Source of the DNA: a bacterium
Lineage (GTDB): Bacteria > Actinomycetota > Acidimicrobiia > Spongiisociales > ZC4RG35
Direction of reading: 5' to 3'
Length of the DNA stretch: 51,550 nt
NCBI GenBank assembly: GCA_024641285.1
Contig: JAHEDH010000007.1
Coordinates: 1 to 51,550, forward strand
Each line of letters opens with the position of its first letter. Positions within the stretch are counted from its first letter, which is position 1. The position numbers and the translations under genes are program-made. Below the pieces are notes generated by a model. The model did no database searches and was not told where the DNA came from. It saw only the letters and a program-made list of their open reading frames with translations. Of the stretch, positions 1 to 51,550 are shown in pieces.

Positions 1-2657
1 GATACGGCGTCGAGAACGGGCTCAACCGCATCACCGTCTCAGGCCCCGACGACTGGATCGGGATCGCCGCCACCGGCTACACCTACTACGAGCTGCGCGA
101 GGCACTTCGCCGCCTCGGGTTTGCCGATGACGCTGATCTTCGTGACTCCGGTATTCGCCTGCTGCACCTCAGAATGCCGGTGCCATTCGACCCTGAGCTG
201 ATCCGCCGCTTTGCCTCGGGCATGTCGGAGGTGCTGGTGGTCGAGGAGAAGAACCCGACCCTCGAATGGTTGTTCAAGGACGCGCTGTACGAGCTCTCCG
301 ACAGGCCCAGGGTCTTCGGGAAGACCCACTCCGACGGCTCCGAGCTGATGCCGAGCCACGGCCTGTTGGACGCCGATCGGATCCTGCCCGGTCTCCGCAT
401 GCACCTCGCCTCCAGGCTGGACGCTCGGATGGCGCCACTCCCGGACCCGCCGAGGACGACGATCCCGTTGACCTCGAACCGGACGCCGTTCTTCTGTTCG
501 GGCTGTCCCCACAACTGGGGCACCAAGGTTCCCGACGGCGCGCTCGTCGGCGCCGGCACCGGATGTCACGGGATGTCGCTGCTCATGCCCGAGGAGCTCG
601 TCGGCGAGACGTTCGGCATCACCGCGATGGGCAACGAGGGCGCCCATTGGATCGGGATGGAGCCGTTCGTCGAGACCGGCCACGTGTTCCAGAACTTCGG
701 CGACGGCACGTACTTCCATTCGGGGCAACTGGCGATCCAGGCGGCGATCGGTGCAGGTGTCTCGATCACTTTCAAGATCCTCTACAACTCGACCGTCGCG
801 ATGACCGGGGGCCAGGACGCCACATTCTCCGTGGGGGTCCCCGAACTCGCAGGGATCCTGCTCGCCCAGGGCGCCCGCAAGGTGGTCGTGACCGTTCCCG
901 ATCCGAAGTCCTACGACCGGACCGGGCTTCCTGCGGGGGTCGAGGTGTGGGACCGTGAGCGCATCCTCGACGTCCAGGAACGGCTGGCGGCGATCGATGG
1001 TGTGACGGTCCTCATCAACGATCAGGAGTGCGCCGCCGAACTCCGAAGGGCACGCCGTCGCGGCCTCGTGCCGACACCGTCGAAACGGATCGTCATCAAC
1101 CATCGGATCTGTGAGGGCTGCGGAGACTGCGGCGACGTCAGCAACTGCCTGTCGGTCCAGCCGTTCGAGACCGGTCTCGGGAGGAAGACCATGATCGACC
1201 AGGCTTCCTGCAACTTCGACTACTCGTGCGTCAAGGGCGACTGCCCGGCGTTCATGGAGGTCGAGGTGGGCTATCTCGAAACCGGTGGGTTCGTCGCGCC
1301 ACCCGCCGTCGACGAGCCGCCGGCGTTCAAGGTCGCCGGCGTGCATCCCGTCCGGCTCGCAGGCATCGGTGGCACCGGGGTGGTGACTGCGGCTCAGATC
1401 CTGGCGACGGCCGCCATGCTCGACGGCTGGAAGGTGGAGGGGCTGGATCAGACCGGGCTGTCACAGAAGGCGGGCCCGGTCGTCAGTGACGTCATCCTCG
1501 TCGGTCCGGGTGGTGCGTCCTCGAATCTGATCGGTATGGGCGAGGCCGAGTCGCTTATCGCCTTCGATCAGCTGGTCGGCGCCGCCGATCCGGTGATCGG
1601 CGTGTGTGATGCCGAGCGAACCCGTGTCCTCGTGTCCATCTCGGTCGTGCCAACCGGAGCGATGATCTCCCGGCCAGAGCGCCCGTTCCCGGCTCACGAG
1701 GCGATCGAGCGGCTGACATCCTCGGCTGCCGAGGTGCTGGCGGTCGACGCCCAGGCGGTCACCATCGCGGTGGTCGGCGAGGTCGCCACGACGAACGTCT
1801 TCATGTTGGGAGCCGCCGTGCAACTGGGTCTGCTGCCGGTTGCGCCGGCCGCCATGCACCAGGCGATCGAACTCAACGGTGTAGCTGTGCAGGACAATCT
1901 GGCTGCGTTCGGATGGGGTCGCGCCTGGGCGAGTGACCCGGCGTCCGTGGAGGCGACGATGGCGGCGACGAACGGCGCGCTCGTGGTCCCGCCGCTCGCA
2001 GCGGCATTGCGGCACGGGGTCGAGACGGCAGTGACCGAGCCAGAGCTGCGAGAGACCATCACCTCGCTCGCCTCCGATCTCGTCGAGTACCAGGATGCCG
2101 CCTATGCATCCCGCTTCCTCGAGCGGATCGCCGAACTGGCGGCGGCCGTCGCCGGTCTCAGCGGATCGGCCGAGCTCATCGCCGTGGCGGCTCGCAGCCT
2201 CCACAAGCTGATGGCGTACAAGGACGAGTACGAGGTCGCAAGGCTGATGACGATGCCGGGAGCTCGCGCCGCCGCCGAGGCGGTCGGTGGCCCCGGGGCG
2301 AACATCCGCTTCATGCTCCACCCTCCATTGCTGAAGGCGCTTGGGCTCGACGACAAGCTGGCGATCGGTGACTCGATGCTCGGTGTGTTTCAAGGGTTGA
2401 AGCGCGGCAAACGTCTCCGGGGCACCCGGTTCGACCCGTTCGGCGCAACCGAGATGCGTCGGCTCGAGCGGGAGCTGATCGGCGAGTTCGAGGACGCCCT
2501 GGCGGTGATCTCCCAGGGGGCGACAGAAGCGAACCTCGAAGAGGCGATCCGGATCGCCGGACTGCCCGACATGGTCCGGGGATACGAGGATCTCAAACTG
2601 CGGCGGGCCGCCGAGTACCGCGCCACCCTGACGACCGCACTCGCCGCCTTCCGCTGA
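1..2657 (+). CDS. Indolepyruvate:ferredoxin oxidoreductase, fused alpha/gamma form (5' end cut by window)
   Basis: Oxidatively decarboxylates aryl-pyruvates (transaminated Trp, Phe, Tyr) to acyl-CoA with reduction of ferredoxin; cytoplasmic. The reading frame is open from base 3, so the protein starts before the window; the track's ATG at 174 is internal. Visible in order: a TPP-binding part (GAGTGCHGMSLL, then ITAMGNEGAHWIGMEPF and YNSTVAMTGGQDA), a Cys-rich ferredoxin-like insert (ICEGCGDCGDVSNC, then CNFDYSCVKGDCPAF), a POR-gamma domain (LAGIGGTGVVTAAQIL and GLDQTGLSQKAGPVVSD), and a long helical C-terminal domain like that of the single-chain family members. Such enzymes are usually about 1150 residues; about 884 are present here. 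Convergent with the next gene across a strong hairpin. Its role in aromatic amino acid breakdown fits the decarboxylase and aminotransferase 2-6 kb away, but that link is inference. Confidence 0.9.
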   Translation, partial: YGVENGLNRITVSGPDDWIGIAATGYTYYELREALRRLGFADDADLRDSGIRLLHLRMPVPFDPELIRRFASGMSEVLVVEEKNPTLEWLFKDALYELSDRPRVFGKTHSDGSELMPSHGLLDADRILPGLRMHLASRLDARMAPLPDPPRTTIPLTSNRTPFFCSGCPHNWGTKVPDGALVGAGTGCHGMSLLMPEELVGETFGITAMGNEGAHWIGMEPFVETGHVFQNFGDGTYFHSGQLAIQAAIGAGVSITFKILYNSTVAMTGGQDATFSVGVPELAGILLAQGARKVVVTVPDPKSYDRTGLPAGVEVWDRERILDVQERLAAIDGVTVLINDQECAAELRRARRRGLVPTPSKRIVINHRICEGCGDCGDVSNCLSVQPFETGLGRKTMIDQASCNFDYSCVKGDCPAFMEVEVGYLETGGFVAPPAVDEPPAFKVAGVHPVRLAGIGGTGVVTAAQILATAAMLDGWKVEGLDQTGLSQKAGPVVSDVILVGPGGASSNLIGMGEAESLIAFDQLVGAADPVIGVCDAERTRVLVSISVVPTGAMISRPERPFPAHEAIERLTSSAAEVLAVDAQAVTIAVVGEVATTNVFMLGAAVQLGLLPVAPAAMHQAIELNGVAVQDNLAAFGWGRAWASDPASVEATMAATNGALVVPPLAAALRHGVETAVTEPELRETITSLASDLVEYQDAAYASRFLERIAELAAAVAGLSGSAELIAVAARSLHKLMAYKDEYEVARLMTMPGARAAAEAVGGPGANIRFMLHPPLLKALGLDDKLAIGDSMLGVFQGLKRGKRLRGTRFDPFGATEMRRLERELIGEFEDALAVISQGATEANLEEAIRIAGLPDMVRGYEDLKLRRAAEYRATLTTALAAFR

Positions 2658-2666
2658 GCTGATTGC

Positions 2667-2715
2667 GTTCTTGTGACGGTTGACCACCTATACGGTGGGT
2701 TTCCGTCACAAGAAC
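2667..2715. terminator. Long hairpin between two convergent genes
   Basis: Perfect 13-base arms GTTCTTGTGACGG and CCGTCACAAGAAC enclose a second concentric stem CCACC-tatac-GGTGG; both stems share the same centre (2691). It fills nearly all of the 60 bases between the stop codons of the oxidoreductase (+) and the next gene (-). There is no T-tract, so it would be a bidirectional terminator of the stem-only type common in GC-rich bacteria. Confidence 0.75.
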
Positions 2716-2717
2716 GG

Positions 2718-3515
2718 TCAGGCGGCGAAGCCGAAGCCGGGGTCGATCTCGAAGAGGAAGCGATCGGCGACGTGGTTGAGGACCCGGCGGGCCGCCCGGA
2801 ACCGATACGAGACATCGGCGATCATCGGCGCCGGCCGGGATTGCGACACGGCCTTGTACCACTCCGAGCCGAGCGTCTCGTAGGCGTCGAGCCCTCCCAG
2901 GCCGAGCGAGTCGCAGAGACCGAGGATCGCATCCGATCCCAACCCGACCGTCTTGCCGAGCCGTTCGGCGTCCGTCGGGGCGATCCAGCTCGAACCGGTC
3001 GAGTCGGGGAACACACCCGAGAGAAACAGCGCGAGATCGCCCAGGCGCTCCAACAGCACGACCCGGTCCGACTCGGGAACCGCATCCAACCAGCGGGCGA
3101 TCGAGACGAGGTCGTAGCGGTCGTCGACGGGGATCGGAAGCGGTCGCGGCCCCGAGAATGCGGTGAGCAGGCCGGCGAGGAACGAGACCCTGGCGGGGTC
3201 GGTGAGGAACTCGTGGACTCCGGAGATGTCGAAGACCGGCAGCCGGACCTTCATGCCGGCCCACTCGTTGACGAAGGCGGCGGTCCGCAGCTCCGACGCG
3301 GCGCGATGGACGAGGACCGAGAACAGGAGATATGGGGAGACGAGCTGGGCGGGATGTGCCTGGCGGTCCATCACCGCGTCGAAGACATCGTCCGACGCCA
3401 GGAGGTCGGCGCCGGTCCAGGGGCGGAGCCGCAGCTGTTGTGCCAATGCCTCGGTCGTGGTCGACGTGGCGGCGGCAAGCGTCGCGAGGTCGCGATCCGT
3501 GAAGCGGTCGAACAT
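2718..3515 (-). CDS. Protein of unknown function, 265 aa
   Basis: I do not recognise a family. It is a soluble, mainly helical protein without signal peptide or membrane segment; it opens MFDRFTDRDLATLAAAT. A conserved-looking core lies around residues 75-110 (LRTAAFVNEWAGMKVRLPVFD, then a helix ending in FLTDPARVSFLAGLL), followed by an acidic middle and a C-terminal helix pair with RFRAARRVLNHVADR. The start is supported by AAGGAG about 6 bases upstream of the ATG. It stands alone: convergent to the oxidoreductase and separated by 273 bases from the baeRF gene upstream. Codon use and GC look like the neighbours, so this is a real gene. Confidence 0.75.
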   Translation of the reverse strand: MFDRFTDRDLATLAAATSTTTEALAQQLRLRPWTGADLLASDDVFDAVMDRQAHPAQLVSPYLLFSVLVHRAASELRTAAFVNEWAGMKVRLPVFDISGVHEFLTDPARVSFLAGLLTAFSGPRPLPIPVDDRYDLVSIARWLDAVPESDRVVLLERLGDLALFLSGVFPDSTGSSWIAPTDAERLGKTVGLGSDAILGLCDSLGLGGLDAYETLGSEWYKAVSQSRPAPMIADVSYRFRAARRVLNHVADRFLFEIDPGFGFAA

Positions 3516-3747
3516 CTGCGGTCTCCTTTCGTGGTCTTCTCATCGGCCTGTCGACGCTCCGGTCAAGCCTTTCGAAGATCGCGGCGTCGTCGTCGAGGCG
3601 TGATCGTATCCGCGGCTTTGGGCGTGGCGGATGATCTGGAGCGCAGTCGGCACGCGTTGCAACGCCTATTCACACGGGCGAAACGAGCCGTCCACACAAG
3701 CGTCCCGTCATTCGATTCAGCGCATGCTCGACGCCCCACGACGATTG

Positions 3748-3761
3748 CGTGGTGAACCACG
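3748..3761. terminator. Small hairpin behind the baeRF gene
   Basis: CGTGGT-ga-ACCACG, a perfect 6-base stem 27 bases beyond the stop codon of the minus-strand gene at 3789. The remaining part of the 3516-3788 gap shows no ORF or RNA gene that I can support. Confidence 0.4.
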
Positions 3762-3788
3762 AAGAGCCTGCCAGGACTCGAGGCGGCG

Positions 3789-4901
3789 TCAGTACCGCAG
3801 CAGCGAGCCGATGTTCTCGTCGATCTCGCGTACCTTGACGATCTTGCCGCCGTTGCGGAGGGTGGCGCGAATCGCGTCGTCGACGAGGTTCCGGTGGTCG
3901 TCGCCGCGTTCGTCGTAGATGACGACCTCGACCTCGTCGGGATCGAACGTTCCCCAGATCGGCGTGGTATCGCCGACCAGCAGCGTCTCGACCCGCCCCT
4001 GATGTGCAGCGATGACGGTGGGGATGATCCCCTTCGTTGCCATCTTCGGACCGAGCGCCTCCTGCCAGCGGTGCTCCAGCGCGGTCATCTTCTCGGCCCG
4101 CGATGCCTCGATCACGTCGGCGGCCCTGGTCTGCAGTTCGGACAGGTCGAGGTCGTCGGGGTTGCCGGCGACGACCAGCTCCGAAACCCGGTGGTGAGCA
4201 TCGTGCTGGTAGGCGCTGGCCACTTCGTTGACGGCGGCCACGATCACCGGGCTGTCACCGACCACGGCTTTCGCGCCATCCGACAGCTCGCGGAGGAAGC
4301 GACGCAGGTCGGAACGCTCCGTGCCGGTGTCGCCGTGCCCGTGGAACTCGCCGCCGGTGAATCTGCCCCGCTCCTGAAGCTGCGCCTCGCGGTCGATGAA
4401 CCAGTTCGCCTCCTCCATCGATCGAGGGGTCCCTTCGGGGAGTGCGAGCTCGGACCCGCCCTGCTCGCCGAGCTGGAACAGTCGGGCGTTCGAGCGGCTC
4501 AACGCCAGCAGATACACCGAGTGCTCGCTGGTGGCTTCGACCAGGGGTGTGATGAGGAAGCGGTCGCTCACGCGCACGCGTTCGCTCACCGGCATCCGCA
4601 GCCGCACCTCCTCGAACAGCTCGTTCGAGATGAAGATCGCCAGACCCGAGCCCTGATGCCGCCAGAAATCCCTATCCTCGATCCGGTCCCTCGCCCGCGC
4701 CAGAAGAGAGGCCCGCATCGCATCGTCGATCCCGGCTGCCTCCAGCTCGGACTCTGCCGCCGACAGCGCGTTCTTGAGGCGTATCGGGTCCTGTTCGATC
4801 TCACGGCCCTTCACGTGCGTCGGGATGTAGATGCTGACACAGGGATGGCCATCGTGAGATGCGAGTTCCTTCAGCAGGTTGGTCTCGAGCGTCGTGAGCA
4901 C
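3789..4901 (-). CDS. baeRF-type (bacterial archaeo-eukaryotic release-factor-like) protein
   Basis: Resembles the bacterial eRF1/Pelota-like (baeRF) families, proposed to act on ribosomes or nucleic acids in stress and conflict; the exact role is unknown. Evidence: N-terminal block HPCVSIYIPTHVKG typical of these proteins, a middle domain with VYLLALSRSNARLFQL, and a C-terminal eRF1 domain-3/L7Ae-like fold (around residues 230-370) with AHQGRVETLLVGD and a final acidic CxxC-free segment DDAIRATLRNGGKIVKV. Length 370 aa is normal for the family. GTG start chosen because AAGGA lies 6 bases upstream. Likely monocistronic or at the end of the minus-strand run that begins with gabT. Which baeRF subfamily it belongs to I cannot decide. 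Confidence 0.65.
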   Translation of the reverse strand: MLTTLETNLLKELASHDGHPCVSIYIPTHVKGREIEQDPIRLKNALSAAESELEAAGIDDAMRASLLARARDRIEDRDFWRHQGSGLAIFISNELFEEVRLRMPVSERVRVSDRFLITPLVEATSEHSVYLLALSRSNARLFQLGEQGGSELALPEGTPRSMEEANWFIDREAQLQERGRFTGGEFHGHGDTGTERSDLRRFLRELSDGAKAVVGDSPVIVAAVNEVASAYQHDAHHRVSELVVAGNPDDLDLSELQTRAADVIEASRAEKMTALEHRWQEALGPKMATKGIIPTVIAAHQGRVETLLVGDTTPIWGTFDPDEVEVVIYDERGDDHRNLVDDAIRATLRNGGKIVKVREIDENIGSLLRY

Positions 4902-4987
4902 AGAGTTCCTTTCTCGGCTTCGTTCTCTCTATTTCTACCCTCCGCCGGAGCTTGGCAAGCCAGCGAAGAGCATTTGTTTTCGTGACG

Positions 4988-6415
4988 TCAGGCCCGCAGG
5001 GTCGAGGAGGCGGCCTCGTTCATGAGCTTCCACAGCCGTTCGACGTGGCTCCGCTCGGTCGATTCCACCCCGATCGAGACCCGGACCATCCAGCCGTCCT
5101 CCAGTTTCGACGATGTGAGATACGCCTGGCCCGATCGGTTGATGGCAGCTGCCCAGGTCCGGTTGTGCGCATCGAGACCATCGTCGGTCATCCCTGCGGG
5201 GCGATGCCGCACGCAGACCGTTTGAAGCGTGACCGGGGCGACCAGTTCCCATTCGTCGGCGGCCTCCACCTGAGCTGCCAGCCATCGAGCGTCGGCCAGG
5301 TCCTCCCGCAATCGGTCCCGGATCGCCTCGATCCCGTCGATCTCGAGATGGAACAGCAGCTTGAGCGCCCGGAACCGACGCCCCATTGCGATACCCCAGT
5401 CGCGGTACTGGGTGACCGCACCGTCGACTGCAGACTGGAGATAGGTGGGGTTGGTGGACATCACACTGGTCAGCAGCGCGATGTCCCGCATGTAGAAGAG
5501 CGACGTGTCCAAGATGGTGCCCATCCACTTGTGCGGGTTCCACGAGATCGAATCGGCACCTTCGATCCCGTCCCACAGATCCCGCATCTCGGGCAACAGC
5601 ATCGCAGAGCCCGCCAAGGCGGCGTCGACGTGGACGAACACGTCGTGAATCCGGGCGACATCGACGATATCGGCCACCGGATCGATCGCGGTTGCGCCGG
5701 TCGTCCCGACCGTTGCGACGACGACGGCGGGAGTCTTCCCATCTTCGAGATCGCGAGCGATCGCAGCCTCGAGCGCCTCGGGTCGGATCGCCAGCGTCCG
5801 GTCGTCGCAGTCGACGGTGTGGATGTTGTCCCACCCGTAGCCGGCGAGCAGCGCCGCCTTTCCGACCGATGAGTGGGCGTGTGGGCTGGTGTAGACGACC
5901 AGGGGGCGCTCGACCGACTGCATCCCACCGCGGTTCTGCGACAGGTTCGACGCCCGCTCTCTGGCGACCAGCAACGCAACCAGGCTGGCCGTGGAGGCCG
6001 TGTCCTGGATCGTTCCCCTCCAGACGTCGCTCAGCCCGACCAGCTGCCGCATCCAGTCGCAAACGACCTCTTCGACCTCGGTCAGGGCCGGGCTCGATTC
6101 CCAGGAGATCCCGAGCGAACCGATCCCCGACGATGCCATGTCGCCCAGGACGGAGGCGAGGCTGGCATTCGATGGGAACCAGCCGAAATGCATCGGGTGT
6201 TGCACCTGGGTGACACCGGGAACGATGTCGGAGTCGAGTCTGTCGATCAGCTCCGAGATCGAGGCGCCTCCAGGTGGAGGTTCTGGTTCGAATCTCGCTC
6301 TGATCTCACCGGGCTCGACCTGTGCCAGCACCGGAAGCGAATCCGTTCGCGACCGGAGGTCGGCGATCCAGTCGATGAGCCGGTGACCAGCCTCTCGGAA
6401 CTCGTCGGGTGTCAT
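4988..6415 (-). CDS. PLP-dependent group II decarboxylase, aromatic-L-amino-acid type
   Basis: Decarboxylates an amino acid, most likely aromatic (Trp/Tyr/Phe/DOPA), to its amine using pyridoxal phosphate; cytoplasmic. The internal aldimine lysine is K296 in SWNPHKWMG; the cofactor Asp is in VHVDAALAGSAM (263-271; family usual AYAGSA, here AL); the PLP-stacking His lies in SPHAHSSVGKA. Ligand region TQVQHPMHFGWFPSN is typical. 475 aa matches the family. The track ORF is longer; I chose the ATG at 6415 because homology begins at MTPDEFREAGHRLIDW. It follows the lipoprotein gene by 41 bases and runs with gabT, suggesting amino-acid/amine metabolism. A glutamate decarboxylase is less likely, since GadB has a different lysine and Asp environment. 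Confidence 0.8.
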   Translation of the reverse strand: MTPDEFREAGHRLIDWIADLRSRTDSLPVLAQVEPGEIRARFEPEPPPGGASISELIDRLDSDIVPGVTQVQHPMHFGWFPSNASLASVLGDMASSGIGSLGISWESSPALTEVEEVVCDWMRQLVGLSDVWRGTIQDTASTASLVALLVARERASNLSQNRGGMQSVERPLVVYTSPHAHSSVGKAALLAGYGWDNIHTVDCDDRTLAIRPEALEAAIARDLEDGKTPAVVVATVGTTGATAIDPVADIVDVARIHDVFVHVDAALAGSAMLLPEMRDLWDGIEGADSISWNPHKWMGTILDTSLFYMRDIALLTSVMSTNPTYLQSAVDGAVTQYRDWGIAMGRRFRALKLLFHLEIDGIEAIRDRLREDLADARWLAAQVEAADEWELVAPVTLQTVCVRHRPAGMTDDGLDAHNRTWAAAINRSGQAYLTSSKLEDGWMVRVSIGVESTERSHVERLWKLMNEAASSTLRA

Positions 6416-6456
6416 CGCCACATTGTCGTCGAGTTGCGACGCTCGCCCCAAATGGC

Positions 6457-7269
6457 TCAGCAGCCTTCCTGGTGGGGCAGCAAATGGCGGGCGAACAGGC
6501 GGTATTCGGTCCCGTCCAACTCCCATACCGTGACGGAGTTGGCGTCTCGTAGCGTCGTAGCGACGTCGGCCGCATCCGATCCATCCAGCGAGAGGCAGGC
6601 GAATCCGGCCGCGTCGCCCGCCATGTCGTCGGGCGAAAACGCAAAGGGCCATGGCCCAGCATCGACGGCCACGCCGGGGTCGAGGTTCTCTGCGGCCTGG
6701 GCGAAGACGACGAGCCGCTCGGGCTCGTACGGTGTGCCGGAGGTGCCGGCCACCGCCGTCTCGAGCCGGGCGATCATCGACTCGATGATCGTTGCTCGGG
6801 CGTCTCCGGACTCACCGAAGCCGAGCGCATAGATCGAGATCTTGTGCTCGCCGCCGGCGTCGAAGTAGCGCAGCGCCGTCGTCGAGGCGTCGGCGACGTT
6901 CGGCGCATCGCTGAGATCCACTGAGTCCACGTCCGCGAGCCCGAGGTCGTCGACGAATGCCAGGAGATCCGAGACGGTGTCCCCGTCGAGGCTCCGTTCC
7001 ACCAGAGGGATCAGCGCCGGGCTCGGGAAGATGAATTGCTCGCCGGTCGGCGTCACGACGCTGCCGTCACGGAACACGGTGAACCGTGGCACCCGCGTCA
7101 GGTTGAACTCGACCGGGACGAAACCGCCTTCGTCGGAGAACTCGAGGATCACGCCACCATCCGTTCCCTCCGGCACCGCCACGTCGGCGTCTCCTGCTGT
7201 CTCCCCGGCACCGCAGGCCGCGACGACGAGGGCACACACGATCATCAATGAAGCTGTTCTCATGCCCAT
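6457..7269 (-). CDS. Predicted lipoprotein, 270 aa
   Basis: Secreted and lipid-anchored: MGMRTASLMIVCALVVAACG has a short basic start, hydrophobic core and lipobox VAAC (C19). The mature part contains a block DGGVILEFSDEGGFVPVEF followed by TRVPRFTVFRDGSVV, a pattern of secreted beta-rich proteins, and near the end a heavily acidic stretch. No catalytic family recognised. Start set at 7269 (M22 of the track ORF) because GGAGG lies 8 bases upstream and the signal peptide begins there. Between gabT and the decarboxylase, 41 bases before the latter, so probably cotranscribed. Confidence 0.7.
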   Translation of the reverse strand: MGMRTASLMIVCALVVAACGAGETAGDADVAVPEGTDGGVILEFSDEGGFVPVEFNLTRVPRFTVFRDGSVVTPTGEQFIFPSPALIPLVERSLDGDTVSDLLAFVDDLGLADVDSVDLSDAPNVADASTTALRYFDAGGEHKISIYALGFGESGDARATIIESMIARLETAVAGTSGTPYEPERLVVFAQAAENLDPGVAVDAGPWPFAFSPDDMAGDAAGFACLSLDGSDAADVATTLRDANSVTVWELDGTEYRLFARHLLPHQEGC

Positions 7270-7380
7270 CCGACGGCCCTCCACCATCCCCGGGTTCCCG
7301 GCCTGCCGGCCGTTTCCTGCCACAACGCGCAACGCGAGAAGCGCAGGATGCCCAGTCAGACCGAGAAGCGCCTATCCGCC

Positions 7381-7408
7381 GGGAGCCGGGAGTCGGCAGC
7401 CGGGAGCC
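7381..7408. repeat. Degenerate heptad array behind gabT
   Basis: Four consecutive 7-mers GGGAGCC, GGGAGTC, GGCAGCC, GGGAGCC end one base before the stop codon of the minus-strand aminotransferase gene. The same family occurs behind pfkA and corA in this window. Confidence 0.7.
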
Positions 7409-7409
7409 G

Positions 7410-8684
7410 TCACTGCTCGTAATCCTCGAGCGCCTCGCCGATGACATCGATCGCCCAGTCGACCTCTTCGAGGGTGGTGATCGTGGGCGGGATGAAGCGG
7501 ATGATGTTGCCCATCGGGCCGCACTCGATGATCACGAGCTCCCGCTCCATGCAGTACTTCTGGATGTGGGCGAAGGCATCCTTGGCCGGGTCGCGGGTCT
7601 CCCGATCGGCGACCAGTTCGACGCCGATCATCAGGCCGAGGCCGCGAACGTCGCCGATCGTCGGGTGGTCGATGGCGAGCTTGCGGAACCGTTCGGTTGC
7701 CCGGGCCCCGACGTCTCGCGCATTCGGCAGTAGGGGGCCCATCGTGTCGATGACCGCCACGGCGGCGGCACATGACACCGGGTTGCCACCGAAGGTCGTG
7801 CCATGTGAGCCGACCGGCCAGTCGTCCATCACCTCGGCTGCCGCGCCGTAGGCGGAGAGCGGGAAGCCGTTGGCGATGCCCTTTCCCAGGGCGATGATGT
7901 CGGGGTTCACGCCGTAGTGATCGGCGGCGAACCACTCAGCGGTGCGTCCGAAGCCGGTCTGCACCTCGTCGAACACCAGCATGATCCCGTGCTCGTCACA
8001 GATCGATCGGAGCGACTCGAGGAAGCGCGGGGGTGCGGGGTAGTAGCCGCCTTCGCCCTGCTGTGGCTCGATGAGCATCGCGCCGATGTTCTTCGGGGTC
8101 ACCTCGTGACGGAACAGCATCTCGAGCTCGAACAGGGCGTAGTCGGTGGCCTCCTCGGCGTCCATGCCCCATCGGTACGGGTGTGGAAACGGCACGGTGA
8201 ACGTCGAGCCGAGGATGGGGTGATAGCCGTCCCGATACTTGGCATTGGAGGTCGTCCACGAGACCGAGCCCATCGTCCGGCCGTGGAAGGCGCCGCGGAA
8301 GGCGATCACGCCTTGGCGCCCGGTCGTCTTTCGGGCGAGCTTCACGGCGGCCTCGACGGCTTCGGCGCCCGAGTTGGCGAATCCGAACTTGTCGATCCCC
8401 TCTGGTGCGATCGCGCTCAGCTTCTCGCCGACCTCCACCACCGAGTCGTAACGGAACACGCATCCCGAGTGGACGAAGCGGTCGATCTGTTCGTGTGCGG
8501 CAGCGACGACGGCAGGGTGGTTGTGGCCGAGGTTGGTGACCGCTGTGCCGCATGCGAAATCGGCCCATTTGTTTCCTTCGGCATCGTGAATCCAGATGCC
8601 CTCTGCGCGTTCGATCACGAGGTCGGTGTCGAACGCGATGACCGGCGCGATCACATCGAGGTGACGTGCGACGAGATCTGACAT
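7410..8684 (-). CDS. gabT: Class III aminotransferase, 4-aminobutyrate aminotransferase-like
   Basis: Transfers an omega-amino group (GABA or a related amine) to 2-oxoglutarate, with PLP. Seen: GFANSGAEAVEAAVKLAR (phosphate-binding), FRGAFHGRTMGS, LVFDEVQTGFGR with the cofactor Asp at 239, and the Schiff-base lysine K268 in IIALGKGIANGFPLSA. 424 aa is the normal length. ATG start with GAGGAG 7 bases upstream. It is the first gene of a minus-strand run gabT-lipoprotein-decarboxylase. The pair of decarboxylase and omega-aminotransferase would convert an amino acid to an amine and then an aldehyde; substrate specificity (GABA, taurine, diamine, aromatic amine) cannot be read from sequence alone. 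Confidence 0.82.
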   Translation of the reverse strand: MSDLVARHLDVIAPVIAFDTDLVIERAEGIWIHDAEGNKWADFACGTAVTNLGHNHPAVVAAAHEQIDRFVHSGCVFRYDSVVEVGEKLSAIAPEGIDKFGFANSGAEAVEAAVKLARKTTGRQGVIAFRGAFHGRTMGSVSWTTSNAKYRDGYHPILGSTFTVPFPHPYRWGMDAEEATDYALFELEMLFRHEVTPKNIGAMLIEPQQGEGGYYPAPPRFLESLRSICDEHGIMLVFDEVQTGFGRTAEWFAADHYGVNPDIIALGKGIANGFPLSAYGAAAEVMDDWPVGSHGTTFGGNPVSCAAAVAVIDTMGPLLPNARDVGARATERFRKLAIDHPTIGDVRGLGLMIGVELVADRETRDPAKDAFAHIQKYCMERELVIIECGPMGNIIRFIPPTITTLEEVDWAIDVIGEALEDYEQ

Positions 8685-8805
8685 GTTTGCTCCTCTACAA
8701 CGGTGGACGGCCTTCGAACGCGGTGGGGCCTACGGAGCTGCGAACAGGTGCTTTCTCGATGTCGTCGGGGTCCGGCGCATGCCAGGAGTATGCCATATGG
8801 CCGGC

Positions 8806-9201
8806 TCACGGCTCCGAATCGTCGGCAGGTCGGCGAGCGGCGATGAGGCGTCGAAGCTCGGCGATTCGGGCCTCCAGCTCATCCCGTCCCTGTGCGGCGT
8901 CGATCCGCTTGTTCATGTAGATGACGTCGACGCCCGCCGTGATGTCGCCGCCGAAATCGCCACCGCCGGCGTGGCGAATGTGGTCGAGGCGGTCCCGGTC
9001 GAGCATCTCCAGGCGCCGCTTCGCCTCGGCCAACTCTGATTCCAGCGAGATGTCCGGAACGCCCTCGGCTGCGAGCGCGCGGGCCTCGACCTGCAGGGCT
9101 CGTTTCCGCTCGAGCAGCAACTGACGTTCCGAGGGAGCCCCGGCGAGATCGAGCAGTGAGTTGATGTGTTGCAGTTCGTCCCAGATTCGATGGGCATCCA
9201 C
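8806..9201 (-). CDS. Small coiled-coil protein of unknown function, 131 aa
   Basis: Unrecognised. Almost entirely charged helix: residues 1-70 (LLLERKRALQVEARALAAE, then AEAKRRLEMLDRDRLDHI) and the C-terminal RDELEARIAELRRLIAARR are classic coiled-coil heptads, joined by a Gly/Asp loop HAGGGDFGGDITAGVD. Cytoplasmic. GTG start at 9201; TACCAT sits 7 bases before the GTG, so it may also have its own leaderless promoter inside the purM end. 17 bases behind purM, so likely in the purF-purM operon. Its conserved place would be the best clue to function. Confidence 0.65.
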   Translation of the reverse strand: MDAHRIWDELQHINSLLDLAGAPSERQLLLERKRALQVEARALAAEGVPDISLESELAEAKRRLEMLDRDRLDHIRHAGGGDFGGDITAGVDVIYMNKRIDAAQGRDELEARIAELRRLIAARRPADDSEP

Positions 9202-9208
9202 TCCGTGG

Positions 9209-9214
9209 ATGGTA
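9209..9214 (-). promoter_or_regulatory. Leaderless -10 box before the coiled-coil gene
   Basis: TACCAT (minus strand), 7 bases, then GTG. Same geometry as other starts in the window. Confidence 0.35.
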
Positions 9215-9218
9215 TCGG

Positions 9219-10220
9219 TCAGGTGATCACGACAGCTTCGGGACCCTCCACGATCTCGCCGATGACGACGGGATCGTGACCGGAAACATGAGAGGCAACG
9301 TCGGAGACTCGCTCAGGCCTGACGATGAGGCAGAAGCCGATACCCATGTTGAACGCCTCGAACATGGCGCCGTCGTCGATGTCACCGATCTTCTGGAGGT
9401 GGTCGAAGATCGGTGGGCGCGACCAGGCCGACGTGTCGACTCTGGCCGACAGCCCCTCGGGCAGGGGGCGGCCGAGGTTTCCGGGCAGGCCGCCACCGGT
9501 GATGTGTGCCGCCCCGGTCACGCCGCCTGTCGCCATCGAGGCCAGCACATCTGCGCTGTAGAGGACCGACGGCTCCAGAACGGTCTCGCCGATCGTCGAG
9601 CCGTCGAAGCGGATCGCCCAGTCCGAGCCCGCCAGCAGTCTCCGAACCAGCGAGAAGCCGTTCGACCGCAGGTTCCGTGATGCCAGACCGATGACCAGAT
9701 CACCAACGTCGACAGCCTCGCCGACGATCTCTTCTCCTGCCTCCACGACGCCGAGCGCGGCACCGGCGAGATCGATGGCGTCGCGGTCCATCACGCCGGG
9801 ATGCTCCGCCGTTTCGCCCCCGACCAGCGCAGCGCCCACCTCGGCGCAGGCCGAGGCGATCGACGCAACCACGCTGGTGTCGCGATCGGGGTCGAGCCGG
9901 CCGACAGCCATGTAGTCGACGAACCCGATCGGTCTGGCGCCCACGGCCGTCAGATCGTCCACGCACATGGCGACGAGGTCGTAGCCGACCCCGTCCCACT
10001 TCCGGAGCTGTCTGGCGATCTCGAGCTTGGTTCCGACGCCGTCCGTCGACATCATGAGAACCGGCCGACGCATGCCCGCTGGGAGCTCGATACCGGCGGC
10101 GAAACCACCGAAACCACCGACGATGTTGGAGCCCCAGGTGGACGTCACCAGCGACCGGATCGCTTCGACGTGTCGTTCCGCTCCGGCCAGATCGACTCCG
10201 GCAGAGCCGTAGTCGGTCAT
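9219..10220 (-). CDS. purM: Phosphoribosylformylglycinamidine cyclo-ligase (AIR synthetase)
   Basis: Fifth step of de novo purine synthesis: ATP-dependent ring closure of FGAM to AIR. PurM/PurL-fold landmarks: STDGVGTKLEIARQL, MCVDDLTAVGARPIGFVDYMAVG, ALVGGETAEHPGVM, RNLRSNGFSLVRRLL and NMGIGFCLIV near the end. 333 aa, normal. The track ORF extends upstream, but homology begins at MTDYGSAGVDLAGAERHV, so ATG at 10220. Immediately behind purF (2 bases between stop and start), clearly one operon. Confidence 0.95.
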   Translation of the reverse strand: MTDYGSAGVDLAGAERHVEAIRSLVTSTWGSNIVGGFGGFAAGIELPAGMRRPVLMMSTDGVGTKLEIARQLRKWDGVGYDLVAMCVDDLTAVGARPIGFVDYMAVGRLDPDRDTSVVASIASACAEVGAALVGGETAEHPGVMDRDAIDLAGAALGVVEAGEEIVGEAVDVGDLVIGLASRNLRSNGFSLVRRLLAGSDWAIRFDGSTIGETVLEPSVLYSADVLASMATGGVTGAAHITGGGLPGNLGRPLPEGLSARVDTSAWSRPPIFDHLQKIGDIDDGAMFEAFNMGIGFCLIVRPERVSDVASHVSGHDPVVIGEIVEGPEAVVIT

Positions 10221-10222
10221 GT

Positions 10223-11674
10223 TCAGGGTGCCGCGGCGGGCTCGAGCACGAACTTGCCGGCGCCGTCCTCGATGGCCGTCGGGTACGTGCCGGTGAGACA
10301 CGCCGTGCAGAACGACTCCGACGGGGCACCGGTGGAGCCGAGCAGACCTTCGATCGAGAGGTATCCGAGAGAGTCGACACCCAGGAACTCGGTGATCTCG
10401 GCGACGCTCATCTTGGCCGCCAGCAACTTGGACTGATCGGAGGTGTCCATGCCGTAGAAGCACGGCCACCGATACGGCGGCGACGATACCCGCAGATGGA
10501 TCTCGGCGGCGCCGACGTCCCTCACCATGGCGATCAGCTGTCTGGTGGTGGAGCCGCGAACGATGGAATCGTCGACCAGGACCACACGTTTTCCGTCGAA
10601 GGTGGCAGGGATCGGATTGAGCTTGAGCCTGATGCCCTGGTCACGAAGCATCTGGGTCGGTTCGATGAAGGTGCGACCGATGTAGCGGTTCTTGACGAGG
10701 CCGTCGGCGTAGGGGATGCCGGACGCCTCCGAGAAACCCTGGGCGGCAGGAATTCCCGATTCGGGAACCGGGACGACCACATCCGCTTCGGCTGGGTACT
10801 CGGCGGCCAGGGTACGACCCATCCGCTGTCTGGCCCCGAACACGTTCGCGCCGTAGAGGTTCGAATCGGGTCGAGCGAAGTACACGAACTCGAAGACGCA
10901 CAGGCTGGGATCGGTGGTGGCGAACGGGCGGTGGCTCCTGACCCCGGTGGCGTCGACGACGACCATCTCGCCGGGCTCGACATCCCTGACGAAGGTGGCC
11001 CCGACGAGGTCGAGTGCTGCGGTCTCGGACGCGAAGACCCAGGCGTTGGCCCCGATCCGGCCGAGACAGAGCGGTCGGAAGCCATGCGGATCTCGTATCC
11101 CGACCAGCCGGCCCTGATCCATCACCACGAGTGAGAACGCTCCCTCGAATCGGGGAAGGACCTCCATGAGCGCCATCTCGAGCCCGCGAGCGTCGGATCG
11201 CTCGTCGTTCACCTTCTTGGAGATGATGTCGAGCATCAGTTCGGAGTCGCTCGACACGCCGGTGATGCCCTGCTCGCCGGCGAGCGTCGCGGTGTTCGTG
11301 AGGTTGCCGTTGTGGCCGAGAGCGATCGATGTGCTCCCGATCTGGCGGTGGACCGGCTGGGCGTTCTCCCAGCAGGAAGACCCGGTCGTGCTGTATCGGG
11401 TGTGACCGATGCCGATATGGCCTTCGAGTGCGGCGAGGTCGTTCTCGTCGAAGACCTGCGGGACCAGCCCGAGGTCCTTCACGACCGTCACGGTTTCGCC
11501 GTCCGACGTTGCGATGCCGGCCGCCTCCTGGCCTCGGTGCTGGAGGGCGAACAAGCCGAAGTAGATGGTGGCCGACACCTGCTGACCGGGGGCGTAGACA
11601 CCGAAGACCCCGCACGCTTCGCGCGGGCCGTTGAGATCGGGAGGCGGAGTGGCGGATGTGTCGGTCACGACCAT
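10223..11674 (-). CDS. purF: Amidophosphoribosyltransferase
   Basis: First committed step of purine synthesis: PRPP + glutamine to phosphoribosylamine. N-terminal Ntn-type glutaminase with nucleophile Cys in REACGVFGVY, preceded by a 20-residue propeptide to be cleaved; C-terminal PRTase with the PRPP loop VVLVDDSIVRGSTTRQ. All four iron-sulfur cysteines of the Bacillus-type enzyme are present (LCVFEFVYFARPDS, RWPCFYGMDT, FCTACLTGTYP), so a [4Fe-4S] cluster is expected. Start ATG at 11674; TATCCT lies 4 bases ahead, so transcript start may be at or inside the codon and the GTG two codons later is an alternative. Followed directly by purM. Confidence 0.95.
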   Translation of the reverse strand: MVVTDTSATPPPDLNGPREACGVFGVYAPGQQVSATIYFGLFALQHRGQEAAGIATSDGETVTVVKDLGLVPQVFDENDLAALEGHIGIGHTRYSTTGSSCWENAQPVHRQIGSTSIALGHNGNLTNTATLAGEQGITGVSSDSELMLDIISKKVNDERSDARGLEMALMEVLPRFEGAFSLVVMDQGRLVGIRDPHGFRPLCLGRIGANAWVFASETAALDLVGATFVRDVEPGEMVVVDATGVRSHRPFATTDPSLCVFEFVYFARPDSNLYGANVFGARQRMGRTLAAEYPAEADVVVPVPESGIPAAQGFSEASGIPYADGLVKNRYIGRTFIEPTQMLRDQGIRLKLNPIPATFDGKRVVLVDDSIVRGSTTRQLIAMVRDVGAAEIHLRVSSPPYRWPCFYGMDTSDQSKLLAAKMSVAEITEFLGVDSLGYLSIEGLLGSTGAPSESFCTACLTGTYPTAIEDGAGKFVLEPAAAP

Positions 11675-11859
11675 GACGAGGATAGGCGGTTGCGGTCGGT
11701 TGCCCGTATCACCGGTGTGGGCGGGCGGGGGACGGGTGGACGGTGCTCCGAGGCCGTGACAACCCCGCCGGTCGTGCCGATCCTCGGGAACCAAGCCGGG
11801 ACACGGCAGACGTCAGCAGGCGACGTCGACGATCTGGATGAACGACCCCGGGTCCCGTG

Positions 11860-12945
11860 TCAGCTGAACGGGCGCCAGAGTCGGTACGGGTTGAGATACC
11901 CGGGATCGTCTGGCTCGAGCAGGTATCCCTCGATCTCCCTGTCCTTGTACAGCGTGACATCTTCGATGGGAGGAGTGGTCCCGGGTGGGAACACCTCGAG
12001 GATCTGATCGATGAGCAGCGTCTGATACCGCAGCGCGGCGGCGACCGCGCGCTTGGCCTTGTCCGGTGAGGCGATCGTGGCCCGGCCGACGATGCCGACC
12101 GGCGTCGCCACCATCTCCAGCGGAGTGTTGTTTCGAACACTCCACCAGAGATTCGGCCGGCTGCGCTGATTCGCCGACTTGTTGAAGTGCTCGTCCGGCA
12201 GGTAGCTGTGACCGACGGTGTCCACCGCCCGACTGAGGTCGACCGTCTCGGGAGCCAGCAGCATCGCGAGCGAGGTCTCCGCCTCGTCTGCATGAACGAA
12301 GTCGTCTTCGAATGGTCCACCACGGTCCTTCGTTCGGAAGAACTCGTTCATGGCGGCGCACCAGTCGAAGGCCACCGCAAAGAAGGGCAGCTCGGGATAT
12401 CGCAACGCGAACATGTCGATGGCACCGGCGATCACCCAGTGTTGGGCGTGGTTGTTGACGAAGATCATCTTGCGGTAGCCCTGCGACCACAGTCCGAACA
12501 TCACGTCGACCAGCAGCTTCTGGAGCACGCTCTGGCTGATCGGGATGGTGCCGATCAGGCCGACGTGGTGCTTCGGGTGGTTGCCGTAGATCCAGGGCGT
12601 CTGCGCCAGGGTGACTTCACGCCCCTGCTTGGCGGTGGCGCGTCTGACACCCTCGACCAGCCGGGTCACCTGGAGCGTGTCCTGGGCGCTCACCGAATGG
12701 GGCCCGTGGAGCTCGGTGGATCCGAGCGGAATCATCACGATGTCGTTGAGCCGGCGCTTCTCTGCCAGCTCCTTGGGGTGTGTGTTTTGCAGATACGTGC
12801 CGGGGATCTCCATCTCGCCGGGGGAGGGGATCTCATACTCCTCGGTCAGGATCCGGTCGACCTCGGCGTCGGTCGCATCCCAGAGCTCCTGCTTCATCCG
12901 CCCGACTGCATTGTCTTCGAACTCGGGTGCGTGGATCAGATTCAT
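11860..12945 (-). CDS. iolN: Creatininase-family ring-opening hydrolase, IolN-like (3-dehydro-scyllo-inosose hydrolase)
   Basis: Creatininase-fold metal amidohydrolase-like enzyme; best reading is IolN, which opens the diketo-inositol ring to 5-keto-L-gluconate. Metal ligands are visible: E78, H80 and D89 in MIPLGSTELHGPHSVSAQD, H166 in FVNNHAQHW, and the acidic HADEAETS (218-225). N-terminal MKQELWDATDAEVDRI and MEIPGTYLQNT lie outside the creatininase core and fit the IolN-type subgroup as I know it. 361 aa. ATG at 12945 overlaps the kinase stop in ATGA, so translation is coupled. Last gene of the dehydrogenase-aldolase-kinase-hydrolase cluster, which supports a sugar/cyclitol substrate rather than creatinine. 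A different cyclic substrate remains possible. Confidence 0.62.
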   Translation of the reverse strand: MNLIHAPEFEDNAVGRMKQELWDATDAEVDRILTEEYEIPSPGEMEIPGTYLQNTHPKELAEKRRLNDIVMIPLGSTELHGPHSVSAQDTLQVTRLVEGVRRATAKQGREVTLAQTPWIYGNHPKHHVGLIGTIPISQSVLQKLLVDVMFGLWSQGYRKMIFVNNHAQHWVIAGAIDMFALRYPELPFFAVAFDWCAAMNEFFRTKDRGGPFEDDFVHADEAETSLAMLLAPETVDLSRAVDTVGHSYLPDEHFNKSANQRSRPNLWWSVRNNTPLEMVATPVGIVGRATIASPDKAKRAVAAALRYQTLLIDQILEVFPPGTTPPIEDVTLYKDREIEGYLLEPDDPGYLNPYRLWRPFS

Positions 12946-13928
12946 GGCCCTTCCCTTTCGATTGTCCGTTCTCTCACCGAATCGCCTTGCTCGGCCAGGA
13001 GTGAGCCGACTTTGGAGGCGCTGACGCCGCCGACACACCCGACCGCGGTTGCAGCGGAGGCTCCCACCGCCTGAGCGCGTACGAGGAGTTCGGTCAGTTC
13101 GTCGACACCGAGGCCGTCGAGGTGGGGTGCCGGCTGCTCTCGCAGATAGTCGACGACGCCTGCACAGAACGCGTCGCCGCAGCCGGTTGCGTCGACCGTG
13201 TCGACCTCGAACGGAGCCTGACTGACCCGGCGGCCTTCGGCGAAGGCGTGTGCCCCCTGCTCACCGCTGGTCACCAACACGAGCCGCACCCCGGCATCGA
13301 GGAAGACCTTGACGGCCTCGTCGAGTGTCGTCGCGCCCGTGTTGATCAGTGCTTCCCGTTCGTTGCAGTGGACGATGTCGGCCAGGCGGAGCGCAGGGGA
13401 CACGTAGTCGACCGGCCGGTCGGGGTGTGGCTTCATCAGATCCAGCATCACGACGACGTCCGTCAACGGTGCGAGGATCTCCGCCAGGTGCAGGTCGATG
13501 CCCGAGTACCCCGGCCGCACGGTCAGCAGATCCGGCCGCCACTCGTCGATGGCCGCCATGACATGGTCGGACCGCAGCCACCAGTTGGCCCCAGGGTCCA
13601 GATGGAACCGGCGGTCCTCGCCCGTCACCTCCAGCACCATGTTTCGCCCGGTGTCCTCCTCCTCCACGTCCTGGAGATACGTCCGGAAGCCGTACGGGGC
13701 GAGCGCGTCGCGGACGAACGACCCGAAGGGTCCCCGACCGACCGCAGCAGCCACCGCCACCGAGTCAGGTGAGCGGCCGAGGTCCACGAGGTCGATGGCG
13801 ACGTCGATGGGATGGCCGCCGAGGCGGGTGTCGACTGTGGTGTAGACGACCTCGCCGGGGCTGGCGACCGCATCAAGTCCAACGGCCAGGATGTCGACCA
13901 TGATGGTGCCGACGGCGAGCGTTCGCAT
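12942..13928 (-). CDS. PfkB-family sugar kinase
   Basis: Ribokinase-fold ATP-dependent kinase of a sugar or sugar acid. N-terminal MRTLAVGTIMVDILAVG, the substrate-lid glycines LGGHPIDVAIDLVDLG (37-51; the usual GG..N has Asp here) and the C-terminal anion hole/catalytic base DTVDATGCGDAFCAGV with D252 as base. 328 aa, normal. Three bases behind the aldolase gene and overlapping iolN by four bases, so one transcript. From context the substrate may be 5-keto-L-gluconate or a similar ketohexonate made by the hydrolase, giving a ketose-1-phosphate-type product for the aldolase. It is not obviously IolC. Confidence 0.8.
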   Translation of the reverse strand: MRTLAVGTIMVDILAVGLDAVASPGEVVYTTVDTRLGGHPIDVAIDLVDLGRSPDSVAVAAAVGRGPFGSFVRDALAPYGFRTYLQDVEEEDTGRNMVLEVTGEDRRFHLDPGANWWLRSDHVMAAIDEWRPDLLTVRPGYSGIDLHLAEILAPLTDVVVMLDLMKPHPDRPVDYVSPALRLADIVHCNEREALINTGATTLDEAVKVFLDAGVRLVLVTSGEQGAHAFAEGRRVSQAPFEVDTVDATGCGDAFCAGVVDYLREQPAPHLDGLGVDELTELLVRAQAVGASAATAVGCVGGVSASKVGSLLAEQGDSVRERTIEREGP

Positions 13929-13931
13929 CGG

Positions 13932-14510
13932 CTAGCCGCCTTCCGCCAACGCCGCCTGGTACCGGTCCACCAACGTTGCCGTTTCTGCGACGGTCTCGCC
14001 CCATGCCACGATGCCATGGTCGATCAGCACGAAATAGCGAGTGTCGGGGTGTTGGTCGAGAAACCGCTCGATCTCCTCCTTCGACTCGCGCGTCCCGGCG
14101 GGGTGGTAGGTGCTCGTTGCGGGTACGCCGAGCCTCTGCAGGTCGTCGAGGCGCCCCACGTGGAGATGGAACACGGATGTGGCGGTCGGTCGCCTCTCGT
14201 AGAGCACCGCGTGGACCGAGGCGTCCTTCGATGGCTCGTGGAGTCCTCGTGAAGTCACAACCGGGCCGTCGGCATCGTGCTCGATGCCTGTCACCAGCAC
14301 CCAATCCTCGTTTGCGATCGTCGCGAGCGGCACGCCGGTCCGGGTGATCAGGAATCCCTCCGCTGCCCGGCAGCTCAGATTGCCCGACTCGCCCGGCGAC
14401 AGTCCCGCTGCCGCCAGTTCGGCGCCCCAGGTCGCCAGGCCTTCCAGTCGTGGGTCATCGAGAAGGTCTGCAGGGACGGGTCGACTGTCTCGTCGGTGCC
14501 CGACCTTCAT
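13932..14510 (-). CDS. Class II aldolase/adducin-family protein
   Basis: Zn-dependent aldolase of the FucA/AraD/MtnB fold, 192 aa. Zinc ligands: H115 and H117 in SVFHLHVGRL and H165 in LIDHGIVAWG. The position of FucA Glu73 (four residues before a His) is Asp here (PSKDASVH, D96), an unusual change at the proton-transfer residue. N-terminal LSPGESGNLSCR is the phosphate/carboxylate-binding Gly-Asn loop of the fold. The track ORF runs far upstream inside the dehydrogenase; start ATG at 14510 overlaps the dehydrogenase stop (ATGA). Probably splits the phosphorylated keto acid to DHAP plus an aldehyde acid. A dehydratase (MtnB-like) or epimerase role is the alternative. Confidence 0.75.
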   Translation of the reverse strand: MKVGHRRDSRPVPADLLDDPRLEGLATWGAELAAAGLSPGESGNLSCRAAEGFLITRTGVPLATIANEDWVLVTGIEHDADGPVVTSRGLHEPSKDASVHAVLYERRPTATSVFHLHVGRLDDLQRLGVPATSTYHPAGTRESKEEIERFLDQHPDTRYFVLIDHGIVAWGETVAETATLVDRYQAALAEGG

Positions 14511-15604
14511 CTCGGGTTGGGCTGGATCAGGACTTTCAGGGCGCCACCGAGGCGTTTCGTGAAGGTCTCGTACGCCCCGGCGAACTCCTGGAGCGGGAAC
14601 GTGTGGGTGGTGACGATGTCCACGTCGAGCTTGCCCTCTGCGATGAGCGGGATGACCTCGGCGCAGGTGCCCGGGTTGGCTCGTACACCGAACAGGTCCA
14701 TCTCCTCGAACACGATTCTCTGCAACGGCAGGACACACGGCTCCAGCGGGACGCCGATCAGCGCGATGCGGCCGCCCTTGCGTGTCATCGAGACGGCATC
14801 GGCCGGTGTGTTGCCGCGAGCTGCCGTGTCGACGGTGAAATGGGCGCCCTGGCCTTCCGTGAGCGCGCGCACGGCCGCGGGCCCGTCGGTGTCGGAGTTG
14901 TCGACGATCTCGAAGCCGAGTGCGGCTGCCGTCTCGAGGCGTTCGCCTCTCCCCACCATGATCACGCGGGCCGCTCCCATCAGTTGGGCCAGCAGACCCG
15001 CCAGCAGGCCCTGCGCACCCGGCCCGATGATGGCGGCCGTCTCCCCGGCTCTGGCACCGGCCCGCTTGACGGCATGAAGCGCGATCGAACTGGCATCCAC
15101 CAGCGCTCCCTGTTCGAGGGTCATCGAATCCGGAATCTTGAAGACGCTCTTGATCGAACTGGCGTGGTACTGCCGCATCGCCCCGGTGGAGTAGTGGCCG
15201 TAGTGGCGATGGCCGACCTCCTCGTTGCCGTAGTTGTCGCAGAGGTTGTAGCGGCCGATGGCGCATTGCCTGCAGAAACCGCAGCCTGCATGAGCGGTTC
15301 CGGCCACTCGGTCGCCCACGCGAAAACCGAGCTCCTCAGACCCCTCTCCTGTGGCAACGACCGTGCCCGACCATTCGTGACCGGGGGTGTACGGGTATCC
15401 CCTCGGCCAGCCCTTCTTCAGGAAGTTCCCCGAAATGATCTCTCTGTCGGTGCCGCAGATGGCGACCGAGTGGACCTCGCAGAGGACCTCATGCCGGCCC
15501 ACCGGTGGCACGGGCACCGTCTCGACCTCGAACCGGTCCGGCCCGAGAAGAACCAGCGCATCCATCGTCGGGGGAACAGCCCCTTCGTTCGGGGCCTGCG
15601 GCAT
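14507..15604 (-). CDS. Zinc-dependent polyol/sugar dehydrogenase (MDR)
   Basis: NAD(P)-dependent medium-chain dehydrogenase that oxidises a secondary alcohol of a polyol. Catalytic zinc: C50 (AICGTDRE) and H76-E77 (PGHEWSG); structural zinc complete with C108, C111, C114, C122 (CGFCRQCAIGRYNLC); Rossmann loop IIGPGAQGLLAGLL. 365 aa. ATG at 15604 with AAGGGAG 6 bases upstream; the track ORF extends too far. First gene of the four-gene cluster. By context it could do the IolM reaction (oxidation of scyllo-inosose to the diketo compound), but the sequence itself only supports the general sorbitol/threonine dehydrogenase group. Confidence 0.83.
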   Translation of the reverse strand: MPQAPNEGAVPPTMDALVLLGPDRFEVETVPVPPVGRHEVLCEVHSVAICGTDREIISGNFLKKGWPRGYPYTPGHEWSGTVVATGEGSEELGFRVGDRVAGTAHAGCGFCRQCAIGRYNLCDNYGNEEVGHRHYGHYSTGAMRQYHASSIKSVFKIPDSMTLEQGALVDASSIALHAVKRAGARAGETAAIIGPGAQGLLAGLLAQLMGAARVIMVGRGERLETAAALGFEIVDNSDTDGPAAVRALTEGQGAHFTVDTAARGNTPADAVSMTRKGGRIALIGVPLEPCVLPLQRIVFEEMDLFGVRANPGTCAEVIPLIAEGKLDVDIVTTHTFPLQEFAGAYETFTKRLGGALKVLIQPNPR

Positions 15605-15675
15605 CGGAACTCCCTTCACCTGAGCGTCCAGCGATCGTAACGCCCCTCTCGCCCGCCGTCCCGGGCCATTCGGCC

Positions 15676-17139
15676 TCAGTTGTCGGGCGCGTACGCCGGC
15701 CGTGATGGTGATATGCGTCGCAAGGCGAGCAGTCCCAGCGCAGCGATGACAGCACCGATCCACGTCGCCAGCGCGAAGCCGTCGATCACCGCAGAGCTCA
15801 CCGGTCCGCCCACGGGAGCCGAGTCGCCGGAAAGCACGTCCCGGACCAATTCGGGGTCACCCACGGTTTTCGCAACCGTGGCGAACAGCGCCGCGCCCCC
15901 GATCGCCGACCCGAAAGCGAACCCCTGATTCCGGAAGAACTGGTGGGCGGCGGTCGAGCGCCCCATCTCTTGGGGCTCGCTCACATCCCGGAGGAGGGTG
16001 AGCGCGGCATTGGTCGCAAGCCCGATCCCCACACCCACACCGAAGAGCGCCGCGAAGAGGACCGGGAGAGCCAGAGCGAGCATCGCTGCCAGTGCGGTCG
16101 CAACCAGCGAGGGGATCGTGGTGCCGAAGCCGAAGCGGATCACCTTCAGTTCGGATCGTGAATCGAGGAGTCGAGAGGACAGGTTGGCACCCGCCGTCCA
16201 GCCGACCGTGAAGAACAGCACAGACCAGGCGGTCGTGGCCTCGGAGGCGAGCCTCCCGGCACTGACATAGAGCGGCACGAAGGCATTCGGTGCGAAGGCT
16301 CCGGTGATCAACAGCGAGATGGCGAAGGCGAGCGGCGCAAAGGGCGCTCCGGTCAGGTATCGGCGTTCGACCAGGGGCGACCGGTGGGTGCCCGAGCGCC
16401 GATAGAACGCCAGGCCGGACAGGACGGCAACCCCGAACCACGCGAACGATGCCCAAGCCAGGTCGTTGACCGCAAACAGCACGGCGGCGGTGAACGCCAG
16501 CGCCAGGATGGCTCCGATGTAGTCCATCGGTTGACGATCGGACAGCGTCTGGGCGGGCGGCATCACCCGCCAACCGGCCAGAAGTGACAGCAGACCGAGC
16601 GGAAGATTGATGAGGAAGATCCATCTCCAGTCGAGCTGGGTCAGCATCACGGCGGCGATCGCCGGGCTCGCCACACCCATCACGCCCCACACCGTGGAGT
16701 TCGCAGCGAACGCCCGGCCCGTGAGATGCGGCGGGTAGATCAACGTCACCGCTGCGAGCCCGACCGCGATGACCATCCCCGCACCTGCTCCCTGGATCGC
16801 CCGAAGTGCGATCATCGCCTCCATCGACGGCGCGAACGCAGCCATCACGCCGGCACCGGCAAACGCGACGACCGCCACCCGGAACATGGTCCGGACGCCG
16901 ATCGTGTCGATGAGTCGACCGGACACGATCGTCGCGACGCCCGAAGTCAGGAGGAATGCGGTGATCACCCAAGGCAGCAGTGAGACCGAACCGAGGTCGG
17001 CTGCGACCTCGGGGAGCGCTGCTGCGACGGCGAGGCCCTCGAACGCGGCCAGCGCGACCGTGACGAAGATCGCGGTCGACGCCGGCAGCAGCTCCCTGGA
17101 CAAGACACTCCGTGGCGTTGCGATTGATCGACCGTTCAC
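15676..17139 (-). CDS. MFS transporter, DHA2/EmrB-QacA-like
   Basis: Proton-coupled membrane transporter with about 14 hydrophobic segments, 487 aa. Motif A variant GRLIDTIGVRTMF between TM2 and TM3; motif-C-like GVMGVASPAIAAVML in TM5; WRWIFLINLPLGLLSLL is typical of the DHA2 drug-efflux branch. Starts at a GTG 6 bases behind TACGCT, so leaderless. Upstream of the dehydrogenase by 71 bases and in the same direction, so possibly cotranscribed and then a candidate metabolite transporter; family resemblance alone says drug/metabolite export. Confidence 0.8.
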   Translation of the reverse strand: MNGRSIATPRSVLSRELLPASTAIFVTVALAAFEGLAVAAALPEVAADLGSVSLLPWVITAFLLTSGVATIVSGRLIDTIGVRTMFRVAVVAFAGAGVMAAFAPSMEAMIALRAIQGAGAGMVIAVGLAAVTLIYPPHLTGRAFAANSTVWGVMGVASPAIAAVMLTQLDWRWIFLINLPLGLLSLLAGWRVMPPAQTLSDRQPMDYIGAILALAFTAAVLFAVNDLAWASFAWFGVAVLSGLAFYRRSGTHRSPLVERRYLTGAPFAPLAFAISLLITGAFAPNAFVPLYVSAGRLASEATTAWSVLFFTVGWTAGANLSSRLLDSRSELKVIRFGFGTTIPSLVATALAAMLALALPVLFAALFGVGVGIGLATNAALTLLRDVSEPQEMGRSTAAHQFFRNQGFAFGSAIGGAALFATVAKTVGDPELVRDVLSGDSAPVGGPVSSAVIDGFALATWIGAVIAALGLLALRRISPSRPAYAPDN

Positions 17140-17145
17140 GGTCTC

Positions 17146-17151
17146 AGCGTA
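17146..17151 (-). promoter_or_regulatory. Leaderless promoter of the MFS gene
   Basis: TACGCT, 6 bases, GTG. A weak -35 (GTGGCA) stands 17 bases upstream. Confidence 0.5.
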
Positions 17152-17285
17152 TGACCCGTCCGAAGAGGTGCCACATCGCCGGCACCCGGCAGGCGGACAG
17201 CGCCTACCCTTCGGCGTCGACGCGCCGGATGCGCTCGAGACACGTTGCAGCTGACACGCCCAGGAGCGTGTGGGAGGACTCTGAA

Positions 17286-18512
17286 GTGGAAGTCGTACTC
17301 TTGATCGTGGGACTGGTCATCGGAGTCCTCATCGGGTGGTTCGTTTGGAACCGCGTCGGCGCCAAGAAGCTCAATGACGACTTCGCTCGCCGGCTGCGCC
17401 ACACCGATGACCAGATCGTGACGCTTCGACGTCGGGCGGAAGAGGCCGAGGGCCAGCTGGAGCCGCTCCACGTCCAGGTCCGCGAGGTGAAGGACGAGCG
17501 TAGAGAGACCCAGAAGCAGCTCGAGAAGCTCAAAGGCCGCTTCGACAAGCTCAAGGGCGAGAAGGACGACCTCGAGTCGTCCATGGCGGAGATCCGCAAG
17601 CGCGCCGGCGAGGCCGACCGGTTCGCTTCGGAGGTCGACGACGAGCGACGAAAGGCCGTTGCGGCAAAGAGCGAGGCCGATGAGTTGCGTCTCCAGCTGG
17701 GCGGTGTCGACGACCTCCGCAACCGGCTGATTTCGGCCCAGGATCGGCTGGTCGAGGCGGAGCGCGCCAAGGAGGACGCCCGCCTCCGCGCAGCCGAGGC
17801 CGAGAAGGTGACGAAGCGGGCGACGGTCGAGCTCGAAGCCTCGATGGACACGATCGCCACGCTCCGCCAGGCGGCAGAAGGTGCGCTCGACCTGCAGCAC
17901 GAGCTCGATGCATCACAGTCCAGGGTTTCCGAGCTCGAGTCAACTGTTTCCCGGCAGTCGGGCGAGATCGCCGGATTGCGCGATCAGCTGGCCGCCTCGT
18001 CGGTCGTTGCCGACGAGCGCGGCAGCGCAGCCATCGAGCCGGAGGCCGTCGAGGTCGCCGCCATCGACCCGGCATCGGAAGCGGTGACACACCCGGACGA
18101 GGACGAGTCCCCTGTGCCCTCGCCGCAGGATGATCCCGTGGAGCACATTGCGATCGACACCGAGTCCGAAGCATCATCTGAGAAGGCAAATGACGAGTCG
18201 GTCGCGGAGACCTCCGAGCCGCTCACCGACCGAGATGCCGCCGTCGAGCGCGTGAAGGCGATCGCTTCGCGCACGTCGGGTGGACGAGAGGTCACCAACG
18301 ACGACCTGAAGAAGATCCATGGCGTCGGGCCCAAGATCGAGAAGCTGCTCAAGGGCATGGGGATCACCTCGTTCCTCCAGGTCGCGAACTTCACGCCGGA
18401 GGACATCGAGGCCGTGACCCTGGCCCTCGACGCCTTCCCGGGCCGTATCGAGCGCGACGACTGGGTCGGCTCGGCCGACCAGCTCTACCGGGACAAATAC
18501 GAAACGGATTGA
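17286..18512 (+). CDS. Membrane-anchored coiled-coil protein with C-terminal helix-hairpin-helix domain
   Basis: 408 aa. Order: one N-terminal membrane helix (VVLLIVGLVIGVLIGWFVW), a coiled coil of about 230 residues rich in Glu/Lys/Arg (RRRAEEAEGQLEPLHVQ to EAEKVTKRATVELEAS), an acidic disordered spacer, and a C-terminal HhH-type domain DDLKKIHGVGPKIEKLLKG with TSFLQVANFTPEDIEAV. The last part resembles the helix-hairpin-helix domain annotated as predicted 5' DNA nuclease-like; by itself it suggests DNA or protein binding, not catalysis. Start is the GTG at 17286, 8 bases behind GGAGG; the longer track ORF is not supported. A membrane tether for nucleoid or ribosome components is possible; function unknown. 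Confidence 0.75.
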   Translation: MEVVLLIVGLVIGVLIGWFVWNRVGAKKLNDDFARRLRHTDDQIVTLRRRAEEAEGQLEPLHVQVREVKDERRETQKQLEKLKGRFDKLKGEKDDLESSMAEIRKRAGEADRFASEVDDERRKAVAAKSEADELRLQLGGVDDLRNRLISAQDRLVEAERAKEDARLRAAEAEKVTKRATVELEASMDTIATLRQAAEGALDLQHELDASQSRVSELESTVSRQSGEIAGLRDQLAASSVVADERGSAAIEPEAVEVAAIDPASEAVTHPDEDESPVPSPQDDPVEHIAIDTESEASSEKANDESVAETSEPLTDRDAAVERVKAIASRTSGGREVTNDDLKKIHGVGPKIEKLLKGMGITSFLQVANFTPEDIEAVTLALDAFPGRIERDDWVGSADQLYRDKYETD

Positions 18513-18616
18513 TGGCCGGCCGACTTTCGAACGGGGGTTCGGAGAGGTGGAGTGCTTCACGGGCTCGAAACCGACGCCGGTCGGTCGGGGCTCCGCCGCG
18601 TGCGCCGCGTCCGGTG

Positions 18617-18636
18617 CGGGGCCAGATCCGGCCCCG
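18617..18636. terminator. GC-rich hairpin between convergent genes
   Basis: CGGGGCC-agatcc-GGCCCCG, perfect 7-base stem between the HhH protein gene (+) and pfkA (-). No T-tract. Confidence 0.5.
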
Positions 18637-18682
18637 TAGCTGGTAGCCGGTAGCGGGTAGTCGACAGCCGGGCCGAAGGCCG
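18636..18682. repeat. Degenerate heptad array behind pfkA
   Basis: GGTAGCC, GGTAGCG, GGTAGTC, GACAGCC and weaker flanking units in 7-base register reach to the pfkA stop codon. The order of variants (..GTC then ..CAGCC) matches the array behind gabT, so they are related sequences. Confidence 0.6.
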
Positions 18683-19807
18683 TCAGTCGCCGATGGCGAT
18701 GCCGAGGCGGCGGGCCGACTCGATCCAGGGGTGATCGAGCGGGACCGACTTGCGGTTGCCGGCGACCTCCTCGAGCGGAACCGGGACTGCCTCACCGTTT
18801 CGGGAGGCGATCATCACGCCCGTCACCCCATCGGCGATGGCATCTGTGGCCGCCGTGCCGAGCTGTGTGGCGAGCAGGCGGTCTGCCGTAGACGGGGTTC
18901 CGCCGCGCTGCACGTGGCCGAGGATGGTGACCCTGGCTTCGAGCCCGGTCAGCTCTTCGAGCTTCTCGGCGAGCCGCTCGGTGGAGTGCTTGCGTCCGAC
19001 ATGGAACGTGTTGAGCCGCTCTCGCAGCTCGGAGTCGTCGGCGTCGTCGTCGAGCTCGTCCAGTTGCCTGCGGAGATCGTCGTGCTCCGCCTTGTCGGCG
19101 GCAGACATCGCTCCCTCCGCAACGGCGACGATCGAGAAGTTGGAGCCACCCGCCTTCCGCTGGAGGATCGAGTCCGCCACCGCCTGCACCTCGAACGGCA
19201 GCTCGGGAAGCAGGATGGCATCGGCGCCGCCGGCGAGCCCGGCACCGAGGGTCAGCCAGCCGGTGTTGTGACCCATCACCTCGGCGATCATGATCCGATG
19301 GTGGGAGTGGGCGGTCGAATGGAGCCGGTCGATCGCATCGGTCGCGACGCTCATCGCCGTGTCGAACCCGAACGTCGTATCCGTGCCCCACACGTCGTTG
19401 TCGATCGTCTTCGGGAGTGTCACGACGGGGATGCCGACCTTGTGCAGCCGAAGGGCGTTCTTCTGGGTGCCCCCGCCCCCGAGACACACCAGGGCGGCGA
19501 GGTCGTGGTCTTCCACGACCCGTTGGATCATGGGGCGCATGTCGATACGGGTGCCATCGCCGACGTCGACCTTGTGGACCTTCACCCGGCTGGTCCCGAG
19601 GATCGTCCCACCCTTGGAGAGGATGCCAGAGAGCGAATCGCCGTCGAGCCTGATGTGCCGGTTCTGGATGAGGCCCGAGAAGCCGTCTTTGAACCCGATG
19701 ACGTGCATTTCGTACCGTCGTTGCGCCGATTTACCGACGGCACGGATTGCCGCGTTCAACCCGGGAGAGTCGCCGCCGGCCGTGAGGATTCCAATCGTCT
19801 TCGCCAT
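18683..19807 (-). CDS. pfkA: 6-phosphofructokinase, PPi-type/group III fold
   Basis: Phosphorylates fructose-6-phosphate in glycolysis. N-terminal [19 protein letters not shown]; the catalytic Asp is D136 in PKTIDND (133-138) and Lys133 occupies the position that marks PPi-using enzymes (Gly in ATP enzymes). Equivalent of E. coli Asp103-Gly104 is Gly112-Gly113 (LGGGGTQKN): the magnesium-binding Asp is missing. Fructose-6-P site [14 protein letters not shown] is intact. About 374 aa with a charged insert near 235-265. ATG at 19807, 7 bases behind TACGCT (leaderless). Phosphoryl donor cannot be assigned from these residues; the altered metal site makes this an atypical member. Confidence 0.9.
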
Positions 19808-19814
19808 TCCCGCG

Positions 19815-19820
19815 AGCGTA
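19815..19820 (-). promoter_or_regulatory. Leaderless promoter of pfkA
   Basis: TACGCT, 7 bases, ATG on the minus strand. Confidence 0.5.
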
Positions 19821-19836
19821 GGCGGGATCGCTGACA

Positions 19837-19871
19837 GGCGTGATGCGTGTGGCGTCAAGACGTGGAACGCG
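19837..19871. repeat. Degenerate heptad array behind purL
   Basis: GGCGTGA, TGCGTGT, GGCGTCA and then weaker units (AGACGTG, GAACGCG) in strict 7-base steps up to the first base of the purL stop codon. On the gene strand the unit reads TCACGCC. A second heptad family, also behind the ABC permease at 27.1 kb. Confidence 0.55.
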
Positions 19872-22127
19872 TCAGTGCGCCAGCCGACGGGGGATGGCGT
19901 TGTAGAAGGTCTCGGTGGCGATGGCCAGGTCGACGGCGCCGCGGACCCCCTTGCGCTCGAAGCTGATCTCGCCGCCTCCGAAGATCCCGATCCGCGACGA
20001 GGGCAGTCCTGCCTCGTCGGCGATCGCCGCGACCGCCTCGGTGTGCTCGGTCGGGACCGCAGCGACGAAGCGGTGGGGGTCCTCGCAGAAGAGGCTCCGC
20101 CAATCCTTGTAGCTGGCCGTCACGCCCACCTGCGACGCGATGCACAGTTCCGAGACGGCCATGATGAGCCCGCCATCGGAGATGTCGTGGAGCGCCGGGC
20201 TCAGCCCGTCACAGGCGAGGCGCGTGGCGACCTCGATCGCCGCCTTGGCCATCGTCGGGTCGGGAGGGCTGGGCCGGCCGCCGACATGACCGAACGTGAT
20301 CTGTTCGAACGCGGAGCCTGCGAGGTTGATCGCCCGCTCCGGGCCGAAGACCCACAGCTCCATGCCATCGGTGACCCGGTCGTGGCTCGGCGGGATGGCC
20401 GGCATCGGGTCCGCCAGCCCGAGGAGCCCGATCACGGGTGTCGGATAGATGTCGAGGCCGTCCGTCTCGTTGTAGAAGCTCACATTGCCGCCGACGACGG
20501 GGATGCCCAGCCGTTCGCATGCTTCGGAGATGCCGTCGACGGTCTCGCGGAACTGCCACATCACATCCGGCTTCTCCGGATTCCCGAAGTTCAGGTTGTC
20601 GACGACGGCCATCGGCTTGGCGCCGGTCATGGCGACGTTGAGGGCGGCCTCGTAGACGAGACGCGCGCTGCCACGCCAGGGGTCGAGGTAGCAGAGCCGC
20701 CCGTTGCCGTCGGTCGAGACGGCGAGCCCCTTGTTGGTTCCCTTGATCCGAAGCAGCGAGCCGTCGTTCCCCGGCCCGACCACCGTGTTCAGGAACAGCA
20801 TGTGGTCGTACTGCTCGTACGCCCACGCCGCCGACGCGATAGACGGGTCGTCGAGCATCTTGAGCAACGAGTCGGCGATCCCCGGTCGGGCGACGAACGT
20901 CACGGTGTTGGACCACAGATCCTCCATCCATCCCGGCTCGCCGAGTGGGCGGTCGTATTTCGGAGCATCCTCCGACAGCGAGGCGGCCGGCAGTTGGGCG
21001 ACCAGCTCGCCGTTGTGATACACGTCGAGCGAGCCGCCGGCCTTGACCTCGCCCACGACCGATGCGTCGATCTCCCACTTCTCTGCCACCGCGAGCACGG
21101 CATCGACGTTGTCGGGGTGCACGAACGCCATCATGCGCTCCTGCGACTCCGACATGAGGAGCTCGGGCGCGGACATTCCGTCTTCGCGCACGTGCACCCG
21201 GTTGAGGTCCACGATCATGCCGGCGTCCGCTCGGGCTGCCGGTTCTGAGAACGCGCACGAGAGGCCGGCGGCACCGAGGTCTTGGACACCGACCACGAGC
21301 TTGTTCCGATACAGCTCCAGGCATGCCTCGATGAGCTTCTTCTCTTCGAACGGGTCGCCGACCTGCACCGAAGGGCGCTTGGCGCCCGACTCCTCGTCGA
21401 AGCCGGCGGAGGCCAGCACCGAGGCGCCGCCGATGCCGTCGCGTCCGGTGGCGGCTCCGAGGAGCACGGCGATCGAGCCGGGCTCTCCGGCGGTCCCGAG
21501 GACCAGTTCGTCGTCTCGCAGGATGCCGAGACACATCACGTTCACGAGTGGGTTGCCCGTGTAGCACTCCTCGAACGCGATCTCGCCGCCGACCGTCGGT
21601 ACGCCGACGGCGTTGCCGTAGCCGGCGATTCCGGCAACGACGCCGTTCAGGAGGTAGCGGTTCTTCGATTGGTCGAGCGGGCCGAAGCGGATCTGATCCC
21701 AGAGGGCGATCGGCCGGGCGCCCATCGTGAACACGTCCCTCAGGATCCCGCCGACTCCGGTGGCCGCCCCCTGATACGGCTCGACGAACGACGGATGGTT
21801 GTGGGACTCGATCCGCAGAGCAGCAAGCCAACCATCGCCGAGGTCGACGACGCCGGCGTTCTCTCCCGGTCCGACGACCACCCAGGGGGCCTCGGTCGGG
21901 AATCGACCCAGATGGATGCGCGACGATTTGTAGGAGCAGTGCTCCGACCACATCACCGAGTACATGGCCAGCTCGGCCGAGCGTGGCTCGCGACCGAGGA
22001 TCTCGCAGACCGTGGCGTACTCGTCATCGGTCATGCCGAGCAGTTGGTGAACGGGCGGTGGGTTGCCGTCGCTCGGCTCCGGAGGGAGCGCGTTCTCTTC
22101 AGGTGCCAGTTCGGTGTTCGAAGTCAT
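19872..22127 (-). CDS. purL: Phosphoribosylformylglycinamidine synthase, synthase subunit
   Basis: ATP-dependent amidation of FGAR to FGAM with ammonia from PurQ; acts with PurS and PurQ. Small-type PurL, 751 aa. Motifs: [55 protein letters not shown] and a C-terminal AIRS-like half with [18 protein letters not shown]. Start ATG at 22127; the extra 13 codons of the track ORF are not homologous. A TATCCT box lies about 27 bases upstream. In the purC-purS-purQ-lipoprotein-purL order; the lipoprotein gene interrupts the complex genes. Confidence 0.95.
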
Positions 22128-22268
22128 TGCCAGATTCGGTCGACGCCGTCCGAGAGGATAGGCCACGGGGGCCGAAGGTGATGGAGGGCGTCATGGGTCG
22201 CCCGACCTTTGGTGTGCCTGAACCCTCGGGCTCGAATTCGTCAGGAGCCCGACACGGTCGTGGACGCT

Positions 22269-22964
22269 TCAGCGGCGGGAGACGTTGCCCGATCCGGACG
22301 TGTCGATCGAGACACTCGGGTCTCCCAGATACTCGACGTTCCCCGAGCCGCTGACGTTCACCTCGAGATCTTCACTCACGTTGACGGTCGCGCTCCCGGA
22401 GCCCGAGATGTTCACGTCGCCGACGTCTGCCTCGAGGCGCTCGCCGTCGAACGAGCCCGACCCGCTGATCGACAGGTCGAGCGCGCCCGTGTCTCCCGTC
22501 ACCGTGACGGCGCCCGATCCACTGATGCGGGCCGAGACGTCTTCTGCGGAGATCGCGTTGATCGACGCGGACCCCGATCCGCTGACCTCGACGTTGAAGG
22601 CGCCCGTCGAGAACTCCGTGACCGTGACCGAGCCGCTCCCTGATATCTCGACGCCTGTCAGCGTCTTCATGGTGACCGTGAAGATCACGTCCTCGGTTGG
22701 CCGGATCGGCCTGTCGGTCCCGAGCACCAGCGTTCCGCCGCGAACGTCGCTCGTGAGCAGGTCGATGAGGTTGTCTTCGGCTTCGATCATCAGCGATTCG
22801 GTGCCGTTCACGGTGATGCGAACCTCTCCCACGCCACGCAGGTCGATGGCATCGAAGCCTTCGACCGTCCGGCTCTCGCCGACAGTCTCGCCCGAGCCGA
22901 CCGTGCAGGCCGTCAGGAGTCCGGCCATGGCGCCGAAGACCGCCACCTTGATGATGCGTCGCAT
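22269..22964 (-). CDS. DUF2807 (head GIN domain) lipoprotein with SGSG repeats
   Basis: Surface lipoprotein, 231 aa; lipobox in GLLTACTVGSG (C20). The mature protein is a right-handed beta-helix type head-GIN domain: seven copies of an (I/V/T)SGSG turn spaced by about 18-20 residues (EISGSG, EVSGSG, RISGSG, SISGSG, NISGSG, NVSGSG, DTSGSG). Start by GGAGG 7 bases before the ATG. Function of the family is unknown; some members are adhesin-like. Its location between purQ and purL, in the same direction, is odd and probably reflects insertion into a purine operon. Confidence 0.85.
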   Translation of the reverse strand: MRRIIKVAVFGAMAGLLTACTVGSGETVGESRTVEGFDAIDLRGVGEVRITVNGTESLMIEAEDNLIDLLTSDVRGGTLVLGTDRPIRPTEDVIFTVTMKTLTGVEISGSGSVTVTEFSTGAFNVEVSGSGSASINAISAEDVSARISGSGAVTVTGDTGALDLSISGSGSFDGERLEADVGDVNISGSGSATVNVSEDLEVNVSGSGNVEYLGDPSVSIDTSGSGNVSRR

Positions 22965-23055
22965 GTCGGGACCTCCGTCTCCTCCGAGCAGTCCAGCACA
23001 CGATGCGCGCGACCTGATCCACCTCGACAGGGCACGAAGTCCAATCGGCTGTTCG

Positions 23056-23685
23056 TCAGCCGGCGATCGCCGACATCAGCACCCTGCCATCGGCCGAACC
23101 CAACAGTTCCTCCATGGCGCGCTCGGGGTGCGGCATGATCCCGACCACGTTGCCGGCCTCGTTGGCGACCGCGGCTGCCCGTCCCTGGCTTCCGTTCGGG
23201 TCGTCGACGTACTGCATGACGACGCGCCCGGTGCCGCTGGGATCGACGTAGTTTCCGTCGAACGAGTTCAGGGGGATCCTCAGTCTCTGCCCGACTTCGG
23301 CGCCCCGCGTGAGAACGGTGTCGGTGTCCGTCACCTCGACTTCGACTTCCCGGCAGATGAAAGCCAGGTCGCGGTTGGCGATCAGCGCTCCCGGCAGCAG
23401 GCCGGCCTCGCACATGATCTGGAAGCCGTTGCAGATGCCGATGACGGGCTGTCCCTCTTCGGCCATCCGACGGACCTCGGCCATGACCGGAGAGAACCGG
23501 GCGACTGCCCCGACCCGGAGGTAGTCGCCGTGGGCGAAGCCACCGGGGAGGACGACGGCGTCGAAGCGCCCGAGGTCGGTTTCACGATGCCAGACGAGCT
23601 CGGATTCGATGCCGACCAGGCCGAGTGCGTAGACGACATCGTGCTCGCAGTTCGTTCCGGGGAACACCACGACCGCAGCAGTCAC
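23056..23685 (-). CDS. purQ: Phosphoribosylformylglycinamidine synthase, glutaminase subunit
   Basis: Class I glutamine amidotransferase that feeds ammonia to PurL. FPGTNCEHD at the start, nucleophile Cys in IGICNGFQIMCEAG, His-Glu of the triad in GIMPHPERAM. 209 aa. Starts with GTG inside the purS stop (GTGA), so tightly coupled; the upstream extension in the track is spurious. A 6-base stem CGGCTG/CAGCCG overlaps the stop codon and may mark the 3' end. Confidence 0.95.
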   Translation of the reverse strand: MTAAVVVFPGTNCEHDVVYALGLVGIESELVWHRETDLGRFDAVVLPGGFAHGDYLRVGAVARFSPVMAEVRRMAEEGQPVIGICNGFQIMCEAGLLPGALIANRDLAFICREVEVEVTDTDTVLTRGAEVGQRLRIPLNSFDGNYVDPSGTGRVVMQYVDDPNGSQGRAAAVANEAGNVVGIMPHPERAMEELLGSADGRVLMSAIAG

Positions 23686-23924
23686 GTGTGGATCTCCGCC
23701 ACGTAGTCCTCGAGCACCGGATTGACGAGGACCTCGGCGCACATGCGGTCCACCTGATAGTGGACCTCCTCGGGGTCGTCGTTGTCGATGTCGAGATGGA
23801 TGGTCCGATCGATCCGGACCTCCCGCACGTTGTGGTACTCGAGGTCCGCAAGGGCGCGGGACACTGCCTTTCCTTGCGGGTCGGCGATCTCCGGTCGTCT
23901 CGTCACGTGCACGGTCACTCTCAT
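23682..23924 (-). CDS. purS: FGAM synthase small subunit
   Basis: 80 aa structural subunit joining PurL and PurQ. Typical MRVTVHVTRRPEIADPQGKAV start and VREVRIDRTIHLDID core; the family forms dimers that bridge the complex. Overlaps purC by ATGA and purQ by GTGA. Confidence 0.93.
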   Translation of the reverse strand: MRVTVHVTRRPEIADPQGKAVSRALADLEYHNVREVRIDRTIHLDIDNDDPEEVHYQVDRMCAEVLVNPVLEDYVAEIHT

Positions 23925-24823
23925 GGGTTGTTCTCCAGCGGATGGTTCGGATCGGGTTCGTCGGTCGGGCTCATCACCAGATCTCGACCTGTGATGCGCT
24001 CGTATGCGTCGATGTAGCGGGACCTCGTGTTGGCGACGACGTCATCTGTCAGCGTCGGTGGTGGGGGAGTGTGGTCCCACCCGGTCGAGTCCAGCCAATC
24101 GCGCAGGTACTGCTTGTCGAAACTCGGCATCACCGACCCGGGGGCGTAGGAGTCGGCGGGCCAGTAGCGGGAGGAATCGGGGGTGAGCGCCTCATCACAC
24201 AGTGTGAGCTCGCCGTCGATCAGCCCGAACTCGAACTTCGTGTCGGCGATGATGAGCCCGCGTTGTTCGACGTGCGCCGCCGCCCGCTGGTAGACCGACA
24301 TGGAGGTCGATCGGAGCTGTTCGTACCTGGCGTCCCCGACCATCGATCGCGCCGCCGCCTCGGTGAGGTTCTCGTCGTGGCCCGATTCGGCCTTCGTGGC
24401 GGGAGTGAAGATCGGTTCGGGGAGTCTCGATCCCTGCAGCAGGCCGTCGGGGAGGTGCTCGGTCGTCGGGCCACCCCCCGCGAGGTACTCGCGCCAGGCC
24501 GATCCGTAGAGGTAGCCGCGTACGACGCACTCGATGGGAAGCATCTCCGCCCTCCGGACGACCATCGCGCGGCCGGCGAGCCAAGTGCGGTCCAGGTCGA
24601 CGTCTACGCCATCGAGTGACATCGTCATCATGTGCGTCGGGACGTCGAGGAGCCCGAAGAAATAGGCGGAGAGCTGGGTGAGCACCCTGCCCTTGTCGGG
24701 AATCGGCTCGGTCATGACCACGTCGTAGGCCGAGACCCGGTCCGTGGCGACGAAGAGCAGGCGGTCGGCGTCGATCTCGTAGATCTCCCTGACCTTCCCC
24801 GACGCGATGTGTGTCAACGGCAC
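23921..24823 (-). CDS. purC: SAICAR synthase
   Basis: Condenses CAIR with aspartate using ATP. Signatures SGKVREIYEID, VATDRVSAYDVVM, RGYLYGSAWREY (substrate loop) and IADTKFEFGLIDGELTL. 300 aa, matching the longer actinobacterial/eukaryote-like type. GTG start, seven bases behind TAGCCT. First gene of the purC-purS-purQ run. Confidence 0.95.
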   Translation of the reverse strand: MPLTHIASGKVREIYEIDADRLLFVATDRVSAYDVVMTEPIPDKGRVLTQLSAYFFGLLDVPTHMMTMSLDGVDVDLDRTWLAGRAMVVRRAEMLPIECVVRGYLYGSAWREYLAGGGPTTEHLPDGLLQGSRLPEPIFTPATKAESGHDENLTEAAARSMVGDARYEQLRSTSMSVYQRAAAHVEQRGLIIADTKFEFGLIDGELTLCDEALTPDSSRYWPADSYAPGSVMPSFDKQYLRDWLDSTGWDHTPPPPTLTDDVVANTRSRYIDAYERITGRDLVMSPTDEPDPNHPLENNP

Positions 24824-24830
24824 CGCCGTG

Positions 24831-24836
24831 AGGCTA
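24831..24836 (-). promoter_or_regulatory. Leaderless promoter of purC
   Basis: TAGCCT, 7 bases, GTG on the minus strand. Confidence 0.5.
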
Positions 24837-24884
24837 GTTGTGCGTCCGAGCAGCGCCGTTCACGGTGTGGGCTGTCGGTCCCCG

Positions 24885-25901
24885 TCAGTTGCTGCGTTCG
24901 TGGTGACCGCCGAACTGCTCGCGCATCGCCGAGAGGAGCTTGTCTCCGTAGTCGCCCTGATCCCGGGAGCTGAAACGTTGGTTGAGCGACGATGCCAGGA
25001 CGTTGATCGGCACGCCCAGGTCAACGGCCGCCTGCACCGTCCACCGCCCTTCACCCGAATCGGACACGTGACCTTCGAAGTCTCGCAACTCCGGATCCTC
25101 CCAGAGCGCTGCGGCCGTCAGGTCCAACAGCCACGAGCCGATCACGCTCCCTCGCCGCCAGACCTCGGCGATGTCGGGAAGGTCGAAGTCGAACTGGTAG
25201 TACCGGGGATCTCGCAGCGGCGACGTCTCCGCGTCGGCCGTGTGTTGCTCGTTTCCCAGCCCGGCACGCGACAGGACTGCAAAGCCCTCGGCGTAGGCGG
25301 CCATCACCCCGTATTCGATCCCGTTGTGGATCATCTTGACGAAGTGGCCCGCTCCTGCCGGCCCACAGTGGAGCCAGCCTCGCTCAGACGGGCTCGGCCC
25401 GCCGGTCTTCCCTTCGGTGCGCGGCGCCGCGGGCAGGCCGGGTGCCAGTGTCTCGAAGACCGGAGCGAGCCTGTCGACGGGCTCGGCGTCGCCGCCGATC
25501 ATCAGGCAATAGCCGCGGTGCAGGCCGAACACGCCGCCCGAGACCCCGACGTCGAGGTGGTGTATTCCCTTCGACGCGAGTGCGTCGTAGCGATCGACGT
25601 CGTCGCGGTAGAACGAGTTGCCCCCGTCGATGACCGTGTCGCCCCGCTCCAGGTGCTCGGTCACCTCGTCCATCACGCTGCCGACGAAAGCGGCGGGAAC
25701 CATCACCCATACGTTGCGAGGCGCCGTCAACCGGGCGCAGAGGTCTCCGATCGAGCTCGCGCCCGTGATGACCGACTCAGCCGCCAGCGCTTCGACCGCT
25801 TCTTCGGCCACGTCGTGGCCGACGATCTGGTGCCCGCCTGCGAGGAGGCGGCGGGACATGTTCGCTCCCATTCGCCCAAGGCCGATCATTCCCAGCTGCA
25901 T
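24885..25901 (-). CDS. gnd: 6-phosphogluconate dehydrogenase, short type
   Basis: Oxidative decarboxylation of 6-phosphogluconate to ribulose-5-phosphate, supplying pentose for purines. Rossmann loop GLGRMGANMSRR, the substrate block LDVGVSGGVFGLHRG, and active-site AGHFVKMIHNGIEYGVM with catalytic Lys. 338 aa places it in the short (GntZ/YqeC-like) class, often NAD-preferring. ATG with GGAG 8 bases upstream. Between galT and purC on the minus strand. Confidence 0.9.
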   Translation of the reverse strand: MQLGMIGLGRMGANMSRRLLAGGHQIVGHDVAEEAVEALAAESVITGASSIGDLCARLTAPRNVWVMVPAAFVGSVMDEVTEHLERGDTVIDGGNSFYRDDVDRYDALASKGIHHLDVGVSGGVFGLHRGYCLMIGGDAEPVDRLAPVFETLAPGLPAAPRTEGKTGGPSPSERGWLHCGPAGAGHFVKMIHNGIEYGVMAAYAEGFAVLSRAGLGNEQHTADAETSPLRDPRYYQFDFDLPDIAEVWRRGSVIGSWLLDLTAAALWEDPELRDFEGHVSDSGEGRWTVQAAVDLGVPINVLASSLNQRFSSRDQGDYGDKLLSAMREQFGGHHERSN

Positions 25902-25972
25902 CGTTTGCTCCGCTCTCGACAGACGCTGCCGACTCTACGAGCCGCTGTCGGTTGTGCCGGCGGGTGCGTCGG

Positions 25973-26992
25973 CTATCGCTCGGTGTAGTGGGTGTCGGGC
26001 AGGTCGCGGAGCCGTTGCGCCGCCTCTTCGGCGGTGATGTCACGTTGGGACTCGCCGAGCAACTCGTAGCCGACCATGAACTTGCGGACCGACGCCGATC
26101 GCAGCAACGGTGGATAGAAATGGGCGTGCACCGTCCAGTGATTCCCGGCACCCTCGAAGGGAGCGTTGTGCCAGCCCATCGAATACGGGAACGGGTATTC
26201 GAAGAGGTTGTCGTAGCGAACCAGCAGCTGTTTGAGCGCCTCACGGAGCTCCTCGGCCTGGAACACGTCCAGATCGGTCAGCCTGGGGACGCTTCGCTTC
26301 GGGACGACGAGGGTCTCGAACGGCCACACGGCCCAATAGGGAACGACCACCAGCCACTGATCGTTCTCGAACACGACACGTTCGCCTCCCACCTCCTGGG
26401 CGACGTAGTCCTCGAGGATGGTTCGCCGGTGCTCGGCGAAGTATCGGTCCTGCTTGTCGTCTTCGGCGGCGGCCTGCATCGGGAGAATCGATCCCGCCCA
26501 GATCTGTCCATGGGGATGCGGGTTGGATGCACCCATCTCCTCGCCGCGGTTCTCGAAGATCTGCACCCACCGGTGGTCGGGCCCGAGGTCGTCGAGCTGC
26601 TCCTGCCACAGGTCGATGACGGTTCCGATCTCATCGTGGGACATCCGCGCCATCGTGAGATCGTGACGTGGGGAGAAACAGATGACCCGGCACGTGCCCT
26701 CTTCACCCTCGGCGACCATCAGCCCGTCCGTGTCGATCCGGCGCCCGGTTCCCGGTCGGAGCGCGGCGAAGTCGTTGGTGAAGACGAAGGTCCGCTCGTA
26801 GTCGGGATTCTGGGCGCCCCCGACCCGGCCGTTCCTCGGGCACAGATAGCAGTTCGGGTCGTGCGCGGGAAGATCGTCGACGACAGCGTCGCCGGTCGCC
26901 CCCTGCCACGGACGGTTGGTGCGTCCCGCCGACACCAGCACCCACTCCCCCGTGAGTGGGTTGAGTCGTCGATGTGGACCTTCGATCATCAT
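25973..26992 (-). CDS. galT: Galactose-1-phosphate uridylyltransferase
   Basis: Leloir pathway: transfers UMP between UDP-glucose and galactose-1-phosphate. HIT-like active site SNPHPHGQIWAG with the nucleophilic His; CYLCPRNGRVGG for a structural metal; N-terminal RLNPLTGEWVLVSAGR binding motif; C-terminal WTVHAHFYPPLLRS second-domain metal site. 339 aa. Directly downstream of the ABC permease operon and beta-galactosidase, so for galactose released from beta-galactosides. galK is not in the window. Confidence 0.93.
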   Translation of the reverse strand: MMIEGPHRRLNPLTGEWVLVSAGRTNRPWQGATGDAVVDDLPAHDPNCYLCPRNGRVGGAQNPDYERTFVFTNDFAALRPGTGRRIDTDGLMVAEGEEGTCRVICFSPRHDLTMARMSHDEIGTVIDLWQEQLDDLGPDHRWVQIFENRGEEMGASNPHPHGQIWAGSILPMQAAAEDDKQDRYFAEHRRTILEDYVAQEVGGERVVFENDQWLVVVPYWAVWPFETLVVPKRSVPRLTDLDVFQAEELREALKQLLVRYDNLFEYPFPYSMGWHNAPFEGAGNHWTVHAHFYPPLLRSASVRKFMVGYELLGESQRDITAEEAAQRLRDLPDTHYTER

Positions 26993-27037
26993 CCCACCTT
27001 AGGAAGGGGATGCACGGTGGTCGAATGGTCAGCCAAC

Positions 27038-27107
27038 GCCGCAAGCCACACGCCATATGTGCCACACCACGAATCGCGTCGCGTGAAGCGTGGGGCGTGA
27101 GGCGCAG
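27038..27107. repeat. Degenerate heptad array behind the ABC permease
   Basis: Units GCCGCAA, GCCACAC, GCCATAT and, after a gap, CGCGTGA, AGCGTGG, GGCGTGA, GGCGCAG; the last four run in exact 7-base steps into the stop codon at 27108. On the gene strand: CTGCGCC, TCACGCC, CCACGCT, TCACGCG. Same family as behind purL. Confidence 0.6.
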
Positions 27108-28325
27108 TCACTTGATGCCGCTGGTGGCCACGTTCTCCACGAAATACCGCTGGGCGAAGGCGAACACCGTGAAGGGAACAAGCACCGACAGCACGATCCC
27201 GGCGAACAACAGGTTGGGCGATTCGCCGGCGGTCCCGCCGAGTTGCTGCAGCGCGAGCGTCAGCACGAAGTTGTCGGCGTTGGCCACGTTGATCGACACC
27301 AGTGGCCAGATGAACGAGTTCCATGCGTACAGGAACATGAACGTCGCCAGCGTGGCGATCGCCGGCCACGAAAGCGGAACGAAGATCGTCCAGAGGATGC
27401 GCCCTCGCTTGGCACCGTCGATGAACGCCGCCTCTTCGAGGTCCTTTGGGATCGCGATGAAGAACTGCCGCATGAGGAACGTGCCGTAGGCGTTGAACAG
27501 GAATGGCCAGACCAGCGAGCCGATGTGGTTCACCCAGCCGAGGCCGACCATCAATTGGAACAGCGGGATGATGAGCACGATGAAAGGGAGCATGATCGAG
27601 CCGAGGTAGGCGAGGAACATCTTGTCCCGACCGGGGAATCGAACCCGCGCGAAGGCGTACCCGCCCATGATCGACGTGAACAACGTCCCCGCCACAACGA
27701 GGATGGTCACGAGAATCGTGTTGGTGAGCGCCCGGTCCAGGTCCCTGAGCCCGATCACCTCCGAGAAGTTGCTCCACTGTGCGTCGATCGTCTCTGCCGG
27801 CGTCGCCGTGCGAGGGACTGCGTAGGTGACGCCGTCCCCGTCGAGCTGCTGGAACCGTCCCACCACGGTGTTGCGTTGCAGCGCCAGCGTCTCGGTCCCG
27901 GCCACCAACTGCACGTCGAATGTGGACAGGCTCTCGCCGCCGACCGTCACGGTTGAGCCTGTCTCACTCGCCAGGTCGAGCGGCCAGGGAACCGTGCGCT
28001 CAGGGTTGTCGGGGTCGACGAAGAGGCCGGCCGCCACGCCGGTCTCCACCAACACCGCCGGCTCTTCGCCGCTGCCGAAATCGAGGGAGAACACCTCGCG
28101 CTCTTCTCCGTCGATCTCTGCCACGAGCGGCACCCTGGGCAGCACCTTCGGGGGATACCGGAATGTGTCCGACGGGGTCTTCACGGCGCCGGTGGCCATG
28201 TAGACGAAGGGGAAGAGCATCACGGCGGCGAACAGGACGAGGACGAGGTACGCGCTGCCGCGGTTGACGGTCGTGCGGACCAGGCGACGGCGTCGATCCT
28301 GCTGCTGGGTCGGGGTGTCAGGCAC
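27108..28325 (-). CDS. ABC sugar permease, MalG-like, with large extracytoplasmic insert
   Basis: Inner-membrane subunit of a CUT1 sugar importer. TM1 is YLVLVLFAAVMLFPFVYMATGAV; the EAA loop is EEAAFIDGAKRGRILWTIFVPLSWP, the ATPase contact site. Between TM1 and TM2 there are about 165 residues instead of about 50; this insert is beta-rich and acidic (EIDGEEREVFSLDFGSG to TYAVPRTATPAET) and would lie outside the membrane near the binding protein. 405 aa from the GTG at 28325, which overlaps the previous gene by 8 bases. No ATP-binding gene is in the cluster; a shared MsmK-type ATPase is probable. Confidence 0.85.
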   Translation of the reverse strand: MPDTPTQQQDRRRRLVRTTVNRGSAYLVLVLFAAVMLFPFVYMATGAVKTPSDTFRYPPKVLPRVPLVAEIDGEEREVFSLDFGSGEEPAVLVETGVAAGLFVDPDNPERTVPWPLDLASETGSTVTVGGESLSTFDVQLVAGTETLALQRNTVVGRFQQLDGDGVTYAVPRTATPAETIDAQWSNFSEVIGLRDLDRALTNTILVTILVVAGTLFTSIMGGYAFARVRFPGRDKMFLAYLGSIMLPFIVLIIPLFQLMVGLGWVNHIGSLVWPFLFNAYGTFLMRQFFIAIPKDLEEAAFIDGAKRGRILWTIFVPLSWPAIATLATFMFLYAWNSFIWPLVSINVANADNFVLTLALQQLGGTAGESPNLLFAGIVLSVLVPFTVFAFAQRYFVENVATSGIK

Positions 28326-29874
28326 TGAGCACCCCCTCCTCGTCCTGGCGGCTGAAGTAGACGAGCGTGATCGCAAAGATGAGCGCGAACAACGCCCAGG
28401 CCACTGCCGATGCGTACCCCTGTCGGAAGCGTTGGAAGGCGTTCTGATAGAGGTAGATCACCGGCGACAGCGTCGAGTTGCTCGGACCGTTCGGCGGGCC
28501 GGGCGCCTGCAGGATGAACGGCTCGTTGAAGAGTTGCAGGGCGAGAATCGTCGCGTTGGTCACGACGAAGACCGTGGTCGGTTTGAGCAGTGGGACCGTG
28601 ATCGATCGGAAGCGTGCCCATGCGCTCGCCCCGTCGATGTCGGCTGCCTCGTACAGCGAAGGGTCGATGCCCTGCATGCCCGCGAGGAACAACACCGTGT
28701 TGAACCCGAGCTGTTGCCAAGCGAACACGATCATGACCGAGAAGAGCGCAACCGAGCTGCCCGATATCCACAGTGGCTGGGCCGCCTCGAATTCGGCGCC
28801 GGTGAGCGAGTTGACGATCTCGGTGGCACGGAGGATCCCGTAGTTCACGAAGCCGACGGTGGCGTTCAGGAGATTCTTCCAGATGAGGGTGACCCCGACG
28901 ACTCCGGCGATCGACGGGAGGAAGTAGATGGCGCGGAAGACCTTCATGCCCGGGAGCTTCGAGTTGAGGAGGGCGGCGAGGAAGAGTCCGGGGATGACCG
29001 AGGCGGGCACGGCCACGAGCCCGAACACGAGGATGTTCCTCAGCGACTTGAGGAAGGCTGCGTCGCTGAAGAGCCGTCCGTAGTTTTCCAACCCGACGAA
29101 CGAGGCCTGTGTCAGCCCGTCCCAATCGGTCAGGCTGATGAACAACGACACGAGAAGTGGGCCGGCGAGAAACACGAGGAAGCCGATGAGGTTCGGAGAG
29201 ACGAAGAAGAACCCGTCCATGACCTCGGCCTGATTCTGATTCGTCCCGAACGAGCTGGCCGCTCGCTCCGACCACAGGAGGCGGGCGCTGTATGCGGCAA
29301 CGAGGGCGATCGCCAGTGGAATGAAGACGTCGGCCTGTGTCAGTCGGCGGGCGAACTCGACCAGACCGGGCAGGAGGCCCATCGAGACGAGGAGGACTGC
29401 GAGACCGGCCGCCATGGTCGAGCGAGCGATACGACGCACCAGCGCGGGTCGCTTGGTCTTCTCGGCGAATCCCCCGACGAACCACCCGACCACGATCAGA
29501 ATCAGGAACAGCGCCGAATCGTTGAATCTCGCCGCAGCCGTGTCGAGACCATTGAACAGGTCGGCTCCCTGTGCCATGGCGAACGCTGCGCCGATGGCGA
29601 CCAGATAATCGAGGAAGAAACCGGTGGCGCGTCCGCGATGGACCATTGTTCGGGTCCACTGGATGGCGAGGATCGCCAACACTCCGCCGATGCCGAGTGC
29701 GGCGGTGAACACCCATCTCAGGGTGCCCTCGACCTCGATCCCGACCGCGAATGCGACGCCGAACGCTGCGGCGAGCAGCCCGATCGCAACCACGACCCGC
29801 CATGCGAGCATGAGGCCGAGCGGCAGGTCTGTCTTGGCCGGATCGGCGGTGCGTGTCGGGGTGATGGTGTCCAT
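28318..29874 (-). CDS. ABC sugar permease, MalF-like, with N-terminal membrane extension
   Basis: Partner permease, 518 aa, nearly 200 residues longer than usual. The N-terminal third (to about residue 210) holds some five extra hydrophobic helices (LAWRVVVAIGLLAAAFGVAFA, FLDYLVAIGAAFAMAQ and others); the common permease core begins near FFFVSPNLIGFLVFLAGPLL and includes the EAA loop LYEAADIDGASAWARFRSITVPLL. ATG start at 29874; the track ORF begins further up inside the binding protein. 50 bases behind the binding protein gene, with a strong hairpin between. Confidence 0.88.
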   Translation of the reverse strand: MDTITPTRTADPAKTDLPLGLMLAWRVVVAIGLLAAAFGVAFAVGIEVEGTLRWVFTAALGIGGVLAILAIQWTRTMVHRGRATGFFLDYLVAIGAAFAMAQGADLFNGLDTAAARFNDSALFLILIVVGWFVGGFAEKTKRPALVRRIARSTMAAGLAVLLVSMGLLPGLVEFARRLTQADVFIPLAIALVAAYSARLLWSERAASSFGTNQNQAEVMDGFFFVSPNLIGFLVFLAGPLLVSLFISLTDWDGLTQASFVGLENYGRLFSDAAFLKSLRNILVFGLVAVPASVIPGLFLAALLNSKLPGMKVFRAIYFLPSIAGVVGVTLIWKNLLNATVGFVNYGILRATEIVNSLTGAEFEAAQPLWISGSSVALFSVMIVFAWQQLGFNTVLFLAGMQGIDPSLYEAADIDGASAWARFRSITVPLLKPTTVFVVTNATILALQLFNEPFILQAPGPPNGPSNSTLSPVIYLYQNAFQRFRQGYASAVAWALFALIFAITLVYFSRQDEEGVLSA

Positions 29875-29884
29875 GGTGAACGAA

Positions 29885-29915
29885 TCGGGAGGGGCCCCGA
29901 GCGGGCCCCTCCCGA
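29885..29915. terminator. Perfect hairpin between binding protein and permease genes
   Basis: TCGGGAGGGGCCC-cgagc-GGGCCCCTCCCGA, a 13-base stem with 5-base loop. It likely gives partial termination or protects the mRNA, so more binding protein is made than permease, as in many sugar operons. Confidence 0.8.
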
Positions 29916-29923
29916 TCACGTCG

Positions 29924-31303
29924 TCAGCCGCTGAAGGCGTCTGCCGTTTCGGAGCAGATGTTCGCCTGGAAGTCGGCGATGTCACGGTCACCCGTGATGA
30001 CCGCACCGACCTCGGCGTCCATCAGGCTCACGAAGTCAGGCCAGCTTCCGGCCCACAGCGGGCCTTCGGCCGTCGGAGACTGTGCAAGCCCGTTCAGGAA
30101 CGCCTGATTGTTGGCAGGCGGTGTGAAGCCGCTGAAGGCGTCCAGTGCGGCATCGCTGACTCGGCTCGGGATGTTGGCACCGAGCGCGCTGATCTCCGCC
30201 TGGACATCGGCGGATGTCAGTGCGCGGACCAGCTCCCATGCAGCTTCCGGATTGGCGGTGTCGGCGTTCACCACATATGCGCCCCAGAAGAGCCAGTTGC
30301 CCGGCCCGTTTGGCCCGGTCGGCAGTCCGACGACGTCCCAGTTGAAGTCGACGGTCCGGATTCCAGGCGTGGCCCACCGGCCGTTCTGGAACAGACCGAC
30401 GGTGCCGGCGCGGAACGGCGGCTCGGGATCCTCGCCGTAGGGGATGACGGCATCGGTCGAGTACAGGTCACGCTCGAACTGGAGACCGGCGATCGATGCG
30501 TCGCTGTCGAGTGCACAAGCATCGCGGTCGGCGTTGAAGAACCCGCCTCCGGCAGCGTTCATCCAGGCGCCGTACGGGCCCCACCATGCGCTCTGTCCGT
30601 AGCCCTTGATCTCGCCACCGAGAGCAGCGATTCCGTCGACCGTCTCCTTGAACGCATCCCAGGTCCACTCACCGGCGGCTTCCAACTCGCGAGGATCGGT
30701 CACGCCGGCTTCCTCGATCAGATCGACGTTCATGTACAGGGCGAACGTCGACACGTCGCGGGGCAGGCCCCACAGTGCGTCGCCGGCGTTGCCGGTGTCG
30801 GCGCTGTAGGTCAGATGGAACATCGGGCCGGGATAGAAGTCATCGACGCTGAAGTCTGCATCTGCGTCTCCGTACTGCTTGAGATCGAGGATGACGCCCT
30901 TGGTCGCGAAGTCCGCCACATCGGTGCCGGGGATCCAGAACACGTCGGGCGCAGTCCCGGCCGACAGCTCGGTCAGCAGTGTCTGCTGGTAACCGGCGCC
31001 CTCGTTCGAGCCGGGCTGGTAGTCGAGCGTGATGTTCTCGAGATTCGCGTCGATCTCGGTGGAGATCGTCGAATAGACGTCGATTTCCTCCTGGTTGTCC
31101 GGGCGCGTGCGCCACACCAGGCTCACTTCGCCTTCGGATCCGCCCGCCGTCGTCTCGACCGACGGAGCTGCCGTCGTCTCAGTCGTCGCGGCTGCTGTCG
31201 TCTCAGTTGTCGAGCCTTCGGTTGTGTCAGCGCTGTCGTCGGTGCCGCATGCCGCCACCACGAGCGAGATCGCGAGCACGAGTGCCCACCATCGTTTTGT
31301 CAT
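29924..31303 (-). CDS. Extracellular sugar-binding lipoprotein
   Basis: Substrate-binding protein of the ABC importer, 459 aa. Lipobox SLVVAACGTD (C19), then a Thr/Glu-rich linker (22-55, TTETTAA repeats) that acts as a stalk. The binding fold has LLTELSAGTAPDVFWI, LPRDVSTFALYMNVDLIEEAG and AGTVGLFQNGRWA, typical of the MalE/UgpB class. ATG start with AGG and a weak RBS. Preceded by a 160-base gap containing the imperfect palindrome TTGGTTTCCAA at 31321. Confidence 0.87.
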   Translation of the reverse strand: MTKRWWALVLAISLVVAACGTDDSADTTEGSTTETTAAATTETTAAPSVETTAGGSEGEVSLVWRTRPDNQEEIDVYSTISTEIDANLENITLDYQPGSNEGAGYQQTLLTELSAGTAPDVFWIPGTDVADFATKGVILDLKQYGDADADFSVDDFYPGPMFHLTYSADTGNAGDALWGLPRDVSTFALYMNVDLIEEAGVTDPRELEAAGEWTWDAFKETVDGIAALGGEIKGYGQSAWWGPYGAWMNAAGGGFFNADRDACALDSDASIAGLQFERDLYSTDAVIPYGEDPEPPFRAGTVGLFQNGRWATPGIRTVDFNWDVVGLPTGPNGPGNWLFWGAYVVNADTANPEAAWELVRALTSADVQAEISALGANIPSRVSDAALDAFSGFTPPANNQAFLNGLAQSPTAEGPLWAGSWPDFVSLMDAEVGAVITGDRDIADFQANICSETADAFSG

Positions 31304-31462
31304 TTCGACCTACCTTTGGGTTGGTTTCCAATGCACAGCTGAAAGAGGATTCCCCCTTCGGCCTGCGCGGGAAGGAATCTATCGAATGGGACACGGGCCC
31401 GAAGGAGGCGGTCGCTTCTTTCTCGAAGGCACTTCGCCTCGCCGTCGACGCCAGGCAGTCGA
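31304..31462. other. Regulatory-looking gap between beta-galactosidase and binding protein
   Basis: 159 bases without a gene. It holds TTGGTTTCCAA (31321-31331), a GATTCC/GGAATC stem (31348-31379) and CGAAG-gca-CTTCG (31424-31436). Any could be an operator, a terminator behind the GH42 gene or an RNA processing site; I cannot separate these. Confidence 0.3.
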
Positions 31463-33283
31463 TCACTCGGATTTTGTCACCAACCGGGTGTCGTGATCGA
31501 TCGTCCAGAGGGCCTCACCGCGATGGAACCTCTCGATGTTGCCGCCGATCGGGTCGAGGCCGGTGCGGTCGGCGATCAATGCCTGCCACGACTCGCGATT
31601 GGTGAAGCCGGCGTAGGTGAGCCCCTCGTTGGTGACCACCGCCGGGCTCCCGTCCAGGTACGTGGAGCCCCCGTATCGGGCGACGATCTCCGCCGACCAG
31701 ACCTCCAGCACGTCCGTCCAGATCCCGGCCGGAGTGCCCCAGGGCTCGATGGTGACGGCGAGGTTCTGGCTCGTCGGCTCGATCACCCTGGCGCCCAGTC
31801 GCTCGCTGAGCCCCGCCGGCAACGGGCTGTCGCTCCAGGCGTTCTCACGATCGATCACCAGGCTGCGGGCGCCCAGAATCACCTCGGTCCCGGCGTCGAG
31901 GGCACGGTTGATCGCTGCGATCCGCTCCGGCGTCGAAATCTGCATCGCGGGGGCCAGCACCAGTTCGAATGCGGTGAGATCGTCGGTCGAATCGACGATG
32001 GCGACATCGAGGCCGAGATTCCTGACGGCTCGATACGCCTCGAACAGGAGGGCGCGATGGGTCAGGCCGCGTCGGTGCGGGTTGATCTCGATCGCCCAGG
32101 CATCCTTGTACGAGTGGACGATCGCGATCCGCGGTCGCGGCTTGGGGAGGTCGGCGCGTCGAATCTCGGCGATCGTGGACCGAACCTCGTCGAAGACGCG
32201 CTCGGGCGTTCCGTCGTGACGGAGCAGCCCGGTGTGGTACTGCTCCTGGCCGTAGCGGGCTGCCCGCCAGCGGAACACGAGGAGGGCGTCGTACCCGTGG
32301 AGCGCCGCCTGCCACATCCAGAGTCGCGCCTGACCGCGGGGGACCTGGGGGTTCTCGTCGGTCCAGTTGACCGGCCCGACCTGTTGCTCCATGACCCACG
32401 CCTGCCCGTCGAGGCCTGACGCGGTGGCGTGGAGATCGAGCAGGTATGCCGTGTCGAAGGGGGTGGAGACGCCGTGCGGATAGTTGTCCATCGAGGCGAC
32501 CCCGGCGAGGCGCGCCACTGCCCGTGCGTCGACGTTCAGGTCCTCGCAGTAGAGGTTCGTCGTGATCGGGATCTCGGGTCCCACCTCGCGCCGGATGCGC
32601 TCGAACTGGATACGGAGGAAGTCGACGGACTGATCGGAGGCGAACTTCTTGTGCGCGAGGCGAAGTGCCGGGTGCTGAGACGTCATCGTGTCCCTGGGGA
32701 GGCGAACCGATTCGAATTCGGGGTACGTCTGGGACCAGAACACGGTGCCCCAAGCCTCGTTCAGTGCGTCGATCGTTCCGAAGCGGTCTTCGAGCCACCG
32801 GGAGAACGCCGACTCGCACTCGCCGCACCAGCAGCGGGCGGAGTCGTGGTTGCCCGGCTCGTTGTCTATCTGCCAGCCGGCGACGGCAGGGTTCGAGCCG
32901 TAGCGATCGGCGAGGGCGTCGGCGATGCGAACGGACTCCCGCCGATACGTCGACGATGTCGTGCAGGTGTGGCGGCGTGAGCCGTAGGCCACCCGCCTTC
33001 CGCGTTGGTCGGTGATCAAGACGTCGGGGTTTGCGTTCATCAACCAGACGGGAGGAGTCGCGGTCGGCGTTCCAAGCACTACGCCCATTCCGGCTTCACC
33101 GATCATGGCGACGGCCTCGTCGAGCCATTCCCACTCGAAACGGCCCGGTTCGGGCTCCATCTTCGCCCAGGCGAACTCCCCGATACGGACGAGGTCGAGT
33201 CCCAGGTCGGCCATCATTGCCACATCGGTCTGCCACCGCTTGCGAGGCCACTGCTCCGGATACCAACACACACCAAAACGCAT
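31463..33283 (-). CDS. Beta-galactosidase, GH42
   Basis: Cytoplasmic hydrolase of beta-galactosides, 606 aa. Opens MRFGVCWYPEQWPRKRW (family start). Acid/base Glu142 in QIDNEPGNHD, nucleophile Glu299 in VMEQQVGPVNW, and the four zinc-type cysteines C107, C151, C153, C156 seen in Thermus-type enzymes. Trimerisation and C-terminal beta domain follow. ATG at 33283 chosen because it opens with the conserved MRFGVCWYPE and CATAAT sits 7 bases ahead; the alternative ATG is at 33292. First gene of the ABC/galT operon. Confidence 0.92.
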   Translation of the reverse strand: MRFGVCWYPEQWPRKRWQTDVAMMADLGLDLVRIGEFAWAKMEPEPGRFEWEWLDEAVAMIGEAGMGVVLGTPTATPPVWLMNANPDVLITDQRGRRVAYGSRRHTCTTSSTYRRESVRIADALADRYGSNPAVAGWQIDNEPGNHDSARCWCGECESAFSRWLEDRFGTIDALNEAWGTVFWSQTYPEFESVRLPRDTMTSQHPALRLAHKKFASDQSVDFLRIQFERIRREVGPEIPITTNLYCEDLNVDARAVARLAGVASMDNYPHGVSTPFDTAYLLDLHATASGLDGQAWVMEQQVGPVNWTDENPQVPRGQARLWMWQAALHGYDALLVFRWRAARYGQEQYHTGLLRHDGTPERVFDEVRSTIAEIRRADLPKPRPRIAIVHSYKDAWAIEINPHRRGLTHRALLFEAYRAVRNLGLDVAIVDSTDDLTAFELVLAPAMQISTPERIAAINRALDAGTEVILGARSLVIDRENAWSDSPLPAGLSERLGARVIEPTSQNLAVTIEPWGTPAGIWTDVLEVWSAEIVARYGGSTYLDGSPAVVTNEGLTYAGFTNRESWQALIADRTGLDPIGGNIERFHRGEALWTIDHDTRLVTKSE

Positions 33284-33290
33284 CGTGACC

Positions 33291-33296
33291 ATTATG
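33291..33296 (-). promoter_or_regulatory. Leaderless promoter of the GH42 gene
   Basis: CATAAT (minus strand, 5/6 to consensus), 7 bases, ATG. Confidence 0.45.
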
Positions 33297-33301
33297 GAGC
33301 C

Positions 33302-33409
33302 GTTTGTTCCCCCTCGGGGGAACAGGCTTGCGTCAGCAAGCCATGGGGGGGACCGAGACCCCCCTGGCTGCCCTAGGGGGCAGCCTGTCCCCCCTGCGGG
33401 GGGACAAAC
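33302..33409. repeat. 108-bp palindrome-packed element with inverted terminal repeats
   Basis: Ends GTTTGTTCCCCC and GGGGGGACAAAC are inverted repeats (11 of 12). Inside are five consecutive hairpins: GTTCCCCC/GGGGGAAC (33306-33323), GGCTTGC/GCAAGCC (33325-33342), GGGGGG/CCCCCC (33346-33364), GGCTGCCC/GGGCAGCC (33366-33385) and TGTCCCCCC/GGGGGGACA (33386-33406). It covers the last codons of the lipoprotein gene at 33373. Looks like a REP/MITE-type element; no direct-repeat target duplication is clear. Confidence 0.75.
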
Positions 33410-33990
33410 TGGAAGCTCGAGAAGATGTCTTGAACGACGCCCGAGAGGCGTTCGAGGGTGGCGGCGTTGGCGAAGAACGTGATCTCCCACGCCCGATTGT
33501 CGGCGTCGAGGATGAGCAGACGCGAGATGCCGACGGTGATGCCGTTCTCGGTGCTCGTCAAGGTGATCCCGCGCGCCGGGGCCCCGTCGATCGTGAGGTT
33601 GGCGACCTCGAGGATCTCGACCCCAGGCAGTGTCGACTGCAGGCGAGGGATCTCGCCCTCGAAGTAGCCGATGGCCGGGAGCTCGGCGGGAATGTCGCCG
33701 ACGGAGACGTTGAAGTTCGGGACAAAGCCGTCCGATGCGGCCGGAGCCGTCACCTGGAGCAGCGAGTCCTCCAGATCGACCTGGGCTATCCAGCCGGTCG
33801 GCTGGTCGATGGCGAATCCGAGCTCCGGCACCTCGACGGTCGTCATGGCGTCGATCGGGCCGGCCGAGCTGGTGGAAGTGGCGGAGGTGGTCGAGGTGGT
33901 TGCATCGTCGCCTACGACCGCGTCGGAGCCGGAGTCCGAACAGGCGGTGAGCAGGAGAGCGACAACGAGCACCGAGGCGATGCGTGTCAT
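33373..33990 (-). CDS. Predicted lipoprotein, 205 aa, 3' end inside a repeat element
   Basis: Signal and lipobox MTRIASVLVVALLLTACSDS (C17), a Ser/Thr linker, then a domain with TVEVPELGFAIDQPTGWIA like secreted proteins of unknown function (PsbP/LpqN-like fold is a guess). The final residues VPPQGGQAAP are encoded by the palindrome element, so the natural C-terminus may have been replaced. ATG at 33990 stands 7 bases behind TAACCT (leaderless) and back-to-back with the thioesterase promoter. Confidence 0.72.
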   Translation of the reverse strand: MTRIASVLVVALLLTACSDSGSDAVVGDDATTSTTSATSTSSAGPIDAMTTVEVPELGFAIDQPTGWIAQVDLEDSLLQVTAPAASDGFVPNFNVSVGDIPAELPAIGYFEGEIPRLQSTLPGVEILEVANLTIDGAPARGITLTSTENGITVGISRLLILDADNRAWEITFFANAATLERLSGVVQDIFSSFQFVPPQGGQAAP

Positions 33991-33997
33991 TGGCGCG

Positions 33998-34003
33998 AGG
34001 TTA
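33998..34003 (-). promoter_or_regulatory. Leaderless promoter of the lipoprotein
   Basis: TAACCT, 7 bases, ATG (minus). Divergent from the thioesterase promoter at 34027. Confidence 0.45.
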
Positions 34004-34026
34004 CCGCCGGCGCAGGATTGTGCAGC

Positions 34027-34032
34027 TACGTT
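34027..34032 (+). promoter_or_regulatory. Leaderless promoter of the thioesterase
   Basis: TACGTT, 6 bases, ATG. Confidence 0.5.
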
Positions 34033-34038
34033 GAGCCC

Positions 34039-34422
34039 ATGGTGTTGGATCCGGCCCAGATGCTGGCGGATGATCGGTATGCCTCCCTGCTCGGCGTCGA
34101 GCTGGTCGGAGCCGACCCCATTGCCGTGGCCATGACCATCGGCCCGGATCACCTCAACTTCCTGGGCGTCACGCACGGCGGCGCCATGTTCTCGCTCGCC
34201 GACTGCGCGTTCGCGCTCGCCTCCAATCAGGCGGGGGCACGGGCGGTCGCCATCGACACCCACCTCGTCTTGAGCGGAGGCTCGAAAGAGGGCGACGTGT
34301 TGACTGCGGTCGCCGAGGAGACGACGCGAGGCAGGACGCTGGGGACCTATCGAATCGTCGTGACCCGATCGGATGATCGAATCGTCGGGTTGTTCACGGG
34401 CACGGTCCACATCTCGAGCTGA
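34039..34422 (+). CDS. Hotdog-fold thioesterase, PaaI-type
   Basis: Acyl-CoA thioesterase of the PaaI group, 127 aa. Hotdog landmarks DHLNFLGVTHGGAMFSLADCAFALASN; the His-Gly-Gly of the catalytic turn and the helix-start Asp are intact. Likely removes aromatic acyl groups from CoA (PaaI protects the phenylacetate route). The track ORF begins far upstream; ATG at 34039 fits the leaderless -10. Alone between a lipoprotein and an LCP protein. Confidence 0.82.
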   Translation: MVLDPAQMLADDRYASLLGVELVGADPIAVAMTIGPDHLNFLGVTHGGAMFSLADCAFALASNQAGARAVAIDTHLVLSGGSKEGDVLTAVAEETTRGRTLGTYRIVVTRSDDRIVGLFTGTVHISS

Positions 34423-34496
34423 CCGTCACGCTGAGCGCGTGAGGGTCTCTCTCGGTTGAACCGGTTCTCCGTACCACAGTCGTAGACTCCCGGCCG

Positions 34497-35660
34497 ATGG
34501 AGCGCGTCGTCGAATGGGTCCGAGAGAAGCCGATTCTGGCCTCACTCACCGTGTTTGCCGGTCTGGTGCTCGGCACGGTCCTCTTTGTGGTCGTACAGGC
34601 CATCACCGCCGTGAACAGCATCGCGACCGAGGAGTTCGACCCGAGTCTGGCCGGTCAGACGCTCTCGACCAGGACCGAAGCCGACATCGCAGCGCAGATC
34701 GCCGCCAGGGAAGAGCAGCTCCGCGCCGAGGCGGACGCCCAACGGACCCAGGCGCTGACCGACGCCGAGATCCAGGCGCTGCTGGAAGAGCTCGAGGAGC
34801 AACGCAACGTGCCGACGGCATTCGTCGTGCCGAACACGAAGAGCCCCAAGCTCCCCGATGAGATGTTCACGTCGGTTCTGCTGATCGGCGCAGACGCATC
34901 CGGCTTCCTCGCCGATGTCCTGATCTACGTGCTGATCCCCTCGGACGGCGCGACGCCGATGATGGTCTCGCTCCCCCGTGACCTCTATCTCATCGACGAG
35001 TGCACCGGCGGGTACGGGCGGATCAACAGTGCGCTCGGTGGATGCAAAGGCGTCGCCTCCGGTCCGGAGCTGCTGTCGCTCACCGTGCTCGATTTCACCG
35101 GCATCGAGGTCGACCACTTCGCAAGAGTGAACTTCTCAGGGTTCGAGTGGGTCGTCGACCAGCTCGGCGGCACGACGGTGTGCGTTGGCGACCGGCCGAT
35201 CCGGGATCCCAAGTCCGCGCTGGATCTCGGCCCCGGATGCCATCAGGCAGATGGCCAGACCACCTTGGCGTGGGTCCGGTCGCGCAATCCCGAGTACCAG
35301 AACGACGCGGGCGAATGGAGCCGGCCCGGTGGCAGCGACTTCGACCGGCAGTCGAAACAGCAGGAGATCCTCTTCCAGCTGGCAGGCAAACTCACCTCGG
35401 CCTCGTCCGTCGGTGCGCTTTCGTCGATCCTCGGCAATCTCTCGAGCGTCGTCAGAACGGACTCCAGCTGGGGTGTCGGGGAGATGGCGTCGCTCGCATT
35501 CCAGTACCGCGGCATCGATTCCTCCTCGGTCCGTCGGCTCTCGATACCGATCCAGAACTACCGCACCTCTGGCGGCGCCCAGGTCCTGATCCCGGCGAAG
35601 CGTTTCAACGACACGCTCTCCGCCGTCTATCCGAGGGCCGCGCGCTCCTCCGATGAGTGA
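34497..35660 (+). CDS. LytR-CpsA-Psr (LCP) family cell-wall ligase
   Basis: Membrane protein, 387 aa, that transfers polyprenyl-linked glycopolymers to peptidoglycan. One N-terminal TM (about 12-35, LASLTVFAGLVLGTVLFVVV), then an extracytoplasmic LCP domain with SVLLIGADASG, PMMVSLPRDLYL and DHFARVNFSGFEWVVDQLGG. A Gln/Glu-rich coiled segment (60-105) separates TM and domain. ATG 8 bases behind TAGACT. Convergent with purB. Confidence 0.85.
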   Translation: MERVVEWVREKPILASLTVFAGLVLGTVLFVVVQAITAVNSIATEEFDPSLAGQTLSTRTEADIAAQIAAREEQLRAEADAQRTQALTDAEIQALLEELEEQRNVPTAFVVPNTKSPKLPDEMFTSVLLIGADASGFLADVLIYVLIPSDGATPMMVSLPRDLYLIDECTGGYGRINSALGGCKGVASGPELLSLTVLDFTGIEVDHFARVNFSGFEWVVDQLGGTTVCVGDRPIRDPKSALDLGPGCHQADGQTTLAWVRSRNPEYQNDAGEWSRPGGSDFDRQSKQQEILFQLAGKLTSASSVGALSSILGNLSSVVRTDSSWGVGEMASLAFQYRGIDSSSVRRLSIPIQNYRTSGGAQVLIPAKRFNDTLSAVYPRAARSSDE

Positions 35661-35700
35661 GGCAGCGCCCAACCGAGAGTGACGCAGCGTTCAGCAGGGT

Positions 35701-37002
35701 TCAGCGGTCGAGTGAGACCGATCCGAGTCGGTCGAAGACCTGCCCCGTGTTCCTGAGAAATCGATCGGGGAGGAAACATCGTTCCAGTGTGTCGGGTGAG
35801 AGCGTGACGTCGGGATCGCCCTGCAGCAGGTCCTTCAGCCGGCGACCCTCGTCCCACGACGCCATGGCGTTTCGCTGGACGATGCGATAGGCGTCGTCCC
35901 GCGTGAGACCGCTCTCGATGAGTGCCAGCAGCACCGCCTGAGAGAACACCAGGCCCCGGGTCGAATCGAGGTTCTCCTGCATCCGGTCGGTGTCGACCAC
36001 GAGCCGCTCGACGAGGCCGTCGAACTTCGCAAGCATGTAGTCGAGAGCGAGACATGCGTCAGGAAGGATGATCCGCTCGGCCGACGAATGGCTGATGTCG
36101 CGTTCATGCCAGAGCGCGACGTTCTCGAATGCGGTCTGCGAGTACCCCCGGAGCACCCGCGCCATGCCGGTCATCCGTTCGGACAGGATCGGGTTGCGCT
36201 TGTGAGGCATCGCGGACGAGCCCTTCTGCCCCGCTCGAAAGGCCTCTCTCGCCTCGCCGACCTCGGAGCGTTGCAGGTGGCGGATCTCCGTGGCGAACCG
36301 CTCGATCGAGGCCCCGGTCAAGGCGATCGTCGAGATGAAATGGGCATGTCGGTCGCGGTGGGTCACCTGCGTCGATGCGTCCTCGGTGCCGATTCCGAGG
36401 GCGTCGCACACGAAGGCCTCGACGCTCGGCGGAGTGTGGGCGTAGGTGCCGACCGCGCCGCTGATCTTGCCGACGGCGACGCCGTTCCGTGCGGCCACCA
36501 TCCGAGTGTGGTCGCGTTGTAGCTCGAAGGCCCAGTTGGCGAGCTTGAGCCCGAAGCTGGTCGGCTCGGCCCAGATGCCGTGTGTCCGGCCCAACATCGG
36601 CGTGTCACGGAATTCGAAAGCCCGCCGCCGGACCGTCTCGAAGAGGGACTCGATGCGGGTGAGGAGCAGGTCGGCGGCGTCGCGCATCAGCACACCGTTG
36701 GCCGTGTCGAGGACGTCCGAAGAGGTGAGCCCGAAGTGGATCCACTCGCCTCCGTCGCCGGAGTTCGCGGCCAGCAGATCGACGAAGGCCGCTACGTCGT
36801 GGTTGGTGACCGCCTCCCGCTCTGCCACCTCGGCGGGGGTCGGCACGGTCGCGGCATGCGCCGCGTCGGCGGCCGATCTGGGGGCGACGCCTTCGAGGAC
36901 CCACGCCTCGACCACGAGCGCCTCGACGTGCTTCCACGTCTCGAGCCGGCGCTCATCCGACCAGATCGCCGACATCTCGGGGAGGCTGTAGCGGGGTATC
37001 AC
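35701..37002 (-). CDS. purB: Adenylosuccinate lyase
   Basis: Two purine steps: SAICAR to AICAR and adenylosuccinate to AMP. Fumarase/aspartase fold with the signature GSSAMPHKRNPILSERM and N-terminal YSLPEMSAIWSDERR. 433 aa from the GTG at 37002, where conserved homology begins; a weak CAGACT box lies 7 bases upstream. The track ORF has 12 extra codons. Divergent from the lipoprotein at 37066. Confidence 0.93.
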   Translation of the reverse strand: MIPRYSLPEMSAIWSDERRLETWKHVEALVVEAWVLEGVAPRSAADAAHAATVPTPAEVAEREAVTNHDVAAFVDLLAANSGDGGEWIHFGLTSSDVLDTANGVLMRDAADLLLTRIESLFETVRRRAFEFRDTPMLGRTHGIWAEPTSFGLKLANWAFELQRDHTRMVAARNGVAVGKISGAVGTYAHTPPSVEAFVCDALGIGTEDASTQVTHRDRHAHFISTIALTGASIERFATEIRHLQRSEVGEAREAFRAGQKGSSAMPHKRNPILSERMTGMARVLRGYSQTAFENVALWHERDISHSSAERIILPDACLALDYMLAKFDGLVERLVVDTDRMQENLDSTRGLVFSQAVLLALIESGLTRDDAYRIVQRNAMASWDEGRRLKDLLQGDPDVTLSPDTLERCFLPDRFLRNTGQVFDRLGSVSLDR

Positions 37003-37065
37003 GGGCGAAAGTCTGACACGGCGGCCTCGTAGATGCACATCAGGTGAAGTAGCCTGTTCCGACGC

Positions 37066-37545
37066 ATGTCATCGGGAAGAGCACTTGGGGGAATCGTCGT
37101 TGCGTTGATCCTCGTGGCGTGCAGTTCCTCGGGTAGCTCGAGTGAGACGGTGGTGCAGTCGACGGTGGCGCAGACGCTCGCCACACTGGTCGACACGACC
37201 ACTACGAGTGGTCTCGAGCCCGGTGACACCATCCCGCGGGACGACGTTCCCCCGCTCGCCCTGTATCTCGCCGCAATCGACCGAGGTCTCATGGGCACCT
37301 CATACGAAGGCGACGTCTATCTCGATCCGGACGGCTACGTCAACGTCGGGCTGTTGTTCTGCACGCTCCTCGACGCCGACGTGACGCCGACTGGTGTCCT
37401 GGAGTCCTACGTTGCTGCCCTCGAAGCGGAATCGGACGAGCTGTCCGACGACGACCTGCTGCTCGGCGGAGTCATCCTGGGCGCCAGCGTGCAGCTGATC
37501 TGCCCCGACTATCTCGACGTGCTCCTGGAGACGACCGGTGGTTGA
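37066..37545 (+). CDS. Predicted lipoprotein, 159 aa
   Basis: Signal with lipobox VVALILVACSSS (C19), Thr/Ser-rich linker, then an acidic helical domain with a conserved-looking DPDGYVNVGLLFCTLL and two cysteines (FCTLL and LICPDY) that could form a disulphide. No family recognised. TAGCCT lies 10 bases before the ATG. Ten-odd bases before the next secreted protein on the same strand, so a small cell-surface unit. Confidence 0.65.
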   Translation: MSSGRALGGIVVALILVACSSSGSSSETVVQSTVAQTLATLVDTTTTSGLEPGDTIPRDDVPPLALYLAAIDRGLMGTSYEGDVYLDPDGYVNVGLLFCTLLDADVTPTGVLESYVAALEAESDELSDDDLLLGGVILGASVQLICPDYLDVLLETTGG

Positions 37546-37574
37546 TCGTGTAACACTCAGAGTGAGGTCGCTAC

Positions 37575-38171
37575 TTGACTGACAGAATGATCAGTGTCCG
37601 ACGTTTCATCGCTTCCATGCTGGCAGGAGCCCTGCTCGTGCTGGTGTCCGCCGCCCAGGCCAGCGCCCAGGCCGAGCCGAACCTCGACCGCGCCTTCGAA
37701 GGGGTCGGTCTCGGACTGGCGGCTGCCTCCGAGATCGCCGGGAGCGACGTGATCGTCGTCGACGAGAGCCTCATCAAGGCCTTCGATGCCTGGGACAAGT
37801 GGGTCGAGAAGCATCCGGAATTCGAGGCTCAGGGGCAAGGCCCGAGCCACGCCGACCAGGTCCATGCATGGCTGAGCAAAGGCCTGATTCCCGGCCAGAT
37901 GGACAAGGACACCGGATCGAAGCTCTCGAAGCTGGATGGAGCGTACGGCAAGCTCAAGTCCCAGTCCGACGAGGCCAAGAAGATCAAGGAAGACAAGGAC
38001 AACCAAGACAAAGAGGACAAGGTCAAGGAAGACAAGTCCCAGAACGACAAGTCGAAGAGCGAGGCCTCGAGCGGCTCGGCTTCAGACGAGTCGCGTCGAG
38101 ACGACAACAAGTCCTCCGACAGTGGCGACGAAGACGGCACGTCCTCCCAACCCAAAGGCAAGGACGACTAG
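37575..38171 (+). CDS. Secreted protein with Lys/Asp-rich tail, 198 aa
   Basis: Signal peptide (ISVRRFIASMLAGALLVLVSAAQASAQA, probable cleavage after AQA), a helical domain of about 90 residues and a C-terminal tail of 70 residues made of Lys, Asp, Glu and Ser (KEDKDNQDKEDKVKEDK), expected to be disordered and metal- or wall-binding. TTG start at 37575 is 7 bases behind GAGG; ATG at 37587 is the alternative. Function unknown. An 11-base palindrome CACTCAGAGTG lies just upstream. Confidence 0.65.
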   Translation: MTDRMISVRRFIASMLAGALLVLVSAAQASAQAEPNLDRAFEGVGLGLAAASEIAGSDVIVVDESLIKAFDAWDKWVEKHPEFEAQGQGPSHADQVHAWLSKGLIPGQMDKDTGSKLSKLDGAYGKLKSQSDEAKKIKEDKDNQDKEDKVKEDKSQNDKSKSEASSGSASDESRRDDNKSSDSGDEDGTSSQPKGKDD

Positions 38172-38234
38172 CAGCCGCCGCCCGTGAGCCGCGCCACCCG
38201 CGGCTCCGATCCTGTTTCAGGCCGGTCCGGATCC

Positions 38235-38240
38235 TACGAT
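38235..38240 (+). promoter_or_regulatory. Leaderless promoter of the YcaQ-like gene
   Basis: TACGAT, 6 bases, ATG. Confidence 0.5.
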
Positions 38241-38246
38241 TCCCGG

Positions 38247-39434
38247 ATGTCCCCACGTCGCATGTCTGCCGATGCCGCCAGACGGCTTGCGCTGGCGAGT
38301 GCGGGTTTTGCCGGGCGTCCCCCGTCGGGCCGGCCGGACGTGCGCCACTTCCGCCGGGTGATGCGCCAGTTGGAGTTGATCCAGCTCGACTCGGTGAACG
38401 TCGCTGCCAGGACCCACTACTGGATCTTCTTCGCACGGCTCGGTGACTACGACCGCGACAAGCTCGATCACTGGCTGTGGCGTTCGGGTGAGCACTTCGA
38501 GTACTGGGCGCACGAGGCGTCGATCCTGCCCCAGGACGTGTACCGCCTTCTCGCACATCGGATGCGCTCGGCCGATCCCGAGGGTCGGGCGGCCTCGCTC
38601 ATGGCTCAGCATCCGGGCTACCTCGAAGCCGTCCTCGAAGAAGTCCGACGGCGAGGGCCACTGACCGTCGGGAGCCTGTCCGATCCGGGAGACCGGACCG
38701 GGCCGTGGTGGGGCTACGGGCGCGGCAAGATCGCGCTCGAATGGCACTTCAGGACCGGTGACGTGACCGTTGCCGACCGGCCGAACTTCCATCGGCTGTA
38801 TGACCTCACCGAGCGCGTCATCCCCGCACACCACCGCGCCGAGGTGGTGGATCGGGACGAGGCGATCACCGCTCTGCTGGAACGGTCGGCTCGCGCCCTT
38901 GGCGTCGGCACGCTCGCCGACATCGCCGACTACTACCGGATCCGCATGCCCGACGCCCGCCGCCTCTTCCCCAAGGTTCTCGACCGTGCCACGGTGTTCG
39001 AGGTCGAGGTGGACGGCTGGCGTGAGCCGGCATACCGCCATGTCGAAGCCGGCATCCCGCGGTCTGTGGAGGGTTCGGCGCTCATCTCCCCGTTCGATCC
39101 GCTGATCTGGTTCAGAGCGCGCGCATTGCGGGTCTTCGACCTCCACTACAGGATCGAGATCTACGTTCCCGAGGAGAAGCGAATCCACGGCTACTACGTG
39201 CTGCCGTTTCTCATGGACGGGGACATCGTTGCCAGGGTCGATCTCAAGACCGACCGCGGCGCCGGCGTGTTGAGGGTGAGGTCGGCACACCTCGAACCGG
39301 GCAGACCACGGGATCACGTGGCCCGGAGGCTGGCGTCCCACCTCGAGGGCACTGCGAGCTGGCTCGGCTGCCGGTCGGTCGCCGTCGAGGAGCGGGGGGA
39401 CCTGGCCGGAGACCTGGCGAATCGCCTCAGTTGA
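38247..39434 (+). CDS. Winged-helix YcaQ/AlkZ-type DNA glycosylase
   Basis: HTH_42 family, which removes alkylated bases or unhooks interstrand crosslinks. The catalytic loop QxD appears as ELIQLDSVNVAARTHYWIF (YcaQ/AlkX form rather than the QxQ of AlkZ). Winged-helix repeats follow, with FEYWAHEASILP and SPFDPLIWFRARALRVF typical of the family. 395 aa from the ATG at 38247; the track ORF adds 21 non-homologous codons. Convergent with purD. Confidence 0.85.
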   Translation: MSPRRMSADAARRLALASAGFAGRPPSGRPDVRHFRRVMRQLELIQLDSVNVAARTHYWIFFARLGDYDRDKLDHWLWRSGEHFEYWAHEASILPQDVYRLLAHRMRSADPEGRAASLMAQHPGYLEAVLEEVRRRGPLTVGSLSDPGDRTGPWWGYGRGKIALEWHFRTGDVTVADRPNFHRLYDLTERVIPAHHRAEVVDRDEAITALLERSARALGVGTLADIADYYRIRMPDARRLFPKVLDRATVFEVEVDGWREPAYRHVEAGIPRSVEGSALISPFDPLIWFRARALRVFDLHYRIEIYVPEEKRIHGYYVLPFLMDGDIVARVDLKTDRGAGVLRVRSAHLEPGRPRDHVARRLASHLEGTASWLGCRSVAVEERGDLAGDLANRLS

Positions 39435-39506
39435 CCTCCGAAACATCGCTGATCGTCGAGCGACGAATCCGAGACCCCCGATGCCGTCGCGCAGATGGCC
39501 AGGAGC

Positions 39507-40763
39507 TCAGTCGATCGAGTCGGATGCGGCGATGTCGGATCTCAGCGTCTTGCCCTTGAACGAGATCGAATCTGCCGCCTCGTAGGCGTTGGCACGCGCC
39601 GTGGCCAGATCTGGGCCGCTGCCGAGAACACTCAGCACCCTTCCGCCGGCGGTGCGGAGGTGCTTCCCGTCCCGGGCCGTGCCGGCATGGAACACCAGAC
39701 CGGTGACATCGCCGAGCCCGGTGATCACGTCGCCCTTCCGGGGACTCTCCGGATAGCCATGGGCGGCAAGGACGACGTTTACCACCGAATCAGGCGACCA
39801 CCGGAGCTCGATGTCGGCCAAACTCCCCGACGTCGCGGCGTGGAGCACGTCGAAGAGATCGCTGTTCAGACGGGCAAGCACCACCTGGGTCTCGGGATCG
39901 CCGAATCGGCAGTTGAACTCGATGACCTTTGGGCCGTCGTCTGTCAATACCAGCCCGGCATACAGCACGCCGACGTAGGGAGCGCCATCGGCTCGCATCG
40001 TCGTGAGGACGGGATCGATCACGGAACGCTTGACGCGATCGAGCAGGTCTGCCGGCAGTGCGACCGGCGAATAGCTGCCCATGCCACCGGTGTTGGGGCC
40101 GGTGTCCCCGTCCCCGATCCGCTTGTAGTCGCGGGCGGGCTCGAGCAACAGGCTGTTGGTCCCGTCGCAGATGGCGAACACGCTCAGCTCGGGACCGGCG
40201 ACGAACTCCTCGATCACCACCCGGGGCTGCTTGCCCCCGAGCCCTTCGGCGATGCACTTGTGGGCCCAGCCGATCGCATCGTCACGGTCGCCGGTGACGA
40301 GGACGCCCTTGCCACCCGCCAAACCATCCGCCTTGACGACGTAGGGGCCGGGATGGCTTCGGATGTGCTGCTCGGCATCGCCGGCGTGGTCGAAGGCCCA
40401 GGCCATCGGCGTCGGCACCCCGGAGCGGATCATCACGTCCTTGGCGAACGACTTCGACGATTCGAGTCTTGCTGCGGCCCGTGTCGGGCCGAAGGCCGGG
40501 ATGCCGAGACCGGTGAGCGCGTCCACGAGCCCCGCTGCGAGCGGCGCCTCCGGCCCTATGACGACGAAGTCGATCGACTGGATCCGGGAGAGGGCGGCCA
40601 CGGCTCCGACGTCGGTCGCGTCGACGCCTTCGATCACGGCGCCGAGCTCGGCGAGACCGGGGTTCCCCGGCAGGCTGATGAGCTCGTCCACGTGATCGGA
40701 CTGAACGAGCTTCCATCCGAGCGCATGCTCCCGGGCGCCCGATCCGACGAGGAGAACCTTCAC
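39507..40763 (-). CDS. purD: Phosphoribosylamine-glycine ligase (GAR synthetase)
   Basis: Second purine step. ATP-grasp enzyme: N-terminal MKVLLVGSGAREHALGW, ATP loop VVKADGLAGGKGV, metal-binding VIEFNCRFGDPETQ. 418 aa. GTG start overlaps the purA stop (GTGA), so coupled. Confidence 0.95.
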   Translation of the reverse strand: MKVLLVGSGAREHALGWKLVQSDHVDELISLPGNPGLAELGAVIEGVDATDVGAVAALSRIQSIDFVVIGPEAPLAAGLVDALTGLGIPAFGPTRAAARLESSKSFAKDVMIRSGVPTPMAWAFDHAGDAEQHIRSHPGPYVVKADGLAGGKGVLVTGDRDDAIGWAHKCIAEGLGGKQPRVVIEEFVAGPELSVFAICDGTNSLLLEPARDYKRIGDGDTGPNTGGMGSYSPVALPADLLDRVKRSVIDPVLTTMRADGAPYVGVLYAGLVLTDDGPKVIEFNCRFGDPETQVVLARLNSDLFDVLHAATSGSLADIELRWSPDSVVNVVLAAHGYPESPRKGDVITGLGDVTGLVFHAGTARDGKHLRTAGGRVLSVLGSGPDLATARANAYEAADSISFKGKTLRSDIAASDSID

Positions 40764-42034
40764 TGGCGGCTGATCAGCTGCTGGCGTTCCGGGCCGACCG
40801 ACACCCAGCCGACCGGGATGCCGATGGCTTGCTCGATGAAGCGGATGTAGTCCTGCGCCTCGGTCGGCAGGTCACCGAACTCGCGGCATCCCGTGATGTC
40901 GACGTTCCAGCCGGCGAGCTCTTCGTAGATCGGGGCGCAGTTGTAGAGCACTCGCTGCTGTCGCGGGAATTCGTCGTATTGCTCTCCGAGCGACGTGTAT
41001 CCCGTTGCCACCTTGATCGTGTCGAACGCCGACAGGATGTCGATCTTGGTGAGGAAGAGCTGGGTGAGGCTGTTGACCCGCACGGCGTAGCGGAGAGCGA
41101 GCAGATCGAGCCACCCGCAGCGACGCCGGCGTCCAGTGACGACCCCGTACTCCCCGCCGAGCTCGACCATCGTCTCGCCGATCTCGTCGTTGAGCTCGGT
41201 CGGGAAGGGACCCGTCCCGACCCGGGAGATGTACCCCTTGGCGACGCCGACGATCTCGTCGATCATCTTCGGTCCGATTCCGGAGCCGACGACGGCACCG
41301 CCTGCGGTCGGATTCGAGGACGTGACGAAGGGATACGTCCCGTGGTCGATGTCGAGCAGCGTCCCCTGGGCGCCTTCGAACAGCACGTGCTTGCCGTCCT
41401 TCAGGGCATTCCAGAGGAGGAGAGACGTGTCGTCGACGTAGGGGAGCAGCCGTTTGGCGTACTCGAGGTACTCGTCTGCGATCGTCGATCCGTCCATCGG
41501 GAGTTGGTTGTAGACCCGGGTGAGCAGCTTGTTGGTGTCACCCAGCGCGACGTCGACCTTGTCCCGGAAGATCTTCGGGTCGAACAGGTCCTGGACCCGG
41601 ATCCCGCGGCGCTGGTATTTGTCGGTGTACGCCGGGCCGATCCCCTTCTTGGTCGTTCCGATCTGGTTTCGGCCCAGGAACCGCTCCATGACGGCGTCGA
41701 GCCGCTTGTGGTAGGGCATGATCAGGTGAGCGTTGGAGGAGATCCGCAGCCGGGACGTGTCGACGCCGCGAGATTCCAGCATGTCCATTTCGTCCAACAG
41801 GACCTTCGGGTCGATGACCGTTCCCGATGCGATGACCGGCACCGCATGGGGGTACATGACGCCGCTCGGAGTGAGGGAGAGGGCGAATTTCTCGTCCCCG
41901 ATGATGATGGTGTGGCCGGCGTTGTTTCCGCCCTGATAGCGGACCACGTAGTCGGCGGACTGGGCGAAGTAGTCGGTGACCCGACCCTTGCCTTCGTCAC
42001 CCCACTGGGCCCCGAGAACGACTGTCGATGGCAT
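40760..42034 (-). CDS. purA: Adenylosuccinate synthetase
   Basis: GTP-dependent first step from IMP to AMP. GAQWGDEGKGRVTDYFA P-loop with catalytic Asp, RYQGGNNAGHTI, GTTKKGIGPAYTDKYQRRGI, and VTGRRRRCGWLDL near the end. 424 aa. ATG at 42034, 7 bases behind TACCCT (leaderless). Leads the purA-purD pair. Confidence 0.95.
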   Translation of the reverse strand: MPSTVVLGAQWGDEGKGRVTDYFAQSADYVVRYQGGNNAGHTIIIGDEKFALSLTPSGVMYPHAVPVIASGTVIDPKVLLDEMDMLESRGVDTSRLRISSNAHLIMPYHKRLDAVMERFLGRNQIGTTKKGIGPAYTDKYQRRGIRVQDLFDPKIFRDKVDVALGDTNKLLTRVYNQLPMDGSTIADEYLEYAKRLLPYVDDTSLLLWNALKDGKHVLFEGAQGTLLDIDHGTYPFVTSSNPTAGGAVVGSGIGPKMIDEIVGVAKGYISRVGTGPFPTELNDEIGETMVELGGEYGVVTGRRRRCGWLDLLALRYAVRVNSLTQLFLTKIDILSAFDTIKVATGYTSLGEQYDEFPRQQRVLYNCAPIYEELAGWNVDITGCREFGDLPTEAQDYIRFIEQAIGIPVGWVSVGPERQQLISRQ

Positions 42035-42041
42035 GGGTGCG

Positions 42042-42047
42042 AGGGTA
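42042..42047 (-). promoter_or_regulatory. Leaderless promoter of purA
   Basis: TACCCT, 7 bases, ATG (minus). Confidence 0.5.
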
Positions 42048-42097
42048 ACGGTCGCGACCACACCCGAGGCATCGAGCCCGGTACTGATCGGCGGGTG

Positions 42098-43426
42098 TCA
42101 GCCTGCGGCGCCGCCGGTGAAGCGCCAGCCGGCCAGCCGAGCGGTCGGGACATGGGCGATGCCCGGCCCGAACTCGGAGTCGGCGAACCGAGCATCGCCT
42201 CCCAGGCCGAGGACTCTGCCGGGTCCGACCGCCGCCGCGAACGACTGGGTGAAGCGCATGTCCGACACGGCCGTGGTGATTTCGCCGTTCTCGATGAGGA
42301 ACGTGCCATTCCGGGTCAGTCCCGTGGCGACCGTCGTGCGGGGATCGAGGATGCGGACGTAGTTGAACGTGGACACGTAGAGCCCCCGTTCGACTCCGGC
42401 GATGAGGTCTGCGGGAGCAGACGTGCCCGGAGTGACGAACAGATCGGTCGGTAGCGGTCCGAAGTTCTGGCCGAAGAAAGTGACGGCGTGCCCGGTGCTC
42501 TCCGTTCCGGCCTTTGCCGCTTCGCGGCGGTCGAACACCGCGTTGGCGGTGATACCACCCGTGATCAATGGCATCCGACGTTTCGGAGTTCCCTCCGAGT
42601 CGAAGCGGAGCTTCGTCGAGCGCTCGTCCAGTCCGTCGTCGAACAGCTCGAAGGCCTCGTCGAACTGGCGGTCACCCACCCTCACGAACGACTGACCCTC
42701 GTTGAGTGCCTTGCCGTTGAAGCCATAGAAGCCGAGGAAGAGGACCAGTGTGGCGACGGCCTCGGGGGCGAGGACGACCTCGTACTCGCCTGGCTCGAGG
42801 TCGATCGACGACACTCCCCGTCGTGCTCGATCGGCGGCGAGCGAGCCGACCGCCGTGGCGTCGATGTCGGAGAACGTGCGCGAGGCTGCGTGCCCCGAGC
42901 CGGCCGATGTCGGCGTCTGATGGATCCCATCCAGGATGGCCGATGCCGTCGTTCCGGAGACGGTGTGCCCGGCGGAATTCGCGAAGACCACGGTCGAGGT
43001 GCCGGTCTGGCAGTACCCGGCCGCCTTCATGTCCTCGCCGGCGGCGACGAACTCGCCAACCAGCCTGGCGCGGTCATCGGGTGAAGCCTCAGCCGTCGAA
43101 TCAGGAACGGGAATCGATGATGGTATCTCCGTTGGTGGGGTCAGCCCGGGCCAGTCGGGATTGGGTGGGGCGATCCTGGTCGCTGCGACCGCGCGGTCGA
43201 CGAAGCTCTCCAGACCCTCGGGTGTGACGTTGCCGGACGACGCGGAGACCCTTCCGTTCCATACCGAGGTGAGCGAGACCGACGTGCCGACCTCTGACAT
43301 GTTCTGATGGATGAACGAGTTGGCGAATCGCGTGAGCGACGAGGTTCCCGCGGCGACGATAACTTCGCCGTCGAACCCCGACGGGAGGAGATCGAGCACT
43401 CGTTGCGCCGTGGACTCCGGGGTCAT
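42098..43426 (-). CDS. tldE: TldE/PmbA-family partner of TldD protease
   Basis: Non-catalytic half of the TldD/TldE protease, 442 aa. Shows the family's VILAPEAVATL-type block (VVLAPEAVATLVLFLG), a core with RRMPLITGGI, and FLIENGEITTAVSDMRFTQSF near the end. No HExxxH, as expected for TldE. ATG at 43426 overlaps the TldD stop (ATGA); the 862-aa track ORF is an out-of-frame extension into tldD. TldD/TldE process microcin-like peptides and unfolded proteins. Confidence 0.9.
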   Translation of the reverse strand: MTPESTAQRVLDLLPSGFDGEVIVAAGTSSLTRFANSFIHQNMSEVGTSVSLTSVWNGRVSASSGNVTPEGLESFVDRAVAATRIAPPNPDWPGLTPPTEIPSSIPVPDSTAEASPDDRARLVGEFVAAGEDMKAAGYCQTGTSTVVFANSAGHTVSGTTASAILDGIHQTPTSAGSGHAASRTFSDIDATAVGSLAADRARRGVSSIDLEPGEYEVVLAPEAVATLVLFLGFYGFNGKALNEGQSFVRVGDRQFDEAFELFDDGLDERSTKLRFDSEGTPKRRMPLITGGITANAVFDRREAAKAGTESTGHAVTFFGQNFGPLPTDLFVTPGTSAPADLIAGVERGLYVSTFNYVRILDPRTTVATGLTRNGTFLIENGEITTAVSDMRFTQSFAAAVGPGRVLGLGGDARFADSEFGPGIAHVPTARLAGWRFTGGAAG

Positions 43427-44862
43427 CCGCGCACTCCCATCCGGACGCCGGCGAATCGCGCGGGCATCGCCGGGTGGCCTGTCCTGCCCACCTGGACCGG
43501 CTGGCCCTTCCCGCAGTTCGGGGTGCCCCAGAAGACGCGCTCCGACTCGCCGGCGAGCATGTCGAGTGTCCCCCAGAACCTCGGCGTGATTCCCGTGTAG
43601 GTGGGGTTCTTGAGCATCCGGCCTCGCTCGCCGTTCTTGATCTCCCATCCGATCTCGCAGCCGAACTGGAAGTTCAGGCGCCTGTCGTCGATCGACCACG
43701 ACCGGTTGGTCGACATCAGGATCCCGTCGTCGGTGGCCGCGATCATCTGGTCCAGGGACGAGTCTCCGGGCAGCAGCCCGACGTTCGTCATTCGAACCAT
43801 CGGCAGCCGGTTGTATCCGTCCGCCCGCACCATGCCCCCAGGCGGGAGCCCGGCGATCGAAGCCGAGTCCCTGCCGGACAGCACGCCGACCCAGATGCCG
43901 TTCTCGACGATCGGGACGGACTGGGCGGGGGTGCCTTCGTCGTCGTACCCGAACGAACCGAGTGCCCCGGGGAGTGTTGCGTCCGCGGTGATGTTCATCA
44001 GGTCGGACCCGTAGCGATGCCTCCCGAGTTCTGGGAGCTGAAGATGCGATGTGCCCGCGAACGCCGCCTCCCATCCGAGGATCCTGTCGAGCTCGATGGC
44101 GTGGCCGACGGATTCGTGGATCTGAAGCGCCAATTGCGACCCGTCGAGGATGAGTGGCTTCTCGCACTCGTCCATCTCCGCAGCCGTGAGCAGCGCCGCC
44201 GACTCCGCTGCGATGCGCGGCGCCTCGGCGAGGTAGTCCCATTTGCGGATGGCTTCGTAGCCTGCCGACTCGTAGTGGACGCGAGACTGGGGATAGGTCC
44301 GCACCTGGGTCTCGCCGTCGCCGATCGACATCGCCTGCAGGCCGCCGCCCGAGTGGATCAGGTTCTGGTGGATCCGGTGCCCCTGTGACGAGACCAACCA
44401 TGAGTCCACGTCCCAGAAACCCAGCTGCCCGATGGCGATCGCCACGTTGGGCTCTTCCAGCATGAGGCGCGTCGACTCGACGAGCAGCCCGGCCTGTTCC
44501 TCGGCAGAGACTTCGAGCGGGTGCTCGTCGTACCGTGTCTGGAACTCGTCCTGATGAACCGGCACGTCGGCGAGGACGAGCGGCGGTCCGGGAACCCGGG
44601 TGCTTGCTCGGGCGATCGCCGTGGCCTGGGCTCCGGCGCGTCCGGCATCGGCCAGGGTCAATCGGTCTGTCGCCTGGAACCCCCACGAGGATCCGTAGAG
44701 CGCTCGGACACCGACGCCGATGGCTTCGGAGATCGAGATGGCCTGAACGTCGCCGTTCTGGACCGAGATGTCGCGGATCTTGCGGCCGATGACACGGGCG
44801 TCTGCGTAGGTGGCGCCGGAGGCGATGGCACCCTCGACCGCGGCGCTTGCGATGTCGAACAC
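43423..44862 (-). CDS. tldD: TldD metalloprotease
   Basis: Catalytic half of the complex, 479 aa. Zinc site in ALQIHESVGHAIELDRILG, with GSDLMNITADATLPGALG, GYDDEGTPAQ and GNRGRMLKNP-like GERGRMLKNPTYTGI. GTG start at 44862, 6 bases behind TAGGAT (leaderless). Overlaps tldE. Confidence 0.93.
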   Translation of the reverse strand: MFDIASAAVEGAIASGATYADARVIGRKIRDISVQNGDVQAISISEAIGVGVRALYGSSWGFQATDRLTLADAGRAGAQATAIARASTRVPGPPLVLADVPVHQDEFQTRYDEHPLEVSAEEQAGLLVESTRLMLEEPNVAIAIGQLGFWDVDSWLVSSQGHRIHQNLIHSGGGLQAMSIGDGETQVRTYPQSRVHYESAGYEAIRKWDYLAEAPRIAAESAALLTAAEMDECEKPLILDGSQLALQIHESVGHAIELDRILGWEAAFAGTSHLQLPELGRHRYGSDLMNITADATLPGALGSFGYDDEGTPAQSVPIVENGIWVGVLSGRDSASIAGLPPGGMVRADGYNRLPMVRMTNVGLLPGDSSLDQMIAATDDGILMSTNRSWSIDDRRLNFQFGCEIGWEIKNGERGRMLKNPTYTGITPRFWGTLDMLAGESERVFWGTPNCGKGQPVQVGRTGHPAMPARFAGVRMGVRG

Positions 44863-44868
44863 GAGCGC

Positions 44869-44874
44869 ATCCTA
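44869..44874 (-). promoter_or_regulatory. Leaderless promoter of tldD
   Basis: TAGGAT, 6 bases, GTG (minus). Confidence 0.5.
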
Positions 44875-44924
44875 CGTTTCACGGGGCGTGTCGCGCGTTG
44901 CAGGCCACGCGGCAAGGGGCGAGC

Positions 44925-44952
44925 CGGAAGCCGATGGCTGGAAGCTGGTGGC
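44925..44952. repeat. Degenerate heptads behind corA
   Basis: GAGCC, GGAAGCC, GATGGCT, GGAAGCT and GGTGGCC follow the corA terminator stem. Same GGNAGCC family as behind gabT and pfkA. Confidence 0.5.
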
Positions 44953-44971
44953 CACGAGACGAAGTCTCGTG
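44953..44971. terminator. Terminator stem of corA
   Basis: CACGAGAC-gaa-GTCTCGTG, perfect 8-base stem seven bases beyond the corA stop codon. No T-tract. Confidence 0.65.
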
Positions 44972-44977
44972 AAGCGC

Positions 44978-45949
44978 TTACAGCCAGCCGCTGGCTTTGA
45001 AGCGTCGATACAGGAATCCGCTGATCGCGACCATCACGAGGATCGCCGAGGGGTAGCCGACGCTCCACGACAGTTCGGGCATCGAGTCGAAGTTCATTCC
45101 CCACACGCCGGCGAGCAACGTGGGGACGGCGGCAATCGCCACCCACGCCGAGATCTTGCGCATGTCGTTGTTCTGACGGACCGTGACCTGCGTGAGGTTG
45201 GCGTCGAGGATGGACGAGAGCAGCTGTCGGAGCGCGTTGATACGGTCGATCACACGGATGAGGAGGTCGTGGGTGTCTCGGAAGTACTCACGCAGATCGG
45301 CATGAACACCGACGAAGCTCCCCTTTGCGAGCCGATCGAGCGGGTCGAGGAGCGGAATGGTCGCCTGCGAGAAGTTGATGACCTGCCGCAACAACCGATA
45401 GATCCGCTCTGTGGGGACGACGTCGGAATCGGCGAAGACGTCGGCCTCGACCTGTGCGATGTCGAGTTCGAGACCGTCGAGCACGACGAGGTAGTTGTCG
45501 ACGACGTGCTCGATGATGGCGTGGAGGACGGACCCCGGCCCGAGCCGCAGTGTGTCCGTATCGGCTTCGAGCGAACGTCTGACGTCGACGAGCCGGCTGG
45601 ACTTCCGATGGCGTACGACCACCGCGAAGTAGTCGTTGATGAAGAGGTGGATCTCACCGAATTCGACGGTCTCGGTGACGTCGTCGTAGATAGCCGGCTT
45701 GAGGACGACGAACAGCGTCTCGTCGTAGCGTTCGAGCTTCGGCCGCTGGTGAGCCTTCACCGCGTCTTCGACCGCGAGCTCGTGGAGGTCGTACTCCCGG
45801 CGGACCGCATCGAACTCGGCCTCGCCGGGCTCGTAGAGGCCGATCCACGAGAAGCTTCCCGACCGGCGGTCGTGGGCCAGTGCGCCGTCGAGCTCGAACG
45901 GCTCCGGGTCGCGTTCCCCGGTCTGATAGTGGGCGGCGTCGACGATCAT
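44978..45949 (-). CDS. corA: CorA-family magnesium/divalent-cation channel
   Basis: Pentameric inner-membrane Mg2+ channel, 323 aa. Long cytoplasmic helical domain, then two C-terminal TMs with the pore motif in GVWGMNFDSMPEL between them. Basic tail RRFKASGWL. Start ATG overlaps the stop of the upstream membrane protein (ATGA), so the two are coupled. A zinc or cobalt preference cannot be excluded. Confidence 0.92.
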   Translation of the reverse strand: MIVDAAHYQTGERDPEPFELDGALAHDRRSGSFSWIGLYEPGEAEFDAVRREYDLHELAVEDAVKAHQRPKLERYDETLFVVLKPAIYDDVTETVEFGEIHLFINDYFAVVVRHRKSSRLVDVRRSLEADTDTLRLGPGSVLHAIIEHVVDNYLVVLDGLELDIAQVEADVFADSDVVPTERIYRLLRQVINFSQATIPLLDPLDRLAKGSFVGVHADLREYFRDTHDLLIRVIDRINALRQLLSSILDANLTQVTVRQNNDMRKISAWVAIAAVPTLLAGVWGMNFDSMPELSWSVGYPSAILVMVAISGFLYRRFKASGWL

Positions 45950-46569
45950 GAGCCCGCCTCGCCGAAGTGCCGGTCGAGAACGACCCTCAATCGCTCCTCA
46001 CCGGTGCCGGCCACGAACCACCATCCGCCGACGGCGAGCGAGCCCAGTGTGAAGATGGCGAGGGTGACGAGGTAGGCAAAACCGATGTCCGCCCGCGCCG
46101 AGTCGGACAGGACGTTCAACGAGAGTGCCAGACCTGTGAGATAGGCGCCGACTCCAAGCAGTGTGTAGAAGGCCGTCATGAAGCCGAACCACGTGAAGTC
46201 CCCGCCGAACCGGAGTGTGACGATCTTCGCCCGGTCGAGCGGGAACAGGTACGACTCCTCCAACTCGTGGGCGATCAGGACTCTCGAATCCGTCCGATCG
46301 TTGATGAAGCGCTCCAGTCGCGTTGCGAACTGCCGCGAGAAGATGAGATAGGAGGCGTCGAAGGCGGTGGACATGGCTCCGAAGAGAGCCACGAAGGGAA
46401 TCGCCAGGAAGATCCACGGGTCGATGGCGGCTCCGGCAACGAACAAGGCGAGCAGCGTCACGGTCGTGAACCGGACATCGGAGAAGAACTGCCGGTGATA
46501 CAGCGCATTCATCCCGCGCATCCTCGAGAGCTGCTGCAGGGCGATTGCGATGTCGTGATCCATGTTCAC
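45946..46569 (-). CDS. Membrane protein of unknown function, 207 aa
   Basis: Four hydrophobic helices: two at 37-75 (TTVTLLALFVAGAAIDPWIFLAIPFVALFG) and two C-terminal (TWFGFMTAFYTLLGVGAYL and LVTLAIFTLGSLAVGGWWFV) with a soluble middle. Coupled to corA, so may assist or regulate the channel. Start GTG at 46569; ATG at 46563 is an alternative. Not recognised. Confidence 0.65.
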   Translation of the reverse strand: MNMDHDIAIALQQLSRMRGMNALYHRQFFSDVRFTTVTLLALFVAGAAIDPWIFLAIPFVALFGAMSTAFDASYLIFSRQFATRLERFINDRTDSRVLIAHELEESYLFPLDRAKIVTLRFGGDFTWFGFMTAFYTLLGVGAYLTGLALSLNVLSDSARADIGFAYLVTLAIFTLGSLAVGGWWFVAGTGEERLRVVLDRHFGEAGS

Positions 46570-46597
46570 CCCCGGCGAGGTGAAGATCGTAGGCCGA

Positions 46598-46900
46598 TCA
46601 GCCGGTGCGGCGACGTCGATCTGCCAGCCAGCGACGCCGGACCGGCCTGCGCTCGTCTTCGGTCAGGCCACCCCAGATGCCGGAGACCTGGTTCGTTTCG
46701 ATGGCGTAGGTCAGGCACTCTTCGGTGACCTCGCACGTTCCACAGATCTTCTTCGCCATCTTGATCTGCTCGGCGGCGGGGCCTGTCTCGCCGGCGGGGA
46801 AGAACATCGAAGGATCCTGTCCTGCGCAGGCGGCGATGTCGCGCCACTCCAGGACGATGATCTCTTCTCCGAGGTACGGGTCGTACTGTTTCGTTGACAT
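46598..46900 (-). CDS. whiB: WhiB-family iron-sulfur transcription regulator
   Basis: Actinobacterial [4Fe-4S] regulator, 100 aa. Ligands C25, C53, C56, C62 (AACAG, CGTCEVTEEC) and the GIWGG turn at 74-78; basic C-terminal tail RRPVRRRWLADRRRR for DNA contact. ATG with a moderate RBS (AGGA). Divergent from the B12 photoreceptor gene over 107 bases that hold two AGTGATA words. Confidence 0.93.
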   Translation of the reverse strand: MSTKQYDPYLGEEIIVLEWRDIAACAGQDPSMFFPAGETGPAAEQIKMAKKICGTCEVTEECLTYAIETNQVSGIWGGLTEDERRPVRRRWLADRRRRTG

Positions 46901-46942
46901 GTCGTTCCTGCAGCTTCCTTCTCATGCGGCGGCAATGGGTGC

Positions 46943-46949
46943 AGTGATA
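46943..46949. promoter_or_regulatory. AGTGATA word in the whiB leader
   Basis: Same heptamer as at 46990 in the divergent region, 47 bases apart; candidate half-site shared by whiB and the photoreceptor gene. Confidence 0.25.
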
Positions 46950-46989
46950 CCCGGGCGTCGCGCTCGTCAAACCAGTCGGTTCCCTTTTT

Positions 46990-47006
46990 AGTGATAAATT
47001 CGCACT
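46990..47006. promoter_or_regulatory. Palindrome over the photoreceptor-gene promoter
   Basis: AGTGataaattcgCACT overlaps the -10 TAAATT (46995-47000), which is 7 bases before the ATG. A repressor bound here would block this promoter; autoregulation by the encoded B12 protein is the obvious hypothesis. Confidence 0.4.
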
Positions 47007-47007
47007 G

Positions 47008-47826
47008 ATGTCGGCTCAACTCACACTTCATGAGGTCGCCGAGTCTCTGAACGTCCATTACATGACGGTCTACCGATATGTCCGCCTCGGTCTGTTGCCG
47101 GCCCGCAAGTCGCATGGCCAGTGGCGCGTCGAGCAGGCCGATCTGGCGGCGTTCCGCAGCGAAGCGCGGGGCACCGGAGATGCCGACGCTCCGTGGGCGG
47201 CCCGGCTGGAATCTCGCATGATGGTCGGAGACGCCACGGGTGCATGGGGGGTGGTCGAGGCAGCGCTCGGCGCAGGCCGCACGCCGGCCTCGATCTACTC
47301 GGAGGTGCTGGCCCCGGCGATGGAATCGATCGGCCGGCGTTGGGAGCGGGGGGAGGTGGACGTCGCCGACGAGCATCTCGCCAGCGCCGTTGCGATGCGT
47401 ATCGTGGGCCGTCTCGGGCCCCGCTTCGGACGCCGCGGGAGAACACGGGGAACCGTTCTGTGCGCGATGCCGGAAGGCGATCAGCACGGCCTCGGCTCGG
47501 CCATGGTCGCCGATGTCATCCGGGCCGCCGGATTCGAAACACTGGACCTGGGAGCCAACACCCCGCTCTCGGCGGTCACCTTGGCGGTTCGGCGGCTCGA
47601 GGATCTCACCGCACTCTGTCTGTCCATCAACAACTCCCAGGCAGTGGAACGGGGGCGCGAGATCGTGGCCGCCGTCAAGGAGATCGATCCGGGTCTCGTC
47701 GTCCTGGCCGGAGGTCGGGCGGTTCGCTCGGAGGATGCTGCAACTCGGCTCGGCGTCGATGGGTGGGGGACCACGCTCGCCGATGCGGTCGATCTCGTCG
47801 AGGCCGCCGCCACCGCCGACCGCTGA
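47008..47826 (+). CDS. CarH-like adenosylcobalamin photoreceptor with excisionase-type HTH
   Basis: Light-sensing repressor, 272 aa. N-terminal HTH_17 (LHEVAESLNVHYMTVYRYV to QWRVEQADLAAF, 7-50) in place of the usual MerR domain; then a four-helix B12-binding domain with the CarH signature W112-x9-E122-H123 (WERGEVDVADEH); then the B12 fold with DxHxxG as DQHGLG (H160) and LDLGANTPLSAV. In CarH light cleaves AdoB12 and the tetramer leaves DNA. ATG follows TAAATT by 7 bases. Its stop abuts the photolyase stop with zero bases between (TGATCA). Target genes probably include the photolyase and/or itself. Confidence 0.85.
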   Translation: MSAQLTLHEVAESLNVHYMTVYRYVRLGLLPARKSHGQWRVEQADLAAFRSEARGTGDADAPWAARLESRMMVGDATGAWGVVEAALGAGRTPASIYSEVLAPAMESIGRRWERGEVDVADEHLASAVAMRIVGRLGPRFGRRGRTRGTVLCAMPEGDQHGLGSAMVADVIRAAGFETLDLGANTPLSAVTLAVRRLEDLTALCLSINNSQAVERGREIVAAVKEIDPGLVVLAGGRAVRSEDAATRLGVDGWGTTLADAVDLVEAAATADR

Positions 47827-49170
47827 TCAGCGCCCAAGGCCCTCTTTGTACCTGGCGAGGGTGCGCTCTCTGGCCGCAGCGTGATCGACGATCGGGTCCG
47901 GGTAGGTGTCCCCGAGCACGACGCCGGCGGCCGCCAATTCGAGGGGCCCGGCGAGCCACGGCTCATGGATCTGCTTCCCCCGGAGTTCGCGCAACTCGGG
48001 CACCCATCGACGGATGTAGTCGCCGTGGGGGTCGAACTTCGTCGACTGGGAAACGGGGTTGAAGATCCGGAAGTACGGTGCGGCGTCTGCTCCTGTCCCT
48101 GCCACCCACTGCCAGTTCCCCACGTTCGAAGCCACATCGGCATCGAGCAGGTGGTGTCGGAAATGTCGTTCGCCCAGCCGCCAGTCGATGAGCAGGTCCT
48201 TGACGAGGAACGAGGCGACGATCATCCGGACGCGGTTGTGCATCCATCCCTCGGCCAGGAGCTGTCGCATGCCTGCATCGACGATCGGGTATCCGGTTCT
48301 TCCCGTCTTCCAGGCCTCGAGCCCCTGGGGGTCTTCCTCCCATTCGATGGTGCGATATTCCGGACGGAGTGCCGCATCGACGCTGTCCGGCTCAGAGTCC
48401 AGCAGGTCGGCGTAGAAGTCTCGCCACGCGAGTTGGCGAACGAACGCGGCCCGACCGTCGGTGTGGGTTCCGAGCAGGTCGATGATCGTGCGCGGCCCGA
48501 TCGAACCCCACTTGAGATCGACCGAGAGGCGGCTGGTCGTGTCCAGGTCGGGACGATCGCGCTCCTGGACGTACTCGTCGACCCGCTGGTCGAACGACTC
48601 CAGCCGGTCGAGCGCTGCGGCTTCGCCGGCCGGAAGCGGTGGCGGTCCCGCTTCGGGCACTCCGACGCCGGGGTCCGACGAGACCCCTGCAGTTCCTGTT
48701 TGGGGAGTCGGGACGATCTCCTGCTCGGCCCAGCGTCGGTGGAAGGGGGTGAATACCCGGTACCGGCCGCCTGCATTGGTCAGGATCGTCCCTGGCGGGT
48801 GCACGAGCTGGCCGTGGTGGGTCTTCGAGTCCACGCGTGACGCCACTGCCGCGTCGCGGACTCGGGCGTACGGCGTGTAGTCGGAGTTCCAGTGGACGAC
48901 GTCGATGCCCAATCGGCCGGCCAGCTCCGGCAGCGCCGTGCCCGGCTCGCCCTCGATCACGTGGAGCCGCCCGCCGCTCTCGGCCAGGTTGTCGTCCAAT
49001 GCGGTGAGGTGGCCGGCGAGCATCGCTCTTCGCCAGCTCGATGCTTGCTTCCACAGGAGCGGGTCGACGACGAAGACCGGAACGACCTCCTCGCTCGACC
49101 GGGTGGCGGCGCTCCACGCAGGGTTGTCGCCGAGACGCAGATCCCGACGAAACCAGACTGCGGCCTTCAT
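47827..49170 (-). CDS. phr: Deoxyribodipyrimidine photolyase, class I type
   Basis: Blue-light repair of UV pyrimidine dimers with FAD, 447 aa. N-terminal MKAAVWFRRDLRLGDNPAW antenna domain; C-terminal FAD domain with TGYPIVDAGMRQLLAEGWMHNRVR and DADVASNVGNWQWVAGTG. Convergent with the photoreceptor gene. Ends at 47827. ATG at 49170; RBS weak. Confidence 0.93.
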   Translation of the reverse strand: MKAAVWFRRDLRLGDNPAWSAATRSSEEVVPVFVVDPLLWKQASSWRRAMLAGHLTALDDNLAESGGRLHVIEGEPGTALPELAGRLGIDVVHWNSDYTPYARVRDAAVASRVDSKTHHGQLVHPPGTILTNAGGRYRVFTPFHRRWAEQEIVPTPQTGTAGVSSDPGVGVPEAGPPPLPAGEAAALDRLESFDQRVDEYVQERDRPDLDTTSRLSVDLKWGSIGPRTIIDLLGTHTDGRAAFVRQLAWRDFYADLLDSEPDSVDAALRPEYRTIEWEEDPQGLEAWKTGRTGYPIVDAGMRQLLAEGWMHNRVRMIVASFLVKDLLIDWRLGERHFRHHLLDADVASNVGNWQWVAGTGADAAPYFRIFNPVSQSTKFDPHGDYIRRWVPELRELRGKQIHEPWLAGPLELAAAGVVLGDTYPDPIVDHAAARERTLARYKEGLGR

Positions 49171-49240
49171 GTGAGGTTCGGCCTCACGCTATGACCGAAC
49201 CGATCGGCCAGCCCGACCGTCACGTTCGATACGCCGGCTA

Positions 49241-49996
49241 TCACGTTTGGGCGAGCCAGGCGGCCGCGGCAGGATTCGATGACGACACGACTCCACCGGC
49301 GTCTTCGACCGTGATGACCAGTCCCTCGAGTTTCGAGGCGTCGATCTGGAACGCAACTGTTCCCGGGGACGAACCGAGAATGCCGGCGCTGATGACGGTT
49401 CCATCCTGAATTGCCCACAGCTGATAGGTCTGTGAAGGGTCGAGCGGAGCAAATTCGACGTTCGTCAGCCATCCATGCCCGTCCGGCAGGACGACCGCTC
49501 GGCTCGTGCCGATGTCGCCTCCCACAGTGACTTCGAGGGCCGTGCCGGAGGCGGCGGCGCGGTCGGCGGCGAGCTCGATCGGATCCCGCTGGAGTTCGGA
49601 CCGGGCTTGGTCGATGCCGGCCTGAAGCTCCGCAATCTGGTCGCGGAGTTGTTCGGTTTCGCGGCTCGCCTGAGTCCAGAGCACCGTCAACCCCACCGCC
49701 GCCGCGATGGAGACGACGGCGGCGATCGACGTCATTCCCTGAATCAGTGACCAACGGGGCCTTCGTCGAGACTGTGCGGATTCCAGCTCCGACCCGATTC
49801 GGTTCCACAGGTCGGTCGGTGCGGCCAGTTCCGCCTGCGCCATCACGGCGGCAACGCTGCGATGGTCGTCGACCTCTTCACGACACTCGTCGCACCTCGC
49901 CAGATGGGTCTCCACCATCGCACGCTCATCTGCATGGTCGATGGCGTCGAGCGCGTACACGCCGAGCAGATTGCGGATCTCGTCGTGAGTCGTCAT
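49241..49996 (-). CDS. rskA: RskA-type anti-sigma factor
   Basis: Membrane anti-sigma factor, 251 aa. Zinc-type anti-sigma helix with H31-C35-C38 (VETHLARCDECREE), one TM near 88-107, then a periplasmic RskA domain (VLPDGHGWLTNVEFAPLDP and YQLWAIQDG). Starts inside the sigma-factor stop (ATGA). Regulates the sigma factor by sequestration. Confidence 0.9.
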   Translation of the reverse strand: MTTHDEIRNLLGVYALDAIDHADERAMVETHLARCDECREEVDDHRSVAAVMAQAELAAPTDLWNRIGSELESAQSRRRPRWSLIQGMTSIAAVVSIAAAVGLTVLWTQASRETEQLRDQIAELQAGIDQARSELQRDPIELAADRAAASGTALEVTVGGDIGTSRAVVLPDGHGWLTNVEFAPLDPSQTYQLWAIQDGTVISAGILGSSPGTVAFQIDASKLEGLVITVEDAGGVVSSSNPAAAAWLAQT

Positions 49997-50604
49997 CGGT
50001 GCTGCTCCAACACGCGGCCGAGCTGCTTCATCCCGGATCGGATCCGGCTCTTGACGGTGCCCTCGGGCTCGTTCAGGGTCACCGCCACCTGTCGGTACGA
50101 CTGCCCTCCGAAGTAGGCGAGTTCGATCGCCCTGCGCTCGTCGATCGACAGCGTGTCGAGGGCCCGGCGGACGTGTTCTGCCATGTGAATGTCGATCACC
50201 TCGTCTTCGATCGATGGGGTGGAGCGTACGACCTTGAGATGCTCACGTTCCTCACGGGAGCGTCGTGACTGCTCGGAGCGGATGAGATCGACCGCGCGGC
50301 TGTGCGCAACGGTGAGGAGGAAGGTCTTCAGCTTGCCTCGGCTCGGATCGAACCGATCCGGTCTGCGCCACAACGACACGAACACATCTTGAGTGATGTC
50401 CTCTGCGAGCGAGCGGTCGTGGATGACCCGGAGCGCCAATCCGAATACGGCGTCCCCGTATCGTCGGTACGCCTCTTCCAGTGCGGCTTCCGCATCCGGA
50501 TGACGATCGGCGATGACGGCAGCCAGTTCGTCATCACTGTGGTCGGCGAACGGGACGAGCGGGGCGATGTAGGTCGTTTCCACGGCGAGAGCCATACCCG
50601 TCAT
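49993..50604 (-). CDS. sigK: ECF sigma factor, SigK-like
   Basis: Extracytoplasmic-function sigma factor, 203 aa. Region 2: DITQDVFVSLWRRPDRFD and GKLKTFLLTVAHSRAVDLIR; region 4: LDTLSIDERRAIELAYFGGQSYRQVA and EGTVKSRIRSGMKQL. Coupled to the anti-sigma gene. ATG at 50604, ATG three codons later is the alternative. Signal perceived is unknown. Confidence 0.9.
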   Translation of the reverse strand: MTGMALAVETTYIAPLVPFADHSDDELAAVIADRHPDAEAALEEAYRRYGDAVFGLALRVIHDRSLAEDITQDVFVSLWRRPDRFDPSRGKLKTFLLTVAHSRAVDLIRSEQSRRSREEREHLKVVRSTPSIEDEVIDIHMAEHVRRALDTLSIDERRAIELAYFGGQSYRQVAVTLNEPEGTVKSRIRSGMKQLGRVLEQHR

Positions 50605-50685
50605 GGTCGATCCGAAACTCGAATGCCGGCACGTTGTCCCATGGCACTTCTTCGGAGCCGATCGTCGGTTCGGATGACATCTCCA

Positions 50686-51006
50686 TCAGCGAGCTCGGCT
50701 GAGCATCTCCTCGACCGTCACCGAGCGCATCGCCGCGATGAGGACGTAGAGAGCGGTGGCGAGGTTCCCGAGCACGATGAAGGCGGCAATCCATGCGGAC
50801 GCGATTCCGACCGACCGTTCCCGCCAAACGACGAAAGCGCCGAACAGCGCGATCCCGACATACAGGTCGATCAGTGAGATCCGCCCCCACACCAGATCCA
50901 GGATCTCGCCTCCTTCACCGGTGAAGTCACCGCCTGTGAATCCGAAGAAGAGGGCGACCGTCATGACGGCCACTCCAAGTGCTGCGACGATGCGGATTGC
51001 CTTCAC
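50686..51006 (-). CDS. Small membrane protein, DUF1475-like
   Basis: 106 aa with four short hydrophobic segments; the block EILDLVWGRISLIDLYVGIALF resembles the core of DUF1475-type proteins. Basic end AMRSVTVEEMLSRAR. Start ATG at 51006; AGGAG sits about 5 bases upstream. Upstream of sigK by 80 bases on the same strand. Function unknown. Confidence 0.6.
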   Translation of the reverse strand: MKAIRIVAALGVAVMTVALFFGFTGGDFTGEGGEILDLVWGRISLIDLYVGIALFGAFVVWRERSVGIASAWIAAFIVLGNLATALYVLIAAMRSVTVEEMLSRAR

Positions 51007-51071
51007 GATCGGAACTCCTCGTTGCTCGGTGCCAGCGGTATGGTCGCTGCGTTCCCGACAGACGTGAAATC

Positions 51072-51550
51072 ATGACGCGACGCCCGAAACCAGACACGCC
51101 AGGGCCCGGCCAGGAGTCGGTCTGGGACTACCCGCGTCCGCCCGCGCTCGAGCGCGACGACCGGTTGGTCGAAGTCAGATTCGCGGGCGAGGTCGTGGCC
51201 TCGACGACCCGCGCCTATCGGGTCCTCGAGACCAGCCACCCGCCGGGCTACTACCTCCCGCCCGAAGACGTCCGTGACGACCTCCTGATTCGCATGCCCG
51301 GAAGCACAGTGTGCGAGTGGAAGGGCGTCGCCGCCTACTGGAGCGTCCAGCTGGGCGGCGAGATCGCCCGCAACGCCGCGTGGTCGTACCCGGATCCGGT
51401 CCCCGCCTTCGTGGCGATCACCGACTTCGTCTCCTTCTATCCCGGACGGGTCGATCAGATCACCGTTGGCGGGGAGGTGGTTCGTCCCCAGGCCGGCGAG
51501 TTCTATGGCGGATGGATTCTCGATGAGATCGTGGGGCCGTTCAAGGGAGA
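51072..51550 (+). CDS. DUF427-domain protein, 3' end cut by window
   Basis: Missed by the ORF track because no stop falls inside the window. Frame from ATG at 51072 reads MTRRPKPDTPGPGQESVWDYP, then FAGEVVASTTRAYRVLETSH and PPGYYLPPEDV, DLLIRMPGSTVCEWKGVAAYWSV and SFYPGRVDQITVGGEVV, ending GGWILDEIVGPFKG. This is the DUF427 fold (a small beta-rich protein, role unknown). About 160 residues shown, so only a few are missing. Confidence 0.85.
   Translation, partial: MTRRPKPDTPGPGQESVWDYPRPPALERDDRLVEVRFAGEVVASTTRAYRVLETSHPPGYYLPPEDVRDDLLIRMPGSTVCEWKGVAAYWSVQLGGEIARNAAWSYPDPVPAFVAITDFVSFYPGRVDQITVGGEVVRPQAGEFYGGWILDEIVGPFKG

Follow-up and report, generated by a model that had tools for sequence, protein, structure and literature searches.

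The window analyzed here, a stretch of 51,550 nucleotides that represents contig C169 of the 3.4 Mb genome (89.5% complete) of the host, an uncultured acidimicrobial bacterium, carries a cassette of four intact genes on the minus strand between positions 15604 and 11860. The first gene (positions 14507..15604) encodes a Zn-dependent medium-chain dehydrogenase of 365 aa with the Pfam domains ADH_N and ADH_zinc_N, which we propose as a ring-ketone dehydrogenase in the role of IolM. It is followed by the gene for a short class II aldolase of the FucA/RhaD/AraD/MtnB superfamily (13932..14510; 192 aa; Pfam Aldolase_II), a candidate 5-keto-L-gluconate-6-phosphate aldolase, and by the gene for a PfkB-family sugar kinase (12942..13928; 328 aa; Pfam PfkB), a candidate 5-keto-L-gluconate 6-kinase. 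The last gene (11860..12945) encodes an IolN-type C-C hydrolase of 361 aa with a creatininase fold, which is of the 3-dehydro-scyllo-inosose hydrolase type (NCBIfam NF041098). A previous interpretation of this region, referred to here as the sequence-only reading, described four overlapping genes. All four are present and in place, and the ATGA overlaps at the dehydrogenase/aldolase joint (14510-14507) and the kinase/hydrolase joint (12945-12942) are real, but the aldolase and kinase genes are separated by a gap of 3 bases. The region yielded no match to a promoter or terminator consensus. The flanking genes are unremarkable, with a PurF-like gene at one end of the cassette and an MFS transporter gene at the opposite end, both named from their sequences.

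The same two flanking genes are syntenic in a genome of the same genus (G116, locus L083), where blastn placed the sequences matching positions 8005-11712 and 15724-18502 only 32 bases apart. The window thus holds 4.0 kb where G116 has 32 bases, the block that is present in the host and absent from G116 being located at 11713..15723. Given this empty site, either the host acquired the cassette or G116 lost it, in both cases as one unit. The four genes thus behave as one inserted block, in support of the sequence-only reading, which took the ATGA overlaps to imply a single pathway. The patchy distribution of the cassette favors gain over loss. Its GC content is the same as that of the flanks (0.66).

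The hydrolase scored 267 bits against the NCBIfam IolN equivalog model, which has a cut-off of 245, versus 60 bits against the creatininase model, in agreement with its earlier designation as IolN-like. When aligned with 30 related proteins, it displayed the IolN-type signatures NHPKHH, NNHAQ and HADEAETS, which are missing from most creatininase-like proteins of the same order; a 33%-identical pair of proteins (from G055 and G058) has some of them. In the phylogenetic tree the window hydrolase belongs to a group of six (support 99/98) that is sister to eight IolN proteins (100/97 for the combined group), while all eleven creatininase-like rows are placed apart. Grouping with true creatininases, which had been named beforehand as the result that would speak against the pathway, was therefore not observed, and the reading of the protein as a creatininase was ranked lower. 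The nearest named relatives come from Acidimicrobiaceae metagenome assemblies, of which the contig scan gave only two. The hydrolase subtype of the window also occurs in a more distant actinobacterium (G491, 48% identity to the window hydrolase), where genes for IolM (525 bits, cut-off 450), this IolN subtype (313 bits, cut-off 245), IolG (433 bits, cut-off 355) and IolO (314 bits, cut-off 300) stand in a row. The presence of IolM, IolG and IolO over their cut-offs next to it ties the subtype to inositol.

The dehydrogenase is less easily named. Its best NCBIfam family is IolM, but at 166 bits it is far under the cut-off of 450, so that the model does not call it IolM, and it is nearly as close to threonine dehydrogenase. 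This lineage-specific character, well below IolM, would suit a pathway for another cyclitol, such as a methylated, deoxy- or amino-inositol or a different isomer, that yields a keto-acid one position off 5-keto-L-gluconate and still needs a kinase and an aldolase. The sister loci described below point the same way in that, besides additional oxidoreductases and a GH88-like protein, they contain ABC transporters of the branched-chain type and no obvious inositol transporter. Nevertheless, the arrangement of the hydrolase subtype in G491 argues against another cyclitol, and we regard such a substrate as fairly unlikely.

The kinase belongs to the PfkB family (Pfam PfkB, E 8.5e-26) with a conserved catalytic motif of the GxGD type, DATGCGDAF, and none of the equivalog models matched it. 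Its best PDB sequence match is YdjH of E. coli (blastp, 27% identity, E 1e-16), a protein annotated as octuluronate kinase whose gene neighbors include those for an octuluronate-1-phosphate aldolase and two zinc dehydrogenases. The E. coli cluster ydjEFGHIJKL (YdjH kinase, YdjI aldolase, YdjJ/YdjL Zn dehydrogenases) thus resembles the cassette in combining a Zn dehydrogenase, a PfkB kinase and a DHAP-type aldolase that acts on a keto-uronate 1-phosphate, and we counted the annotation of ydjHIJL as a precedent for reading the three window genes in this way. It differs from the cassette in having no IolN hydrolase, and YdjI is of a different aldolase family. At a threshold of E 1e-25, orthologs of the window kinase were detected in 2 of 395 genomes of the class, with G020 as the only one apart from the host. 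A PfkB-family protein is also encoded in the inositol operon of Thermotoga maritima, namely TM0415, which is PPi-dependent and weakly phosphorylates myo-inositol (PMC5931981). By analogy, the window kinase might act before ring opening, on the cyclitol or the inosose, leaving the aldolase to cleave the resulting phospho-keto-acid. However, the TM0415 structure (1vk4) was not reached by the window kinase at E 0.001, and the loci of the IolO type within this order yielded no ortholog of the kinase, as would be expected if it served a step after ring opening. Phosphorylation of the ring is thus an improbable role for the window kinase.

In the alignment, the aldolase retains the three zinc-binding His residues that mark the class II superfamily (H115, H117 and H165), and its Asn44, Thr58, Gly59 and Ser94 match the phosphate-site residues of FucA. 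The acidic catalytic residue, which is Glu in FucA and RhaD and Asp in AraD, is Asp96. As the sequence-only reading had pointed out, this Asp occupies the position of a Glu in FucA (Glu73), and it aligns with Asp76 of AraD. The adjacent Lys95 replaces Ser72 of FucA, as does Lys78 in YgbL. No equivalog model matched the aldolase, and the OtnC and MtnB models scored slightly above FucA. Together, these features raise the question of whether the protein could be an AraD-like epimerase that acts on a phosphorylated acid in place of IolO, or a decarboxylase resembling OtnC or YgbL. The catalytic residues of AraD are Asp120 and Tyr229 (PMC5434028), neither of which has a counterpart in the window protein, and its loop and C-terminal arm are shorter than those of FucA, which speaks against epimerization. 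Moreover, the product of IolN is a 5-keto and not a 3-keto acid, so that simple decarboxylation is not expected. Both the epimerase and the decarboxylase readings were ranked lower, and it is quite unlikely that the enzyme is something other than an aldolase. The AlphaFold2 models of the aldolase and the kinase were poor (pLDDT 43.5 and 40.6, respectively).

The sequence-only reading had suggested a search for the same gene order beside iolG or inositol transporter genes in related genomes. The full cassette was indeed found in a genome of another family (G020, CAMYMH010000056), with identities of 81, 72, 68 and 83% for the dehydrogenase, aldolase, kinase and hydrolase, the same gene order and the same ATGA overlap between the dehydrogenase and aldolase genes, but neither iolG nor an inositol transporter gene adjoins the cassette within the window. 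The host and G020 are the only genomes in which the dehydrogenase-aldolase-kinase-hydrolase combination was found, and plasmid searches returned only distant creatininases, aldolases and kinases and no cassette. Five other genomes of the same order (G008, G010, G072, G069 and G054) have a close relative of the dehydrogenase (73-79% identity) followed by a main-type IolN (497-507 bits in the two that were scanned). Next in line is an IolO-like protein, which, where scanned, reached 259-270 bits against a cut-off of 300. G012 has IolO second and a hydrolase of the window type (75% identity) third after the dehydrogenase, and in G010 IolO is immediately followed by a fragmentary window-type hydrolase gene that contains stops (L032 13245-13481; C16:43356-43481). 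Judging from these two arrangements, the two hydrolase types seem to be interchangeable across loci. Among 11 genomes checked, G020 was the only one with an ortholog of the window aldolase. It is absent where IolO adjoins and missing from nine IolN-bearing relatives; in G089 and G012 only 29-32% identical matches were obtained. In the genomes tested, aldolase orthologs and IolO modules are mutually exclusive. The aldolase and the kinase are present at the loci of the host and G020 with no PF01261 protein adjoining (G020 has three such proteins, none beside the cassette), so that IolO is replaced at both loci. The comparison with the sister loci therefore bears out the claim that a kinase and an aldolase take the place of the epimerase. 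The tree of dehydrogenases was not resolved and did not give the direction of this swap. In principle, the aldolase and kinase genes, neither of which matches an equivalog model, could derive from an unrelated sugar pathway and lie between the dehydrogenase and hydrolase genes by chance. Since the four-gene order and the overlap are conserved in two families, the genes were inserted as one block, and IolO modules are excluded where the aldolase occurs, we consider a chance association highly improbable.

A search of the host genome for members of PF01261 (xylose isomerase-like TIM barrel), to which both IolO and IolE belong, found none. This is unusual, as the control was positive in 13 of 14 genomes, and the same-genus G116 has one such protein. 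Accordingly, neither an IolO of the Thermotoga type nor an IolE of the Bacillus type was found in the host, although the absence of IolO could reflect a gap because the assembly is 89.5% complete. The host has Gfo/Idh/MocA genes in 11 places. Ten of the proteins were scanned against the IolG model (cut-off 355), with a best score of 148 bits, and an IolG-like gene on contig C85 scored 124 bits. The closest relative of this gene (67% identity) is located about 2 kb upstream of the G020 cassette. Genes of the glycerate-kinase and HIBADH families are also present in the host.

Based on the present data, the cassette probably represents horizontally acquired cyclitol catabolism, most likely of inositol, with a kinase-aldolase end that leads to DHAP and tartronate semialdehyde, a reading that we favor by a modest degree. 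We infer each substrate and product, as well as the order of kinase before aldolase. Oxidation of an inosose by the Zn dehydrogenase would produce a 1,3-diketo ring, which the IolN-type hydrolase would open between the carbonyls to give a 5-ketohexonate, the equivalent of 5-keto-L-gluconate in the Thermotoga route. Next, the PfkB kinase would place a phosphate on C6, the CH2OH group adjoining the keto group, and the short class II aldolase would cleave between C3 and C4 to yield DHAP and tartronate semialdehyde, the latter presumably being reduced and then phosphorylated through glycerate.

The T. maritima inositol pathway, which Rodionova is said to have reported in 2013, reportedly runs from IolG through IolM and IolN to IolO. 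With this pathway the cassette shares an IolN-type hydrolase over its cut-off, a Zn dehydrogenase in the place of IolM and an expected 5-ketohexonate, but has an aldolase and a kinase instead of IolO and no adjoining IolG. In Thermotoga, IolO converts 5-keto-L-gluconate, the product of IolN, to tagaturonate; the cassette would bypass tagaturonate and the 2-keto-3-deoxygluconate route. The same C4 epimerization of 5-keto-L-gluconate has been described elsewhere (PMC12632266), in the L-glucose/L-galactose pathway of Luteolibacter LG18, which likewise passes through 5-keto-L-gluconate but continues with a C4 epimerase, tagaturonate and KDG. The proposed ending is closer to that of the Bacillus iol pathway (IolC kinase and IolJ aldolase), in which a 5-keto acid is also phosphorylated at C6 and cleaved to DHAP and a C3 semialdehyde. 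It differs in that IolE was not found in the 89.5% complete host genome, that IolJ is of another aldolase superfamily with opposite sugar stereochemistry, and that the cassette substrate would retain the 2-hydroxyl, giving tartronate rather than malonate semialdehyde. IolJ, a fructose-bisphosphate-type aldolase, acts on the configuration opposite to the D-sorbose type. Drawn in ketose form, 5-keto-L-gluconate is configured like D-sorbose, and its 6-phosphate is D-sorburonate 1-phosphate, a ketose 1-phosphate and as such the kind of substrate on which FucA and RhaD act, so that a FucA/RhaD-family enzyme is the expected type. With glyceraldehyde, FucA and RhaD reportedly produce both D-sorbose 1-phosphate and D-psicose 1-phosphate (PMC5434028). 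We tentatively suggest, at slightly less than even chances, that the cassette encodes a third inositol route that joins a Thermotoga-type opening to a Bacillus-type ending in a horizontally transferred set of four genes, with a 5-keto-L-gluconate 6-kinase and a FucA/RhaD-family 6-phosphate aldolase that are both undescribed. Searches of the available papers returned no description of this variant. If the proposal is correct, inositol catabolism gains a branch that feeds lower glycolysis directly, the handling of the ring-opened acid by bacteria with IolN but without IolO is explained, and the kinase and the aldolase, for which present models offer no name, are assigned functions.

Several further genes were noted in and around these loci. 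On host contig C85 (L066 9560-13421), genes for a Gfo/Idh dehydrogenase, a cupin, a creatininase-like protein, a hydroxyacid dehydrogenase and a carboxymuconolactone-like protein are present; orthologs of the Gfo/Idh dehydrogenase (67%) and the creatininase-like protein (61%) are located just upstream of the G020 cassette. In G089 (L025 1028-3332) a window-type hydrolase gene (86%) is divergent from a transaldolase-like gene, with no dehydrogenase, kinase or aldolase orthologs adjoining, and this transaldolase recurs (82%) near the IolN-IolO module of G008 (L031 2000-3208). An aldehyde ferredoxin oxidoreductase-like protein is conserved upstream of dehydrogenase-IolN/IolO modules (L029 12972-14795, L031 5306-7702, L032 8074-9900). 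Lastly, an FMN oxidoreductase, a GH88-like protein and a short-chain dehydrogenase are conserved near IolO-type modules (L029 3762-7442, L032 15442-19122, L033 3228-6851, L034 5048-8671), and this set may be a clue to the actual substrate further upstream.
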